From Pseudemcibacter aquimaris (GTDB lineage: Bacteria; Pseudomonadota; Alphaproteobacteria; Sphingomonadales; Emcibacteraceae), in the NCBI RefSeq assembly GCF_028869115.1, contig NZ_CP079800.1:3075501-3139500 (forward strand): a DNA stretch of 64,000 nt, given 5' to 3'. Below the pieces are notes generated by a model. It was given only the letters and a program-made list of their open reading frames with translations, did not search any database and had not been told where the DNA came from. The translations under genes were made by a program, and so were the position numbers. Position 1 is the stretch's first letter; every line of letters begins with the position of its first letter. This document shows positions 1 to 64,000 of the stretch, in pieces.

Positions 1-212
1 TGCCCGTAATGGACGGTATATCACTTGCCCTTAAAGTCACAGCAGAATATCCCGAACTTCCAATATTGATGATGACAGGTTTTGTCCACGAAAAACAAAA
101 AGCAAAAGACATTGGCGGGCTAACTCACAATATAATCAGCAAACCATTTTCACTTGATGAAATTTGTCATGCCGTTGATGAAGTTTTAACGGCCAGTAAA
201 ACGCTGCATTAA
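1..212 (+). CDS. Response regulator receiver domain, CpdR-like (3' end only)
   Basis: This is the C-terminal part of a two-component receiver domain; the start lies before the window. The reading frame is open from base 3 and contains the conserved MDGI loop after the missing phospho-Asp strand, the MMTGF strand with the signalling Thr, and the ISKPFSLDEI segment with the invariant Lys-Pro. It stops right after the receiver fold with no output domain, so it is a stand-alone receiver. The sequence resembles the single-domain alphaproteobacterial regulator CpdR, which primes ClpXP proteolysis in the cell cycle, but the phosphorylation site is not visible and the CpdR label is tentative. Confidence 0.75.
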   Translation, partial: PVMDGISLALKVTAEYPELPILMMTGFVHEKQKAKDIGGLTHNIISKPFSLDEICHAVDEVLTASKTLH

Positions 213-2156
213 TCACAGAACTGGTTCTGAATTAATTTCTTTAATTAAATTTTGAAGTTCTGGTGACCTTGAAACCGGTTTATTTAGAAATCTTTTCAAG
301 TTGCTCATGACAGCAATAAGTTCAGATTGTGATTGAGCCACATCTGACATATCACTCTTTTCCATACTTTTCAGAATTTCGTCAATCAAAGCATTGGCGT
401 TATTAATCATTAGATCCGATGATGAACCGGCAAATGATATTTTTTCACCAAGCCTCTTCACGGCCATGCCCACTTTCTGCTGCATGACAAGTTGGCTTTC
501 TTGCTGATTTTCGGTAATAACATCGCCATCTTTATTCACGGATCGGTGAATGCTTTGTGCGGCTTGTCTGTTATATGAACTGGCAAGGAGCGATTTTTGA
601 ACTTTGATCAAATTATCAATTATTTGTCTGCTTTCCGTCAGGGCGAAATAATTGCCAAGGCCATCACGGCTAAAGATCAAATTGTCATTCTGTACAATGG
701 CTTTTTTCATGAAATCAACGATCTGCGAAGCGTTATAGTATTTGTCCTGATCACTAAAGGCGAGGATATAGCTATAAAGTTTCCTAAGCGCTTTAACATC
801 AATATCAAGATCATATTTATCAGAAGAGAACCCACCTAGCAGTTCCGCATATTGACTAAAAAATCGATCAGACCCTTTAAGTTTTTCCCTGATAATAGCA
901 AGGTCCTTTTTCTGTCTTAAAGAAAGTCTTAATTCATCCAATGATTCCAAAAGATTTTGTTCAAGGTTATTGAGTTCATCATTTTCAAGCTTTTCCGCAA
1001 TATCCCATAACATATCAACGGCAACATCCGGATCATTATCATTAGCCGGATTAACTAACCGCCAATAGGCGGACCTTAATGCCATATAATAAACAGCCGG
1101 CAGCCCTTCTGTCTCGCCCAACAATCCCATGGATTTAATTCGTCTGGCGAGCAGGTTTTTATCATAATCTCCGGCTCTTAATTCTTCGCGTAATGAAATA
1201 AGATTTAGTGCCACCGGATGATTATAATCCTTTTCAGGAATATGGACATCATCAAGATTTAATGTGGTCTGTTGTCCTGCTTCATCCTCAACCATTAATT
1301 GGATGGTTACCTTTTCCCCGGAAAATTCAGAACCGGTAAAATTGGCATAATATATACTGTTCATGGATTTAACGGAATTAATCGCGAGAGCCTGACGATC
1401 TGATTTTTCACCGTACCCATCCAATATTGCCAATTCGGTTTTCATAATTTTGCGGTCATCATCGACATCAACCTTGAAAGCCAGATATCCTTTATTATTT
1501 TCATATTCTTCAATATAAAATTGATCGATGTCTGGTGCTTCGTCATCAATGGCAATGATCGGTAATGTTGTAATAACGTACGACCCTTGTTTTAAAGACC
1601 ATGACGTTTGTAAATCAATATTAATACTGGCTTTAAATATGCCTTCTTCTTTTTCTTCAAAAGAATATTCTTGACCATCCGACAGAACAACTTGTGGTGC
1701 CCATTTCGTTCCTTTTACCTCTAGCTCCAGGATACTACCCTCATGAATTGGGTTGATGTCTTCATAACCATCCTCATTTAAGGTTAGTTCTTTATGTAAT
1801 GAATCCTGTTCCAAGTATGTGGGCGGTGTTAACGTCGCCGTAATATCCGGCATATCATATTGAAATAATGCTCTAGGTTTAAAGGCCGTTTCACTAAGCC
1901 GCAAAAAATCACCGCCACTCGCAATACCGCCAATTAATACGGCTAGTAAAACAACTGATATCCTTCGTTTCATATAGGCATGATTAAATTTAATTTTTCC
2001 GATGGCTGTTGCAACTGTCATAATAACCGCGGCCAAAAGCGTCATAATATATATTGCCGCCTGGAAAAATAATAATGCCCCTTCCCATATATCAAAGAGT
2101 GAAAGCGCATAATAGATCAGGATCAAAGTATATGCAGGCATAGCGATATGAGCCAT
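213..2156 (-). CDS. DUF4175 / TIGR02302-type membrane protein, short form
   Basis: This membrane-anchored protein belongs to the uncharacterised alphaproteobacterial DUF4175 (TIGR02302) family. It has hydrophobic segments at about residues 5-25, 30-52 and 66-82, then a large extracytoplasmic region that starts with the family-typical FKPRALFQYDMPDITATLTPP segment region (about residues 91-112). A long helical C-terminal half follows. The assignment rests on this architecture and on its place downstream of lysA, which is a conserved arrangement. It has 647 residues, whereas many relatives exceed 800; the usual low-complexity C-terminal region is absent. No upstream ATG exists in frame before a stop at about 2228, so translation starts inside or just before the first membrane segment. 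Function unknown; an envelope role is inferred. Confidence 0.75.
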   Translation of the reverse strand: MAHIAMPAYTLILIYYALSLFDIWEGALLFFQAAIYIMTLLAAVIMTVATAIGKIKFNHAYMKRRISVVLLAVLIGGIASGGDFLRLSETAFKPRALFQYDMPDITATLTPPTYLEQDSLHKELTLNEDGYEDINPIHEGSILELEVKGTKWAPQVVLSDGQEYSFEEKEEGIFKASINIDLQTSWSLKQGSYVITTLPIIAIDDEAPDIDQFYIEEYENNKGYLAFKVDVDDDRKIMKTELAILDGYGEKSDRQALAINSVKSMNSIYYANFTGSEFSGEKVTIQLMVEDEAGQQTTLNLDDVHIPEKDYNHPVALNLISLREELRAGDYDKNLLARRIKSMGLLGETEGLPAVYYMALRSAYWRLVNPANDNDPDVAVDMLWDIAEKLENDELNNLEQNLLESLDELRLSLRQKKDLAIIREKLKGSDRFFSQYAELLGGFSSDKYDLDIDVKALRKLYSYILAFSDQDKYYNASQIVDFMKKAIVQNDNLIFSRDGLGNYFALTESRQIIDNLIKVQKSLLASSYNRQAAQSIHRSVNKDGDVITENQQESQLVMQQKVGMAVKRLGEKISFAGSSSDLMINNANALIDEILKSMEKSDMSDVAQSQSELIAVMSNLKRFLNKPVSRSPELQNLIKEINSEPVL

Positions 2157-2243
2157 TCTCTTAATTGAAGATGGTTCTTTATCACCTTTATTATCGTTAA
2201 TTAATTTTTCGATCGGAACATATCCCTATTTACTTTGTATGCC

Positions 2244-3506
2244 CTATTTTGACAGCCAAGGGGGAAGTTGATCAAGTCCGATTATATCATCATAACTCGG
2301 GCGTGGTCTGACAACGGCAAATTCATCATTATTTACAAGAACTTCGGGTATCAGTTTTCTGGTATTATATGTACCGGACATCACCGCACCATATGCCCCC
2401 ACAGAACGAATCGCTAATAAATCACCGCTTTCCATTGGCTCTATTAACCTGTTGGTGGCGAATGTATCACCGGTTTCACATACTGGCCCAACGACATCAT
2501 AAAGCGTTCTTTCCTGATCGCTTTCCTTAATTGGATCAATCCCATGATAAGCGTCATACATGCTTGGACGAACAAGGTCATTCATCGCTGCATCAATGAT
2601 AAGAAACTTTCTTTCTTCGCCTTTTTTCACATACACGACTTTTGAAACCAAAACGCCCGCATTGCCGACCAAGAAACGGCCCGGTTCGATAATAATTTTG
2701 CACCCCAAATGGTTTGTTACACGTTTAACCATTTCTGCATATTCACGCGGCAATGGTGGGAAATCATCCCCTTCGTAAGGAATGCCAAGACCACCGCCAA
2801 GATCAAGCCTTGTTAAATCATGGCCATCTTCCCTTAACACCTCAACCAAATCACATACACGGGTAAATGCTTCTTCAAATGGATCAAGTTCAGTGATTTG
2901 TGAACCGATGTGCAGATCAAGACCAACCAACTTTATTCCAGGTAACTTTGCCGCATCCGCACATAAAGCCCTTACGTTCTTCCAAGGAACACCAAATTTG
3001 TTTTCTGATTTCCCTGTTGATATTTTGGCATGTGTTTTTGCATCAACATCCGGATTAACACGAAATGTGATATTTGCCGTTTTTCCAAGGTTATCAGCAA
3101 CCTGACTTAATTGATAAAGTTCCGGTTCGCTTTCAACATTAAATTGAAAAATGCCTTGCTCAAGGGCATAGGTCATTTCCTGAACTGTTTTCGCAACCCC
3201 GGAATAAACGATTTTCGATGCCGGAATGCCGGCTTTTAATGCCCGGCGCATTTCCCCTTCGGAAACCACATCAGCGCCAGCACCAAGATCGGCAAACGTT
3301 TTAATGACGGCCTGATTTGTATTTGCCTTAACCGCATAACAAATCAGCAAATCAATATCACCGAAGGCTTCTTTAAACTGATTATATTGATAAGCAAGAG
3401 AGGCACTTGAATAAAGATAAAACGGTGTACCGACAGAATCCGCAATGTCAGAGATTTTTTTATTTTCCACGACCATTTCGCCGTCACGATATTCAAAATA
3501 ATTCAT
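2244..3506 (-). CDS. lysA: Diaminopimelate decarboxylase
   Basis: Decarboxylates meso-diaminopimelate to L-lysine, the last step of lysine synthesis, in the cytoplasm. It is a fold type III PLP enzyme of 420 residues, normal for the family. The PLP-binding lysine is K60 in YAVKAN. Other landmarks are HIGSQ at 199-203, the glycine loop LGGGLGIPY at 236-244, EPGR at 274-277 and CETGD at 343-347, which supplies the catalytic Cys across the dimer. It lies downstream of argH and the small lipoprotein on the same strand with a 26-base gap, so it is probably co-transcribed with them. Confidence 0.97.
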   Translation of the reverse strand: MNYFEYRDGEMVVENKKISDIADSVGTPFYLYSSASLAYQYNQFKEAFGDIDLLICYAVKANTNQAVIKTFADLGAGADVVSEGEMRRALKAGIPASKIVYSGVAKTVQEMTYALEQGIFQFNVESEPELYQLSQVADNLGKTANITFRVNPDVDAKTHAKISTGKSENKFGVPWKNVRALCADAAKLPGIKLVGLDLHIGSQITELDPFEEAFTRVCDLVEVLREDGHDLTRLDLGGGLGIPYEGDDFPPLPREYAEMVKRVTNHLGCKIIIEPGRFLVGNAGVLVSKVVYVKKGEERKFLIIDAAMNDLVRPSMYDAYHGIDPIKESDQERTLYDVVGPVCETGDTFATNRLIEPMESGDLLAIRSVGAYGAVMSGTYNTRKLIPEVLVNNDEFAVVRPRPSYDDIIGLDQLPPWLSK

Positions 3507-3532
3507 GAAGATACTCTCTGATTAATTGCAGT

Positions 3533-3652
3533 TTAACTATTATCTTTTGGTGCCTGATACCCATCCGGTGGCAAAAGGTCACCACGCTTTCCACATGATG
3601 CCATACCCAATCCAAGGGTTGCGATAACAATAATGTTAATGATCGTTTTCAT
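3533..3652 (-). CDS. lptM: Small lipoprotein, LptM-like
   Basis: A 39-residue lipoprotein. The N-terminal signal peptide ends in a lipobox (MASC, Cys at residue 20), followed by GKRGDLLPPDGYQAP, the short conserved tail of the LptM/YifL family. LptM helps maturation of the LptD-LptE lipopolysaccharide translocon in Escherichia coli; the same role here is inferred from family membership. The ATG lies one base beyond the argH stop codon. The position between argH and lysA is conserved in alphaproteobacteria. A longer in-frame reading to 3718 exists but would remove the N-terminal signal peptide, so the start at 3652 is preferred. Confidence 0.85.
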   Translation of the reverse strand: MKTIINIIVIATLGLGMASCGKRGDLLPPDGYQAPKDNS

Positions 3653-3653
3653 A

Positions 3654-5057
3654 TTATCCAATTCTTTGTTTGGCGTTTTCAACCTGCTTTCTGACTTCAG
3701 AAGGTGCTGTACCACCAAAACTTACCCTGCTTGCCACTGATTTTTCAACACTTAAAACATTAAATACGTCTTCGTTGATGAGCGGTTCAACCGTTTGCAT
3801 TTCTTGCAAAGTTAAGCCATCAAGATCGCAGCCTTTCTTTTCCGCCATTGCAACAAGTGATCCTGTGATATGATGTGCCTGTCTGAACGGTAGCCCAAGA
3901 ACACGAACAACCCAATCGGCAAGATCCGTTGCCGTGATAAACCCAAGATCCGTTGCTTTACGCATTTCTTCAGGGTTGACCTTCATATCTTCGACCATTC
4001 CGGTCATGGCCGCAATGATTAGTGAATATGTTTCGATGGCATCGAATGTGGCCTCTTTGTCTTCCTGCATATCTTTTGAGAATGTAAGCGCTAGCCCCTT
4101 CATCGTCACAAGTAGACTATTAAGTGAACCAATGATACGTCCAGATTTACCGCGACACAATTCCGCTGCATCCGGGTTTCTCTTTTGCGGCATAATGGAT
4201 GAACCGGTTGTGAAACTATCGGACATTTGAATAAAATTAAATTGCGCACATGACCATGTCACCATTTCTTCCGCAAGACGCGATACATGAACCGCGCTAA
4301 TCGCTGCTGCAGACATATATTCAAGGGCATGATCGCGGTCGGATACAGAATCCATTGAATTTGCAGTTGGACGGTCAAAACCAAGTGCTTCGGCCGTTTG
4401 ATGACGGTCAATCGGGAATGATGTTCCCGCAAGCGCCGCCGCACCAAGCGGGCATTCATTCAATCGTTTTCTTGTATCCTGAAAACGTCCACGATCACGT
4501 GTGAACATTTCAAAATAAGCCATTAAGTGATGACCGAATGTTACCGGCTGCGCACTTTGCAAATGAGTAAAGCCTGGCATAATCACATCTGCGTTTTCTT
4601 CGGCCTTTTCTATTAATGCAATTTGCAATGCTTTTAAGGCTTCGTCAGCCTGATCACAGGCGTCCCTAACATATAATTTGAAATCCGTCGCCACCTGATC
4701 ATTTCTTGAACGTGCTGTATGTAGACGCCCTGCAGCTGGTCCGATAATTTCAGTCAGGCGCGATTCCACATTCATATGAATATCTTCAAGGGCCGCTGAA
4801 AATTTAAAATCACCCGCTTCGATTTCGGCTTCAACTTGTTTAAGGCCGTCCTGGATAGCTTTGCCGTCTTCCTCAGAAATGATGCCGTTCGCAACCAACA
4901 TTTTACAATGTTCGATTGATCCTTTGATGTCTTGTCTGTATAAGATTTTATCAAAATCAATGGAGGCGTTAATTTTTTCCATAATATCGGAAACACCGCC
5001 TTCAAAACGGCCACCCCATAATGTGTTGGCTTCAGGTTTGTTATTTTGTTCAGTCAT
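3654..5057 (-). CDS. argH: Argininosuccinate lyase
   Basis: Cleaves argininosuccinate to arginine and fumarate, the final step of arginine biosynthesis. It has 467 residues, typical length. The superfamily signature [12 protein letters not shown], carrying the catalytic serine loop, is at 285-296. TARSRNDQV is at 114-122 and the THLQSAQP substrate motif at 164-171. It is the first gene of the minus-strand argH-lptM-lysA-DUF4175 series. Its start codon is 31 bases from the divergent tlpA start, so the two promoters must overlap or lie inside the coding regions. Confidence 0.97.
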
Positions 5058-5088
5058 AATTCAAATCTTTTTCTTTTTCGAGGACCAG

Positions 5089-5670
5089 ATGAAAAATAAA
5101 GCTATCTATATTCTTTCCGCCGTTGCCCTGCTGATTGGTGCTTATTCTTTTTATGATCTAGGAAATACGCCATCTGCATCCATACCGCAAGGGCTTAACG
5201 CCGGTGCAATGAAAAGATTTGTCTTTAATGAACAAGTTATGCCCGCCACAACTGCAAAATTTCAGGATGAACATGGCGCGGAAATGACCTTTGCTGATTT
5301 TAAAGGGAAAGTCATTCTTGTTAATCTTTGGGCCACATGGTGTGCGCCATGTATTAAAGAAATGCCTGATTTAAACGGACTTCAAGAATCACTTGGTGGT
5401 GATAATTTTGAAGTTGTACTTATTTCTGAAAATCAAGACGGTATCGAAAGTTCTCTTAAGTTTCTCGAGGATCATAATATCAATCACCTTAAAACCTATA
5501 TTGATCCAGGTAGAAAGGTTGCAAGAACACTAAAATCAAGTGCCCTTCCAACCAGTCTTTTAATTGATGCGAATGGTAATGAAATCGGCCGGTTGGTCGG
5601 ACCGGCCGAATGGAATTCAGGAGACGCAAAAGCGCTCATAAATTATTACATTACGAAGTCAAAATCTTAA
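5089..5670 (+). CDS. tlpA: TlpA-family thiol:disulfide interchange protein
   Basis: A membrane-anchored periplasmic thioredoxin of 193 residues. An N-terminal signal anchor covers about residues 4-22, followed by a thioredoxin fold with the redox motif WCAPC (C85, C88) inside WATWCAPC. TlpA proteins reduce periplasmic thiols, for example in cytochrome c or copper-site (Sco, CoxB) maturation. The ATG at 5089 is preceded by GAGGA and places the signal anchor at the N-terminus; a longer in-frame reading to 4861 runs through argH and is discarded. Divergent from argH, a conserved arrangement. It converges with zur. Confidence 0.92.
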   Translation: MKNKAIYILSAVALLIGAYSFYDLGNTPSASIPQGLNAGAMKRFVFNEQVMPATTAKFQDEHGAEMTFADFKGKVILVNLWATWCAPCIKEMPDLNGLQESLGGDNFEVVLISENQDGIESSLKFLEDHNINHLKTYIDPGRKVARTLKSSALPTSLLIDANGNEIGRLVGPAEWNSGDAKALINYYITKSKS

Positions 5671-5680
5671 GTTAAGATTT
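5662..5680. repeat. Palindrome spanning the two convergent stop codons
   Basis: AAATCTTAA and TTAAGATTT flank one central G. The left arm contains the tlpA stop and the right arm the zur stop, so each gene ends in the same seven bases. It is AT-rich and lacks a T-tract of terminator length, so a role in termination is doubtful. Confidence 0.5.
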
Positions 5681-6142
5681 CTTGCAGCAATCGTCGCCAC
5701 GAGAACAATCGACCATCAATTCAAGATGATAGCTTTTAATTTTGTAGCCGCTGGTTTTCATATGTTCATGAAATTTGCGTGATAAAACTTCGTCGCTTAC
5801 TGAAGAAACCTCACCACATTTTTCACAAATCAGCATGAGCGATTCTTCTGTTTCAGCTGATGGCGTTTCTACAGCGACAAAGCTTCTTGTGCTGACAATT
5901 TTCTGCACCAAGCCTTTATTCGTTAATTCATTTAACGCACGGTAAATTGTCGCCGCTGCATTTACGCCTCTTTTACGTAACATATCAAGGAGTTCATATG
6001 CGCCCGCAGATCTGCCTAATCCTTTAAGGGCATCATAAACCATTTTTTGATTGCCGGTTAATCGATACGGATTTAAAGCCACCGCTTTTTCACGGTTTAA
6101 AATGGTTACATTACTTTTATCAATCGTTGCCATTCTATTCAT
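5672..6142 (-). CDS. zur: Fur-family zinc uptake regulator Zur
   Basis: A 156-residue metal-dependent repressor. An N-terminal winged helix (about 25-90, with the AAATIYRAL recognition region at 62-70) precedes a dimerisation domain carrying C106-x2-C109 and C146-x5-C152, the structural zinc cysteines of Fur proteins, and YHLEL at 138-142. Its neighbours are a TonB receptor with His/Glu-rich loops and a Zur-like palindrome at 6666-6680, which favours Zur over Fur. The start at 6142 has an AGGAAG ribosome site seven bases upstream. A longer reading to 6202 exists without such a site. Confidence 0.9.
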   Translation of the reverse strand: MNRMATIDKSNVTILNREKAVALNPYRLTGNQKMVYDALKGLGRSAGAYELLDMLRKRGVNAAATIYRALNELTNKGLVQKIVSTRSFVAVETPSAETEESLMLICEKCGEVSSVSDEVLSRKFHEHMKTSGYKIKSYHLELMVDCSRGDDCCKKS

Positions 6143-6219
6143 TTGATTGCTTCCTGTAATCATAGACGGAATGTGCAAAATAATTTTGCAAATAACGTCC
6201 ATTTATTCATCACGAACGA

Positions 6220-6235
6220 ATCATTTTGAAATGAT
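6220..6235. promoter_or_regulatory. 16-bp palindrome upstream of zur
   Basis: ATCATTT and AAATGAT are perfect inverted arms around a central TG. The site lies about 78 bases upstream of the preferred zur start, in the leader or promoter region. It differs from the TonB-receptor operator, so it may bind another regulator. Its function is not known. Confidence 0.4.
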
Positions 6236-6266
6236 CGCTCTAATTTACTTAATACTGTTTGGTGAT

Positions 6267-6545
6267 TTATGAGGAAGCAGGAGGGGCACGGGAATGCGAA
6301 CGTTCCCAAAAACGATTGCCAGAAATTTTTACATTATGTTCTTTATTCAGAAAATTATCTGAAACTAAGATTTCTGCAATTTCGGTGACCGTGACAACCT
6401 TGTCATGGCCTGTTTCTACAATTTTACAGGTAACACATTCACCAGCCGCATGATCATGGGTTTGATCATGTGCCGCTGCCGCTGTCTGCGCAAACAGAAA
6501 TACTGATGAAATAAGAATCAGTAAATATTTATAATACTGTCGCAA
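6267..6545 (-). CDS. Small secreted His/Cys protein in the zinc module
   Basis: I do not recognise a named family with certainty. The product has about 92 residues: a signal peptide (YYKYLLILISSVFLFAQTAAAA), then HDQTHDHAAGECVTCKI, a His-rich stretch with a CxxC pair, and a C-terminus ending RAPPASS. The His and Cys residues and the position between zur and a Zur-operated receptor suggest periplasmic zinc handling. The CxxC and RAPPA ending resemble the DUF2946-like protein at 40947-41360. The start is uncertain: the TTG at 6545 has AGGGA upstream and gives a compact signal peptide, while a TTG at 6581 extends it by 12 residues. No ATG is available. Confidence 0.6.
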   Translation of the reverse strand: MRQYYKYLLILISSVFLFAQTAAAAHDQTHDHAAGECVTCKIVETGHDKVVTVTEIAEILVSDNFLNKEHNVKISGNRFWERSHSRAPPASS

Positions 6546-6660
6546 AGCTGTTCCCTGTAAAATTCTATATTTTGCATGCAAATTTTATGCAACTATGACT
6601 TTTATGTCAATAAACATGAAAAATATGCATTTATTTTGCGGATTTTCCCTATATGCCCCC

Positions 6661-6689
6661 TTGAATGTTACAATGTAACACACTATTTT
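6661..6689 (+). promoter_or_regulatory. Promoter of the TonB receptor with embedded Zur operator
   Basis: A -35 element TTGAAT (6661-6666) and a -10 element TATTTT (6684-6689) are separated by exactly 17 bases. The spacer holds TGTTACA-A-TGTAACA, a perfect 7-1-7 palindrome at 6666-6680 that resembles the proteobacterial Zur operator core TGTTATAnTATAACA. Repressor binding here would block RNA polymerase. The site lies 41 bases before the receptor start and may also serve the divergent small secreted protein. Confidence 0.75.
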
Positions 6690-6721
6690 GTGCGCAAATA
6701 ATTCAAAGGGACATTATAGTA

Positions 6722-8851
6722 ATGAATAAATTTTACCTAAAAAGCAGTATGCTTGCACTGACATTCGGCATGATTTCCACTGCCGCTACTGCACAGGAAA
6801 CTAATGATCAAGAAGTACATGACCACGGTCATGATCAGGATGTGGTTTTTGTCACAGCTTCACCACATGTAAAAAGTAGATTTGACGTTTTACAAGGAAG
6901 CAGCATTTTATCAGACAAAGAACTTGATGAAAGCATCGCTGCTACAATTGGTGAAACACTTTCGAACCTACCCGGCATTTCATCCACATATTTTGGCCCA
7001 GGTTCAAGCCGCCCTGTTATCCGTGGACTTGATGGTGACAGAATTCGTGTTTTGATCAACGGCATCGGCAGCATTGATGCGTCAAGCACAAGCCCTGATC
7101 ATGCCGTTGCCGGCGATCCACTTACAGCTGAACGTATCGAAGTAATTCGCGGCGCAAGTACACTTCTTTATGGTAACAATGCCGTTGGTGGTGTTGTAAA
7201 TATCATTGATAACCGCATCCCGTTTTATGTGCCAGAAGATGGTATTTCAGGGAAAATTCGCCTTTCCGGTGACACCGTGAGCAATGACCGTTCCGGTGGT
7301 GGTGTATTAAATCTGGAAATTGCTGACAATCTTGTCATGCATGTAGACGGTTATTTCCGTGAAACAGATGATTTTGATATCCCGGGATACGCTGAAAGTC
7401 TCGCACTTCGTGAAATGGAAGAAGCCGAACACGAAGAACATGAAGAAGAGCACGAAGAGCTGGAAGAAGATCATGAAGAGCAATTCGGTACAGTTGAAAA
7501 TTCCAATATTAGTAATAAAGGCGGAACATTTGGTCTTGGTTGGATCGGTGAAAATGCCAATTTTGGTTTCTCTGTAAACTTAAATGAAAGCGATTACGGT
7601 GTACCTGGTCATGCGCATCATGGTGAAGAGCATGAAGAGGAAGAAGAACACGAAGAAGAAGAACATGAAGAGCATGAAGAAGAAGTTGTTCGCATTAACC
7701 TTGATCAAAAACGCTTTGATTTAAAAGGTGACATCCAACAAGACTTTTTGTTCTTTGAAGAAACACGTATGCGTTTTGGATATGCTGATTACAAGCACAT
7801 CGAACTTGAAGGGGACGAAATAGGCACGACATTCACCAATAAAGGTTGGGAAGGTCGTCTTGAGTTTGTTCAGAAAGATATTGATAATATTCACGGCTCA
7901 ATGGGTATGCAGTTCCGTAAACGTGACTATTCTGCAATCGGTGAAGAAGCATTTGTTGCCCCGAATGATACATTCCAATGGGGCGTATTCGCTGTTGAAG
8001 AAATCGAAGTCGACAATGTAACGCTTGAGTTTGGTGGTCGCTTTGATCGACAAAAAACTGAAAATAAAGCACTAAATATCGATAGATCATTTAACAGCGT
8101 CAGCCTTTCCGGTGGCGCCGCCATTCACCCGACAGAAAATGATCTGATCGGTATCAGTCTAAGCCGTTCAGAACGCGCACCGACACCAGAAGAGCTATAT
8201 TCTGACGGACCACATCTTGCAACAAGTGCATATGAACTAGGTAATCTGAACCTTGGTACAGAAAAAGCAATCAGCGCTGAATTAACACTGAAACGTGAAC
8301 AAGGTCGTTTCAGCGGAAGCGTTAACCTATATCACACATGGTATCAGGACTTTATTTTTAAAGAAGAGAACGGCGACGAAATCGATGAACTTCATGTTCT
8401 TGAATATAATGCACAAGATGCAAAATTCTATGGTGCAGAAGTTGAACTAGACTATACGCTAATTTCGGCGGAAAATTATTCTGTTCACCTGTCTGCGAAT
8501 GGTGATTTTGTACACGCACGATTTAATGATGATTCTGTTGTTCCAAGAATGCCTGCAGCGAGCGGCTCAATTGGTCTAGATTACATCAGTGAATATTTTG
8601 AAGCCGGAACAGACATTCGCTTTGTTGGCAGCAAAACAAAAACAGCAGAAGAAGTTCTGCCTACTGATGGCTATACAACAATCGATCTGTCAGCAACATG
8701 GCGCCCACTCGGTGATGAGCAAGACTTGAATATCAGACTTCAAGCGCTCAATATCACTAATCAAGAAAGAAGACAGCATGCTTCATATCTGAAAGACCTT
8801 CTTCCTATGCCTGGAAGAAATTTCAGACTGACATTAAATTATGGATTTTAA
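6722..8851 (+). CDS. znuD: TonB-dependent receptor, probable zinc uptake (ZnuD-like)
   Basis: An outer-membrane TonB-dependent receptor of 709 residues. A signal peptide (about 1-25) is followed by a plug domain with SRPVIRGLDGDRIRVLINGIG and RIEVIRGASTLLYGNNAVGGVVN, then a beta-barrel ending in NFRLTLNYGF. Two extracellular-loop segments at about 233-253 and 298-324 are almost entirely His and Glu, as in zinc receptors of the ZnuD family. The start at 6722 is chosen because AAAGGGA precedes it and a signal peptide begins there; an in-frame ATG at 6665 lies inside the operator. Expression is probably repressed by Zur under zinc sufficiency. Confidence 0.9.
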   Translation: MNKFYLKSSMLALTFGMISTAATAQETNDQEVHDHGHDQDVVFVTASPHVKSRFDVLQGSSILSDKELDESIAATIGETLSNLPGISSTYFGPGSSRPVIRGLDGDRIRVLINGIGSIDASSTSPDHAVAGDPLTAERIEVIRGASTLLYGNNAVGGVVNIIDNRIPFYVPEDGISGKIRLSGDTVSNDRSGGGVLNLEIADNLVMHVDGYFRETDDFDIPGYAESLALREMEEAEHEEHEEEHEELEEDHEEQFGTVENSNISNKGGTFGLGWIGENANFGFSVNLNESDYGVPGHAHHGEEHEEEEEHEEEEHEEHEEEVVRINLDQKRFDLKGDIQQDFLFFEETRMRFGYADYKHIELEGDEIGTTFTNKGWEGRLEFVQKDIDNIHGSMGMQFRKRDYSAIGEEAFVAPNDTFQWGVFAVEEIEVDNVTLEFGGRFDRQKTENKALNIDRSFNSVSLSGGAAIHPTENDLIGISLSRSERAPTPEELYSDGPHLATSAYELGNLNLGTEKAISAELTLKREQGRFSGSVNLYHTWYQDFIFKEENGDEIDELHVLEYNAQDAKFYGAEVELDYTLISAENYSVHLSANGDFVHARFNDDSVVPRMPAASGSIGLDYISEYFEAGTDIRFVGSKTKTAEEVLPTDGYTTIDLSATWRPLGDEQDLNIRLQALNITNQERRQHASYLKDLLPMPGRNFRLTLNYGF

Positions 8852-8880
8852 TATCTAACTGCATTAGTATTCCTAATCTC

Positions 8881-8910
8881 CATTGGCGGCATTATTGCCG
8901 CCAATGTTTT
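8881..8910 (+). terminator. Rho-independent terminator after the TonB receptor
   Basis: An 11-bp perfect stem (CATTGGCGGCA / TGCCGCCAATG) with a TTAT loop, followed by TTTT. It lies 29 bases after the receptor stop. Confidence 0.9.
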
Positions 8911-9019
8911 GATATTTAAAGTATATTTTTAATACTTCTTTAATCAAATTATGACACCAAAGAAGGAACAAAATATAATTTAAATATATTATTCAGGGTT
9001 AGGTACGGTTTCTGCAGTT

Positions 9020-9763
9020 ATGATGAAGGCAGTTCAAACATATGCCGTTGATGGCGAAGGTAGGGGGAAAAACCATTGCGTATGCGATATGTGCATTTCC
9101 AGACTGTCATCAATGTGCAGCGTATTAAAACCAAATGAACTGCACAAACTAAACGAAATTACCGATCATATATCTATAGACGCAAAAAACATTGTCTGCG
9201 AAGAAGGCGACAATGCCGAATTTCTTTATAATATTGTCGATGGCTGTGTTCGTATCTCAAAAATGCTTGCCGATGGCCGCAGACAAATAATTGGGTTTCT
9301 CGTTCCCGGTGATTTTTTCGGTCTTTCCAGTTCTAACGGATACGGTTATTCCGCAGAAACCATCACTGACGTGCAATTGTGCAGAATGCCAAGGGAAAAA
9401 CTTTTTAAAAAATTTGCAGAATTTCCCGCACTCGGCAACAAAGTTCTGGATATGACCAAAATCGAACTTCATGGCGCGCAAAACCATATGCTATTGCTTG
9501 GCCGAAAAATGGCTAAAGAAAAACTATGTTCATTCATTCTGACCATGTCTGAAAAAACCGGTCAAATTGACAATATGCCGGAAGATCAGGTTTACTTACC
9601 AATGAGCCGTTCTGATATTGCTGATTATCTGGGATTGACCATCGAAACTGTCAGTCGCCAGTTCACAATTCTGGTGAAAGATAAGCTGATTGCACTTGAA
9701 GATAATATCCATGTCAGAATACTTGAAAAAGAGCGGCTAAGACAAATTTCTTCAGGTGAATAA
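9020..9763 (+). CDS. fnr: FNR-type oxygen-sensing transcription regulator
   Basis: A CRP/FNR-family regulator of 247 residues. The N-terminus has C22-x2-C25-x7-C33, the iron-sulfur ligand spacing of the FnrN/AadR type, and C121 sits where the fourth FNR ligand is expected; C20 is an extra cysteine. A cyclic-nucleotide-binding-like beta roll spans about 45-130, a dimer helix about 140-170, and a helix-turn-helix about 200-220 with recognition sequence ETVSRQF. The E and SR match FNR residues that read TTGAT-N4-ATCAA. It probably binds [4Fe-4S] and controls microaerobic or anaerobic genes. It is a single gene between terminators and the rplU promoter. Confidence 0.88.
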   Translation: MMKAVQTYAVDGEGRGKNHCVCDMCISRLSSMCSVLKPNELHKLNEITDHISIDAKNIVCEEGDNAEFLYNIVDGCVRISKMLADGRRQIIGFLVPGDFFGLSSSNGYGYSAETITDVQLCRMPREKLFKKFAEFPALGNKVLDMTKIELHGAQNHMLLLGRKMAKEKLCSFILTMSEKTGQIDNMPEDQVYLPMSRSDIADYLGLTIETVSRQFTILVKDKLIALEDNIHVRILEKERLRQISSGE

Positions 9764-9780
9764 ATATTCATAGAAAACCC

Positions 9781-9808
9781 TTGACATAAGCGGCCCGAAC
9801 GCTATATT
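9781..9808 (+). promoter_or_regulatory. Strong sigma-70-type promoter of rplU-rpmA
   Basis: A perfect -35 TTGACA (9781-9786), a 16-base spacer and a -10 TATATT (9803-9808) lie about 128 bases before the rplU start. Transcription would start near 9815, giving a leader of about 120 bases. Confidence 0.8.
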
Positions 9809-9811
9809 TCG

Positions 9812-9829
9812 CCCACTTTGAAAAGTGGG
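9812..9829 (+). other. Hairpin at the 5' end of the rplU leader
   Basis: CCCACTTT (9812-9819) pairs with AAAGTGGG (9822-9829), in practice a 7-bp stem with a TGAA-type tetraloop, at the predicted transcript start. A role in mRNA stability or in feedback by L21 is possible but unproven. Confidence 0.5.
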
Positions 9830-9935
9830 ATGGATTCTCACAAATTTTAAAGATGACATTCGTCATAACCAGGTCAGAAAATATGAACAAGGTTCATTAC
9901 CTGCTATGGCCAGAAGAGAAAATAGGAAACAAATT

Positions 9936-10430
9936 ATGTTTGCAGTCATCAAAACAGGCGCCAAACAATATAAAGTTGCTGTTGGCGATGTGATTAAAGT
10001 AGAGAAACTAGACGGCGAAGCCGGCGCAAAAGTTGCTCTAGAAAACGTATTAATGGTCGGCGACGACAAAGGTGTTAAAGTAGGCACACCAACTGTATCA
10101 GGTACAGTTGTTACTGCTGAAATTCTTGAGCAAGCACGTGCTGCCAAGATCATCGTATTTAAAAAGAAACGTCGTCACAACTACCGTCGTAAAGCGGGCC
10201 ACAGACAAGAACAAACAGTTCTAAGAATTACCGAAATCGGTAAAGCGGCCGCGAAAAAAGTTGCACCAAAGAAAGCAGCAGCGAAAAAAGACGACGCAAA
10301 AGAAGAAAAGAAAGCGCCAGCAAAAAAAGCAGCTGCAAAGAAGCCAGCCGCTAAAAAAGCAGCGCCAAAGAAAGCAGCAGCAAAGAAGCCAGCTGCAAAG
10401 AAAACCGCAACTAAAACTAAGGAGAAATAA
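9936..10430 (+). CDS. rplU: Large-subunit ribosomal protein L21 with long Lys/Ala tail
   Basis: Binds 23S rRNA in the 50S subunit. Residues 1 to about 103 are the normal L21 domain ([17 protein letters not shown] start, [16 protein letters not shown] basic loop). Residues from about 104 to 164 are an added tail made of Lys, Ala and Pro repeats of the type AAKKPAAKK, like histone H1 tails. Many L21 proteins stop near residue 103. The start at 9936 has an AGGAAAC ribosome site; an in-frame extension to 9825 would begin inside the leader hairpin and is rejected. The rpmA start follows two bases after the stop. Confidence 0.95.
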
Positions 10431-10432
10431 CA

Positions 10433-10690
10433 ATGGCACATAAGAAAGCTGGTGGTAGTTCCCGTAACGGTCGCGATTCAGCCGGTCGCCGCCTTGGTGT
10501 TAAGAAATTCGGCGGTGAAGCTGTAGTACCGGGCAATATCATTGTTCGTCAACGTGGTACAAAATTCTACCCGGGTGACAATGTTGGTATGGGTAAAGAT
10601 CACACCCTTTTCGCTCTGTCAGAAGGTAAGATCAAATTTTATAAAGGTAAGCAAAAGCGTAATTTTGTATCTGTTGAATCAGACGCCTAA
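10433..10690 (+). CDS. rpmA: Large-subunit ribosomal protein L27
   Basis: An 85-residue protein of the 50S subunit whose N-terminal tail reaches the peptidyl-transferase centre. It begins [16 protein letters not shown], the normal form without the Firmicutes-type cleavable extension, and contains [21 protein letters not shown]. It follows rplU by two bases and is closed by a terminator. Confidence 0.98.
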
Positions 10691-10717
10691 CATAAAATTT
10701 AATCTTTAAGAGATTTG

Positions 10718-10751
10718 AAAAAGGAGATTGATCTTTCACTCTCCTTTTTTT
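10718..10751 (+). terminator. Rho-independent terminator after rpmA
   Basis: AAAAAGGAGA (10718-10727) pairs with TCTCCTTTTT (10740-10749) around a 12-base loop; the right arm continues as a run of T. A second inverted repeat with one bulge (GCCTAAATTAC / GTAATTAGGC, 10753-10775) follows, just before obgE; its role is unclear. Confidence 0.85.
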
Positions 10752-10798
10752 ACGCCTAAATTACAGGTAATTAGGCTATAGTGTATTATTAATAATAA

Positions 10799-11890
<1,092 letters not shown>

Positions 11891-11892
11891 GA

Positions 11893-13023
11893 ATGTCTGA
11901 ATTTAATCACACTAAAATAATAAATGACGTAAAGCTGGTTGTCATAAAAATCGGCTCAGCCCTTCTTGTGGATGATGAAAGTGGCAAGATCAGATCAGAC
12001 TGGCTTACATCCATCGCAGAAGATGTAGCCGCACTAAAAGCCGATGGCAAGGATGTCATCCTTGTTTCATCGGGATCTATTGCACTGGGCCGTAAAATTC
12101 TTGGTCAATCCATGTCAAAAAAATTAGTGGAAAACCAGGCGGCGGCGGCCGTCGGCCAAATTGAACTGGCTGCGACATTCCGTGAAAAACTTGGGTTTCA
12201 TGATATTCCGGTCGCACAAGTTTTGCTGACCTACAGTAATACAGAGGCACGCGGACAATATTTAAACGCACGCGGCACTATAAACCGGCTATTAAAAATG
12301 GGGGTGGTACCCGTTATCAATGAAAATGATACGGTTGCGACCGACGAAGTACGCTTTGGTGATAATGACCGCCTCGCCGCACGTGTTGCAAGCATGTGCG
12401 AAGCGGATTTATTGTTCCTGTTATCCGATATTGATGGTTTATACACAGAAGATCCGCGTAACAACGAAAATGCAGAATTCATCGCATCCGTAAACGAGAT
12501 CACCCGCGATATTGAAAATATGGCAGGCGAACCAGTATCCACCGGATTTGGCAGTGGCGGTATGATCACCAAAATTGCGGCTGCAAATATCGCCATGACA
12601 GGTGGTTGTCACATGGTTATTTCCAATGGTACGCTTTTAAACCCGATCAATAGATATGTTGAAACAGGGCGCGGCACTTGGTTTATGGCATCAACAACAC
12701 CAATGGCCGCCAAGAAAAAATGGATTGCAGGTGCGTTATCACCACATGGAACGATCATTATTGATGACGGTGCTGTTCGGGCACTTAAAAATGGTAAAAG
12801 TTTACTACCTGCTGGTGTCACAAAAATTGATGGTGATTTTGAGCGCGGAGACACTGTGACGATATTAACGGATGCGGGTATAGAGATTGCCCGCGGCTTA
12901 GTTGCTTATAAATCCGAAGATGCCCAAAAAATAGTCGGATCAAACAGCAGCGAAATTGAAAATATTCTTGGATACGGTGGACGCGAGGAACTTGTGCACC
13001 GCAGTGACATGGTTATGAGTTAA
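11893..13023 (+). CDS. proB: Glutamate 5-kinase
   Basis: Phosphorylates glutamate at the gamma-carboxyl, the first step of proline synthesis. It has 376 residues. An amino-acid kinase domain at about 15-265 shows VIKIGSALL, VSSGSIALG and the substrate loop ENDTVATDEVRFGDND; a C-terminal PUA domain spans about 285-365. It starts two bases after obgE and is followed by proA, so the product can pass directly to the next enzyme. Confidence 0.97.
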   Translation: MSEFNHTKIINDVKLVVIKIGSALLVDDESGKIRSDWLTSIAEDVAALKADGKDVILVSSGSIALGRKILGQSMSKKLVENQAAAAVGQIELAATFREKLGFHDIPVAQVLLTYSNTEARGQYLNARGTINRLLKMGVVPVINENDTVATDEVRFGDNDRLAARVASMCEADLLFLLSDIDGLYTEDPRNNENAEFIASVNEITRDIENMAGEPVSTGFGSGGMITKIAAANIAMTGGCHMVISNGTLLNPINRYVETGRGTWFMASTTPMAAKKKWIAGALSPHGTIIIDDGAVRALKNGKSLLPAGVTKIDGDFERGDTVTILTDAGIEIARGLVAYKSEDAQKIVGSNSSEIENILGYGGREELVHRSDMVMS

Positions 13024-13044
13024 ATTATTTAAAAGAAGCGAATA

Positions 13045-14313
13045 ATGAATAGCGAAAACGATATAATTAAATTGATGCAACAAATCGGTAAGCAAGCAAA
13101 AGCTGCTGCAAGCGAACTGGCGCTTTGCAGTACCGATCAAAAAAATAATGCACTTGCCGCTGCGGCAAAATCTGTGCGTGACGCAAAAGATGACATTATC
13201 GCTGCCAATCATAAGGATATGGAAATTGCAAAGGGTCGTGGTCTTACGGGCGCTATGCTTGACCGTTTGCTACTGGATGAAGAACGCGTAGAGGCCATCG
13301 CATCAAGTATCGAAGATATCATTAAACTGAATGATCCGATTGGTGATGTACTGGAAACAAAAGAACGTCCAAATGGTCTAAAAATTTCTCGCGTGCGTGT
13401 GCCGCTTGGTGTCATTGGTGTTATTTTTGAATCGCGTCCAAATGTAACAGCAGACGCAGGCATTCTGTGCTTAAAATCAGGAAACGCGTCGATCCTCAGA
13501 TGCGGCAGTGAAAGCGCCCATTCAAGCCGCGCTATTCACGCGTGCCTTGTAAAAGGACTTGAAGAAGCAGGCCTTCCTGTTAATGCAATTCAACTTATCC
13601 CGACACAAGACCGTTCGGCGGTTGGTGAACTTCTGCGTCTATCTGATTATGTGGATATTATCGTGCCACGTGGTGGTAAAGGACTGATTGAACGCGTTCA
13701 AAACGATAGCCGCGTGCCGGTGATGGCGCACTTGGACGGTATTTGCCATGTTTATATTGATGGTAAAGCCGACCTTGAAAAAGCGGTCAATGTGACGCTG
13801 AACGCGAAAATGCGCCGTACTGGCATTTGTGGTTCCGCGGAAACACTTCTTATTGATGAAGCGATTATGGATAGTCACATGTCCCCAATTCTTGATGCAT
13901 TAAAAGACAAGGGTTGCGAAATTCGCGGCGATAAAACCGTCTGTGAAAATTATGCTGATGCCATTGAAGCCACAGAAGAAGACTGGGCCACAGAATATCT
14001 GGACGCAATTATTTCAGTGAAGGTCGTAAATGGCGTTGAAGGAGCCATTGCCCATATTGATCAATACGGGTCACATCATACTGATTCTATCATCACCGAA
14101 GACGATAATGCGGCCGTAAAGTTTTTAAATGAAATCGATAGCGCCATTGTTATTCACAATGCTTCAACACAATATGCCGATGGCGGTGAATTTGGCATGG
14201 GTGCGGAAATTGGCATTTCGACCGGAAAAATGCATGCGCGTGGACCTGTTGGGCTTGAACAGCTTACCAGCTATAAATATCAGGTAAGGGGTAATGGACA
14301 AACCAGACCATAA
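13045..14313 (+). CDS. proA: Glutamate-5-semialdehyde dehydrogenase
   Basis: Reduces gamma-glutamyl phosphate to glutamate-5-semialdehyde with NADPH, the second step of proline synthesis. It has 422 residues with an aldehyde-dehydrogenase fold. The catalytic cysteine is C262 in [20 protein letters not shown] is at 128-137. The end overlaps the nadD start by 20 bases, which suggests coupled translation. Confidence 0.97.
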
Positions 14314-14884
14314 AAAAATCGGATTATTAGGCGGATCTTTTAATCCCGCCCATGAAGGTCATCTGGAAATCAGCCTTAAAGCGCTTGAAATTCTCGGCCT
14401 TGATGAAATCTGGTGGCTGGTATCACCGGGCAACCCGCTAAAATCTGATGATGATATGGCTGAATATAATGAGCGCTTCTTATCTGCTGAAAGAATTGCT
14501 GGTGATCATCCAATTATCATCAGTGATATTGAGAAGAAATTTAAGACGCGCTATACGGTCGACACGCTCACTAAATTAACAGATGAATTTGATCATGATT
14601 TCATCTGGTTAATGGGTGCAGATAATCTGGCCCAGTTTGACAAATGGAAGGACTGGAAAGATATAGCAAATACAGTTCCATTTGCGATTTTCAACAGACC
14701 AAGTTATTCTGTTGATGCATTAAATAGTATTGCTGCAAAGACGCTATCGGAATATAAAATTCCAACAAGCAATGCAGCAGAACTATATATGAAAACACCA
14801 CCGGCATGGGTTTATTATGAAATGACAGAGAATCCCATGTCATCGACGGAAATCCGTCGAAATAACAAGAGGTTACAGACTTAA
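14294..14884 (+). CDS. nadD: Nicotinate-nucleotide adenylyltransferase
   Basis: Adenylates nicotinate mononucleotide to deamido-NAD. It has 196 residues with a nucleotidyltransferase fold: [14 protein letters not shown] at 10-23 carries the HxGH motif, and SSTEIRR near the C-terminus is the second ATP-binding motif. It overlaps proA and is followed by rsfS. The proA-nadD-rsfS-rlmH order is common in alphaproteobacteria. Confidence 0.96.
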
Positions 14885-14886
14885 AA

Positions 14887-15306
14887 GTGCAAGACACATC
14901 CGAGTTAAAGGACGCAGACAGTCCGAAGAAGCTACTCTCAAAAGCTGAACTCCAGGACCTGGTAATCGGTTCGCTGGAAGACGATAAAGCAGAAGACATC
15001 ATCCAAATTGATCTGACAGGAAAAACAAGCATCGCTGATTCGATGGTGATTGCGTCCGGTCGTTCCAATCGTCAGGTCTCTGCGATTGCGGATCATTTAT
15101 ACCGCAAATTAAAGCATGCAACCGGACATGGCTGTAAGCTAGAGGGCATGGAAAAAGCGGATTGGGTTCTGCTTGATGCCGGTGATATTGTTGTTCATGT
15201 GTTTAGACCGGAAGTACGCAGCTTTTATAATCTTGAAAAGATGTGGGCTGCTGATTTTACCCCGGGTAAAATGAATGAACACGAAGCTGACGACGAAAAC
15301 GTGTAA
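14887..15306 (+). CDS. rsfS: Ribosome silencing factor RsfS
   Basis: Binds L14 on the 50S subunit and blocks subunit joining in starvation. It has 139 residues; the DUF143 fold shows ADSMVIASGRSNRQVSAIADHL and the KADWVLLDAGDIVVHVF core. The start is a GTG three bases after the nadD stop. The N-terminal extension of about 25 residues before the domain is charged and probably flexible. Confidence 0.95.
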   Translation: MQDTSELKDADSPKKLLSKAELQDLVIGSLEDDKAEDIIQIDLTGKTSIADSMVIASGRSNRQVSAIADHLYRKLKHATGHGCKLEGMEKADWVLLDAGDIVVHVFRPEVRSFYNLEKMWAADFTPGKMNEHEADDENV

Positions 15307-15314
15307 GTCATCAA

Positions 15315-15773
15315 ATGAATATTGAAATCATTGCCGTTGGCCGAATGAAAAAAAGCCCGGAACATGATATTCTACAAAATTATCTGAAACGCTGCCCATG
15401 GAAAGTGAAAATCACCGAAGTGGAAGAACGTCGCCCCATTACGGGCTCGGAACGCATGTCCCGCGAAGGTGATTTGATCTTAAACGCAATCCCAAAAGGA
15501 GCGACAATAATCGCTCTTGATGAACGGGGTAAAGAAATGCGTAGTACAGCATTCGCCGAAAAAATAAGAAATTATCAAGATATGGGTATTTCTCATCTTG
15601 TGTTTCTGATTGGCGGGGCGGATGGGTATGACCCAAAGGTAAAAGCTAAGGCTGATCTCAAAATTTCATTCGGGCAAATGACATGGCCCCATATGATGGT
15701 GCGCGCCATGCTTGGTGAACAGCTTTATAGAGCATCAACCATATTGCAAGGGCATCCCTATCATAAAGATTAA
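15315..15773 (+). CDS. rlmH: 23S rRNA (pseudouridine1915-N3)-methyltransferase
   Basis: Methylates pseudouridine 1915 in helix 69 of 23S rRNA using S-adenosylmethionine. It has 152 residues and a SPOUT fold. LDERGKEMRS, the glycine-rich FLIGGADGYDP loop and the C-terminal RASTILQGHPYHKD, which closes the knot, are all present. It lies nine bases after rsfS. Confidence 0.97.
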   Translation: MNIEIIAVGRMKKSPEHDILQNYLKRCPWKVKITEVEERRPITGSERMSREGDLILNAIPKGATIIALDERGKEMRSTAFAEKIRNYQDMGISHLVFLIGGADGYDPKVKAKADLKISFGQMTWPHMMVRAMLGEQLYRASTILQGHPYHKD

Positions 15774-15843
15774 CCGTTCATGATGCTTTAAGAATGCATC
15801 TTTATATTTTCCTTTAAAATTAAATAATTGTATAGTGACCAAC

Positions 15844-17397
15844 ATGACTAATTCGACACTAAAACCAACCAAACCCGTTGTTCTTTGCATTCTTGATGGA
15901 TGGGGATCACGCGAAGAGAATGAAAATAACGCGATCCGTATGGCGGATACGCCAAATTACGATATGATCTGCGATAAATATCCATCATCATTCCTGCAAA
16001 CATCGGGTATGTCAGTTGGGCTTCCGGATGGTCAAATGGGCAATTCAGAAGTAGGTCATATGAACATCGGTGGTGGCCGTGTCGTAAAACAGGAACTGCC
16101 CCGCATCGACGAAGCCATCGAACTTGATCAGGTAAAAGACATCGATTGCGTAAAATCATCGATTGCCACACTTAAAGAAACAGGCGGTACCATGCATATC
16201 ATGGGTCTGCTTTCACCGGGTGGAGTTCATAGTCATCAAAACCATATGATCGGTGCTGCTGTCGTTTATGCGAATGCGGGTATTCCGGTGATGATCCACG
16301 GATTTACCGATGGCCGTGACGTGCCACCAAAAAGCGCGCTTGAATTTATCGCGCCATTCGAAGCAGAAATAGCAAAGCTTGAAAACGTAAAAATCGCAAC
16401 CATTTCCGGCAGATATTATGCAATGGACCGCGATAACCGTTGGGACCGTGTTGTTCAGGCGCATGATGCTATCACGTCCGCAATCGGTGAAAAGGAGGGC
16501 ACCGCATCAGAAGCAATTGATGCTGCATATGCCGCCGAGCAAACAGATGAATTTGTAAAACCGACCATCATTGGTGATTATCAAGGACTAAACGACGGTG
16601 ATGCGGTTCTGATGGCAAATTTCCGTGCGGACCGCGCCCGTGAAATTATGGCGACCTTTGTTGACCCTGACTTTGACGGATTTGAAAAGAAAAAATCAGT
16701 TAAGCTTTCTGCGTCACTTGGAATGTCAAAATATTCTGATCACCTGATCCAATATATGGACTGTCTGTTTCCAACAGCACCGCTTCAGGACACATTGGGA
16801 CAAATCGTTTCCGATCATAACCTTAAGCAATTAAGGATTGCGGAAACTGAAAAATTTGCCCATGTGACTTTCTTTTTTAATGGTGGTAACGAAGATTTAT
16901 ATGACGGTGAAAATCGTATTCTGATCCCGTCACCGGACGTGGCCACCTATAATTTAAAACCGGAAATGTCCGCGCCTGAAGTTACCGATAAGCTCGTGGA
17001 AGCCATCACATCAAATGAATATGATTTGATTGTGGTGAATTTCGCAAACCCGGATATGGTTGGCCATACTGGCGTTCTTGAAGCGGCCCTTAAAGCCGTT
17101 AAAACAATTGATAATTCACTAGGCAGATTACATGAGGCCGTTGAAAGCGCAGGTGGCAGCATGCTGATCACCGCAGATCATGGTAATATCGAACTGATGA
17201 AAAATCCGGATACGGGCGCTCCTCATACGGCGCATACAACCAATCTTGTGCCGTTTATTTTGGTGAATGGCGAAGCCGTAAATGGAACTGACGTGACACT
17301 GGAAAATGGTGCGTTATGTGACGTTGCACCAACAGTATTATTGCTAATGGGGCTTGAACAGCCGGATGCCATGACGGGACGCAACCTGATTTCATAA
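15844..17397 (+). CDS. gpmI: 2,3-bisphosphoglycerate-independent phosphoglycerate mutase
   Basis: Interconverts 3- and 2-phosphoglycerate in glycolysis. It has about 517 residues. The alkaline-phosphatase-like catalytic domain starts with CILDGWG, and the phosphorylated serine is S68 in MGNSEVGHMNIG. Metal ligands lie in the C-terminal NFANPDMVGHTG and ITADHGNIE motifs. The ATG at 15844 is preferred; a GTG at 15835 would add three residues. No strong ribosome site is visible for either. Confidence 0.96.
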   Translation: MTNSTLKPTKPVVLCILDGWGSREENENNAIRMADTPNYDMICDKYPSSFLQTSGMSVGLPDGQMGNSEVGHMNIGGGRVVKQELPRIDEAIELDQVKDIDCVKSSIATLKETGGTMHIMGLLSPGGVHSHQNHMIGAAVVYANAGIPVMIHGFTDGRDVPPKSALEFIAPFEAEIAKLENVKIATISGRYYAMDRDNRWDRVVQAHDAITSAIGEKEGTASEAIDAAYAAEQTDEFVKPTIIGDYQGLNDGDAVLMANFRADRAREIMATFVDPDFDGFEKKKSVKLSASLGMSKYSDHLIQYMDCLFPTAPLQDTLGQIVSDHNLKQLRIAETEKFAHVTFFFNGGNEDLYDGENRILIPSPDVATYNLKPEMSAPEVTDKLVEAITSNEYDLIVVNFANPDMVGHTGVLEAALKAVKTIDNSLGRLHEAVESAGGSMLITADHGNIELMKNPDTGAPHTAHTTNLVPFILVNGEAVNGTDVTLENGALCDVAPTVLLLMGLEQPDAMTGRNLIS

Positions 17398-17411
17398 TTA
17401 AAAGAGGATAA

Positions 17412-18695
17412 ATGACACATAGGAAAATTGAAAAACCAATACATAAGGGGCTGCTGTCGATCACAGTGGTCACAATTGGTTTGATTTTTTCCAATGTATC
17501 AATGGCGCAAATCCGTGAGGATGAACGCGCCACATCTGAAAAACTGGATGAATTAAAAAAACAAATTGAAATCAGTACGGAACGTACAAAATCATTAGAA
17601 CAGGAAGCTGCACAAGTCCGTGAAGAAATTGCGGATATCCAGCAGCAATTAATTAATTCCGCGGCCGATATCCAAAAAACCGAGAGCAATATTACCCGCG
17701 GTGAACAAAATCTTGCTGAATTACTGATTCGCGAAAAAGAGCTTGAAGAAAAACTAAGCGACCGAAATTTTGAAATGGCATCAACCCTTGGTGCTATGCA
17801 ACGGCTTTCCATGCAGTCGACCAATGTGGTCGCCTTTAAGCCCGATGAAGCCATCAATACCTTACGCACCACATCACTGCTTAAGGTCGTGCTGCCCGAT
17901 TTGAAATCGAGGGCCGATGTACTTGAAAATGACCTGTCGGAATTAAACGTGGTGCGTCATGATATCAGCAGACAGAATGAACTGTTAAAACAGCAACTCG
18001 CTGCACTCGTTATTTCCAATGGTGAAATTGACGAACTGTTAAAACAAAGACAAGTAAGGCAATCTGTCCTTGAAAAAACAACCCGTGAAGAGCAAGAGAA
18101 ACTGAAACAATTTGCAGAAAATGCCAAGGATTTACAAGAACTTATCGATCAAATTGAAACAGAAATCGCTCTTCGCGAAGAAGCCGCGCGCCGCGCCGCC
18201 AAAATAAGCAGAGACAGACCGGCACCCGCAGGAAGCACAACATCTGTGGCTAGGTTATCAACACCTGACCCCAGTTCCAATTTCGCTGGATCAAAGGGAA
18301 ATTTACCCCTTCCGGCAAGTGGATCAATCGGTCAATCTTTTAATCAATTGTTGCCTTCCGGGCAACGCGCAAAGGGCATAACAATCGATACACGCGTCGG
18401 TGCAACTGTAATCGCCCCGCACGAAGGCAGAATAGTTTATGCCGGTAAATTCAGAACATACGGTCAGCTCTTGATTATATCCCACGGGGACGGGTATCAT
18501 ACTCTTCTTGCGGGTTTGGAAAATATTAATAGTAATGTGGGACAATGGGTATTAAAAGGAGAACCTGTAGGTCAAATGTCTAGGGAGGCAGGACCGTCTA
18601 ATTCTAGGCAAAAATTATATGTAGAATTAAGACAGCAGGGAAAACCCGTAAACCCACTACCATGGATTATAGCCATGGACCGACAAGGTAAGTGA
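17412..18695 (+). CDS. envC: EnvC-like murein hydrolase activator
   Basis: A secreted 427-residue protein. A signal sequence covers about 10-32 (to VSMAQ), a long coiled coil about 35-250, and a C-terminal LytM (peptidase M23) domain about 300-425. In the LytM domain the usual H-x3-D and HxH zinc ligands are largely replaced (GITIDTRVGATVIAP, LYVELRQQG), which marks a regulatory EnvC-type factor that activates amidases at division sites and not a peptidase. It lies between gpmI and ctpA, a common alphaproteobacterial order. Confidence 0.92.
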   Translation: MTHRKIEKPIHKGLLSITVVTIGLIFSNVSMAQIREDERATSEKLDELKKQIEISTERTKSLEQEAAQVREEIADIQQQLINSAADIQKTESNITRGEQNLAELLIREKELEEKLSDRNFEMASTLGAMQRLSMQSTNVVAFKPDEAINTLRTTSLLKVVLPDLKSRADVLENDLSELNVVRHDISRQNELLKQQLAALVISNGEIDELLKQRQVRQSVLEKTTREEQEKLKQFAENAKDLQELIDQIETEIALREEAARRAAKISRDRPAPAGSTTSVARLSTPDPSSNFAGSKGNLPLPASGSIGQSFNQLLPSGQRAKGITIDTRVGATVIAPHEGRIVYAGKFRTYGQLLIISHGDGYHTLLAGLENINSNVGQWVLKGEPVGQMSREAGPSNSRQKLYVELRQQGKPVNPLPWIIAMDRQGK

Positions 18696-18727
18696 TAAAT
18701 TAGGGTATGTGATAGAAAGGTAATTTT

Positions 18728-20071
18728 ATGAAACAATTTTTCAAAACGACTATTTGTGCGATTGGTATTTTCAGCATTTATATGTCGGCACCATCATTCG
18801 CAGCGAAAACGGAAACATATAATCAGCTAAATTTATTTGCTGATGTGTTTGAACGTATCCGCGCCAATTATGTGAAAGATGTTGATGATGAAGAATTAAT
18901 CGAAGCCGCCATTAACGGCATGCTGACATCACTTGACCCACATTCCACATACCTAAATCCGAAAAGATACGAAGGCATGCGCGTTCAAACCAGCGGTGAA
19001 TTTGGCGGCCTTGGTATCGAGGTAACAATGGACCGTGGTGTAATCCTTGTGGTTTCACCAATGGATGATACCCCCGCGTTCCGTGCTGGCATCAAAGCAG
19101 GCGATTACATTACCCGCATTGACGGTGAACAAATCAATGGTCTGACGCTTAACGAAGCCGTTGAAAAAATGCGTGGTAAGGTTGGTACAGACATTGATGT
19201 GACAATTGTCCGTAAGGGCGAAAGCGACGTCATTGAAATTACCCTAACCCGCGCAATTATCGAGGTACAATCCGTTCGTCACCGCATTGAAGACGAAGTT
19301 GGTTACATCCGCGTATCATCATTCACAGAAAAAACAGGACCCGGCCTTCGTGAAGCGATTACAGAAATTAAAGAAGAACTAGGCGACAATATGCAGGGTA
19401 TTGTTCTTGATCTTCGTAATAATCCGGGTGGTCTTCTTGATCAGGCGGTTGCAGTTTCAAGCGCATTTCTTGACCGCGGCGAGATCGTATCAACACGCAC
19501 AAGAAATGACCGCAATATTCAACGTTATAATTCACAGCGCGGTGACAGCATTGATGGTAAATCACTTGTTGTATTGATTAATGGTGGTTCTGCATCCGCA
19601 TCTGAAATTGTTGCAGGCGCACTTCAAGACCATGAACGTGCCGTGGTTGTTGGAACACAGTCATTCGGTAAAGGTTCCGTTCAAACAGTAATGCCGCTTT
19701 CAACCAATGGCGCCATGAGCCTGACGACCGCTTATTACTTTACGCCATCTGGTAATTCCATTCAAAACGAAGGAATCACACCAGATGTTGTTGTGGAACA
19801 GCTTCGTCTTGATGACACGGAAGAAGTTAGAACAAGACGCAGTGAAGCAAGCCTACGCGGAAGCCTTGCCAACCCAAATGCAGATGATGAAGAAGAAGGC
19901 GATGAGGAAGAAATTGATCTAAACCTTGGTTCCGAAGAAGGTGAAGAGGCAGATTCCGAAGAAGAAAGTGAAGAGGAAGAAGAGCAACGCTTAACCACAG
20001 CACAGGATGACTATCAGCTTAATTTTGCGCTGAATCTTATTCGTGGTATGTCTATCGCCAGAAGTAATTAA
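18728..20071 (+). CDS. ctpA: Carboxy-terminal processing peptidase CtpA (S41)
   Basis: A periplasmic serine protease that trims C-termini of envelope proteins. It has 447 residues: a signal peptide (1-26), a PDZ domain at about 90-175, and an S41 catalytic domain with nucleophile S290 in GGSASASE and Lys315 in SFGKGSVQ. Residues from about 375 to 430 form an Asp/Glu-rich tail that is longer than in many relatives. It probably works with the neighbouring EnvC on peptidoglycan hydrolases, as Ctp proteins do elsewhere; that link is inferred. Confidence 0.95.
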   Translation: MKQFFKTTICAIGIFSIYMSAPSFAAKTETYNQLNLFADVFERIRANYVKDVDDEELIEAAINGMLTSLDPHSTYLNPKRYEGMRVQTSGEFGGLGIEVTMDRGVILVVSPMDDTPAFRAGIKAGDYITRIDGEQINGLTLNEAVEKMRGKVGTDIDVTIVRKGESDVIEITLTRAIIEVQSVRHRIEDEVGYIRVSSFTEKTGPGLREAITEIKEELGDNMQGIVLDLRNNPGGLLDQAVAVSSAFLDRGEIVSTRTRNDRNIQRYNSQRGDSIDGKSLVVLINGGSASASEIVAGALQDHERAVVVGTQSFGKGSVQTVMPLSTNGAMSLTTAYYFTPSGNSIQNEGITPDVVVEQLRLDDTEEVRTRRSEASLRGSLANPNADDEEEGDEEEIDLNLGSEEGEEADSEEESEEEEEQRLTTAQDDYQLNFALNLIRGMSIARSN

Positions 20072-20120
20072 CAATAAAGAAGCAATGAAAAAGCATCGCC
20101 AGCACGGGGAAGTGTAATAT

Positions 20121-21212
20121 ATGGCAAATGAACCGGAACTAAAGAGTTCAACAAAACGTAGAGCTCTAAGCCCTCTAATGGTGGCTTGGGGCATTGTTTT
20201 GATATCACTTGGCCTAGCAGTTGGCTGGGTGATATTATCTGAACCGCCGGAAACTGTTTCTGATACTCCTACTACTTCAAGCGTGGCTACGGATGAACCT
20301 TCATCCGATCCGGCGATTACCGATGAACCACCAGCTATGAGCGAGCCTGCATCAACGCCAGTTACAGAAACGCCCGCAAATAATCCAATGCTTGCCACAC
20401 AATCCCCATTACCGCCCGTGCCAAATCAAAATTTATTGGTTGCAGGTGATAATGGTTTAAAGCCGGCCCTTGGACCGGATGGTCTTGTGGTATGGAAAGA
20501 ATATGCAAGACCATTTGAAGGGGCAGAAGAACGTCCGCGCATTGCAATCCTTGTGACGGATGTGGGTTTAAACAGCAAAAGCAGCCAAGCCGCCATTGAT
20601 AATTTACCGGGTCAAGTAGATCTTGCCTTTTCCCCGTACGGCAGAAACCTTCAAGACTGGATGGATAAATCAAGAAACCGCGGTCATGAAGGATTTTTAA
20701 TGATCCCTACCGAGCCACTAAATTACCCGGATAGCGATCCTGGTCCCCATACACTTGTTGCGGATATGAGCGAACGTGAAAATATGTCGCGCCTTGACTG
20801 GATATTGTCACAAGTCACTGGTTACGTGGGTGTCGTTAATCATATGGGGTCAAAATTCACCGCATCAGAAGAAGACATGACGCCGGTTATCACAGACCTT
20901 GCATCAAGAGGTTTAATGCTTGTTGATGCCAGATCCACCAGATTTAGCATGGCAGCTCGTCTTGCGAGACGTACCGGCATGCCGCGCGCCATGAATGATC
21001 GGTATATTGATAACAATCTTACCCCATCAAACATTCAAAACGAACTCGCTGAACTTGAAAAAACAGCCAACACGTTTGGTGCCGCACTTGGCATGGCACG
21101 CGCATTACCAATTACAATTAATGAAATTGCCGAATGGTCAAAAACTTTGGAACAAAAAGGCATCGACCTTGTTCCGGTAACGGCCATCGCCAACAGACAA
21201 CCGATAAAGTAA
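20121..21212 (+). CDS. yibQ: Divergent polysaccharide deacetylase family protein (YibQ)
   Basis: A 363-residue protein with one N-terminal membrane anchor (about 19-39), a Ser/Thr/Pro-rich linker to about residue 100, and a DUF610 domain related to NodB-type polysaccharide deacetylases. Domain landmarks are PRIAILVTDVGLNS, FSPYGRNLQDW and MIPTEPLNYPDSDPGPHTL. The substrate is unknown. It follows ctpA and ends two bases before rppH, which is a conserved position. Confidence 0.9.
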   Translation: MANEPELKSSTKRRALSPLMVAWGIVLISLGLAVGWVILSEPPETVSDTPTTSSVATDEPSSDPAITDEPPAMSEPASTPVTETPANNPMLATQSPLPPVPNQNLLVAGDNGLKPALGPDGLVVWKEYARPFEGAEERPRIAILVTDVGLNSKSSQAAIDNLPGQVDLAFSPYGRNLQDWMDKSRNRGHEGFLMIPTEPLNYPDSDPGPHTLVADMSERENMSRLDWILSQVTGYVGVVNHMGSKFTASEEDMTPVITDLASRGLMLVDARSTRFSMAARLARRTGMPRAMNDRYIDNNLTPSNIQNELAELEKTANTFGAALGMARALPITINEIAEWSKTLEQKGIDLVPVTAIANRQPIK

Positions 21213-21214
21213 AT

Positions 21215-21682
21215 ATGGAAAAGAACCTACCTTACCGCCCTTGCGCGGGCATAATGTTACTGAATGCAGATAATAAAGTTTTTGTTGCAAAGCGCATCGA
21301 CACCAAAGTCGAAGCCTGGCAAATGCCGCAAGGCGGAATCGATGAAGGGGAAGATACGCGTGAAGCCGCCCTTCGTGAACTTGAAGAAGAAACAGGCATC
21401 AACAACGTCACCATCATTGATGAATATGATGGCTGGCTTACCTATGACCTTCCGGATGAACTTTATGGCAAAGTTTGGAAAGGTAGGTACGGCGGCCAAT
21501 CCATGAAATGGTATGTGATGCGCTTTAACGGTCAGGATAGTGATATTAATATTGAAACTGCCCATCCCGAATTTGCAGAATGGAAATGGTCTGATATGAG
21601 AGATCTTCCGGATATGATTGTTCCTTTTAAGCGCGATATATATCAAAAACTAGCTGATAAATTTGCACATTTGGCGGGGTAA
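21215..21682 (+). CDS. rppH: RNA pyrophosphohydrolase
   Basis: Removes pyrophosphate from 5' triphosphate ends of mRNA and so starts decay. It has 155 residues. The Nudix box starts at GG40 and runs to about residue 62 (GGIDEGEDTREAALRELEEE). YRPCAGIMLLN near the start and the GQSMKWYVMRF strand are typical. The ATG at 21215 follows the yibQ stop by two bases; longer in-frame readings overlap yibQ and lack family similarity. Confidence 0.95.
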   Translation: MEKNLPYRPCAGIMLLNADNKVFVAKRIDTKVEAWQMPQGGIDEGEDTREAALRELEEETGINNVTIIDEYDGWLTYDLPDELYGKVWKGRYGGQSMKWYVMRFNGQDSDINIETAHPEFAEWKWSDMRDLPDMIVPFKRDIYQKLADKFAHLAG

Positions 21683-21685
21683 ATT

Positions 21686-22486
21686 ATGCTTGATGAAGAT
21701 AACAAAATATTGTCGCCCAAAGACGTTCTTATAAAAGCCTATAGCAATTTAAAAGATAATCTTAAGTCATATTGCATACTTTCTTATGTTGTTATGTTGC
21801 CGCTATCCCTATTGCAATTCATTGCACCATTAAGAATTAATCCTGAGACCACTTCTTTCACAGAGGTTTTATTACCATTACTGCTCACATTGGCGTTTCT
21901 AGTGATTTTCAGCATTTTATTATATCGGCAATTCCTAATGGGTAAGGATAGTGTTTTTAAATTACCCTTTGCTTCATTTGCCGAAAAGTTCATAAAATCA
22001 TTTGCTTATACCATCGCATTGTCGCTCGTATTAATTCTTGCGCTATTAAGTGTCGGGCTGTTATTTGGGCTTATACTGGTTATTGTCAACGCGGCAGCGG
22101 GTGAAAACGCAACCGATAACATCGTCATATCAACCGTCATATGGATGCTGATGTCATTGTTCATGGCGCTTGTTATATTCAGAACGATACCGACGTTTGC
22201 GAACCTCGCTGTAAGTAATACGCTTCTTCCGATGAAAAGCTCTTATTATTATACGCGGCAAAACAACAAAAATCTGATTTTAATAGCCATTGGCTGTTAT
22301 GCACCTATGGCCATGATTTCGGCATTGTTGTTTTATATAATCTATTCATTGGGACTTGAATCGGATGTTAGCACAATGGTTATTTCGTATATCTTGATGC
22401 CAATTAGCCTTGCACCATTTGCCCTACAGGTATCAGCAGGATCGGTTTTATTTGCTGAACTAGTCCCGGATGAGTATAAAAGTTAA
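21686..22486 (+). CDS. Hypothetical six-helix membrane protein (paralogue 1)
   Basis: I do not recognise a named family. The 266-residue product has a short cytoplasmic start (LSPKDVLIKAYSNLKDNLKSY) and about six hydrophobic segments, near 33-52, 62-84, 107-135, 150-172, 192-217 and 223-250. It begins three bases after rppH. The next gene encodes a protein with the same layout and weak similarity, so the pair looks like an old tandem duplication. Function unknown. Confidence 0.75.
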   Translation: MLDEDNKILSPKDVLIKAYSNLKDNLKSYCILSYVVMLPLSLLQFIAPLRINPETTSFTEVLLPLLLTLAFLVIFSILLYRQFLMGKDSVFKLPFASFAEKFIKSFAYTIALSLVLILALLSVGLLFGLILVIVNAAAGENATDNIVISTVIWMLMSLFMALVIFRTIPTFANLAVSNTLLPMKSSYYYTRQNNKNLILIAIGCYAPMAMISALLFYIIYSLGLESDVSTMVISYILMPISLAPFALQVSAGSVLFAELVPDEYKS

Positions 22487-22504
22487 ACGGATTGCCAATA
22501 GAAT

Positions 22505-23371
22505 ATGAAATTTGATTGTAACCCACTTTGTATCAATACCAGTTTAAAGGACGCCTATAAGTGTCTTTGGCATTACAAGTGGAATCACATCATGATTTCT
22601 TACCTTGCATTTTTACCGTTCACTATCATCGGCCTTGCCGGACTTTTTGATCCTTTCTTTTTACCAAGGCCATCAACAGAAATGGTGCCAGACGGATATA
22701 ATCTTTCATTCATTCTATATATCCTGACGACTTATCTTTGGGCGATCCCCTGTATGATATTATGGCAACGTTTATATTTAATTGGGCCTAGCGGGCTTAT
22801 AAGAAAGAAAATATGGCCGATTTTAACACGCAGTTTTGTGCTTATTACCAAAGTACTGTTTCTAATCGGTCTTGCGTCAATGGTAACCATTGGCCTGATC
22901 ACCGCACTATTATACGTTATTAATTCCTCAGGTCTTGGTGAATCGCTTTCTGACTTTTTTATCTTAAGCGAGAATGAAATTTTCCGTTATCTGGTGATTG
23001 CTGTGATAACCGGTTTTGTCACCTATCTTGTGTTTCTAAGATTTAGTCTTGCTATGTGTGCGAGAACCATCGGAAAACGCATCGGACTGCTGACGTCATG
23101 GCGTCTTACGCAAAAGAACACCACACGCATGTTCATCAGTTTTTTAAGCATCATTCTGCCGATCATACTATTCACGTTGGCGTTTTTGTTAATCTATCAA
23201 GGACTGTTTGGATTAAATTTATTTTATTCCGGCGAAATGTTAAGCACATTTTCCTATATCCATATCTTTGTGTTAGCTCCTGTCATAACGTTACCGCTTT
23301 CTGCACTCTGCTCGCAGTGCGCATCATTCTATCGTCATTGTGGCGGTGAAGATTGCCCACAAGGTCTTTAA
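22505..23371 (+). CDS. Hypothetical six-helix membrane protein (paralogue 2)
   Basis: A 288-residue membrane protein with the same architecture as the preceding gene: a helical start (INTSLKDAYKCLWHYKWNH) and about six transmembrane segments. Shared positions include the segment after helix 2 (LWQRLYLIG against LYRQFLMGK) and the loop before helix 5 (TSWRLTQKNTTRM against SSYYYTRQNNKNL). The C-terminus is Cys-rich (CSQCASFYRHCGGEDC). It is the last gene of the plus-strand series, followed by a terminator. Function unknown. Confidence 0.75.
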   Translation: MKFDCNPLCINTSLKDAYKCLWHYKWNHIMISYLAFLPFTIIGLAGLFDPFFLPRPSTEMVPDGYNLSFILYILTTYLWAIPCMILWQRLYLIGPSGLIRKKIWPILTRSFVLITKVLFLIGLASMVTIGLITALLYVINSSGLGESLSDFFILSENEIFRYLVIAVITGFVTYLVFLRFSLAMCARTIGKRIGLLTSWRLTQKNTTRMFISFLSIILPIILFTLAFLLIYQGLFGLNLFYSGEMLSTFSYIHIFVLAPVITLPLSALCSQCASFYRHCGGEDCPQGL

Positions 23372-23394
23372 CAGAATTAAACACTCCACAATAA

Positions 23395-23426
23395 AAAACC
23401 CCGCCGGAATATCCTGACGGGGTTTT
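23395..23426. terminator. Bidirectional terminator between paralogue 2 and atpC
   Basis: AAAACCCCG (23395-23403) pairs with CGGGGTTTT (23418-23426). The GC stem is flanked by A and T runs on both sides, so it can end transcription from both the plus-strand series and the minus-strand atp operon. Confidence 0.85.
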
Positions 23427-23450
23427 AAATTCAAAATTCTATTTAAAGAA

Positions 23451-23861
23451 CTACGCGGCTTCACGCTCCAGAACTTCTAAGATTGACTGAACCTGATCGC
23501 GAGCTTTTTCAGCACGAGCACGGGTCTCATCATCTTTTGCATCCTGAACATCTTCGTTTAGGTCTTTAAGCTCTGCTTCATAGGCTGCTTTATCAACATC
23601 GCCTAATGGCTTTGCAAGCTCGGCAAGAATTGTAAGACCTTCTGCGTTAACTTCGGCGAAGCCACCCGCAACAAGAAGTTTTTCAGCGGCACCACCGTCG
23701 TGTACTTCAATCACACCAGTACGGAGTGTTGAAACAACTGGCGCATGCGCAGGAAGGACACCGAAGTCCCCTTCCGTACCTGGAACAACAACCATATCCA
23801 CATCTGCGGATTTAAGAAGTTTTTCCGGTGATACTAGTTCAAAATGAAGTTTATCGGCCAT
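23451..23861 (-). CDS. atpC: F1 ATP synthase epsilon subunit
   Basis: Central-stalk subunit of F1 that couples rotation and inhibits hydrolysis. It has 136 residues: an N-terminal beta-sandwich ([29 protein letters not shown]) and a C-terminal helical hairpin. It is the last gene of atpHAGDC, 21 bases after atpD. Confidence 0.97.
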
Positions 23862-23882
23862 AACCGTAAATTCCTTATTTTA

Positions 23883-25349
<1,467 letters not shown>

Positions 25350-25352
25350 TTA

Positions 25353-26231
25353 TTAAAGCGCTTCCGCGCCCGAAATAATTTCAATCAATTCGTTTGTAAT
25401 AACAGCCTGACGTGTACGGTTATAAGTCGTACGCAGACTATCGATCATTTCACCAGCATTACGGGTCGCGTTATCCATCGCTGTCATACGTGAACCCTGC
25501 TCACTGGCTGCGTTTTCAAGCAACGCACGGAAAAGCTGAACACCAACGTTACGTGGTAGCAGATCTTCCAAAATTTCATTTTCATCTGGTTCATACTCGT
25601 AACAAGCGCCACCAAGGTCAGTTGCGCCATCTTCTGGAACAGAAGCTGGAATAAGCTGAAGTGGTGTTACTTCCTGAGTTAGAACGTTAATGAATTTAGC
25701 GAAGAAAAGCGTACATACGTCGAAATCACCTGCGTCATACATTTCAATGAAGCGCTCTGCAATTGGCGCTGCATCGGAAAATGCATAATTTCTAACATGA
25801 CTCATGTCGAAATGCTGAATGATTTTATCGGAATATTCACGCTTAAGTACCGCTGCACCTTTTTTACCGATTGTAATGATGCTGACATCTTTACCTTCGG
25901 CAACAAGTGCATCGATCTTTGCTTTCGCTGCTTTCACGATGTTTGTATTAAAGCCGCCACACAGACCACGTTCGGAAGTCGCAACCACAACAAGTTGCTT
26001 TTGATCGCTACCTGTACCTGCAAGAAGTCGAGGACCACCAGTTTGGCCCTTCATGCTTGATGCAAGTGAGGATAGGACCTTTTCCATACGCTCTGCGTAA
26101 GGACGCGCCGCTTCCGCCGCGTCCTGCGCTTTTCTAAGCTTTGAAGCAGAAACCATTTGCATCGCTTTGGTAATCTTTTGCGTAGATTCCACACTTGCAA
26201 TTCGGTTTCTGAGGTCTTTAAGGTTAGCCAT
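25353..26231 (-). CDS. atpG: F1 ATP synthase gamma subunit
   Basis: The rotating central shaft of F1. It has 292 residues with the N-terminal helix (LRNRIASVESTQKITKAMQMVSA region, about 6-28) and the C-terminal helix ending RQAVITNELIEIISGAEAL; the two form the coiled-coil axle. ERGLCGGFN marks the central domain. It sits between atpA and atpD. Confidence 0.98.
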   Translation of the reverse strand: MANLKDLRNRIASVESTQKITKAMQMVSASKLRKAQDAAEAARPYAERMEKVLSSLASSMKGQTGGPRLLAGTGSDQKQLVVVATSERGLCGGFNTNIVKAAKAKIDALVAEGKDVSIITIGKKGAAVLKREYSDKIIQHFDMSHVRNYAFSDAAPIAERFIEMYDAGDFDVCTLFFAKFINVLTQEVTPLQLIPASVPEDGATDLGGACYEYEPDENEILEDLLPRNVGVQLFRALLENAASEQGSRMTAMDNATRNAGEMIDSLRTTYNRTRQAVITNELIEIISGAEAL

Positions 26232-26261
26232 ATTGACTTATCCTAACTTAATCCTTGTTTC

Positions 26262-27791
26262 TTAAACGAAGTTACCAGCAAATTTACCAATAACGTCCTT
26301 CAGCTTGTCACTTGTTTCCGGTGAAACTGCACCTTCATTTGTGATTGTATCAAGTACGTCACTATGATTTGCATGCATTTCAGAAATAAGCGCTTCTTCG
26401 AAACGGTTAACATCACCAACTTCAATGTTGTCTAGGAAGCCATTCACACCTGAGAAGATGGAAACAACCTGTTCAGCAACAGACATTGGTGAATATTGTG
26501 CTTGTTTCAGTAGCTCTGTTAGGCGCGCACCACGGTTAAGAAGCTGCTGTGTCGCTGCATCAAGGTCAGAACCGAACTGCGCGAACGCTGCCATCTCACG
26601 GTATTGAGCAAGCTCAAGTTTAATTGTACCGGAAACCTGTTTCATCGCTTTAACCTGGGCTGATGAACCCACACGAGATACTGATAGACCAACGTTAATC
26701 GCGGGACGGATACCTTGGTAGAATAGTTCTGTTTCAAGGAAGATCTGACCGTCTGTAATCGAAATAACGTTTGTTGGAATATAGGCTGACACGTCACCCG
26801 CCTGTGTTTCAATCACAGGAAGCGCTGTTAGTGAACCGTTACCTGCATCATCACCCATCTTCGCTGCACGCTCAAGAAGACGTGAATGAAGATAGAAAAC
26901 GTCACCAGGATACGCTTCACGTCCAGGAGGACGACGAAGAAGAAGTGACATCTGACGATAAGCAACCGCCTGTTTTGTAAGGTCGTCATGTACGATAACC
27001 GCGTGCATTCCGTTATCACGGAAATATTCGCCCATCGCTGTACCTGTATATGGTGCAAGGAACTGCATCGGTGCAGGCTCAGACGCTGTCGCTGCAACAA
27101 CGATTGAGTATTCCATCGCGCCGTTGTCTTCTAGTGTCTTAACGATTTGAGCAACAGTTGAACGTTTTTGACCAACCGCAACATAGATACAGTAAAGTTT
27201 CTTGCTCTCGTCATCACCGGCGTTTACTTCTTTCTGGTTAAGGAAAGCGTCAATCGCTACGGCTGTTTTACCTGTTTGACGGTCACCAATGATAAGTTCA
27301 CGTTGACCACGACCAACCGGCACAAGAGCGTCAATCGCTTTAAGACCAGTTTGTACTGGCTCATGCACAGATTTACGAGGGATAATACCAGGGGCTTTTA
27401 CTTCCACACGACCGCGTGTTACGTCTTCGAGCGGGCCTTTACCGTCAATTGGGTTACCAAGGCCATCTACAACACGACCCAGTAGACCACGACCAACCGG
27501 TACGTCCACAATCGAACCAAGACGCTTAACAGTGTCGCCTTCTTTAATATCACGGTCAGAACCGAAAATAACAACACCAACGTTGTCAGCTTCAAGGTTC
27601 AAAGCCATTCCACGAATACCGCCCGGGAATTCAACCATTTCACCAGCCTGCACATTGTCCAGACCATATACACGGGCAATACCGTCACCAACTGATAGAA
27701 CTTTACCAACTTCAGATACTTCAGCTTCGTCACCGAAATTAGCGATCTGTTCTTTCAAAATTTTGGAAATTTCCGCTGCACGGATGTCCAT
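26262..27791 (-). CDS. atpA: F1 ATP synthase alpha subunit
   Basis: Non-catalytic nucleotide-binding subunit of F1. It has 509 residues; the P-loop is GDRQTGKTA and [18 protein letters not shown] carries the arginine finger. The start codon shares one base with the atpH stop (TAATG), which implies coupled translation. Confidence 0.99.
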
Positions 27792-28399
27792 TATCCAACC
27801 TCTTTCATTGTTGCTTCAAGATTAGCAAGTTTTGTTTTTAATGATGAATCAATCATGCGGGAACCAACACGAACGACCATACCGCCAAGCAGTTCTTCGT
27901 CCACTTCAGTTTCCACGTTTACATCACGTCCAACCATTGATTTTAGCTTTTTGCTGATTGCATCAAGCTGTTTTTTGTCAAGCTTACAAGCTGTAACCAC
28001 AGAAGCATTAACCTCACCACGGTGATGCTCAAGCTTTCTGTTAAATTCTCTAATAATATTTGACAGTTGATCCAGACGGCGATTGTGCGTCACAACACCA
28101 AGGAAATTTTCAACTGTTTTTGATAGACCCGCCGCTTTCACAAGCTCAGCCATTGCAGCTGATTGATTGGCACGGGAAATTACCGGACTTGTCGTTAGCA
28201 TATAAAGCTCGTCGCTTTCTTTAATAAGAGCGCCAAGAGCATTAATTTCTTCTGCTACACTATCAAGTGATTTTGCTTCTTCCGCGATTTCAAATAACGC
28301 AACCGCATAACGACCGGCAAGGCCCGTTAGCGAAATATTTTCAGAAGCAATATTTTCTGCTTTTTCAGATGACACGTCTATGTCTTCCTTTTTGTTCAT
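27791..28399 (-). CDS. atpH: F1 ATP synthase delta subunit
   Basis: Peripheral-stalk subunit that joins F1 to the F0 b subunits. It has 202 residues: an N-terminal helical bundle after [15 protein letters not shown] and a C-terminal part with [22 protein letters not shown]. It is the first gene of the F1 operon; the F0 genes are elsewhere, as usual in alphaproteobacteria. The start is the ATG at 28399; a TTG two codons upstream is less likely. The acidic N-terminal 25 residues are an extension. Confidence 0.95.
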
Positions 28400-28706
28400 G
28401 AACAACTCTCACCCAAGGGAATCATTCATCAGATAAAAAACAAATAATTTCTAACGCTTTTTCCCTTATTTAGCCCCATTTTCATGGAATTTCTAAGGGC
28501 AAAAATTTGTTATAAATTACCAATAGTCGCGCGATACCTAGCATACAGTTTCACATACTGCAAGGTCACAATTTACCCTAACTCACTTTTTTATGAAAAT
28601 GTCAAAAAAATCGGCCTTTTTTGCCTATATTCTCGGTAAAAAACCACTGTACTCTGGACATTGCAGTGACAATCAGGAAATCCAAGAAAATTATGACCGA
28701 TTGATT
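28400..28706. other. Intergenic region upstream of the atp operon
   Basis: About 300 AT-rich bases between priA and atpH, both on the minus strand. It should hold the atp promoter; a possible minus-strand pair is TTGCAG and TAGGTA with 17 bases between, near 28535-28565, but the match is weak. A 60-codon plus-strand reading frame at 28593-28775 runs into priA and has no features of a real protein. No tRNA or clear terminator is seen. Confidence 0.45.
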
Positions 28707-30893
28707 CTAATAAAAACTGTATGGATCGATGTCCACCTGAACCCGAACACCACCATGTTTTGGAAGTCCCGCTAGCCAGTCGTGGATCACTTTTTGAATA
28801 TTGACCCGACCTTCCGCTTTCATAAGAAATCTATAACGGTGATTACCACGCAAGTACGCCAGTGGTGCTGGCACAGGGCCAAGTACGGTAACATTATCAT
28901 AATGCGGGGCAATTTTTGATAACCGTTTGGCGGTATCCATCACTTTACCCTTATCTGGGCCGGATAATATCAGTGATGCTAATTTCCCGTAAGGCGGCAA
29001 GTTCTGTGCTTCACGTGATTCTGCCTCTCGTTCAAGAAACAGATCCTTATCGCCACTCACCAGTGCCGATAAGACCGGATGGCCGGGTTCATAGGTTTGA
29101 AAAATCACACGGCCCGGATGTTCGGCCCTTCCCGCGCGTCCCGCCACTTGTTCTAATTGTTGCCATGTACGTTCCGCCGCGCGTGGGTCTGCGCCCGACA
29201 TGCCAAGATCAGCATCAATAACACCAACGAGCGTCAACATAGGAAAATGATATCCTTTGGTCACGATCTGTGTGCCGATGATAAAATCGACCTCATGTCG
29301 TTCGATGCTTTCAATCATCCGTTTTAATGCACTGGGTGATGAAATTTCATCACTAGAAAGGATCGCGAGCCTCGCTTCAGGGAACAGGTCGGCGACTTCC
29401 TCCGCGACACGTTCAACACCGGGACCGCATGGCACAAGACTGTCTTCTGCCTCACAATTCGGGCATTGGTCCGGCACACGGCGATTAAAGCCACAATGAT
29501 GGCATTCAAGACGCTGCCATTTATGATGTTCCACAAGCCACGCTGAACAATGGGGGCATTCAAATCTATGCCCGCATTTCCTACATAATGTGAGTGGCGC
29601 ATATCCACGGCGGTTTAGATATAAAAGCGACTGTTCACCATTTTCCAGATTTTCTTTTAGGGCCTGATAAAGGGGTGCGCTGATCCAGCTGCCGGTTTTT
29701 AATTTATGAACACGAAGGTCCACCGTCGACATACTTGGAAGCGTCGCGGGACCGTGTCGTTCGCCAAGATAAAGCCAATCATATTTGGCATTTTCCGCAT
29801 TAATCATGGTTTCAAGCGACGGTGTCGCCGACGCAAGCACCACGGGGCAGTGCGATTGCATCGCCCGTACCACCGCCATATCACGGCCATGATACATGAC
29901 GCCCTCGTCTTGCTTGAATGTCTGGGAATGTTCCTCATCAACGATCACGAGTTTCAAATTCTGAAGGGGCAGGAATAACGCCGACCGCGCACCAACGATA
30001 ACCCGCGCTTCACCACGGATTGTCGCCCACCATGCGCGCCGTCTTTGTGCCGGTGTCATTTCCGAATGCCAAATAACGGGTTCGGTGCCAAACCGTTCCT
30101 TAAATCGTTCTAGCCACTGTGTCGTCAGCGATATTTCCGGCACCAAAACCAACACTTGCGCCGTCTTTTCTTTTAAGCTTTCCGCGATTGCCTCAAAATA
30201 TACTTCCGTTTTACCGCTGCCTGTTACGCCCTCTAACAAAATAGCGCGGAATGTTTCACTGCGTTGTTGTGTAATAATGTGCTTGGCGGCTTCTTGCTGT
30301 TCACCCGAAAGCGTTGCGCGTTCGATTTCAATATCTGGGACTGCGAATGTTTCTTCGCCGCTGACCTCAACCGGGATTAACATTCCCGTCTTGATCATAC
30401 CGCGCACGACCCCTTCGCCGACCGCGGCGATCTCTGTCCATGTTTTTACTGCCATTGGCATATCGTCGATCGCGGCACCCACGATTTTTTGACGTGCGGG
30501 TGTCAATTTATCCGGCAGATCAGGCGATAATTTATATAGCGTTTTTTTCTTTGGATTTTCTGATTTTCTTGGCACGCTTAATGCCATTTTTAAAACGGCA
30601 CCCGGCGGCGAAAGCGTATAATGCGCAACCCAATCGACAAATTTAATCAAACTTTCCGGCAACGCCGGCAATTCAGAAGTGCGAATGATATGTTTTAATT
30701 TTTCAAGTGGTACATCGCTGTCTTCCGGTTGGGTATTCCAGACCACGCCCTGCATTTCACGGCCCGATAACGGCACGGTTACAAAATCGCCCGGCCCCAC
30801 ATCCATGCCATCCGGCAACAGATAATCAAGCACCCCGCCAAGCGGCAGCGGCAATAACACCTGAATACGGCAATGTGAGAAAAAATCTGACAC
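28707..30893 (-). CDS. priA: Primosomal protein N' (replication restart helicase)
   Basis: A 3'-5' superfamily 2 helicase that restarts stalled forks by loading DnaB. It has 728 residues. The N-terminal DNA-binding domain covers about 1-110, Walker A GVTGSGKT is at 222-229, DEEH is in VDEEHSQTF, and paired cysteines (CRKCGHRFECPHC, CHHCGF, CPNCEAEDSLVPCG) bind two zinc ions. Helicase motifs VI (QVAGRAGRA) follow. The start is GTG at 30893. It lies on its own between fsa and the atp operon. Confidence 0.97.
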   Translation of the reverse strand: MSDFFSHCRIQVLLPLPLGGVLDYLLPDGMDVGPGDFVTVPLSGREMQGVVWNTQPEDSDVPLEKLKHIIRTSELPALPESLIKFVDWVAHYTLSPPGAVLKMALSVPRKSENPKKKTLYKLSPDLPDKLTPARQKIVGAAIDDMPMAVKTWTEIAAVGEGVVRGMIKTGMLIPVEVSGEETFAVPDIEIERATLSGEQQEAAKHIITQQRSETFRAILLEGVTGSGKTEVYFEAIAESLKEKTAQVLVLVPEISLTTQWLERFKERFGTEPVIWHSEMTPAQRRRAWWATIRGEARVIVGARSALFLPLQNLKLVIVDEEHSQTFKQDEGVMYHGRDMAVVRAMQSHCPVVLASATPSLETMINAENAKYDWLYLGERHGPATLPSMSTVDLRVHKLKTGSWISAPLYQALKENLENGEQSLLYLNRRGYAPLTLCRKCGHRFECPHCSAWLVEHHKWQRLECHHCGFNRRVPDQCPNCEAEDSLVPCGPGVERVAEEVADLFPEARLAILSSDEISSPSALKRMIESIERHEVDFIIGTQIVTKGYHFPMLTLVGVIDADLGMSGADPRAAERTWQQLEQVAGRAGRAEHPGRVIFQTYEPGHPVLSALVSGDKDLFLEREAESREAQNLPPYGKLASLILSGPDKGKVMDTAKRLSKIAPHYDNVTVLGPVPAPLAYLRGNHRYRFLMKAEGRVNIQKVIHDWLAGLPKHGGVRVQVDIDPYSFY

Positions 30894-31036
30894 GTAAGAT
30901 GACCTTATATTTATTCTTTTGCGGCTACATTATCGTAATATCTCCTTGCACAAAAGCTAAAATAAAGGCACAAAGGTGAAATCAGTTTCGCCGCAGGGAG
31001 CGGTACAAAAATTTTGACCAAAAGGATTTTCAAAAT

Positions 31037-31690
31037 ATGAAATTTTTTATTGATACAGCCGAAATCGATGAAATCAGACCCCTTGTTGAACTGGGCCTTG
31101 TGGATGGTGTAACCACCAACCCGTCACTGATTTTAAAATCCGGTCGTGACATTATTGAAGTAACCAAAGAAATCTGTGATCTTGTTGATGGCCCGGTCAG
31201 TGCCGAGGTTGCCGCAACAGATTATGAAACAATGGTACGCGAAGCGGCCGTTCTTTATGATATTGCCGATAACGTATGTCTTAAAGTTCCGCTGACACCA
31301 GACGGGCTGCGCACATGTAAACATTTCGCCGATCAGGGCAAAATGGTTAATGTGACACTTTGTTTTTCAGCATCACAAGCGTTACTCGCTGCAAAAGCGG
31401 GCGCCGCGTTTATTTCCCCGTTTGTTGGTCGTCATGATGACATCGGCCACGACGGCATGGCACTGATTGCGGATATTCGCACCATTTATGATAATTATGA
31501 TTTCAAGACGGAAATTCTGGTGGCAAGCACACGTCATAACATGCACATTCTTGATAGTGCACTGATCGGCGCGGACGTTGCAACCATTCCGCCAAAAGTG
31601 GTACATCAATTGTTTAAACACCCACTAACAGATAGCGGCCTTGCTGCATTTGTAAAAGATTGGGAAAAAACAGGCCAAACAATCGCATAG
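31037..31690 (+). CDS. fsa: Transaldolase / fructose-6-phosphate aldolase-like
   Basis: A 217-residue (beta/alpha)8 aldolase of the small transaldolase (TalC/FSA) type. [11 protein letters not shown] opens the chain, [11 protein letters not shown] is at 26-36, and the Schiff-base lysine is K83 in CLKVPLT. It transfers dihydroxyacetone units in the pentose phosphate pathway or cleaves fructose 6-phosphate; the sequence alone does not decide. An AAAGGA ribosome site precedes the start. It is followed 20 bases later by the DUF484 gene. Confidence 0.93.
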
Positions 31691-31710
31691 AGTTTGGCAC
31701 TTAAATAATT

Positions 31711-32409
31711 ATGGCTAAAAAAAAGCAAATAAGTGACAAGTTAGACGCAGAAGATGTAATTAATTTTCTGCGTCATAATCCTGATTTTTTAAATCATAAT
31801 CCAGAACTTTTTGGCATTTTAACAACGCCCGACCTTTCCGAAGACGGGGTTGTTGATTTTCAAAATCTGATGATTGAAAAATTAAAATTATCACTGGATG
31901 AACTTAAAAGCAATCAAGGGTTATTGATTGACACATCACGTAATAACCTGACCACACAAGTACAGGTCCATGAAGCAATCCTTGCATTAATGGATACGGA
32001 AACACTGGAACATTATGGTCATGTGGTCACACAAGATTGGCCAGACATGTTGCATATGGATGTGATCCGCATTTGTTTTGAAAAAGATCATGATAAAGCC
32101 ATCCCGAATATCAAGGAAATATCCCCACTACCAAAAGGCACGGTGGAAGAAAGCCTTGGTAATGATGATATCATTCAACTGCGTGGTGATGTGGATGTAT
32201 CCGAAGAAATCTTTGGCCCTGCCAAATCACTAGTAAAGGCGGAAGCGTTAATTAAATTACCGGAAACGGACCATAACCCACCCGGTATTCTTGCCTTCGG
32301 CAGTCGCGATGCAGATATGTTTTATCCCGGGCAAGGCACGGAACTTTTACGGTTCCTTGGGGCATCATTTCATAAATGTTTGATCCAATGGCTGAAAACG
32401 AGCGCTTAG
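31711..32409 (+). CDS. DUF484 family protein
   Basis: A 232-residue cytoplasmic protein of the DUF484 family, which has a GAF-like fold. ADDVINFLRHNPDFL-type start (here DAEDVINFLRHNPDFLNHNPEL) and the late LAFGSRDADMFYPGQGTELLRFLG segment are family marks. The gene usually precedes xerC, as here, where the two overlap by about 34 bases. The biochemical role is unknown. Confidence 0.9.
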   Translation: MAKKKQISDKLDAEDVINFLRHNPDFLNHNPELFGILTTPDLSEDGVVDFQNLMIEKLKLSLDELKSNQGLLIDTSRNNLTTQVQVHEAILALMDTETLEHYGHVVTQDWPDMLHMDVIRICFEKDHDKAIPNIKEISPLPKGTVEESLGNDDIIQLRGDVDVSEEIFGPAKSLVKAEALIKLPETDHNPPGILAFGSRDADMFYPGQGTELLRFLGASFHKCLIQWLKTSA

Positions 32410-33347
32410 AGAAAAACATATTCCCCCAAATAACCCCACTGATTAAAAAGTGGCAGGATTACCTGATCTCGGAAAAACGCGTTTCCCGCCACACCCATGA
32501 CGCATATTTACGCGACATATTGGCATTTCTGACGTTTCTAACGGAACACGCCGGAAAATCACCCGATAAAAAAACGTTAGAGGGACTAAAACCAGCCGAT
32601 TTCAGAAGTTACCTTGCCGCACGCAGACGGGACGGCCTGACCCCGGCCAGCATGGCGCGGAATTTCAGCGCGGTCAGATCATTTTACAAATATATGCGCC
32701 GCAATAACATCATATCCAATGATGCCATTGATGCAGTCAGTAGTCCGAAATTAAAAAAACGATTACCCCGCCCGTTAAGTCAAGACGCCGCCAAACGCAC
32801 AATCAAGGATGTTGGCGATTTTGCAACGCCCGATAACAACGCTGATTGGGTGGCAGATCGTGACATCGCCGTACTGACATTATTATATGGATGCGGCCTT
32901 CGGATTTCAGAAGCCTTAAGCTTAAACGTCGGTGATCTGGATAAAAAAGATATCATGACCATCCGTGGTAAAGGCGGTAAAGAACGCCTCGTCCCCATCA
33001 TTCCAGTGGTAATCCAGGCCGTTGATCAATATTTAAATACATGTCCGAAAAAATTAAACCGCGGCGATCCACTTTTCATCGGCGTGCGCGGCAAGCGGCT
33101 TAATGCCCGTAATGTCCAACTTGCCATGCAAAAGGTTCGTACGGCTCTCGGTCTGCCCAGCTCGGCCACGCCCCACGCATTACGCCACAGCTTCGCAACT
33201 CATCTGCTGACCGCGGGCGGTGACCTGCGTACAATCCAAGAACTACTCGGTCACGCCGACCTTTCCACCACACAGCATTACACCGATGTCGATACCGCAT
33301 ATTTGATGGATGTTTATAACAATGCGCATCCAAGCGCGAAGAAGTGA
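32376..33347 (+). CDS. xerC: Tyrosine recombinase XerC
   Basis: Site-specific recombinase that resolves chromosome dimers at dif together with XerD. It has 323 residues: a SAM-like core-binding domain at about 22-115 and a catalytic domain about 130-315. The catalytic set is Arg in GCGLRISEAL, Lys in GKGGKERLV, HxxR in HALRHSFATH, His in LLGHADLSTTQ and the nucleophilic Tyr in QHYTDVD. An internal ATG at 32388 is an equally plausible start. XerC is favoured over XerD by the DUF484 partner. Confidence 0.93.
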   Translation: MFDPMAENERLEKNIFPQITPLIKKWQDYLISEKRVSRHTHDAYLRDILAFLTFLTEHAGKSPDKKTLEGLKPADFRSYLAARRRDGLTPASMARNFSAVRSFYKYMRRNNIISNDAIDAVSSPKLKKRLPRPLSQDAAKRTIKDVGDFATPDNNADWVADRDIAVLTLLYGCGLRISEALSLNVGDLDKKDIMTIRGKGGKERLVPIIPVVIQAVDQYLNTCPKKLNRGDPLFIGVRGKRLNARNVQLAMQKVRTALGLPSSATPHALRHSFATHLLTAGGDLRTIQELLGHADLSTTQHYTDVDTAYLMDVYNNAHPSAKK

Positions 33348-33430
33348 GTTGTGTAACCTAGATTATCCCGCCCATGTCCGCAGATGTATTTCCGTTCTGC
33401 ATCATGTTTCACACAAAAAATTCTAATCAC

Positions 33431-33682
33431 TTATTTTTTATTACTTATAATCCATCTAATAAGTTGAATACCGTTTACAATAAGAAAACTAATTCCATAC
33501 AAAGGAAAAACGGCTACAATCCACCAACTGTCAACATAACCCTTGTTTAAACTATCAATCAATATTAATAAAAAAGTCAAAGCTGCTGGAAAGCTAAATA
33601 TAGGAATACAATTCCGCCTCCCAGACTCAAATGTAACCATTGTTACAAAAATTAAGATGATTATTTGAATGAAATATGCCAT
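33431..33682 (-). CDS. Small hypothetical membrane protein
   Basis: An 83-residue protein, not recognised. About three hydrophobic segments (near 2-18, 27-43, 51-75) are visible and the C-terminus is basic (RWIISNKK). A GGGGA ribosome site lies about nine bases before the ATG, which supports translation. It lies alone between xerC and the divergent sugar dehydrogenase. It may be lineage-specific. Confidence 0.5.
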   Translation of the reverse strand: MAYFIQIIILIFVTMVTFESGRRNCIPIFSFPAALTFLLILIDSLNKGYVDSWWIVAVFPLYGISFLIVNGIQLIRWIISNKK

Positions 33683-33809
33683 TCAGCTTTTCCCCATTTT
33701 AAAATACCTATCGACTATATCCTTTCAATTTAATCTTACAAACTGCTTTTTGACCCATCCATTCATTTCATGTAAACTTCTGAAAAATCAAATCAAAGGG
33801 GCCTTGATC

Positions 33810-35225
33810 ATGACTAGTACATTCCAAATCCTATTAAAAGCATCCTTAATATTCGGGCTTATGACCGGGGCCGGGATGGCGCAGGTGACCAATGATCCTT
33901 TCAAAACCCCGATTGAGGCTGAAAAGGACATCATCACCATTGGATTTAAAGAATTTGCTACATTACCTGATTTTGAGGAAGAAGCAGCCCTTGCCATGGA
34001 TATGGAACTGGAACCCGGTGGCGACCGATATTTCGTTAATGATCTGCACGGCTTGCTTTATACCGTATCCCAGAGTGGCGACGTCACCAAATATATTGAT
34101 TTAAATGAAGAAAAATGGGCCGTGGATTTAAGATGGACTGTGCTTGAACGTGGGTTTACCGGTCTGGCATTACATCCGGATTTTAATAAATCCGGCGCAC
34201 CGGGGTATGGCAAAATTTATATGCTTTTGGATAGTTCCAATAAACGCCCCACACCCGATTTTACCCCGGAAGGGGGCAATGACGCCCATGATACATTACT
34301 ATTGGAATGGACCGCCAAGGATGCAAGTGCGCCTATGTATGACGGTGAAGCACCGCGTGAATTGATGCGTATGGAACAACCCTTTGGCAATCATAACGGT
34401 GGTCAGATCGCCTTTAACCCGCTCGCGACTGCGGGGACAGCAGAATATGGCACATTATACATCAGTAATGGTGACGGCGGCAGTGGCGGTGACCCGATGG
34501 ATATGTCACAAAATATGTCATCCATTTTCGGTAAAATGCTGCGCATTGACCCGCTTGGTACAAACAGCAAAAACGGCCAGTACGGCATTCCCGCCGACAA
34601 CCCGTTCGTGAACGAAGGCGATGATGTCTTAAAAGAAATATATGCAACTGGCACCAGATCACCAAACCGTATCGCATGGGATAAAAAAGACGGTCAAATG
34701 TATGTGGCCGATATCGGCCAAAACACGGTTGAGGAAATCAGCAAAATAAACAGCGGCGCCAATCTGGGCTGGAAACCATGGGAAGGCAGTTTCCGTTACG
34801 TCAGCCGCGACGGGGTTGAAGCCGCCGATACAAGCACAGCACCCGACATGATTTTCCCGGTCGCGGAATATGATCAAAAAGACCCGCTGTTCCAACGTTC
34901 CGTGGCATCAAGCGGCATTGCCGTTTACCGTGACGGCGATGTGACACAATTAAATGACCTGATTATTTTCGCGGAACTGGCAAGCGGTGAAATATTCTAT
35001 GTATCCGCCGATGATCAACCCAACGGCGGACAAGACGCCATCCGCCGCATCCTGTTAAAAACAGATGGTGGCAACAAAACATTCCTTGAGGTCATACAAG
35101 CGAAAAACGAAGCCCAAGGCAGGGACGAAGCCATGCGCGCCGACATCCGCCTGGCGCACACCACCGATGGTAAGCTATTCCTGCTGAATAAGCGGGACGG
35201 CGTTATCCGGCTGGTGACGGAGTAG
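33810..35225 (+). CDS. PQQ-dependent sugar dehydrogenase (GSDH family)
   Basis: A secreted six-bladed beta-propeller of the glucose/sorbosone dehydrogenase family, 471 residues. A signal peptide ends near residue 24 (GAGMAQ). Family landmarks are RGFTGLALHPDFN, FGNHNGGQIAF, YISNGDGGSGGDP and MYVADIGQNTVEEIS. Members oxidise aldose sugars in the periplasm with PQQ, although several relatives have other roles; the substrate is not readable here. The ATG at 33810 has an AAAGGGG ribosome site and starts the signal peptide. It converges with the PhyH gene with one base between. Confidence 0.85.
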   Translation: MTSTFQILLKASLIFGLMTGAGMAQVTNDPFKTPIEAEKDIITIGFKEFATLPDFEEEAALAMDMELEPGGDRYFVNDLHGLLYTVSQSGDVTKYIDLNEEKWAVDLRWTVLERGFTGLALHPDFNKSGAPGYGKIYMLLDSSNKRPTPDFTPEGGNDAHDTLLLEWTAKDASAPMYDGEAPRELMRMEQPFGNHNGGQIAFNPLATAGTAEYGTLYISNGDGGSGGDPMDMSQNMSSIFGKMLRIDPLGTNSKNGQYGIPADNPFVNEGDDVLKEIYATGTRSPNRIAWDKKDGQMYVADIGQNTVEEISKINSGANLGWKPWEGSFRYVSRDGVEAADTSTAPDMIFPVAEYDQKDPLFQRSVASSGIAVYRDGDVTQLNDLIIFAELASGEIFYVSADDQPNGGQDAIRRILLKTDGGNKTFLEVIQAKNEAQGRDEAMRADIRLAHTTDGKLFLLNKRDGVIRLVTE

Positions 35226-35226
35226 G

Positions 35227-35901
35227 CTAAACCCAATTAACGCCTTCTGGTAAATCATATCCTGTGTATTCCAGATGAATGACGCGTCTATTTTTCGGTT
35301 TCAATGATTTACTGGAGGCATGGATAATTAATGGGCGCATCGCTATGCAATCACCTGCACTTACCTCGCAGTATGATTGTTCAGATGTTTTGGCGATCTC
35401 GACCACTTCTGCCGTCGCCAATATACCTTGGTTATGGCTTCCCTTAATTACTTTAAGACAACCATTTTCTTTTGGCGTATCATCCAAATGAATACGGAAA
35501 GTAATCATATTATCCAATACCGCTCGTGGTGGTTGGACATGATGAACGCCCGATTTGATTGACCATGGACCCCAACCATCCATTTCACATTTTTCCGACA
35601 GCGTAACGGCCTTATCCTGATGCCATGCAACCAACCAATTATTGTCAGACGTTTTATTAAATAGAATCGCACGTACAAATTTTGGTTCACCAGAAAGATA
35701 ATTTCTTGCAGCCTCAATTACATTTCTTGAACTTGCAATACCTTTAATTAAAGGAAAAACTTTCTCAGCATTTCTAAACCCACCCTTTATTGGTGCCAGA
35801 TTTTTTTCTTCGATTTCAGTTATTAATTTATTGATATTATTTTTGGATAAAAAATCCTCAATAATTTCATAACCATCAGTTTCAATATGTGTATTCATCA
35901 T
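35227..35901 (-). CDS. Phytanoyl-CoA dioxygenase (PhyH) family oxygenase
   Basis: A non-haem Fe(II)/2-oxoglutarate oxygenase of about 224 residues. Iron ligands are H94 and D96 in WHQDKA and H194 in IHASSKS; R205 or R206 in NRRVIHLEY should bind 2-oxoglutarate. PhyH enzymes hydroxylate varied small molecules; the substrate here is unknown. The start lies on the upstream carrier stop (ATGATGA overlap), so translation is coupled; a longer reading to 35943 is possible. It is the last gene of an apparent five-gene minus-strand operon with a lyase and a carrier. Confidence 0.85.
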   Translation of the reverse strand: MMNTHIETDGYEIIEDFLSKNNINKLITEIEEKNLAPIKGGFRNAEKVFPLIKGIASSRNVIEAARNYLSGEPKFVRAILFNKTSDNNWLVAWHQDKAVTLSEKCEMDGWGPWSIKSGVHHVQPPRAVLDNMITFRIHLDDTPKENGCLKVIKGSHNQGILATAEVVEIAKTSEQSYCEVSAGDCIAMRPLIIHASSKSLKPKNRRVIHLEYTGYDLPEGVNWV

Positions 35902-37319
35902 TGTAAATTTATCGCTATCGCAATCCATATGGATATTAAACATAGAAACACAAACAGCAGGTATAATTTCCAGAAAAACTTAAACCAGCGTGCATAAGGG
36001 ATGCCAGAAATAGCGAGGATTGCGAGCAACGACCCATTGGTCGGGAAAATCAGATTGGCAAAGCCGTCACCATATTGTGATGCAAGCACCGCCACTTGTC
36101 TGGAAAGGCCGGCTATATCCGCAAGCGGTGTTACCATCGGCATGGTAATCAGTGCCTGTCCCGATCCCGACGGGATGATGAAATTGATAATGCTTTGAAC
36201 AAAAAATAGAACGCTTGCGGAAAAATACGGTGTTCCTTCGATGAACTGCGATAAGAAATGAATTATTGTGTCGATTGTTCTGCTTTGTTCCAGAACATAT
36301 AAAACGGCCCTCGCAAGCAACATGACCACAACAACAATAAAAATGCTCGACATGCCCTTGGTCATTGATTTGCAGATATCATTTAAGCTCATGCCATAAG
36401 CAATTCCCGTCAGTATCGCCATAGCGGCAAATGTTCCGGTAATCTCTGCAAAGCCAAACCCAAGATTGATCGACCCATAAATCAGATAGGCAAAACATGC
36501 GAAAAAGACGACGCCCGCTCTTTTTTGTGCGGATGTGAATGTGATTTCCTCTTCATCGGAAATTGCCTGATAGGGTAAATCAAGATCGGCCGTTAACGAA
36601 TGGGATGGGTCCTTTTTTACCTTTTGTGCATAACGGTTAATGAACCATGCGCCGGGAATTAACATTAATACAAAACAAATGCCACGAAACCACGCCGCAG
36701 AATAAATCGGAAGTTCAGCAATTAAATGGGCATTGGCGGTAAAAAACGGGTTCGCCATCGCAGCCCCATACCCAACACAAGCGGAAACCAATATAATGGC
36801 CGCACCCGTCATGGCGTCATATCCCATGGCAATACAAAGGGGGATAATTAATGGAATAAACACTGACCCCAAATCAAACATACCCGTGAATGATATTAAA
36901 AGGCCGTAAGAAAGCATGAATAAATAAACAAACATCGTGAAATTGATGTGTTTAATTTTGTGGTATATCGCTTTTAAGGTTTGTTCCAATATGCCAATAT
37001 CTTTCGCGACACCGAAAAAAGCGGCCCCAACAAACAGCACAAGCGCCAAAAGACCACTTCCTTCGACAAAGCCGTGGTAAAAGCTTTGAAAGAATATGCC
37101 AACGCCCACATATTGCTTTTCAATATATTGAAACGAGTCCGGGTCAACCATGGTTTTTCCATCAATGACCATTCGTTGATATTCACCGCTTGGAATAAAA
37201 TTGGCAAGGATCGACGCCACCACTAATATAAGAAGCAATGCCAATGCCGGATGGGAACTTTTATCACCGCTACCAATGATGAAATTCATGGGATTATATT
37301 TAGTATCGCTTCTTAGCAT
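35898..37319 (-). CDS. YfcC-type (C4-dicarboxylate carrier DcuC-like) transporter
   Basis: An inner-membrane carrier of 473 residues with about 12 transmembrane segments, of the YfcC/DcuC (PF03606) superfamily. Landmarks are LANFIPSGEYQR near the start, VSACVGYGAAMANPFFTANA and the re-entrant NFIIPSGSGQALITMPMVTPL. Such carriers move dicarboxylates or amino acids; YfcC itself is poorly characterised. A GGAG ribosome site six bases before the ATG supports the start at 37319, inside the lyase gene by 20 bases. The pairing with an ammonia-lyase-like enzyme suggests import of its substrate. Confidence 0.9.
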   Translation of the reverse strand: MLRSDTKYNPMNFIIGSGDKSSHPALALLLILVVASILANFIPSGEYQRMVIDGKTMVDPDSFQYIEKQYVGVGIFFQSFYHGFVEGSGLLALVLFVGAAFFGVAKDIGILEQTLKAIYHKIKHINFTMFVYLFMLSYGLLISFTGMFDLGSVFIPLIIPLCIAMGYDAMTGAAIILVSACVGYGAAMANPFFTANAHLIAELPIYSAAWFRGICFVLMLIPGAWFINRYAQKVKKDPSHSLTADLDLPYQAISDEEEITFTSAQKRAGVVFFACFAYLIYGSINLGFGFAEITGTFAAMAILTGIAYGMSLNDICKSMTKGMSSIFIVVVVMLLARAVLYVLEQSRTIDTIIHFLSQFIEGTPYFSASVLFFVQSIINFIIPSGSGQALITMPMVTPLADIAGLSRQVAVLASQYGDGFANLIFPTNGSLLAILAISGIPYARWFKFFWKLYLLFVFLCLISIWIAIAINLQ

Positions 37320-38733
37320 TAAGGGCTCCGTCTAATAATAACTGACTGCTTTCGTCCACATTTGTTAATAAAAGTGGATCAATGACAAGGTTTGCCTGTT
37401 CTTCAGACATTAACCCCATCTTTATCACGGCTTCTTTAATCGTCAGATTATTTTCACCTGCATAAAGCGCCACTTTCGTTGCCGTCTTATACCCGAGAAC
37501 CGCGGACACTGCGACTGCCATCCCCATTGATTGTACCGCTTTCTTGTAATTGCTTTCTACATTTACCGTTAATGTAGAAATACATTTATCCGAAAATGCG
37601 TTAATCGCTTTATAAATAATTTTCGCTGAATTAAGCGTATTAACGGTAAAAACAGGATACCATGGTGTTACATCAAGCTCACCTGCCTCCACCGCCATGG
37701 TGATGCTGGTTGAATATCCACAAACCTGATAACAGGCGATATTGACCAGCTCGGCCAGACTTGGATTTATTTTGCCCGGGAAAAACGAGCTTCCGTTTTG
37801 TACGGCTTCGATTTGGATTTCTGAAAAACCGGCGTCAGGGCCGCTTGACATAATTCGGATATCCCGCGCCATTTTTGAAACGCCGGTGATGACGCTTTTT
37901 AATGCATTTTGCGCCCGTAAAAAAACATCCGCATATTGCAATTGATCAACTGGATCATCCCCGAATGTAACCTCATACCCCAGCTCACGGGATAGAACAT
38001 CATTAATTCGTTCATGAAATCCACTAAAGGACCCTAACCCGGTTCCAATAACCGTATAGCCGATTGCATGTGTTTTTAATTCAGATTGAATGCCATCAAG
38101 ATGATTAAGTTGCCTGTTTAAGAAACTAACGGCTGCACCAAAAAATTGGCCCATTGTAATGGGGGCAGCATCCTGAAAACAGGTATGGGATACTTTGACG
38201 CTGTCTTTATATTTTTCGGCTTGGGAATGATAAGCATCCGATAACTTTTGAACTGACTTTTTGACTTTTTCAATTTCGCTATATAATCCAAACCGTGCCG
38301 CAGAATAGGCAGAATCACATGTTGATTGACCCATGTTCACATGGGTGTTTGGTTGAACAGCCGTATACCCCTTTTCACCCGTGATAATTTCATTTGCCCG
38401 GCATGCGATGACCTCATTGAAATTCATATTGATGGGTGAAAAATCATTGCCGGATAGCATATCCAGTATCAAATCATTATTAAAAATTCCGTCTCTAACC
38501 TCATCACAGGCGGCGGCAATGGCATCAACGATTTCGGGATCAATTAATTTTAAATCACCATGAACAAGGGCACAGCTTTTTTTTATCGCTGCCACTGCGT
38601 TGATAAATTCAGGGAATTGATTGATTAGCTCTTTTGACGGTTCAAAAAGTTCAATCGTTCTTAATGTCTGCGCCCCATAATATACATCATCAGGGATTTC
38701 CATCTCACCAAGTAAATCTGAATCTATTCGCAT
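37300..38733 (-). CDS. Aspartase/fumarase-superfamily lyase with altered active-site motifs
   Basis: A 477-residue lyase, closest in layout to aspartate ammonia-lyase and class II fumarase. It begins RIDSDLLGEMEIPDDVYYGAQT as in AspA. Three normally fixed motifs deviate: NMSQSTND is NMGQSTCD (133-140), RTHLQDA is HTCFQDA (183-189, with Cys185 at the usual catalytic-site His), and GSSIMPxKxNP is GSSFFPGKINP (314-324). The base serine loop and Lys321 remain. It may use a substrate other than aspartate. An AAGGA ribosome site precedes the start. It overlaps the downstream carrier gene. Confidence 0.85.
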   Translation of the reverse strand: MRIDSDLLGEMEIPDDVYYGAQTLRTIELFEPSKELINQFPEFINAVAAIKKSCALVHGDLKLIDPEIVDAIAAACDEVRDGIFNNDLILDMLSGNDFSPINMNFNEVIACRANEIITGEKGYTAVQPNTHVNMGQSTCDSAYSAARFGLYSEIEKVKKSVQKLSDAYHSQAEKYKDSVKVSHTCFQDAAPITMGQFFGAAVSFLNRQLNHLDGIQSELKTHAIGYTVIGTGLGSFSGFHERINDVLSRELGYEVTFGDDPVDQLQYADVFLRAQNALKSVITGVSKMARDIRIMSSGPDAGFSEIQIEAVQNGSSFFPGKINPSLAELVNIACYQVCGYSTSITMAVEAGELDVTPWYPVFTVNTLNSAKIIYKAINAFSDKCISTLTVNVESNYKKAVQSMGMAVAVSAVLGYKTATKVALYAGENNLTIKEAVIKMGLMSEEQANLVIDPLLLTNVDESSQLLLDGALNAKKRY

Positions 38734-38757
38734 GTGTAGTGTCCTTAATTATCCCAA

Positions 38758-40407
38758 TTATATCGTTTCCTTATCCCCATTTAAGATATTCATTAAATCA
38801 CCCAACCTATCTTCATATACCCGCCAACGTTCAACGGAAGATTTATAGATCGGTTTACGCACTTGTGCGGCGCTGGCGGTGGTGACGTTTCCTTTTTGTT
38901 TATGGAAATCAAGAACATCATCCTGCCAATCAAGATCGGCGAACTGAACCAATTCTTTTGCTTGATTTTCAAGATCATCGACCACATCTTCGTAACCCAC
39001 TTCGGTCATCATGCCCTGTGGTAAAACATCACGCCAATGATCCATCATATCCTGATACATTTTATAATAATCACCCAGTTCCTTAAGATCATAGGCATAA
39101 TGAATGGGTTCAAGGAAAAGGCGCGTATAGATCGACACACAACAATCCATCGGATTACGGGTTGTATGAATGATTTTTGCGTTCGGCAATATTTTCGAAA
39201 TTACACCTAAGAAACGATAATTACCCGGCATTTTATCAATGATGCGTTTTGCATGTGGTGCACGGGTTTTAATATCGGCCAAATACGCTTCACCAATGGA
39301 ATTTAATTCATCATCCGACAAGATACCAATGCCATTTGGAAAATCAGAACATTTTTCCTTGATCAAATTACCAAGGGTCGTGAGTTCACCAGCGGCAAAA
39401 ACATCCGAATGGCTTGATAATATTTGTTCCGTCAGGGTTGAACCGGATCTGGGCATGCCGACAATAAAAATCGGTGTCGGGTCATCATTCGCGCCCTTTT
39501 TGGTCGAGCAAAATTCAGCATTAAATACAGATTTTAATTCATCATGAAATTTTTCCGCGGCCTGACCATCATATTGGATCATTTCACGCATTTTTTTATT
39601 GCCCAAGATATAATGGTCAAAAGCCACATCATGATCACCCAAATCCGCGTAGACCTTACCCAATATAAATTCACGTCTTGCCTGATTAATGGGCGGCATT
39701 TTGGATGGATCAAGTTCTTCAAGAATTTTGATGTCCTTGTCACCGGATTTATATTTTTTTAGCCCCGATAGATTATGATGTGCTTCGATATAATCAGGGC
39801 GTGTTTTGATCGCCGCTTTCAATTTTTCCTTGGCCCCATCCAGATCACCCGCCGCGATCAACATGGACGCAAGGTTATTCAGCGCTTCCACGTTTCCTTT
39901 ATCTAATGAAACAGCCTTTTTATACGCGGATTTTGCGCCCGCCTCATCACCGGATTTTTCAAGCACGGAACCAAGGTTGTTATGTGCGCTACTGTTTTTC
40001 GGGTCCAATTTCAATACAGTTTCAAATGCGATCCGCGCGCGACTCAAATCGCCAAGCACATTAAACGACAACCCCGCGATATTATGGGATTTGGCATCAT
40101 TCGGATTTATGCTTATCGCGCGTCCTATGAAATTCACCGCGTCTTGCGGTTTTCCGGCAAAGAATAGAATTTCTGCCATATCACGAACGTAATTTACATT
40201 ACGTTGGTCAAGGCTTCCTGCGCGCTGTGTCATGGCAAGCGCCATATCAATGCGCCCGGTTCCAAGGGCAATTTGACCAAGCAAATGATAGGCCGGATGG
40301 AAACGATCATTGGCGCGGATAATATCCTGACATGTTTTTTCCGCCGCCGCCAAATTTCCCTGATTGGCGAACGACACCGCCTTTTGTATCGCCTGATTTA
40401 AATCCAT
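38758..40407 (-). CDS. TPR-repeat sulfotransferase family protein
   Basis: A 549-residue fusion. Residues 1 to about 280 are tetratricopeptide repeats (AYHLLGQIALGTGRIDMALA, NSSAHNNLGSVLEKSGDEAGA). From about 310 a sulfotransferase domain follows with the PAPS 5'-phosphosulfate loop GMPRSGSTLTEQILSSH and the 3'-phosphate motif KIIHTTRNPMDCCVSIY. Such TPR-sulfotransferases are common in alphaproteobacteria and their acceptors are unknown. Its start shares a base with the GNAT stop, and the lyase starts 24 bases downstream. Confidence 0.9.
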   Translation of the reverse strand: MDLNQAIQKAVSFANQGNLAAAEKTCQDIIRANDRFHPAYHLLGQIALGTGRIDMALAMTQRAGSLDQRNVNYVRDMAEILFFAGKPQDAVNFIGRAISINPNDAKSHNIAGLSFNVLGDLSRARIAFETVLKLDPKNSSAHNNLGSVLEKSGDEAGAKSAYKKAVSLDKGNVEALNNLASMLIAAGDLDGAKEKLKAAIKTRPDYIEAHHNLSGLKKYKSGDKDIKILEELDPSKMPPINQARREFILGKVYADLGDHDVAFDHYILGNKKMREMIQYDGQAAEKFHDELKSVFNAEFCSTKKGANDDPTPIFIVGMPRSGSTLTEQILSSHSDVFAAGELTTLGNLIKEKCSDFPNGIGILSDDELNSIGEAYLADIKTRAPHAKRIIDKMPGNYRFLGVISKILPNAKIIHTTRNPMDCCVSIYTRLFLEPIHYAYDLKELGDYYKMYQDMMDHWRDVLPQGMMTEVGYEDVVDDLENQAKELVQFADLDWQDDVLDFHKQKGNVTTASAAQVRKPIYKSSVERWRVYEDRLGDLMNILNGDKETI

Positions 40408-40829
40408 TATTCAATTGGCTTTTTAAAATTAAATGATGTGATGGTGAATCCTTCGCGGAAATAAAATTTGTGGCCCTTTCCGCGCTGTACCCCGCTATCT
40501 AGCACCAATTGTTTAAACCCATTTTCACGGCAATATGCCGTCAGCCAATCAATCATCATCTTGCCGACACCCTTTGAACGGGTGTTTTCATCAGAAACCA
40601 GATCATCCACATAAACCATCGGCCCGGTGAATAGACGCGTTTCACGGCGAAAGAATGAACAACCAACGCATTTTCCATCGTCCATAACGGCAATTAATGA
40701 CCCGTTCTGTCCTTCCATTTCACGGATAAGGCCAAGATAATCTTCTTCATTAACATGGGGGCGAAGCTGGTTCATCACGGCGTAGGTATCCATGATTTCG
40801 CGATCGGTTTTGCATTCTATGATGTACAT
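40407..40829 (-). CDS. GNAT family N-acetyltransferase
   Basis: A 140-residue acetyl-CoA-dependent acyltransferase. The chain shows VYVDDLVSDENTRSKGVGKMMIDWL, where RSKGVGK is the acetyl-CoA pyrophosphate loop (motif A), then GFKQLVLDSG and the C-terminal HKFYFREGFTITSFNFKK. The acceptor is unknown. It is the first gene of the apparent five-gene operon; its stop overlaps the sulfotransferase start (TAATG). Confidence 0.9.
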   Translation of the reverse strand: MYIIECKTDREIMDTYAVMNQLRPHVNEEDYLGLIREMEGQNGSLIAVMDDGKCVGCSFFRRETRLFTGPMVYVDDLVSDENTRSKGVGKMMIDWLTAYCRENGFKQLVLDSGVQRGKGHKFYFREGFTITSFNFKKPIE

Positions 40830-40946
40830 TTTGTTCCTCTTTTTACACTTAACATTTTTACCGTGAATTGGAATGGTAATGCAACGGTGAAAATCATCGC
40901 ATTTTTACCTGTTTTATTTGAGCCATACTCAAATAAGCGTTATAAG

Positions 40947-41360
40947 ATGACCATAATGCTTAGAATAATTAGACATTACAAATTGAACATCAACATGTTT
41001 GCTGCATTGGTCATTCTTATAAATGCCCTTGCACCACTTTCTGTTGCGGCGAAGGATTTATCCGGGGTCGAAGATCTATTCGGTGATAAGATTATCATCT
41101 GTACACCGACCGGCATAAAATATGTAAGCATTGATGAACTTAATGGCCTGACAAGTTCTGATCAGGACCAATCACAATCCCACTGTCCACTCTGTTTGAT
41201 AAAAGTTTCAGCATCCGTCCTATACGCTATTAATCTTTCTGATGCTTATGAAATTGAGCATAGAAAATCAAACGGACAGGTTTTTTCTGCTGATCATATC
41301 AATAGGTCAGCATCCATTATTGGCGCAGCAAACCCACGCGCACCACCCGCTTTTCTCTAA
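40947..41360 (+). CDS. DUF2946-like secreted Cys/His protein
   Basis: A 137-residue secreted protein. The signal sequence (MFAALVILINALAPLSVAA) is followed by a soluble part with HCPLCLI, the CPxC motif of DUF2946, and a C-terminus PRAPPAFL typical of that family. DUF2946 genes often lie beside copper genes, and here PCuAC and SCO1 follow, so a role in copper handling is inferred. The ATG at 40947 is chosen (40956 is an alternative); longer in-frame readings overlap the GNAT gene on the other strand. Confidence 0.75.
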   Translation: MTIMLRIIRHYKLNINMFAALVILINALAPLSVAAKDLSGVEDLFGDKIIICTPTGIKYVSIDELNGLTSSDQDQSQSHCPLCLIKVSASVLYAINLSDAYEIEHRKSNGQVFSADHINRSASIIGAANPRAPPAFL

Positions 41361-41451
41361 CTTTCAAAATAATTTTTACATGTATCTACCCGTTTTTGAC
41401 GATAAACGGCGGATCAACCCCTATACAAATTACAAGTTAAGAGAAAACAAA

Positions 41452-41886
41452 ATGAAAAAAATTCTATTTATCCTTTTTGCGCTTTGCGCCGTTCCATTAA
41501 GTACGCAGGCACAAGAAAAAGACATTATCATCACCAATGAATGGGCACGCCCAATCCTTGCCGCCGGCAGACCAGGCGGTGCATATTTCCATGTTGAGAA
41601 TAAAGGAAACACCGCAGATAAACTGATCAAGGTTTCATCCACAATTTCACCACGCGTGGAAATTCATGAACACACCATGAAAGATGGGGTCATGAAAATG
41701 TCCCAAGTTGAGGGCGGCCTTGAAATCCCTGCGGGTGGTTCAGTGGAACTTAAACCGGGCGGTTATCATATTATGATTTTTGAAACAGCAACAAAATATC
41801 AAGAAGGCGATAAGGTTGAACTGACACTTTATTTTGAAAATGCTGGCGAGATTACAAAAACACTCAATGTTATGAAAAAACGCTAA
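41452..41886 (+). CDS. PCuAC-type periplasmic copper chaperone
   Basis: A 144-residue secreted copper chaperone of the DUF461/PCuAC family, which delivers Cu(I) to cytochrome c oxidase. A signal peptide ends near residue 20 (STQA). The copper site is the set H72 or H74, M83, H106 and M108 (HEHTMKDGVMKM, GGYHIMIF). The start has a 9-lysine-rich MKK opening and the SCO gene starts one base after its stop, so the two are coupled. Confidence 0.92.
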   Translation: MKKILFILFALCAVPLSTQAQEKDIIITNEWARPILAAGRPGGAYFHVENKGNTADKLIKVSSTISPRVEIHEHTMKDGVMKMSQVEGGLEIPAGGSVELKPGGYHIMIFETATKYQEGDKVELTLYFENAGEITKTLNVMKKR

Positions 41887-41887
41887 C

Positions 41888-42502
41888 ATGAGTAACGCGA
41901 ACAATTTAAACAAAAACAGGATGCGTTTTTTTCTAAGCGCATTTCTGTTGATACTTGCTGTGGGTGTTTGGTCAATATATCTATTGAAAGATGACACCCC
42001 AACGGCAGGTGAAAACAGCCGTGCCCTTATCGGCGGGCCATTTAGTTTAACCAACCACCTTAATCAGCACGTTACTGATAAAGATTTCCTTGGTAAATAT
42101 ATGCTTGTGTATTTTGGTTATACCTATTGTCCGGATATCTGCCCAATGGATTTACAGATCATGTCAGACGCGCTTGAAATGCTTGATCCGGAAATTGTTA
42201 ATCAAATTAACCCCGTTTTTGTCAGTGTTGATCCTGAGCGCGATACGGTTGATATCATGGCAGAATATGTCAAATATTTTCATGATGATCTAATCGGGTT
42301 AACCGGCACGGTGGAACAGATTGATGCCATTAAGGCCGAGTACCGGGTTTATGCGGCAAAAGCCGATGATACGGAAGATTACATTGTCGACCATACATCC
42401 TTTACATATTTGATGGGTAAGGATGGCAATCTAGTGACCCATTTCCGCCATGCTGAGGATCCGGAAAAAATGGCGGCGAGAATTACATCGTTAATTGAAT
42501 AA
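41888..42502 (+). CDS. SCO1/SenC family copper protein
   Basis: A membrane-anchored thioredoxin-fold protein, 204 residues, that helps assemble the CuA centre of cytochrome c oxidase. An N-terminal membrane segment spans about 13-33. The copper ligands are C81 and C85 in YTYCPDICP and H169 in VDHTSF. GPFSLTNHLNQ opens the domain. It lies in a copper delivery set with the PCuAC and DUF2946-like genes and ends at a terminator. Confidence 0.95.
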   Translation: MSNANNLNKNRMRFFLSAFLLILAVGVWSIYLLKDDTPTAGENSRALIGGPFSLTNHLNQHVTDKDFLGKYMLVYFGYTYCPDICPMDLQIMSDALEMLDPEIVNQINPVFVSVDPERDTVDIMAEYVKYFHDDLIGLTGTVEQIDAIKAEYRVYAAKADDTEDYIVDHTSFTYLMGKDGNLVTHFRHAEDPEKMAARITSLIE

Positions 42503-42511
42503 TCATTAATA

Positions 42512-42540
42512 AAAAAGGCGGCTTTTAAAGCCGCCTTTTT
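42512..42540. terminator. Bidirectional terminator between SCO1 and lpd
   Basis: A perfect 11-bp stem, AAAAAGGCGGC (42512-42522) and GCCGCCTTTTT (42530-42540), with a TTTTAAA loop. A and T runs on both sides let it end transcription from both convergent units. Confidence 0.92.
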
Positions 42541-42561
42541 AAATTCTTTGCTAACCAATTC

Positions 42562-43983
<1,422 letters not shown>

Positions 43984-44010
43984 TTATTATTATTAAAGAT
44001 CAAATGCTTC

Positions 44011-45228
44011 TTAAAGGTCCAACACAAGACGTTGTGGATCTTCCAGATTTTCTTTTACACGAACAAGGAACGTTACCGCGCCCTTACCATCAACAATACG
44101 GTGATCGTATGAAAGCGACAGATACATCATCGGGCGAATGACAATTTCATCATTCACAACAACAGGACGTTTCTGAATTGTGTGCATGCCCAGAATACCG
44201 GACTGTGGCGCGTTCAAAATCGGGCTTGAAAGAAGTGATCCGAAAACACCGCCATTTGAAATGGTGAATGTGCCGCCCATCATGTCTTCCATGGCAAGCT
44301 TACCGTCACGGGCCAAACCACCAAGGCGGCTGATTTCTTTTTCAATATCCGCAAAACCCATGTCCTGTGCATTTTTCACAACCGGAACAACAAGACCGGA
44401 TGGCGTTGATGCGGCAACACCAACGTTATAGTAATTTTTATATACGATGCTGTCTTCACGGATTTCCGCGTTCACTTCCGGAATTTCTTTAAGTGCTGCT
44501 ACGCAAGCTTTGGTGAAGAAAGACATAAAGCCAAGACGGCAACCATGTTTCTTTTCAAAAACTTCTTTATATTGCGCACGTAGTGCCATTACAGCCGACA
44601 TATCCACTTCGTTATAAGTGGTCAGCATCGCAGCCGTATTTTGTGCATCCTTAAGACGTTTTGCGATTGTACGGCGAAGGCGTGTCATCGGCACGACTTC
44701 TTCTTGTGCTGCTGCAGGTGCCGCCGCAACAGGTGCTGCTGCCGTCGCTGCAGGTGCTGCTGGCGCACCAGATAGATGCGCAAGCACGTCTGCTTTTGTG
44801 ATCGTACCACCAGCGCCAGTGCCTGTTACTGTGTTAAGGTCAACGCCTTTTTCTTCAGCAAGTTTTGCTGCTGCCGGTCTTGCGTTAACGCCTTTTGCTG
44901 GGGCTGCTGGTGCTGCGGCCGGTGCAGGGGCTGCTTCAGCTTTCTTTTCTTCTACGGCTGGTGCCGGTGCTGCGGCGGCAGTACCGTGTGCCGTTTCATC
45001 AATTTTGCCAAGTAACGCGCCAACTTCAACGTTGTCGCCTTCTTCTGCAACGATTTCTGCAAGTGCACCGGATGCTGAGGCTGTTACCTCTAGTGCAACT
45101 TTATCTGTTTCGAGTTCACATATAACTTCATCAACTGCAACGGCTTCGCCAACGGCTTTATACCATTTTCCTACTGTTGCTTCGGTGACTGATTCACCAA
45201 GTACCGGAACGTGAATTTCGACGGTCAT
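44011..45228 (-). CDS. odhB: 2-oxoglutarate dehydrogenase E2 (dihydrolipoyl succinyltransferase)
   Basis: Core of the 2-oxoglutarate dehydrogenase complex, transferring succinyl to CoA. It has 405 residues. The lipoyl domain covers 1-77 with lipoyl-lysine K43 in [11 protein letters not shown], then an Ala/Pro linker, an E3-binding domain at about 112-148 ([16 protein letters not shown]), a second Ala/Pro linker and the acyltransferase domain ending with [12 protein letters not shown]. An AAGGAG ribosome site precedes the ATG. Confidence 0.98.
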
Positions 45229-45281
45229 ATGACCTTCTCCTTATTATTATTTATAAAATAAATTATCTTTTCTTAATTGCC

Positions 45282-48218
45282 TTACCTTGTGGTCACGGTT
45301 AGTGCCATATCAAGTAATTCGGCTTGTTCTTTCTTATGTCTTTCCATCAGGCCTGTTGCTGGTGATGCTGCTGCCGTTCTTCCTGCGTAAACAGGACGGG
45401 ACGCATTACAACCCGCCGCAACAAGTGCGTCTTCGATATATGGATCAATATAATTCCATGAACCCATATTCTTTGGTTCTTCCTGACACCAGACAACCGT
45501 TTCAACATTTGTGAAACGCTTAAGCTCTTTAACAAGTGCTTCATGCGGGAATGGATAAAGCTGCTCGACACGCATCAGATATGTATCTTTTTGGTCGCGC
45601 ACTTCACGTTCCGCAAGCAGGTCATAATAAACCTTACCTGTACAAAGGATAAGACGTTTGATGTCTTTATCTTTATTGATCTTAACGCTTGTTTTATGCG
45701 GATCACTTTGTGCATCATCCCAAAGCAGACGGTGGAATTCTGAATTTTCTGCCATATCTTCAATTTTGGAAGTTGCAAGCTTATGACGCAATAATGATTT
45801 TGGTGTCATCATAATCAGCGGCTTACGGAACTTACGTTTCATTTGACGGCGCAGAACGTGGAAATAGTTCGCAGGCGTCGTACAGTAAACGACCTGCATA
45901 TTATCTTCGGCACAAAGCTGAAGATAACGTTCAAGGCGTGCTGATGAATGTTCTGGTCCCTGTCCTTCGTATCCATGTGGAAGAAGAACAACCAAACCAC
46001 TGAAACGTAGCCATTTTGATTCACCGCTTGAAATGAACTGGTCAAAGATCATTTGCGCGCCGTTTGCGAAATCACCGAACTGTGCTTCCCAAAGCACAAG
46101 TGCATTTGGTTCCGCAAGTGAATATCCATATTCAAAGCCAAGTACCGCTTCTTCGGATAGCGCACTGTCAATCACTTCGTATGTGGCGTGGGCATCCGGC
46201 CCGTCACCTGCATGGGCAAGTGGGGCATAACGGTCTTCAGTTTCTTGTTCGATAAACACACTATGACGTTGCGAGAATGTACCACGTTGACAGTCCTGAC
46301 CGGATAGTCTTACGCGGTGACCTTCGCGAATAAGTGTACCGAAGGCAAGTGCCTCTGCAGTTGCCCAATCGAAATTTTCACCGGCTTCAAACATGCGCGC
46401 TTTCGCATCCAGTGTTCTTTGAAGCGTGCGGTGAACTTTAAAATCATCAGGAACCGTTGTAAGCAAACGACCAAGATCATTAAGTTCATCAATATGAACG
46501 CCAGTTTCACTACCGCGACGCAGATCATCATCAGGACGTTCAAGTCCAGCCCAGCTTCCAGCGAACCAGTCTGCTTTTTCTGGTTTGTAATCTTTGGCAG
46601 CTTCAAATTCCACATCAAGGTAAGTGTGGAAATCTTTCGCCATTTGATCAGCTTCAGCTTGGGTAAGAAGACCTTCACGAACAAGACGTTCAGCATAAAT
46701 TGAACGTGTTGATTGCTGGTTCTTAATACGTTTATACATCAGTGGCTGTGTGAAGGATGGCTCATCGCCCTCGTTATGGCCGAAACGGCGATAACAGAAC
46801 ATATCGATCACAACATCTGATTTAAATTTCTGTCTGAATTCTGTGGCAACCTTCATCGCGAATACCACCGCTTCAGGATCATCACCATTCACATGGAAAA
46901 CTGGCGCCTGAACCGCTTTCGCCATATCAGACGGGTATGGTGATGAACGCGAATAATGTGGTGCCGTTGTAAAGCCGATTTGGTTATTCACAACCACGTG
47001 GATTGTACCACCCGTGCTATAACCACGCAGTTCGCTTAACGCGAACCCTTCGGCAACAATTCCCTGTCCGGAAAAGGCCGCATCACCATGCATCAATAAT
47101 GTCAGAACACTTGTACCGCCAACATCATTGCGCTGTGTTAGCTTCGCACGTGTTTTACCAAGTGCAACAGGGTTCACCGCTTCAAGGTGAGACGGGTTCG
47201 CCGTCAGTGACAAATGAACTTCATTGCCATCAAATTCACGGTCCGCAGATGCACCAAGATGGTATTTCACATCGCCTGATCCTTCGATCTCATCCGGTGT
47301 GGATGATCCACCATGAAATTCATGGAAAATCGCTTTAAACGGTTTTGCCATTACGTTCGTTAAAACATTCAAACGGCCACGGTGCGACATACCAAGAACG
47401 ATTTCTTTAACGCCGTTTTGTCCGCCGGTTTTAATGATTGCTTCAAGTGCCGGTATTAGGCTTTCACCACCATCGAGGCCGAAACGCTTCGTTCCAACAT
47501 ATTTCTTGGAAAGATACTGTTCATATCCTTCTGCTTCGGTAAGTTTTTGCAAAATGGCAAGCTTACCTTCGTTGGTGAAATGAATTTCTTTATCACGGCC
47601 TTCAATACGGCTTAAGATCCATGATTTACGCTCTGGACTATTCATATGCATAAATTCAACACCGAATGTTGAACAATATGTACGCTCAAGGATTTCCAAA
47701 ACTTCACGTACTGTCGCTGTTTCAAGTCCAAGAACATTATCAAGGAAAATCGGGCGGTCCATATCTTCTGGACCAAAGCCATATGTTTCCGGATCAAGTT
47801 CCGAATGATATGGTTTTTCAGTAAGACCAAGCGGATCAAGATTTGCATGAAGATGCCCACGCACACGGTACGTACGGATCATCATCAGGCAGCGGATGCT
47901 GTCCAACGTTGCCTTACGGATGTCTTCTTCACTGGCTGAGCCTTTTTTCTTTTTCTGAACTTTTTCTTCAAAGCCCGGATTAAGCGCTGACACCAGGTCA
48001 TCATTATCCGTGTATGGCCAATCAGAACGTTTCCATGATGCGCCTGGCTTTTCAAGGCCTGCGCCCATTAATGCGCGGGCATCATCCGCTAGTTCCTGAA
48101 AATATTGCTGCCATGACGCATCAACAGAGTTCGGGTCGCGCGTGTACCGCGCAAACATTTCCTCTACAAATGCACCACTGGAGCCGTTAAGAAGATCATC
48201 TTTGCTTTCTATACTCAT
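45282..48218 (-). CDS. odhA: 2-oxoglutarate dehydrogenase E1
   Basis: Thiamine-diphosphate enzyme that decarboxylates 2-oxoglutarate. It has 978 residues. The N-terminal segment LNGSSGAFVEEMFARYTRDPNSV binds E2. GMSHRGRLNVL and the ThDP-Mg site GDAAFSGQGIVAE with NNQIGFTT follow; the transketolase C-terminal part shows LPHGYEGQGPEHSS. It sits between sucD and odhB. Confidence 0.98.
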   Translation of the reverse strand: MSIESKDDLLNGSSGAFVEEMFARYTRDPNSVDASWQQYFQELADDARALMGAGLEKPGASWKRSDWPYTDNDDLVSALNPGFEEKVQKKKKGSASEEDIRKATLDSIRCLMMIRTYRVRGHLHANLDPLGLTEKPYHSELDPETYGFGPEDMDRPIFLDNVLGLETATVREVLEILERTYCSTFGVEFMHMNSPERKSWILSRIEGRDKEIHFTNEGKLAILQKLTEAEGYEQYLSKKYVGTKRFGLDGGESLIPALEAIIKTGGQNGVKEIVLGMSHRGRLNVLTNVMAKPFKAIFHEFHGGSSTPDEIEGSGDVKYHLGASADREFDGNEVHLSLTANPSHLEAVNPVALGKTRAKLTQRNDVGGTSVLTLLMHGDAAFSGQGIVAEGFALSELRGYSTGGTIHVVVNNQIGFTTAPHYSRSSPYPSDMAKAVQAPVFHVNGDDPEAVVFAMKVATEFRQKFKSDVVIDMFCYRRFGHNEGDEPSFTQPLMYKRIKNQQSTRSIYAERLVREGLLTQAEADQMAKDFHTYLDVEFEAAKDYKPEKADWFAGSWAGLERPDDDLRRGSETGVHIDELNDLGRLLTTVPDDFKVHRTLQRTLDAKARMFEAGENFDWATAEALAFGTLIREGHRVRLSGQDCQRGTFSQRHSVFIEQETEDRYAPLAHAGDGPDAHATYEVIDSALSEEAVLGFEYGYSLAEPNALVLWEAQFGDFANGAQMIFDQFISSGESKWLRFSGLVVLLPHGYEGQGPEHSSARLERYLQLCAEDNMQVVYCTTPANYFHVLRRQMKRKFRKPLIMMTPKSLLRHKLATSKIEDMAENSEFHRLLWDDAQSDPHKTSVKINKDKDIKRLILCTGKVYYDLLAEREVRDQKDTYLMRVEQLYPFPHEALVKELKRFTNVETVVWCQEEPKNMGSWNYIDPYIEDALVAAGCNASRPVYAGRTAAASPATGLMERHKKEQAELLDMALTVTTR

Positions 48219-48282
48219 ATCATTCGAGCCTTGTTATTTTTTTAAAACGGGCAATTCTAAATCAAGAATGATTTAAAAAGAC

Positions 48283-49158
48283 TTAACCCTTAAGCACATT
48301 CATCAATGTGGTGCCGAGTTCAGATGGAGATTCAGAAATATGAATACCAGCACTACGCATGGCTTCGATTTTATCTTCTGCACCACCTTTACCACCGGAA
48401 ACAATCGCACCGGCATGGCCCATCGTACGGCCCGGAGGCGCTGTACGACCCGCGATGAAACCAACAACTGGCTTCTTCGTGCCTGATGCTTTAAGGAATT
48501 CAGCCGCTTCTTCTTCTGCTGAACCACCGATTTCACCGATCATGATGATTGATTCAGTTTCATCGTCATCAATGAAACCTTCAAGAACGTCAATGAAGTT
48601 TGTACCGTTTACCGGGTCACCACCGATACCAACACACGTAGTTTGACCAAGGCCAACTGCTGTTGTTTGCGCAACCGCTTCGTATGTTAGTGTACCAGAA
48701 CGTGATACAACACCCACATTACCTTTAGTGTGAATGTGACCAGGCATAATACCAATTTTACATTCACCTGGTGTAATCACACCCGGGCAGTTAGGGCCGA
48801 TAAGACGTGTATTTGAACCCTGAAGAGCACGTTTCACCTTAACCATGTCCAGTACAGGAATACCTTCTGTGATACACACTACAAGTTCAATATTTGCGTC
48901 AATCGCTTCAAGGATAGCATCAGCCGCAAATGGTGGTGGCACATAAATAACAGATGCGTTTGCTTCTGTAGCATGAACCGCTTCATCAACAGTGTTAAAT
49001 ACCGGAAGACCAAGATGGTCATTGCCACCTTTACCCGGTGTTACACCACCAACCATTTTTGTGCCGTATGCAAGTGCTTGCTCGGAATGGAAAGTACCCT
49101 GTGCACCAGTGAAGCCCTGACAAATTACTTTTGTTTCTGCGTTTACGAAAATAGACAT
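48283..49158 (-). CDS. sucD: Succinyl-CoA synthetase alpha subunit
   Basis: Makes ATP or GTP from succinyl-CoA together with SucC. It has 291 residues. The CoA-binding Rossmann part contains [18 protein letters not shown]; the phosphorylated histidine is H248 in [16 protein letters not shown]. Its start touches the sucC stop, so translation is coupled. Confidence 0.98.
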
Positions 49159-50327
49159 TATTTGGCCTCCTTAACTGCTGCTACCACTTTCTCTGCTGCG
49201 TCTCCAAGATCAGAAGCAGAAATAATGTTAATGCCGCTATTGGCCATAATTTCTTTTCCTTTTTCAACATTTGTACCTTCAAGTCGCACAACAAGCGGAA
49301 CAGTAAGTTCAAGTTCTTTCGCCGCTGCAACAACACCTTCCGCGATCACATCACACCGCATGATACCGCCAAAGATATTCACAAGAATGCCTTCAACATT
49401 CGGATCGCTAAGAATAATTTTAAAGGCTTCGGTCACACGTTCACGTGTTGCACCCCCACCAACATCAAGGAAGTTCGCAGGCTCGCCACCTTTAAGCTTA
49501 ATGATATCCATTGTTGACATCGCAAGACCGGCACCGTTCACCATACAACCGATGCTACCATCCAGTTTAATGTAGTTTAGTTCGTGCTTCGCTGCTTCCA
49601 GCTCCATCGGATCTTCTTCTGTCGGATCACGAAGGTCTTGAACATCTTTATGACGGTAAAGCGAGTTACCATCAAAACCCATCTTGGCATCAAGCACGAC
49701 AACATCATCGTCTGCTGTAACCACAAGCGGGTTAATTTCAAGCATTGCAGCATCTTTTTCCATGAATGTCTTATAAAGCGCAGCGATCACTTTTGCGACG
49801 CCGCCTGCTGCTTTACCAGTAAGACCCATGCCGAAAGCAACCTTACGGCAATGGAAACCAGAAAGACCACTTGCAGGATCAATCGTTACTGTAATGATTT
49901 TTTCCGGTGTTTCAGCCGCAACTTCTTCGATGTCCATACCGCCTTCTGATGAAGCGATAATGGCAACACGGCTTGTTTCACGGTCAACAAGGATTGACAC
50001 ATAAAGTTCATTGGCAATTGCACATCCGTCTTCGATGTAAACCTGATTCACTTCTTTACCAGCCGGGCCCGTTTGATGCGTTACCAGGTTCATTCCAATC
50101 ATATCTGAAGCAACTGATTTTACTTCTTCTACTGATTTAACAACCTTAACGCCGCCGCCTTTACCACGGCCACCCGCATGGATCTGTGCTTTTACAACCC
50201 AAACCGGACCACCAAGGTCTTTTGCGACCTGCTCTGCCTCATCCGCAGTATAGGCAATACCACCATCAAGTACTGGTGCCCCATACTGTTTCAAAAGCTC
50301 TTTCGCCTGATATTCATGAATATTCAT
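49158..50327 (-). CDS. sucC: Succinyl-CoA synthetase beta subunit
   Basis: ATP-grasp subunit of succinyl-CoA synthetase, 389 residues. It starts [16 protein letters not shown], has [17 protein letters not shown] for nucleotide binding and the C-terminal phosphohistidine-site loops ([16 protein letters not shown]). It lies between mdh and sucD, coupled to sucD by overlapping stop and start. Confidence 0.98.
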
Positions 50328-50379
50328 GTGCTTTTACCTTTTCCCTTTTAGAGATAATTTTAATTTTTAGCAGTTTTAC

Positions 50380-50408
50380 GGGATAAGGATTAATAAAACC
50401 CTTATCCC
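50380..50408 (-). other. Hairpin between mdh and sucC
   Basis: GGGATAAGG (50380-50388) pairs with CCTTATCCC (50400-50408) around an 11-base AT-rich loop. There is no T-run on the minus strand, so it is more likely an mRNA-processing or stability element than a terminator. Confidence 0.5.
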
Positions 50409-50421
50409 ATTTAACATCATA

Positions 50422-51444
<1,023 letters not shown>

Positions 51445-51540
51445 TTAATATAAGAATCTTTGCATTCGATTTACCTTGAAAACACTGTAAACGCAACAGT
51501 TTCTGTTCTTTTTTGGTCATATTTCTAAAGAATATTAACT

Positions 51541-52701
51541 TTAGATAGCATGACCTTTTGCAAGATATTCTTTTGACTGCATTTCCATCAGCCTTGATAC
51601 TGTCCTTTGAAACTCAAAATGACCGTGTCCTTCTGCATATAACTCCTCTGGTGAGGCTTCCGCACAACAAAGAAATTTTACGTTATTTTCGTAAAGCGCA
51701 TCAATGAATGTCACAAATCTTTTGGCTTCATTTCTGTTTTCCGGCCCGAGTTTTGGAATGCCAACCATAATGATAGTATGATACTTCCAAGCAAGCGCCA
51801 GATAATCCGCTGCCCCAAGGGCTGCCGCGCACATTTTCTTAAATGATACCACCGCAACCCCTCTTGATGCGACGGGAACATGCAGTATTCTTCCCTGCAC
51901 CTCAATTTCCTCTGGCCCAACCTCGGATCTATCATCCACTTCATGATCGGTTAGTTTCCAGAATGATTCAGATAATGCCTTTGTTGCCTTCTCACCTAAC
52001 GGATGATGGTAAACGGCCATACCTTTCATCCGTTCAAGCCTGTAATCCGTTGGGCCATCAAGCTGAATGATTTCTAACTTTTCTTTAATCATATCAATTG
52101 TTGGTAAAAACAATCCCCGATTGAGACCATCTTTATAAAGATCATCAGGAATGCGGTTTGACGTAAGCACTAAAATAACACCCCTATCAAATAACGCCTG
52201 AAACAACCGCCCCAATATCATGGCATCGGTCACATCGGTTACCTGAAATTCATCAAAACATAAAAGTGGACTATGCTCCGCAATTTGTGCGGCAAGTGGC
52301 GGGATTGGGTCATCTTCTTTGGTGCCGAATTTTTTTATCCGGTCATCCCCGGACATATAGCGCCAATCATGCATTTCTTGATGTATTTCAAGCATAAATG
52401 CGTGAAAATGCACGCGTCGCTTTTTACCAGGCGCAAGATCATAAAATAAATCCATCAACATGGATTTTCCACGACCAACATCACCATAAATATAAAGACC
52501 CTTTAAATGTGGGTTTTCTTGTTTTTTGCTAAATAGTTTGGATAACAGTTTTCTTTGACCATTATCGCTTTTTTCTTTTAATGCCTGATAGAGTTTTTGA
52601 AACTTCTGAACAACTTGATACTGAATGGGGTCTTCTTTTAATTCTCCCTTTTCCAGCATTTCATGATATAGTTGATCTGGTTCTGTCGATTTATATGTCA
52701 T
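51541..52701 (-). CDS. zapE: Cell division ATPase ZapE (AFG1-like)
   Basis: A 386-residue AAA-type ATPase of the AFG1 family. Walker A is GDVGRGKS at 73-80, Walker B is LLCFDEFQVTD, and the arginine-bearing LVLTSNRIPDDLY follows. ZapE interacts with FtsZ under stress in E. coli; the mitochondrial homologue Lace1/Afg1 acts in respiratory complex turnover. The place upstream of mdh is common in alphaproteobacteria. A 153-base gap to mdh suggests separate promoters. Confidence 0.95.
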   Translation of the reverse strand: MTYKSTEPDQLYHEMLEKGELKEDPIQYQVVQKFQKLYQALKEKSDNGQRKLLSKLFSKKQENPHLKGLYIYGDVGRGKSMLMDLFYDLAPGKKRRVHFHAFMLEIHQEMHDWRYMSGDDRIKKFGTKEDDPIPPLAAQIAEHSPLLCFDEFQVTDVTDAMILGRLFQALFDRGVILVLTSNRIPDDLYKDGLNRGLFLPTIDMIKEKLEIIQLDGPTDYRLERMKGMAVYHHPLGEKATKALSESFWKLTDHEVDDRSEVGPEEIEVQGRILHVPVASRGVAVVSFKKMCAAALGAADYLALAWKYHTIIMVGIPKLGPENRNEAKRFVTFIDALYENNVKFLCCAEASPEELYAEGHGHFEFQRTVSRLMEMQSKEYLAKGHAI

Positions 52702-52797
52702 TAAATCAGTATTTTAATAGTTTTGTTATCATTTTGATAACTAATATAGGCTAATTTCCCGCAAATATATAACAAAGTTTACTTTGGGAGAAATATT

Positions 52798-53010
52798 ATG
52801 AAATTGAGTTTTGATATACCTGTCTATAACAAAGAAGTCCGTGCTGCGGTACAGCAGGGGAAATCACACCCAGATTTCGAAGATAAATGGGCTGATATTC
52901 ACATTATGACGGAAAGAGCCCATACCCCAGATGAAGCTTGGGCGCAATGTGAAAGAAAGCATCCGGAACGCCTTGGTTTTATTCTTGGGGATGCGGTTGA
53001 CGCTCTATAA
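52798..53010 (+). CDS. Small uncharacterised protein, tandem family copy 1
   Basis: A 70-residue protein of no recognised family. With the next two genes it shares a 52-residue core that aligns without gaps: YN-x2-VR-x2-V-x5-H-x4-D-x-WA, then P-x3-GF at the end. Here the core is residues 10-61 (YNKEVRAAV, HPDFEDKWAD, HPERLGF). A GGGAG ribosome site precedes the ATG. No signal peptide or membrane segment, so probably cytosolic. It is divergent from zapE. Confidence 0.75.
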   Translation: MKLSFDIPVYNKEVRAAVQQGKSHPDFEDKWADIHIMTERAHTPDEAWAQCERKHPERLGFILGDAVDAL

Positions 53011-53025
53011 GAAAGAAATATACGA

Positions 53026-53316
53026 ATGAGCAATTTTGAAAAAGTACGTGAAGCTCGTATGAGCGAGCTAAGAAACACAAAAATTTTTGAAGTCGTCATG
53101 TATAATACGGAAGTACGTGCTGCTGTCGAATTTGACGAACATCACCCGCGTTATGACGATGGATGGGCCGACCCCAGATACATTGAACTTCCCGCCCGCG
53201 ACATTCGTGGCGCCATCCGTAAAATCAGATCGAAATACCCAAGGGTCAGAGGATTTAAAATCATGGCCATTACCGAAATTCCGGAATTCACCCACGAAGA
53301 TCTGGTAATGAGATAA
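53026..53316 (+). CDS. Small uncharacterised protein, tandem family copy 2
   Basis: A 96-residue protein and the second member of the tandem family, 15 bases after copy 1. An extra N-terminal segment of about 20 residues (FEKVREARMSELRN) comes before the shared core (YNTEVRAAV, HPRYDDGWAD, YPRVRGF). It has 15 or more core positions identical to copy 1. The C-terminus adds about 17 acidic residues. Probably cytosolic; function unknown. Confidence 0.75.
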   Translation: MSNFEKVREARMSELRNTKIFEVVMYNTEVRAAVEFDEHHPRYDDGWADPRYIELPARDIRGAIRKIRSKYPRVRGFKIMAITEIPEFTHEDLVMR

Positions 53317-53408
53317 TTCTATAAATTTTTACATATCTCTTTACAGATTATTTAAGGGTCTTTGGTACCATATTAACCATAAGACGAATCAAATGAGTAT
53401 TAAGAGTT

Positions 53409-53645
53409 ATGTTAAGCGTACCAAGAATTGAACAAAATATTTATGAGTTCTCCCTTTACAACCAAGATGTAAGAAACCTTGTAGAACAAGGTGAATCCCA
53501 TCGTCATTATGATGACGAATGGGCAGAACAACGTTATGTGCAAATCACTGCAACTGACGAAAAAAAAGCGACAGTCGAAATTAACCGTCGCTTTCCTAAG
53601 TCAAATGGCTTTGTTTATACCAGTGTTGTCAAATTTATGGATTAA
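53409..53645 (+). CDS. Small uncharacterised protein, tandem family copy 3
   Basis: A 78-residue third member of the same family. The core is YNQDVRNLV, HRHYDDEWAE and FPKSNGF. The 92-base gap before it is AT-rich and may hold its own promoter. Its last 11 bases overlap the end of the L,D-transpeptidase gene on the other strand. Function unknown. Confidence 0.75.
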   Translation: MLSVPRIEQNIYEFSLYNQDVRNLVEQGESHRHYDDEWAEQRYVQITATDEKKATVEINRRFPKSNGFVYTSVVKFMD

Positions 53646-54168
53646 TGATTTCGAGTGATGTTTCCGGCGTCAGTTTAGGCAACAATTCGAGCAAATGATC
53701 TTTTTTTAAAGAAACACATCCTTCGGTGCCTTTAAAATCATTGTCACTTAAATCGCGTGCCACATGCATGAATATTGCACTGCCCTTACCAGGAACAACT
53801 GGATCATCATTATACCCAAGTACAACAAGCACATCATATAAATCGTCATCACGCCATAAGTTTTCAGCACTAGCATGATATGGAAGCATCACCGATTTAT
53901 TATAAGCCACATCATTTGGATCATCACACCAACCATCTTCGCGTATTAAAGCCATCATCGGCACCTGTGTATAAATGGGACCATCCAATTTATCATAACG
54001 ATAATAAACACTGCGCAAGGCAAATTTTCCTGTTGGGCTTTTATGATCACCTTCAGCTTTATTGATTGTGATCCCTTCTTTGCCAAGCGCACAGGGGTAT
54101 GTTTCTTCGCCCATCCTCAAAATGCCACGCGATGGATCTTTTGTGGTTGGTGTGACGGTAATATTCAT
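53635..54168 (-). CDS. L,D-transpeptidase family protein
   Basis: A 177-residue YkuD-type L,D-transpeptidase domain. The catalytic motif is H135 in IFMHVARDL and C151 in GTEGCVSL. GDHKSPTGKFAL marks the domain. There is no signal peptide, so the export route or the site of action is unclear. It starts two bases after pspC and therefore looks like the fourth gene of the psp operon. Confidence 0.88.
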   Translation of the reverse strand: MNITVTPTTKDPSRGILRMGEETYPCALGKEGITINKAEGDHKSPTGKFALRSVYYRYDKLDGPIYTQVPMMALIREDGWCDDPNDVAYNKSVMLPYHASAENLWRDDDLYDVLVVLGYNDDPVVPGKGSAIFMHVARDLSDNDFKGTEGCVSLKKDHLLELLPKLTPETSLEIINP

Positions 54169-54170
54169 TA

Positions 54171-54566
54171 TTATTTATCCAGATCGTTTATTTCACGGTG
54201 AAGATTATAACTAGGCGAGGTCACATGCGCTTCCGCTGCCCTTAAGCGTCGTTCGATGTCGCGAAATTTATGGCGCACATCACGAACCGTGTTTGATGGC
54301 TCTGTTCTTACGCCTTTCCAGAATTCGCCTTCTCTTTTGCTTTCAAACATGTCCACTGGCTTTGCATCCAGGAAAATGGCAAGCAGGATATAACCCACGA
54401 GGATCAGACCGCCACCGAATAATCCAATAATAACGGTGGCAATACGAACAACCATCGGATCGATACCAAAATAATCGGCAATACCGGCACAGACACCGGA
54501 AATTTTCGCATTTTGCTTATCCAGATATAATTTTTTATATTTCGGCGGTTTTGAATTTCCGTACAT
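54171..54566 (-). CDS. pspC: Phage shock protein C
   Basis: A 131-residue membrane protein. A PspC domain with KLYLDKQNAKISGVCAGIADYFGIDP precedes a transmembrane segment (about 40-65), followed by a charged helical tail. In the Psp system PspC works with PspB to relieve PspA inhibition of PspF under membrane stress. The ATG overlaps the pspB stop (TAATG); a TTG five codons upstream is less likely. Confidence 0.9.
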   Translation of the reverse strand: MYGNSKPPKYKKLYLDKQNAKISGVCAGIADYFGIDPMVVRIATVIIGLFGGGLILVGYILLAIFLDAKPVDMFESKREGEFWKGVRTEPSNTVRDVRHKFRDIERRLRAAEAHVTSPSYNLHREINDLDK

Positions 54567-54778
54567 TATTTCTTTCTCCAACCTGGTTCTTCAGCATCCA
54601 GAATTCGTTCGATATTAGTTATACGTGCATCAATTCGTTCTGCACTTTCCCAAAGATCAGCAAGAAGTGTTTCATCTTCGTTACTGATGGTTTTTGTTGA
54701 TTTCCATCTTGTGATGTAATGAAGCAATATCCATATCGGGGCCACCACGACCATGAAAAGTATGCCAACAATTTCCAT
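54566..54778 (-). CDS. pspB: Phage shock protein B
   Basis: A 70-residue protein with one N-terminal transmembrane segment (about 3-22) and a C-terminal amphipathic helix (DLWESAERIDARITNIERIL), the PspB layout. It works with PspC at the inner membrane. An AAAGGAT ribosome site precedes the start. It overlaps pspC and follows pspA after a hairpin. Confidence 0.9.
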   Translation of the reverse strand: MEIVGILFMVVVAPIWILLHYITRWKSTKTISNEDETLLADLWESAERIDARITNIERILDAEEPGWRKK

Positions 54779-54794
54779 TTTTTATCCTTTCTCT

Positions 54795-54821
54795 AATCAG
54801 TGTCTAAAAGATACACTGATT
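54795..54821 (-). other. Hairpin between pspA and pspB
   Basis: AATCAGTGT (54795-54803) pairs with ACACTGATT (54813-54821). On the minus strand it begins right at the pspA stop and has no T-run after it, so it may stabilise pspA mRNA and set a higher PspA:PspB ratio instead of ending transcription. Confidence 0.55.
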
Positions 54822-54822
54822 T

Positions 54823-55506
54823 TTACTTCTTTTCATCCTTGGCATTCTTTTTCGCAAGCTTCGCTTTTAATTCTTCAAGCTCATCGGCGACATTTTCCGC
54901 TGCTTCTAGGTCAGCAAACTCTTCGTGCAATGATTTTTCACGACCCAGTTCCTGTGCCTCAACACGGCTTTCTGTTTCCTCAACACGTTTTTCCATTAAA
55001 TGGAAACGGTTCATCACGTCTTCGATACGGTTATCATAAAGCTTTGCACGAACACGAAGCTGACTTTCAGCAGAGTTTTTGCGCTCTATAAGCGTTTTCT
55101 GCTTTTGCTTGGCTTCCTTGATTTTTGCTTCAAGGCGCACGATATCATCTTCGTATTTTTTAAGGGCTTCTTCTAAAGGAGCGCGGTCCTGCTCCAGTTC
55201 CTGAGCCAAGTCCACCAACTTTGATTTTTCAATGAGTGCTGCATTTGCAAGGTCCTCTCTATCTTTGCTTAACGCCAGTTCCGCTTTTGCAAGCCAGTCG
55301 TCTTCGACTTTCTTCAAGCGAACCAGATTTCTATCAAGTTCTTTACGGTCAGCGATAACACGTGCCGCAGAAGAACGCACCTCTACTAATGTATCTTCCA
55401 TTTCCTGGATCATCATACGGATCATTTTGTCCGGATCTTCTGCCTTATCCAGCAGATGCGAAATATTTGAATTAATTATGTCAGTCAGGCGTGTAAAAAT
55501 GCCCAT
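54823..55506 (-). CDS. pspA: Phage shock protein A
   Basis: A 227-residue ESCRT-III-like coiled-coil protein that polymerises on damaged inner membrane and inhibits PspF. It begins GIFTRLTDIINSNISHLLDKAEDPDKMIRMMIQEME-type helix alpha0/alpha1 (about 2-37). Coiled coil continues to the end. It is the first gene of pspA-pspB-pspC-L,D-transpeptidase, transcribed from the sigma-54 promoter at 55559-55575. Confidence 0.95.
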   Translation of the reverse strand: MGIFTRLTDIINSNISHLLDKAEDPDKMIRMMIQEMEDTLVEVRSSAARVIADRKELDRNLVRLKKVEDDWLAKAELALSKDREDLANAALIEKSKLVDLAQELEQDRAPLEEALKKYEDDIVRLEAKIKEAKQKQKTLIERKNSAESQLRVRAKLYDNRIEDVMNRFHLMEKRVEETESRVEAQELGREKSLHEEFADLEAAENVADELEELKAKLAKKNAKDEKK

Positions 55507-55558
55507 GTTTATTCTCCGTAAATATATTGTCCCAACTCGGGGCCTTCACGATCTTATA

Positions 55559-55575
55559 TTGCACAAGGCGTGCCA
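55559..55575 (-). promoter_or_regulatory. Sigma-54 promoter of the psp operon
   Basis: The minus strand reads TGGCACGCCTTGTGCAA. The -24 GG and -12 GC are 12 bases apart, as required, and only one base of TGGCACG-N4-TTGCA differs. It lies about 53-69 bases upstream of the pspA start. The divergent pspF encodes the matching enhancer-binding activator. Confidence 0.9.
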
Positions 55576-55707
55576 ACTTTTGTTTTTTTGATTAACTTAT
55601 TGAAATTATTGAATTAATTTTATTTTAGGTAAAAATTGACCCAAAACCAAAATTAAATAAATTATTATTAATTAGTATTTTTTATCATTTTTTGATATTT
55701 TTTTAAC

Positions 55708-56721
55708 ATGAATATTGATCAACAAATCATCATTGGCGAAAGTCCTGCTTTTTTAGAAATTATCGAACAAACAAGCAGCGCCGCCAGACATAATAGACCG
55801 GTTCTTGTGATCGGTGAACGCGGTACGGGTAAGGAACTGATCGCATCCCGTTTGCATTTCCTATCCCCCAGATGGGAACAAAATTTTGTTCAGGTTAATT
55901 GCGCGGCTCTTCCTGAAAATCTGCTTGAGGCTGAATTATTCGGCCATGAGGCTGGTGCCTTCACAGGATCACAAGGAAAACGCATTGGCCGTTTCGAAGA
56001 AGCCCATAAAGGCACATTGTTTCTTGATGAAATTGCAACCACATCATTATCAGCACAGGAAAAAATTCTGCGAGTTACCGAGTATGGAACATTCCAAAGA
56101 CTGGGTAGCAATAAGACGCTCCATACTGATGTCCGCATTATTGGCGCAACCAATGTGGATCTTCCGTCACTTGCCGATATGGGTGATTTTCGTCATGACT
56201 TGCTCGACCGGCTTGCGCTTGATGTAATAACCCTTCCCCCTTTAAGACATAGAAAAGAAGACATCATTATTTTGTCATTTCATTTTGGCCAAAAGATTGC
56301 CCAGGAAATCGGATGGGAATCATTCCCTGGCTTTTCCCATGATTTGATTGATGAATTAATGTCATACGAATGGCCCGGCAATATTCGCGAACTTAAAAAT
56401 GTCATTGAACGCGCCGTATATTACGCGTCCAATGAATTTGAACCCGTTAATCAAATAATGCTCGATCCATTTGCATCGCCATATAGGCCCAAAAGAAAAA
56501 TCATGGAAACAGTGGAAAAAGAACATGAGGATGGTTTATATAACAAACCGGATGTTCTTGAGGGGCCCGTTGATTTCAATGAAAGCATCGAAAATTTCGA
56601 AAAATCATTGCTGATAAATGCATTAAAGCAAAATAAGTTTAACCAAAAAAATGCTGCGAAATTTTTGAACCTGAATTACCATCAATTAAGACACCAATTA
56701 AAAAAACATAATATATCATAA
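55708..56721 (+). CDS. pspF: Psp operon transcriptional activator PspF
   Basis: A 337-residue sigma-54 enhancer-binding protein without an N-terminal sensor domain, as in PspF. Walker A is GERGTGKE (36-43), Walker B LFLDEI (104-109), and a Fis-type helix-turn-helix lies at the end (QKNAAKFLNLNYHQLRHQL). The sigma-54 contact loop is GAFTGS (83-88) where GAFTGA is usual. PspA binds and inhibits it until membrane stress. It is divergent from pspA, 201 bases away; a weak TTGACC (55636) could be its -35 element. Confidence 0.92.
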   Translation: MNIDQQIIIGESPAFLEIIEQTSSAARHNRPVLVIGERGTGKELIASRLHFLSPRWEQNFVQVNCAALPENLLEAELFGHEAGAFTGSQGKRIGRFEEAHKGTLFLDEIATTSLSAQEKILRVTEYGTFQRLGSNKTLHTDVRIIGATNVDLPSLADMGDFRHDLLDRLALDVITLPPLRHRKEDIIILSFHFGQKIAQEIGWESFPGFSHDLIDELMSYEWPGNIRELKNVIERAVYYASNEFEPVNQIMLDPFASPYRPKRKIMETVEKEHEDGLYNKPDVLEGPVDFNESIENFEKSLLINALKQNKFNQKNAAKFLNLNYHQLRHQLKKHNIS

Positions 56722-56734
56722 TAAGGAATAAATC

Positions 56735-57895
56735 ATGAAGATCGGCATATTAACCAGCGGGGGCGACGTCCCGGGTCTTAATGCCTGTATCAAGGCAATT
56801 GTCGAAGGCGCCGAGAAAAACGGCTGGGAAGCCGTAGGTATTAAACGCGGCTGGAAAGGGCTTCTTGATTATAATCCTGATGGCAATCCGGAACTGAATA
56901 GATCACTTTCCACGCCCCTTCATTCATCGGAATTACGGGGTATTGAAAATATCGGCGGTACGTTTCTCCATACTTCACGTTATAATCCCGTTCAAATTGA
57001 TGAGGCATTCCTGCCTGAATTCTTAAAAGGGAATGTCCCAGCATCAAAATTTAAAAAAGGATCATTTGATTGTACGGATCATATCCTGAAAATTCTTGAT
57101 CTCATGGAAATTGATGCACTTGTTCCCATCGGCGGTGATGGATCATTAAGATTCGCAGCGCACCTAACCCAACAAGGGTTTCCAGTGATCAGTATTCCAA
57201 AAACCATGGATAATGATGTTAATGGTACGGATTACTGTATCGGGTTTAGCACCTGTGTCACACGCTGCGTTGACAGCATTAATAAAATCAGAAGCACGGC
57301 TGCCAGCCATGAACGCATCGCAATCATCGAACTATTTGGTCGCCATAGCGGTGAACCTGCACTATTAAGCGGTCATATTGCATCCGCTGATAGGGTCTTA
57401 ATCCCCGAAGTTCCCATTGACCTTAATCATTTTAGTGACCTGATTATCGCCGACCGCGTACGCAACACGAATAATTATGCCGTCGCCGTGGTTGCCGAAG
57501 GGGCGACTTTAAAAGATGGTAACAATGTCTATCAGGGAAAAAAGGATCAATACGGCAATGACAAACTTGGCGGTATTGGTGACTTGATCTACGAAGACCT
57601 TAGAAAAAATCATAAAGTCAGCGTGCTCACGCAACCACTTGCTTATTTACTTAGAAGCGGGGAACCGGATGCCCTTGATAAGCTTGTCGCCGGAAATTTC
57701 GGTGCCATGGCCGTTCAGCAAATTGAAAAAAACAATTTCGGTAAAATGACGGCAATCATTGACGGCAATTATGAACTGGCCAGCAATGATTGTGTGTTAA
57801 CACCGCAGGAAAACCTGATCGTCAGCAATGTATATGACGTTGATAATTACCGTCCGGATATCAAAAATATCCTTGGACGCCCAATGTATCTATAG
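56735..57895 (+). CDS. pfkA: 6-phosphofructokinase family protein
   Basis: Phosphorylates fructose 6-phosphate. It has 386 residues. LTSGGDVPGLNACI opens the chain, GGDGS is at 133-137 and PKTMDND at 155-161. GGDGS (Gly at the position called 104 in E. coli) is typical of ATP enzymes, while PKTxDND (Lys at 124) is typical of pyrophosphate enzymes; the mixed pair occurs in some ATP-dependent long forms. ATP use is therefore likelier but not certain. Its end overlaps the convergent PIG-L gene by six bases. Confidence 0.9.
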   Translation: MKIGILTSGGDVPGLNACIKAIVEGAEKNGWEAVGIKRGWKGLLDYNPDGNPELNRSLSTPLHSSELRGIENIGGTFLHTSRYNPVQIDEAFLPEFLKGNVPASKFKKGSFDCTDHILKILDLMEIDALVPIGGDGSLRFAAHLTQQGFPVISIPKTMDNDVNGTDYCIGFSTCVTRCVDSINKIRSTAASHERIAIIELFGRHSGEPALLSGHIASADRVLIPEVPIDLNHFSDLIIADRVRNTNNYAVAVVAEGATLKDGNNVYQGKKDQYGNDKLGGIGDLIYEDLRKNHKVSVLTQPLAYLLRSGEPDALDKLVAGNFGAMAVQQIEKNNFGKMTAIIDGNYELASNDCVLTPQENLIVSNVYDVDNYRPDIKNILGRPMYL

Positions 57896-59260
57896 GGTTT
57901 TTAATTTTTCATCATCGTAAATTTCGCTGATATTAACGACAAAGAAAAATTCATTACTGCGTATCGCACGCCGGAAATAGGTTTGATCATCGCCGATCAT
58001 ATTATTCCACAATGTTTCAAAACTTTGTGCAAACGCACGCAATGGATATCTGAAATCGGTCCCAAGCCTTAAATCATTCATGGCATCAAGCGCGAGTATC
58101 TTGCCTTGCTGTTCTGTAACTGTCATCGGATAAGAATAAATGCCATTATAATAATTTGGTCCACGCGGTGTTGGCGGCACCGAAATTACACCGCCCGCAT
58201 TACCATATGGATAATTTTCATTAAATGGCACCAAATGGTTGGTATATAAAAGCAACTGACCCTCATTGATACCTTCAGCTTTTAACGCTTCTATTAATGC
58301 ATGGGTACTATATTGATGATCGGAATGCTGATCCAGTTTCGGGGAAGCTGTGATGATGATATCAGGCTCTATTTCATTTAATAAATAACGCATATTACCA
58401 ACCAACGATTCCCAATTGTTTATACCAACAAGACCATCCGCAAGGTCGGCGAAATTTTGTCTTCTGAACGTATCCATATCCGACACATCAGTATAAAGAC
58501 CATCAGCAACATATTCCCTGTCCGCTTCCATTTTTCTTAATCGGGCATCGTTATAGCCAAGATTGACGATTCGTTCCGGATCAACGCCACCAAGAATGGG
58601 AACCACCAAACTGTTCCAAGTTCTGACCTCACCCTTTTTTAAATAATGTGTGACCGGATCATCATAAATTTCATCATACATAAAGGGGCCAGCATCACCG
58701 GATGTGACCGTGGCGATATAAACATCATCATGATTTGAATAAAGGCCGAACGCTGCAATTTCCGCATCATCCGGATGCGGCGCAATAATCAGAACCGTTT
58801 TATTTTCAAGTTCAACATTTTCAAATTGATAAAGTGTTGTTTCACCGTTCGCGATATCAATATTTGTTCCATGCAATCTAATCTGAGTATTCCCAGATGC
58901 GACCAAATTAGTAATGTTTAGATATCGCGTTCCATTCGCCCCATGTTCCGTATACTGAACTTCAAGATCGTTCTTGCCAAACATTTGAATGGCCGGTTGA
59001 AACATTTTACCCAATATGCCTGAACTAACGTTCACTTTTAAAAACGAAGAATGATTGCGTCCGACCGTATCGGGAAAATCAACTCGTCCATTTTGAATAT
59101 TGATCGTATGTGTTAACGCGTTTTTTTCATCCATTGGATAGGAATAATCCAAGGCAACATCATAATCATATAGAAGTGTTCTTGAAACAAGAAGAAAGCC
59201 AAATATGGATAGAATGGGGAATATGATCCAAACCACTAATATTTTTAGAAAATAATTCAA
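57890..59260 (-). CDS. Membrane-anchored PIG-L family deacetylase
   Basis: A 456-residue protein. A signal anchor spans about 5-27, a beta-rich region about 35-150, and a PIG-L (LmbE) zinc hydrolase domain from about 153. APHPDDAE (160-167) binds zinc and DQHSDHQYSTHALIEA supplies the later His ligand. Family members remove N-acetyl groups from sugar conjugates; the substrate is unknown and the anchor suggests periplasmic action. The start is a TTG at 59260 with GGGAGG upstream; the next ATG would cut off the anchor. Confidence 0.85.
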   Translation of the reverse strand: MNYFLKILVVWIIFPILSIFGFLLVSRTLLYDYDVALDYSYPMDEKNALTHTINIQNGRVDFPDTVGRNHSSFLKVNVSSGILGKMFQPAIQMFGKNDLEVQYTEHGANGTRYLNITNLVASGNTQIRLHGTNIDIANGETTLYQFENVELENKTVLIIAPHPDDAEIAAFGLYSNHDDVYIATVTSGDAGPFMYDEIYDDPVTHYLKKGEVRTWNSLVVPILGGVDPERIVNLGYNDARLRKMEADREYVADGLYTDVSDMDTFRRQNFADLADGLVGINNWESLVGNMRYLLNEIEPDIIITASPKLDQHSDHQYSTHALIEALKAEGINEGQLLLYTNHLVPFNENYPYGNAGGVISVPPTPRGPNYYNGIYSYPMTVTEQQGKILALDAMNDLRLGTDFRYPLRAFAQSFETLWNNMIGDDQTYFRRAIRSNEFFFVVNISEIYDDEKLKTL

Positions 59261-59347
59261 AACCTTCCTCCCATTATATTTTTTTAAAAACAGTAAAATA
59301 AAATAGGATATCCGTCACGAAAATATTTTTAGAACTATTCAGAAATT

Positions 59348-59380
59348 AAAAAAGCCCCCGGTAATACCGGAGGCTTTTTT
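59348..59380 (-). terminator. Terminator after tRNA-Gly
   Basis: The hairpin AAAAAAGCC-xCCGGTA / TACCGG-xGGCTTTTTT with one mismatch ends in a T-run on the minus strand, three bases past the tRNA 3' end. It is nearly symmetric and could also act on the plus strand. Confidence 0.85.
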
Positions 59381-59382
59381 AA

Positions 59383-59457
59383 TGGAGCGGGCGATGAGAT
59401 TCGAACTCACGACATTCACCTTGGCAAGGTGACGCTCTACCCCTGAGCTACGCCCGC
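59383..59457 (-). tRNA. tRNA-Gly (anticodon GCC)
   Basis: A 75-base cloverleaf including the encoded CCA. The acceptor stem is GCGGGCG paired with CGCCCGC, the anticodon loop TTGCCAA reads GCC, and the T loop GTTCGAATC is standard. It reads GGC and GGU glycine codons. It stands alone and is followed by a terminator. Confidence 0.97.
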
Positions 59458-59615
59458 TCAAAATCAGGGGAACACCATTTCGGTGTCTGTGCGGGGGATA
59501 ATACAAAGTAATTTTTATAATGCAAGCCCTTATTACAAAAAAATTACGTTGGACCAAATAATTTCTTAAGTTATAAAAATAAAGCTTAACAACCCTTTGA
59601 TTTCAAGGAATTAAC

Positions 59616-60119
59616 ATGCCCGCTACGGAACAGGATTTATACGCACTTTTCGATGAACTTGGTATCGAAACGAAGTTATTTCGTCACGCCCCGTTATTCA
59701 CTGTCGAAGAGTCGCAAAATTTACGCGGTGAAATTGAAGGCGGTCATTGCAAAAACCTTTTCCTGAAAGATAAGAAAAATAATTTCATCCTGGCCGTCTT
59801 AAGCGAAGAACGAAAAGTAGATTTAAAAGCACTATTTAAATCAGACCACCTTAATGTGGGCCGGTTAAGTTTCGCAAGCGCTGATCGGATGGTAGATATG
59901 CTCGGAATTGAACCAGGGTCCGTTACCCCTTTTTCACTTATTAACGTAACACATAAAGACCTTATTGTTATTCTTGACAAGGGAATGATGGAACATGAAT
60001 ACCTGAATTATCATCCGCTTCATAACGAAGCGACCACCACCATTCACCGTGACGATTTATTGAAATTTATCGGGCATTTTGGATTCGATCCTATTATTAT
60101 AGATTTCGATACACTTTAA
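59616..60119 (+). CDS. YbaK/ProX-type aminoacyl-tRNA editing protein
   Basis: A 167-residue trans-editing hydrolase of the YbaK/ProX (PrdX) family, which removes wrongly attached Ala or Cys from tRNA-Pro. The domain shows FRHAPLFTVEESQ, GGHCKNLFLKDKKNNFILAVL with the conserved Lys, and NYHPLHNEATTTIH, the family end motif. It is likely the ProXp-ala type; the exact substrate is not readable. It starts a plus-strand series with cnoX 13 bases downstream. Confidence 0.9.
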   Translation: MPATEQDLYALFDELGIETKLFRHAPLFTVEESQNLRGEIEGGHCKNLFLKDKKNNFILAVLSEERKVDLKALFKSDHLNVGRLSFASADRMVDMLGIEPGSVTPFSLINVTHKDLIVILDKGMMEHEYLNYHPLHNEATTTIHRDDLLKFIGHFGFDPIIIDFDTL

Positions 60120-60132
60120 AGAGAATTTAATT

Positions 60133-61020
60133 ATGGAAAATACAGCAACGGGCACGGGCGCTATCATTTTTGATGCGGATATGTCCAATTTTATGCCGGA
60201 CGTTATCGAACGATCAATGCAGGTTCCGGTCCTTGTCGATTTTTGGGCCACATGGTGCGAACCATGTAAAACCCTTGGCCCAATACTTGAAAAAGTTGTC
60301 AGTGAGGCCAATGGTGCGGTCGTCATGGCCAAGGTCGACATCGACAAAACACAGGAAATTGCAGCACAGATGCAAATCCGTTCAGTACCAACCGTTGTTG
60401 CTTTCATTGATGGCCGCCCTGTTGATGCCTTTGCTGGCGTAAAAACCGAAAGCGAGATTAGAGAATTCATTGAAAAAATCGCACCCGAGGTCGGACCGTC
60501 AGAATCAGCAAAATTAATTGAATATGCAGATCAGGCCTTTGAAGCAGAAAATTATCAAGAAGCTGGCGGCGCATATTCACAAGCACTGCAAATGGAACCT
60601 GATAATATCCAAGCCACCGCGGGTCTTGCCAATTCACTGATTAAACTGGGTGATCTTGAAAATGCTGAACAGGTATTATCAGGCGCTGCTGATAAGAATG
60701 ACCCTGTTATTTCTGCGGCGCTCGCCGCACTTGAAACCGCAAAACAATTGGGTGATATCGGCTATCTTGATGCCCTGATCAAGGCGGCACAAGATAACCC
60801 GGATGATTATCAGGCAAAATTTGATTTATCACTTGCCCTATGGGCTGCGAATAAGCGCGATGAAGCCGCACAGGAACTGCTTGATATTATTGCAGCAGAC
60901 AGAAGTTGGCAGGATGACGGCGCAAGAACACAACTGCTTAAATTTTTTGAAATGGCAGGCCCAATGGACCCATTTACTGTGGCCGCGCGCCGGAAACTAT
61001 CAAGCCTATTATTTTCGTGA
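60133..61020 (+). CDS. cnoX: Thioredoxin-TPR co-chaperone CnoX
   Basis: A 295-residue protein: an N-terminal thioredoxin domain (about 20-115) with active-site C42 and C45 in WATWCEPCK, then a TPR-like helical region to the end. CnoX (YbbN) protects proteins from oxidation and passes clients to GroEL or DnaK. E. coli CnoX has lost one cysteine; this protein keeps a full CxxC, as in Caulobacter, and may be redox-active. LON-domain and Trm112 genes follow, a conserved order. Confidence 0.92.
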   Translation: MENTATGTGAIIFDADMSNFMPDVIERSMQVPVLVDFWATWCEPCKTLGPILEKVVSEANGAVVMAKVDIDKTQEIAAQMQIRSVPTVVAFIDGRPVDAFAGVKTESEIREFIEKIAPEVGPSESAKLIEYADQAFEAENYQEAGGAYSQALQMEPDNIQATAGLANSLIKLGDLENAEQVLSGAADKNDPVISAALAALETAKQLGDIGYLDALIKAAQDNPDDYQAKFDLSLALWAANKRDEAAQELLDIIAADRSWQDDGARTQLLKFFEMAGPMDPFTVAARRKLSSLLFS

Positions 61021-61027
61021 TAAATAA

Positions 61028-61711
61028 ATGACAGCCGCACCATTACCAGAAAGATTACCCATTTTCCCGCTTACCGGCGCAATGCTTTTGCCGCGCGGGT
61101 ATTTGCCGCTCAATATTTTTGAACCACGCTATAAAGAAATGGTTGAAGTGGCCAGAAGCGGCAGTGGTATTATCGGTATGGTACAGCCATCCCAAGCAAA
61201 AATATCATCTTCACTTGAGAATAACGACCAATTCGGCACGGCGGAACGTGGTCGCCCATTATATGATGTTGGCTGCGCGGGACTGATTTCCAATTTCGAA
61301 GAAAGTAATAATGGTCAATATATCATTGTATTGACCGGGTTAAGACGCTTTAAGATTAAAAAGGAACTACCCAAAGAATATCAATTTCGTGAGGTACTCG
61401 CCGATTATTCACCCTATATGGAAGATGGTGATGATATCAGTCTTTTCGATGACGAATATAAAGACCCGTTCATTAGACTTTTAAATGAATATTTTAATGC
61501 CTTTGACATCGACATGGATGTTAACGAATTTTATGACATCCCCCACGAAGAACTAGTGAACTCAATGGCCATGATTTGCCCGTTCGAAGCATCCGAGAAA
61601 CAATTGCTTTTGGAAAGCCCAACCTGTAAAACACGCGTTCAGATGATGATGCAATTAATGGATTTCAATCTTAGAAAACATGATATATCATCAGATAATA
61701 TCATTCATTAA
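61028..61711 (+). CDS. LON substrate-binding domain protein
   Basis: A 227-residue cytoplasmic protein that matches the N-terminal substrate-binding domain of Lon protease without ATPase or protease parts. It begins [30 protein letters not shown], contains GMVQPS and [11 protein letters not shown], and ends in a helical part. It may bind unfolded clients beside CnoX; this is inferred from context. The gap to cnoX is seven bases. Confidence 0.92.
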
Positions 61712-61721
61712 GGTAACGAGC

Positions 61722-61919
61722 ATGAGCAGCGAAAATAAAATCAATTACGGCAAACTTGATCCAAAATTATTAGAGGTTCTTGCCTGCCCGCTTACCAAAA
61801 CGACGCTTACCTATGATGAAGAGGCAGGCGAATTAATCAGCAAAAAAGCAAAGTTAGCCTTTCCGGTTAGAGACGGCATTCCCATCATGCTAGTCGATGA
61901 AGCAAGAGAGCTTGAATAG
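61722..61919 (+). CDS. Trm112 family protein
   Basis: A 65-residue protein of the Trm112/YcaR family, which in eukaryotes activates methyltransferases. The chain shows [21 protein letters not shown] and [19 protein letters not shown]. Only one Cys remains, so the zinc site of the eukaryotic protein is absent, as in most bacterial homologues. It starts 10 bases after the LON gene, with AAGGTAACG upstream. It converges with the ubiquinone hydroxylase gene. Confidence 0.93.
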
Positions 61920-61929
61920 CACATTTAAA

Positions 61930-63156
61930 TTAAAGAGTTTCGCCCTTTAATAACTTCGGTAATTTTCCGACAGTACCGCGTGCGTGCTGCATGAAGAACT
62001 TCTTCACACTTGGCATTTCTTCAACCGCGGCAATGCCGGCGCGTCTTGCGAAAGTAATCACCGGATTATCGTTGGAAAAGAGCCGCGTTAATCCGTCCAT
62101 CCCAAGCGCCAGCATATTATTATCAGTACGGCGCCAATGAACATATCGTTCCAGCACCAATTCTGAACCCAGATCTGCACCGATACGTTTACCGTCAATA
62201 AGCACTTCGGTTAAGGCCGCAATATCCCGCAGCCCAAGATTAAACCCTTGTCCCGCGATCGGATGAATGCCATGTACCGCATCGCCCACCAAACAAAAAC
62301 GCTCGGCGGTATAGTCATCCGCAAGCTGCATGGATAAAGGATATGACCAACGAAGGCCTATTGATTCCACATTTCCAAGAAAATCACCGAATTTTTTCTT
62401 AAGTTCAGCATTAAAACCTGCTTCATTTAATCCCATAATGGTCTTGGCGCGTTCCGGTGGCTCGCACCAAACAATCGATGATCTGTTTCCTTTTAAAGGC
62501 AAGATGGCAAAGGGACCAGAAGGATAAAATTTTTCATGAGCAATACCCTGATGCGGCAATTCATGTTCAACCGTCGTAACAATTCCGGTTTGCTTATAAT
62601 CCCAATTTCGAACCTTTATGCCATTCTCTGCACGAAGGTCTGATTTCCTGCCTTCTGCGCCGATTAAAAGCTGGGCTTTAATTTTTGCACCACTTTCAAG
62701 CACGATATCAACGCCACCCGCAATATTTTCAGTGCTTACAATTTTATCTGGCGCGTAAAGGGTAATGTTTTTATGGCCTTTGACCGCGTCATAAAGACCT
62801 GCTCTAATATGACGAACCTCAACCATTTGCCCAAGTGGTCCGTCACCAAGTTCCTTTTCATCAAAATGAAGAAATACCGGACTTTCCCCGTCAGTAACGT
62901 GAATTTCATCAATGGGCTGGGCTTCATGGCCAATTTTATCCCATAACCCAATCGTTTTCAGCATGACATATGGGGCATAAGATATGGCATATGAACGGCC
63001 ATCAAATTCATCACTTAGCGATGCTTCGATATCAATCGCATCAACGAGCGACACTGAAACACCATGTTCCGCAAGTGCGTAACCAAGCGTCATACCAACA
63101 ACGCCACCACCAGAAATTAGAACGTCTGAATTAATTACTTTTGCGGTTTTTGACAT
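61930..63156 (-). CDS. UbiH/UbiF/COQ6-family ubiquinone hydroxylase
   Basis: A 408-residue flavin monooxygenase that hydroxylates the ring of a ubiquinone precursor. The FAD loop is [19 protein letters not shown], and [21 protein letters not shown] is the second FAD motif, typical of the UbiH/COQ6 group. Which ring position it modifies (UbiH, UbiF, UbiI or UbiL) cannot be told. The ATG at 63156 has GAGGA five bases upstream; a TTG eight codons earlier is rejected. Confidence 0.92.
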
Positions 63157-63348
63157 GTCATCCTCATGGGTAAAATTCAATTATAAAAGTAGTTTTCAAC
63201 CCTGACAAATATATTCGCTCAAAAAGATAACCTATATTATGCCTATTTTTTAGCCAAAATTATTCTTATGAAAAATTATGATTAATAATTAATCAATTTT
63301 ATATTAGCTAGATTCATAAAGTTCTTTTGTTTCAACACCTTAATAACT

Positions 63349-63364
63349 TGGCACGCTTCTTGTA
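63349..63364 (+). promoter_or_regulatory. Sigma-54-like promoter of the ammonium transporter
   Basis: TGGCACG-CTTC-TTGTA matches the sigma-54 consensus except that the -12 C is T. It lies 38 bases before the amt start, which fits NtrC-dependent expression under nitrogen limitation. No clear NtrC site was found upstream. Confidence 0.65.
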
Positions 63365-63402
63365 AATACACATGAGTTATTTAATCGATTAAGGAAAGTA
63401 AG

Positions 63403-64000
63403 ATGGAAACATTAAAGACAGGTACAGATGTATTTTTTATTCTCATTGGGGCCATTTTAGTATTTGCAATGCATGCAGGTTTTGCATTTTTAGAAGTAGG
63501 AAGCGTACGAAAGAAAAACCAAGTAAATGCCCTGGTTAAAATTATTTCTGACTTTGCAGTTTCCACAATCGTGTATTTCTTTATTGGTTATCAAATTGCT
63601 TATGGCATTAACTTTTTTAATACGGCCGAAATGATAAGCGGCATTGGTGAAAGCTCCCCTTTCACGGCCAATGGGTATGATATGGTGAAATTTTTCTTTC
63701 TATTGACATTTGCCGCCGCAATTCCAGCCATTATTTCAGGTGGCATCGCAGAAAGAAGCCGATTTAAACCTCAATTACTGGCCACTGCCATTTTGGTCGG
63801 TTTTCTATATCCCGTATTTGAAGGAATGGTGTGGAATGATTTAATGGGTTTTCAAGATTGGTTAAGCGCTACTTTCGGGCATCCATTTCATGATTTTGCC
63901 GGTTCAGTCGTTGTCCACACTGTTGGTGGTTGGATGGCGTTAGGGGCTATTGTAATGTTGGGTGCCAGAACTGGCCGTTACCGTAAAGACGGCACGCCAC
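63403..64000 (+). CDS. amt: Ammonium transporter (5' part)
   Basis: An Amt/Rh-family ammonium channel running off the window after about 199 residues. It begins METLKTGTDVFFILIGAILV and shows GFAFLEVGSVRKKN, IPAIISGGIAER and DFAGSVVVHTVGGWMALGA, with the conserved pore-lining His in VVVHTVGG. A GGAAAG ribosome site precedes the ATG. The initial hydrophobic segment is the first membrane helix and no classical signal peptide is obvious. A sigma-54-like promoter lies just upstream. Confidence 0.95.
   Translation, partial: METLKTGTDVFFILIGAILVFAMHAGFAFLEVGSVRKKNQVNALVKIISDFAVSTIVYFFIGYQIAYGINFFNTAEMISGIGESSPFTANGYDMVKFFFLLTFAAAIPAIISGGIAERSRFKPQLLATAILVGFLYPVFEGMVWNDLMGFQDWLSATFGHPFHDFAGSVVVHTVGGWMALGAIVMLGARTGRYRKDGTP

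What the first reader, a model, noticed from the sequence alone, without database searches (positions are those of the whole stretch)
52798..53645. Tandem triplicate of an uncharacterised 70-96 residue protein family
Seen: the three genes align without gaps over 52 residues with invariant YN, VR, V, H, D, WA, P and GF positions (YN-x2-VR-x2-V-x5-H-x4-D-x-WA-x23-P-x3-GF). The rest has diverged and copy 2 has extra ends. Inference: an old tandem duplication kept under selection for a shared fold. The conserved His, Asp and Trp could form a binding site. I know of no named family that fits.
Basis: partly seen in the sequence, partly recalled or inferred. Interest (0 to 1): 0.7.

Follow-up and report, generated by a model that had tools for sequence, protein, structure and literature searches.

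The report
Three sister genes, unnamed protein family
Three neighbouring bacterial genes encode old, still-conserved sister copies of a small protein that no family library we searched names; relatives occur in many alphaproteobacteria, some beside central-metabolism genes, but what they do is unknown.

Summary
Copies 1, 2 and 3 (70, 96, 78 aa) lie head to tail at 52798-53645. Fourteen of 52 gap-free columns are invariant, against at most 4 in 20,000 shuffles. Pfam, NCBIfam, PHROGs and PADLOC do not name the family. Profiles find it in 34 of 385 alphaproteobacterial genomes; the single-domain queries used found nothing in phage, plasmid or viral collections. AlphaFold2 models of copies 2 and 3 share a confident strand-helix-strand-helix-strand fold without a significant PDB match. 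The copies are separate old paralogue clades under purifying selection. In much of the order the gene sits in a TCA-cycle cluster. In the window's genus it lies between zapE and a psp envelope-stress operon, but lacks the sigma-54 site that pspA carries. Elsewhere the domain ends membrane-anchored helical proteins, often encoded as adjacent pairs. Best reading: non-catalytic modules forming mixed oligomers near TCA/respiratory enzymes. Identity is firm; mechanism is inferred.

The parts
52798..53010 (+). Copy 1 (type A), 70 aa
   Evidence: type A is also found beside zapE in other genera of the family
53026..53316 (+). Copy 2 (type B), 96 aa; predicted extra N-terminal helix (residues 3-16) and a C-terminal tail
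   Evidence: most conserved type in the genus, mean identity 0.82; only genus rows in its clade
53409..53645 (+). Copy 3 (type C), 78 aa; its 3' end overlaps the convergent YkuD gene by 11 bases
   Evidence: present in 6 of 10 genus loci where it could be judged, the window included
52724..52754 (+). Block upstream of copy 1, similar in the genus rows long enough to cover it (possible promoter region shared with divergent zapE)
   Evidence: function inferred
51541..52701 (-). zapE (AFG1-like ATPase), divergent neighbour; mdh, sucC, sucD and sucA lie beyond it, down to 45282
   Evidence: (AFG1_ATPase 4e-117); mdh and suc names by eye
53635..54168 (-). L,D-transpeptidase-like (YkuD) gene, convergent neighbour
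   Evidence: PF03734 E 3e-13
54171..55506 (-). pspC, pspB and pspA (phage shock genes)
   Evidence: PspC 7e-20, PspB 7e-27, PspA_IM30 2e-40
55560..55575 (-). Sigma-54 promoter-like site (10 of 11 consensus positions) in front of pspA; the best site in front of the triplet matches 6 of 11

Best explanation
The three genes are old tandem paralogues of an unnamed alphaproteobacterial family of small proteins, probably cytosolic (strand-helix-strand-helix-strand). Shown: homology, shared fold prediction for two copies, purifying selection, absence from the phage, plasmid and viral collections searched with single-domain queries, a home in the TCA/zapE gene cluster in much of the order, and use of the same domain as the C-terminal part of proteins with an N-terminal hydrophobic segment that are mostly encoded as adjacent pairs. 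Inferred: the proteins are not enzymes but binding/assembly modules. The paralogues combine into mixed oligomers and act as adaptors or regulators of TCA-cycle or respiratory enzymes; in other lineages they do so at the inner membrane through the anchored forms.
For: Pairing: types A and B lie side by side in 10 of 10 genus loci where it could be judged. Tandem pairs also occur in three other genera of the family (L106, L108, L110) and in 7 of the 10 contig-scan loci outside the genus, one partner cut by a contig end. Of 17 loci of the paired anchored type examined, 16 have two such ORFs; in 7 of these the genes overlap by 4 bases with the starts chosen, in one more by 1 base by the record's annotation, and in one they are 0.7 kb apart. 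Location: of 7 genomes of other genera of the family whose surroundings were fetched, 6 have the gene beside zapE and mdh (one contig ends in mdh; the other five go on to sucC and sucA); of 7 fetched genomes of other families of the order, 3 do, all of one family. A gene read by eye as sdhB lies on the other side in 8 loci. In three distant small genomes the gene follows mdh-sucC-sucD on the same strand by 129-181 bases. No catalytic set: only Asn, Val, Trp and Gly are invariant in 57 rows. Anchored forms: an N-terminal hydrophobic segment, then a charged stretch, then the domain.
Against: There is no interaction, expression or phenotype evidence. In 30 of the 33 other class genomes with hits, no TCA gene of the set queried was found in the fetched stretch; neighbours there vary (recX and XdhC-like genes, an NFU-like gene, nuo genes, a response regulator; labels by eye). 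Four of 7 fetched genomes of other families of the order also lack the TCA link. The three distant TCA-linked genomes form one clade, so they may be one event. All single-domain loci fetched from the class search hold one copy. One genus genome rated 99% complete lacks the family (G002). The TCA cluster is itself often conserved in alphaproteobacteria (recalled), so a neutral passenger could show the same linkage. In the window the copies run opposite to zapE-mdh-suc and are not in one operon with them.
Confidence: 0.33

Rival explanations
1. Psp accessory: the proteins belong to the phage-shock (membrane stress) response, the soluble forms beside pspABC in this genus and the anchored forms at the membrane elsewhere.
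For: The triplet or pair is next to YkuD-pspC-pspB-pspA-pspF in the window and in 9 of 10 other genus loci (the tenth is cut by a contig end). An anchored pair lies 1.4 kb from pspFABC in a distant genome (L145). Genomes with the family carry PspB more often than expected: 15 of 34 against 3.7, p 1e-7; the paired anchored form 7 of 8; a RuBisCO control gives 6 of 34 against 4.2, p 0.24.
Against: pspA has a sigma-54-like site (9 or more of 11) in 10 of 10 genus loci, the shorter region in front of copy 1 in 0 of 10. Outside the genus, 0 of 18 fetched loci of the order have psp genes in the stretch (up to 20 kb, some shorter). In L133 and L134 pspA/pspC relatives are 8-9 kb away. Co-occurrence is not corrected for relatedness or genome size. 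PspB does not match the four anchored proteins scanned at E <= 1.
Confidence: 0.17
2. Generic binding module with unrelated partners in each lineage; the TCA and psp neighbourhoods are passengers of conserved gene order.
For: Neighbours differ between families of the class; 34 of 385 class genomes have the family.
Against: The gene stays with the same TCA genes across several genera and one further family of the order; association with PspB exceeds a control gene.
Confidence: 0.3
3. Small subunit that docks on RNA polymerase or the ribosome, by analogy of fold with YkzG (RNA polymerase interacting protein) and archaeal LX / eL20 (the last two names recalled from the chains).
For: Best PDB fold matches of copy 2: YkzG 4njc_A (E 0.03, probability 1.00, TM 0.67 by target) and a chain of the T. 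kodakarensis ribosome, 6skf_BT (E 0.055); for copy 3 chains of large ribosomal subunits come first and often (best E 0.13).
Against: No match reaches E 0.001; YkzG is not in the 50 rows shown for copy 3; no sequence match (nothing better than E 0.81); the fold is small.
Confidence: 0.07
4. Enzyme or metal site built on the conserved His, Asp and Trp.
For: His 54/57, Trp 57/57 in A3.
Against: Asp only 47/57; His replaced by Asn in 3 of 57 rows, the clade of small genomes; Arg 46/57; domain of only about 65 residues.
Confidence: 0.05
5. Phage- or plasmid-derived cargo genes.
For: Weak fold resemblance to small phage proteins (BFVD best E 0.008); one anchored relative on an Indioceanicola plasmid.
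Against: No match to copy 3 in 50,697 phage and 72,556 plasmid records, none to another member in plasmids, no relative of the three in viral contigs; fixed position in the genus.
Confidence: 0.03

Closest known systems
RNA polymerase interacting protein YkzG (4njc)
   Same: About 60 residues, similar small fold (Foldseek probability 1.00, TM 0.67 by target, for copy 2)
   Different: E 0.03 only; not in the 50 rows shown for copy 3; no sequence match; binding to RNA polymerase untested here
Ribosomal protein LX / eL20 (names recalled; chains such as 6skf_BT, 8esq_S)
   Same: Recurring fold matches for both models
   Different: No E below 0.05; no sequence match; archaeal and eukaryotic ribosomes
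DpnD/PcfM-like (PF14207)
   Same: One of 57 members touches it at E 0.0023
   Different: 56 of 57 do not at E 0.01; the curated cut-off is not shown in that table
PspB (PF06667), as analogue of the anchored forms
   Same: Short protein with an N-terminal membrane segment and a helical stretch (architecture of PspB recalled); co-occurs in genomes
   Different: No PspB match at E <= 1 in the four anchored proteins scanned; the window's PspB has 70 residues, no room for the extra domain

Membership tests
Any family of Pfam-A, NCBIfam, PHROGs, PADLOC | HMM match near or above curated cut-off | tested here: not met
   57 members scanned at E 0.01: best Pfam E 0.0023 (1 member), best NCBIfam 0.0031 (3 members, Icd-like), PHROGs 0, PADLOC 0
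RNA polymerase interacting protein YkzG | Significant structural match | tested here: inconclusive
   E 0.03, probability 1.00 for copy 2; not in the 50 rows shown for copy 3
RNA polymerase interacting protein YkzG | Sequence relationship | tested here: not met
   profile A2 against PDB sequences gives 3 rows at E <= 10, YkzG not among them
RNA polymerase interacting protein YkzG | Binds RNA polymerase | not testable with these tools
   needs co-purification
Psp regulon (PspF/sigma-54) | Sigma-54 promoter in front of the genes | tested here: not met
   sites with 9 or more of 11 positions: 0 of 10 genus loci in front of copy 1, 10 of 10 in front of pspA
Psp regulon (PspF/sigma-54) | Adjacency to psp genes conserved beyond the genus | tested here: not met
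   0 of 18 other fetched loci of the order; one adjacent anchored pair in a distant genome (L145)
PspB | PF06667 match in the anchored forms | tested here: not met
   no match at E <= 1 in 4 proteins
The new family itself | Asn-x2-Val, Trp, Gly invariant core, nearly gap-free, same fold | tested here: met
   fold modelled for copies 2 and 3 only

The most novel reading that the evidence does not exclude
An undescribed alphaproteobacterial adaptor system: one small domain used both as sets of soluble paralogues beside TCA-cycle genes and as paired, membrane-anchored helical proteins, forming mixed oligomers that couple central-carbon enzymes to the inner membrane and its stress state.
Probability: 0.12. 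Interest if true: 0.75.

Novelty: new variant of a known kind. Interest (0 to 1): 0.42.

Why it matters
It defines a family that the searched libraries do not name, in 34 of 385 sampled alphaproteobacterial genomes, with a nearly gap-free signature, a confident predicted fold, two architectures and two recurrent neighbourhoods. That turns several hypothetical proteins into one testable question. If the adaptor reading holds, it would be a new link between the TCA cycle and the membrane; if not, it is still a usable family definition.

Tried and rejected
Named-family searches gave nothing significant. Sequence search of solved structures gave three chance-level rows. Fold searches in PDB and BFVD gave no E below 0.001. 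Phage, plasmid and viral-contig searches were empty for the single-domain queries used; the anchored form hit one Indioceanicola plasmid record. The idea that the anchored forms are PspB fusions was dropped (no HMM match). The idea that the triplet belongs to the PspF regulon was weakened by the missing sigma-54 site; the generic sigma-54 pattern scan of the window was uninformative (316 matches, 315 expected). Rfam: no family at gathering score in 51000-57000. The promoter/terminator scan was near chance (13 promoter-like against 9.2, 5 terminator-like against 2.8). The family-wise PspB co-occurrence test was not relied on, because it ignores relatedness and because averaged per family the RuBisCO control is also raised (0.21 against 0.12 overall; PspB 0.43 against 0.11). 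Literature: six searches and passages of two papers showed nothing on this family; most subscription papers are not held.

Full report
What is there. Three short ORFs follow each other on the + strand: 52798-53010 (70 aa), 53026-53316 (96 aa) and 53409-53645 (78 aa). BLASTP between the copies gives 4e-11 to 1e-16. The whole genome (3.37 Mb, one contig) holds no other member; a fourth hit at E 0.35 is taken as noise.

How wide the family is. With the three copies as profile, 28 of 40 genomes of the relatives draw match, the window's own counted. With a 34-row profile, 41 of 246 genomes of the order and 34 of 385 of the class match, each counting the window's genome. In a phylum draw 6 of 398 match, all in the same class; how many of the 398 lie outside the class is not shown. 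Within the genus 11 of 13 genomes have it; of the two without, one is rated 53% and one 99% complete. A contig scan gave 13 loci from records titled Emcibacteraceae, Kordiimonadaceae, Rhodospirillales, Rhodospirillaceae and broader names. Copy 3 finds nothing in phage or plasmid records, another single-domain member nothing in plasmids, and the viral contig scan nothing. The anchored form hits one Indioceanicola profundi plasmid, where the gene and its neighbour are called hypothetical proteins.

No named family. All 57 members of alignment A3 were scanned against four libraries at E 0.01. Pfam's best is 0.0023 (DpnD-PcfM, one member), NCBIfam's best 0.0031 (Icd-like, three members), PHROGs and PADLOC none. 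Of the anchored proteins, four were scanned against Pfam at E 1 and nine at E 0.01 (one protein is in both, as L060 and L092); they gave only weak matches below the curated cut-offs.

Conserved residues and fold. In 57 rows Asn18, Val21, Trp38 and Gly67 (numbering of copy 3) are invariant; His31 is 54/57, Phe68 52/57, Pro63 52/57, Asp36 47/57, Arg22 46/57. AlphaFold2 gives copy 3 a mean pLDDT of 90.2: strand 10-18, helix 19-26, short helix 36-39, strand 42-48, helix 51-61, strand 68-76. Copy 2 gives 90.6 with the same elements plus an N-terminal helix and a short C-terminal one. Copy 1 was not modelled. pTM is 0.71 for both. No PDB match reaches E 0.001; the nearest are YkzG (E 0.03, copy 2), ribosomal chains (LX and eL20, names recalled) and phycobilisome chains. 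Small phage proteins match at E 0.008 or weaker.

Age and selection. On a tree of 96 domains (68 columns, many forks unresolved) the three types of the genus form separate clades, A 100/87, B 100/99, C 100/98. Type A continues into other genera of the family, also beside zapE. Type C groups moderately (85/82) with copies of other genera. Type B has a long stem and no close outside relative in this sample. Type A is present in 11 of 11 genus loci, B in 10 of 10 and C in 6 of 10 where they could be judged, the window included. Median dN/dS is 0.12, 0.06 and 0.14, from usable pairs only (16 of 55, 11 of 45, 8 of 15; dS about 2, so rough).

Neighbourhood. In the window the order is sucA, sucD, sucC, mdh, zapE (minus strand), copies 1-3 (plus), then YkuD, pspC, pspB, pspA (minus) and pspF (plus); 9 of 10 other genus loci show YkuD-psp on that side and the tenth is cut. 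In 6 of 7 fetched genomes of other genera of the family (one contig ends inside mdh), and 3 of 7 fetched genomes of other families of the order (all of one family), the gene is again beside zapE and mdh, without psp. A gene read by eye as sdhB lies on its other side in 8 loci, and L108, L117 and L123 were looked at in full (labels by eye). For all 33 other class genomes with hits at least one stretch was fetched, some cut short by contig ends: 3 have mdh-sucC-sucD-gene on one strand, and these three form one clade; in 30 no queried TCA gene was found. Other neighbours, read by eye, include recX and XdhC-like genes, an NFU-like gene, and nuo genes.

Psp question. The triplet touches the psp region, so I tested it. 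pspA has a sigma-54-like site in 10 of 10 genus loci (8 with 10 of 11 consensus positions, 2 with 9), the shorter zapE/copy-1 gap none with 9 or more (the window's best is 6). That gap instead holds a block similar across the genus rows that cover it. Among 385 genomes (same handles and size in the three searches), 34 carry the family and 42 PspB; 15 carry both against 3.7 expected (p 1e-7). RuBisCO as a control gives 6 of 34 against 4.2 (p 0.24). The paired anchored form, as I sorted it, has PspB in 7 of 8 genomes, the remaining members in 8 of 26 (expected 2.8, p 0.004). These counts ignore kinship and genome size. One anchored pair lies 1.4 kb from a pspFABC operon (L145).

Second architecture. 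The domain also ends proteins of roughly 165-240 residues (one 292 with the longest start) with an N-terminal hydrophobic segment and a charged stretch (hydropathy only, coiled coil judged by eye). One group is single (L085, L087, L092, L129). The other has two such ORFs in 16 of 17 loci, with the second partner often keeping only the Trp-to-Gly half; some partners match weakly (E up to 0.01). In 7 of the 16 the genes overlap by 4 bases with the starts chosen in the script, in L144 by 1 base by annotation, and in L156 they are 0.7 kb apart. By contrast, the single-domain loci fetched from the class search hold one copy each.

Mechanism. Shown: homology, fold prediction, selection, place, two architectures. 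Inferred: repeated tandem pairing points to mixed oligomers; the lack of an invariant polar set points away from catalysis; the gene order points to TCA or respiratory enzymes as partners. I put this at 0.33. The strongest rivals are a generic module with varied partners (0.3) and a Psp accessory (0.17). Residual probability is for functions not thought of.

Literature. Of PMC11237479 (Psp partners) I saw the listing with part of the abstract and 12 passages. They describe Toastrack, PspAA, PspAB and other partners, and Alphaproteobacteria with Toastrack proteins in place of PspC; this family was not in those passages. Of PMC2602986 (mini-protein survey) I saw the listing and 8 passages, with nothing on this family. 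The other searches gave nothing relevant in their listings; no other paper was opened.

Noticed in passing
55560-55575 (-), window; same place in nine other genus loci: Strong sigma-54 promoter-like site in front of pspA, found in 10 of 10 loci; this alphaproteobacterial psp operon looks classically PspF-controlled.
   Followed up: yes
53635-54168 (-): A YkuD-type L,D-transpeptidase gene follows pspC on the same strand, in the window and in 9 of 10 other genus loci, the tenth cut; possible cell-wall arm of the psp operon.
   Followed up: partly
L133-L135, L144-L156: Paired, often overlapping genes for membrane-anchored helical proteins ending in this domain; several pairs per genome in G212, G308 and G137.
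   Followed up: partly
L128 9667-10002, L131 9677-9970, L132 9687-10037: Clade in small genomes with a short insertion and Asn in place of the conserved His, encoded right after mdh-sucC-sucD.
   Followed up: partly
52724-52754: AT-rich block between zapE and copy 1, similar across the genus rows that cover it, possibly the divergent promoter region.
   Followed up: no
56735-57895 (+): A 386-aa ORF just downstream of pspF that looks like a phosphofructokinase-type protein (label by eye; not scanned) is kept next to pspF in 9 of 10 other genus loci, the tenth cut.
   Followed up: no
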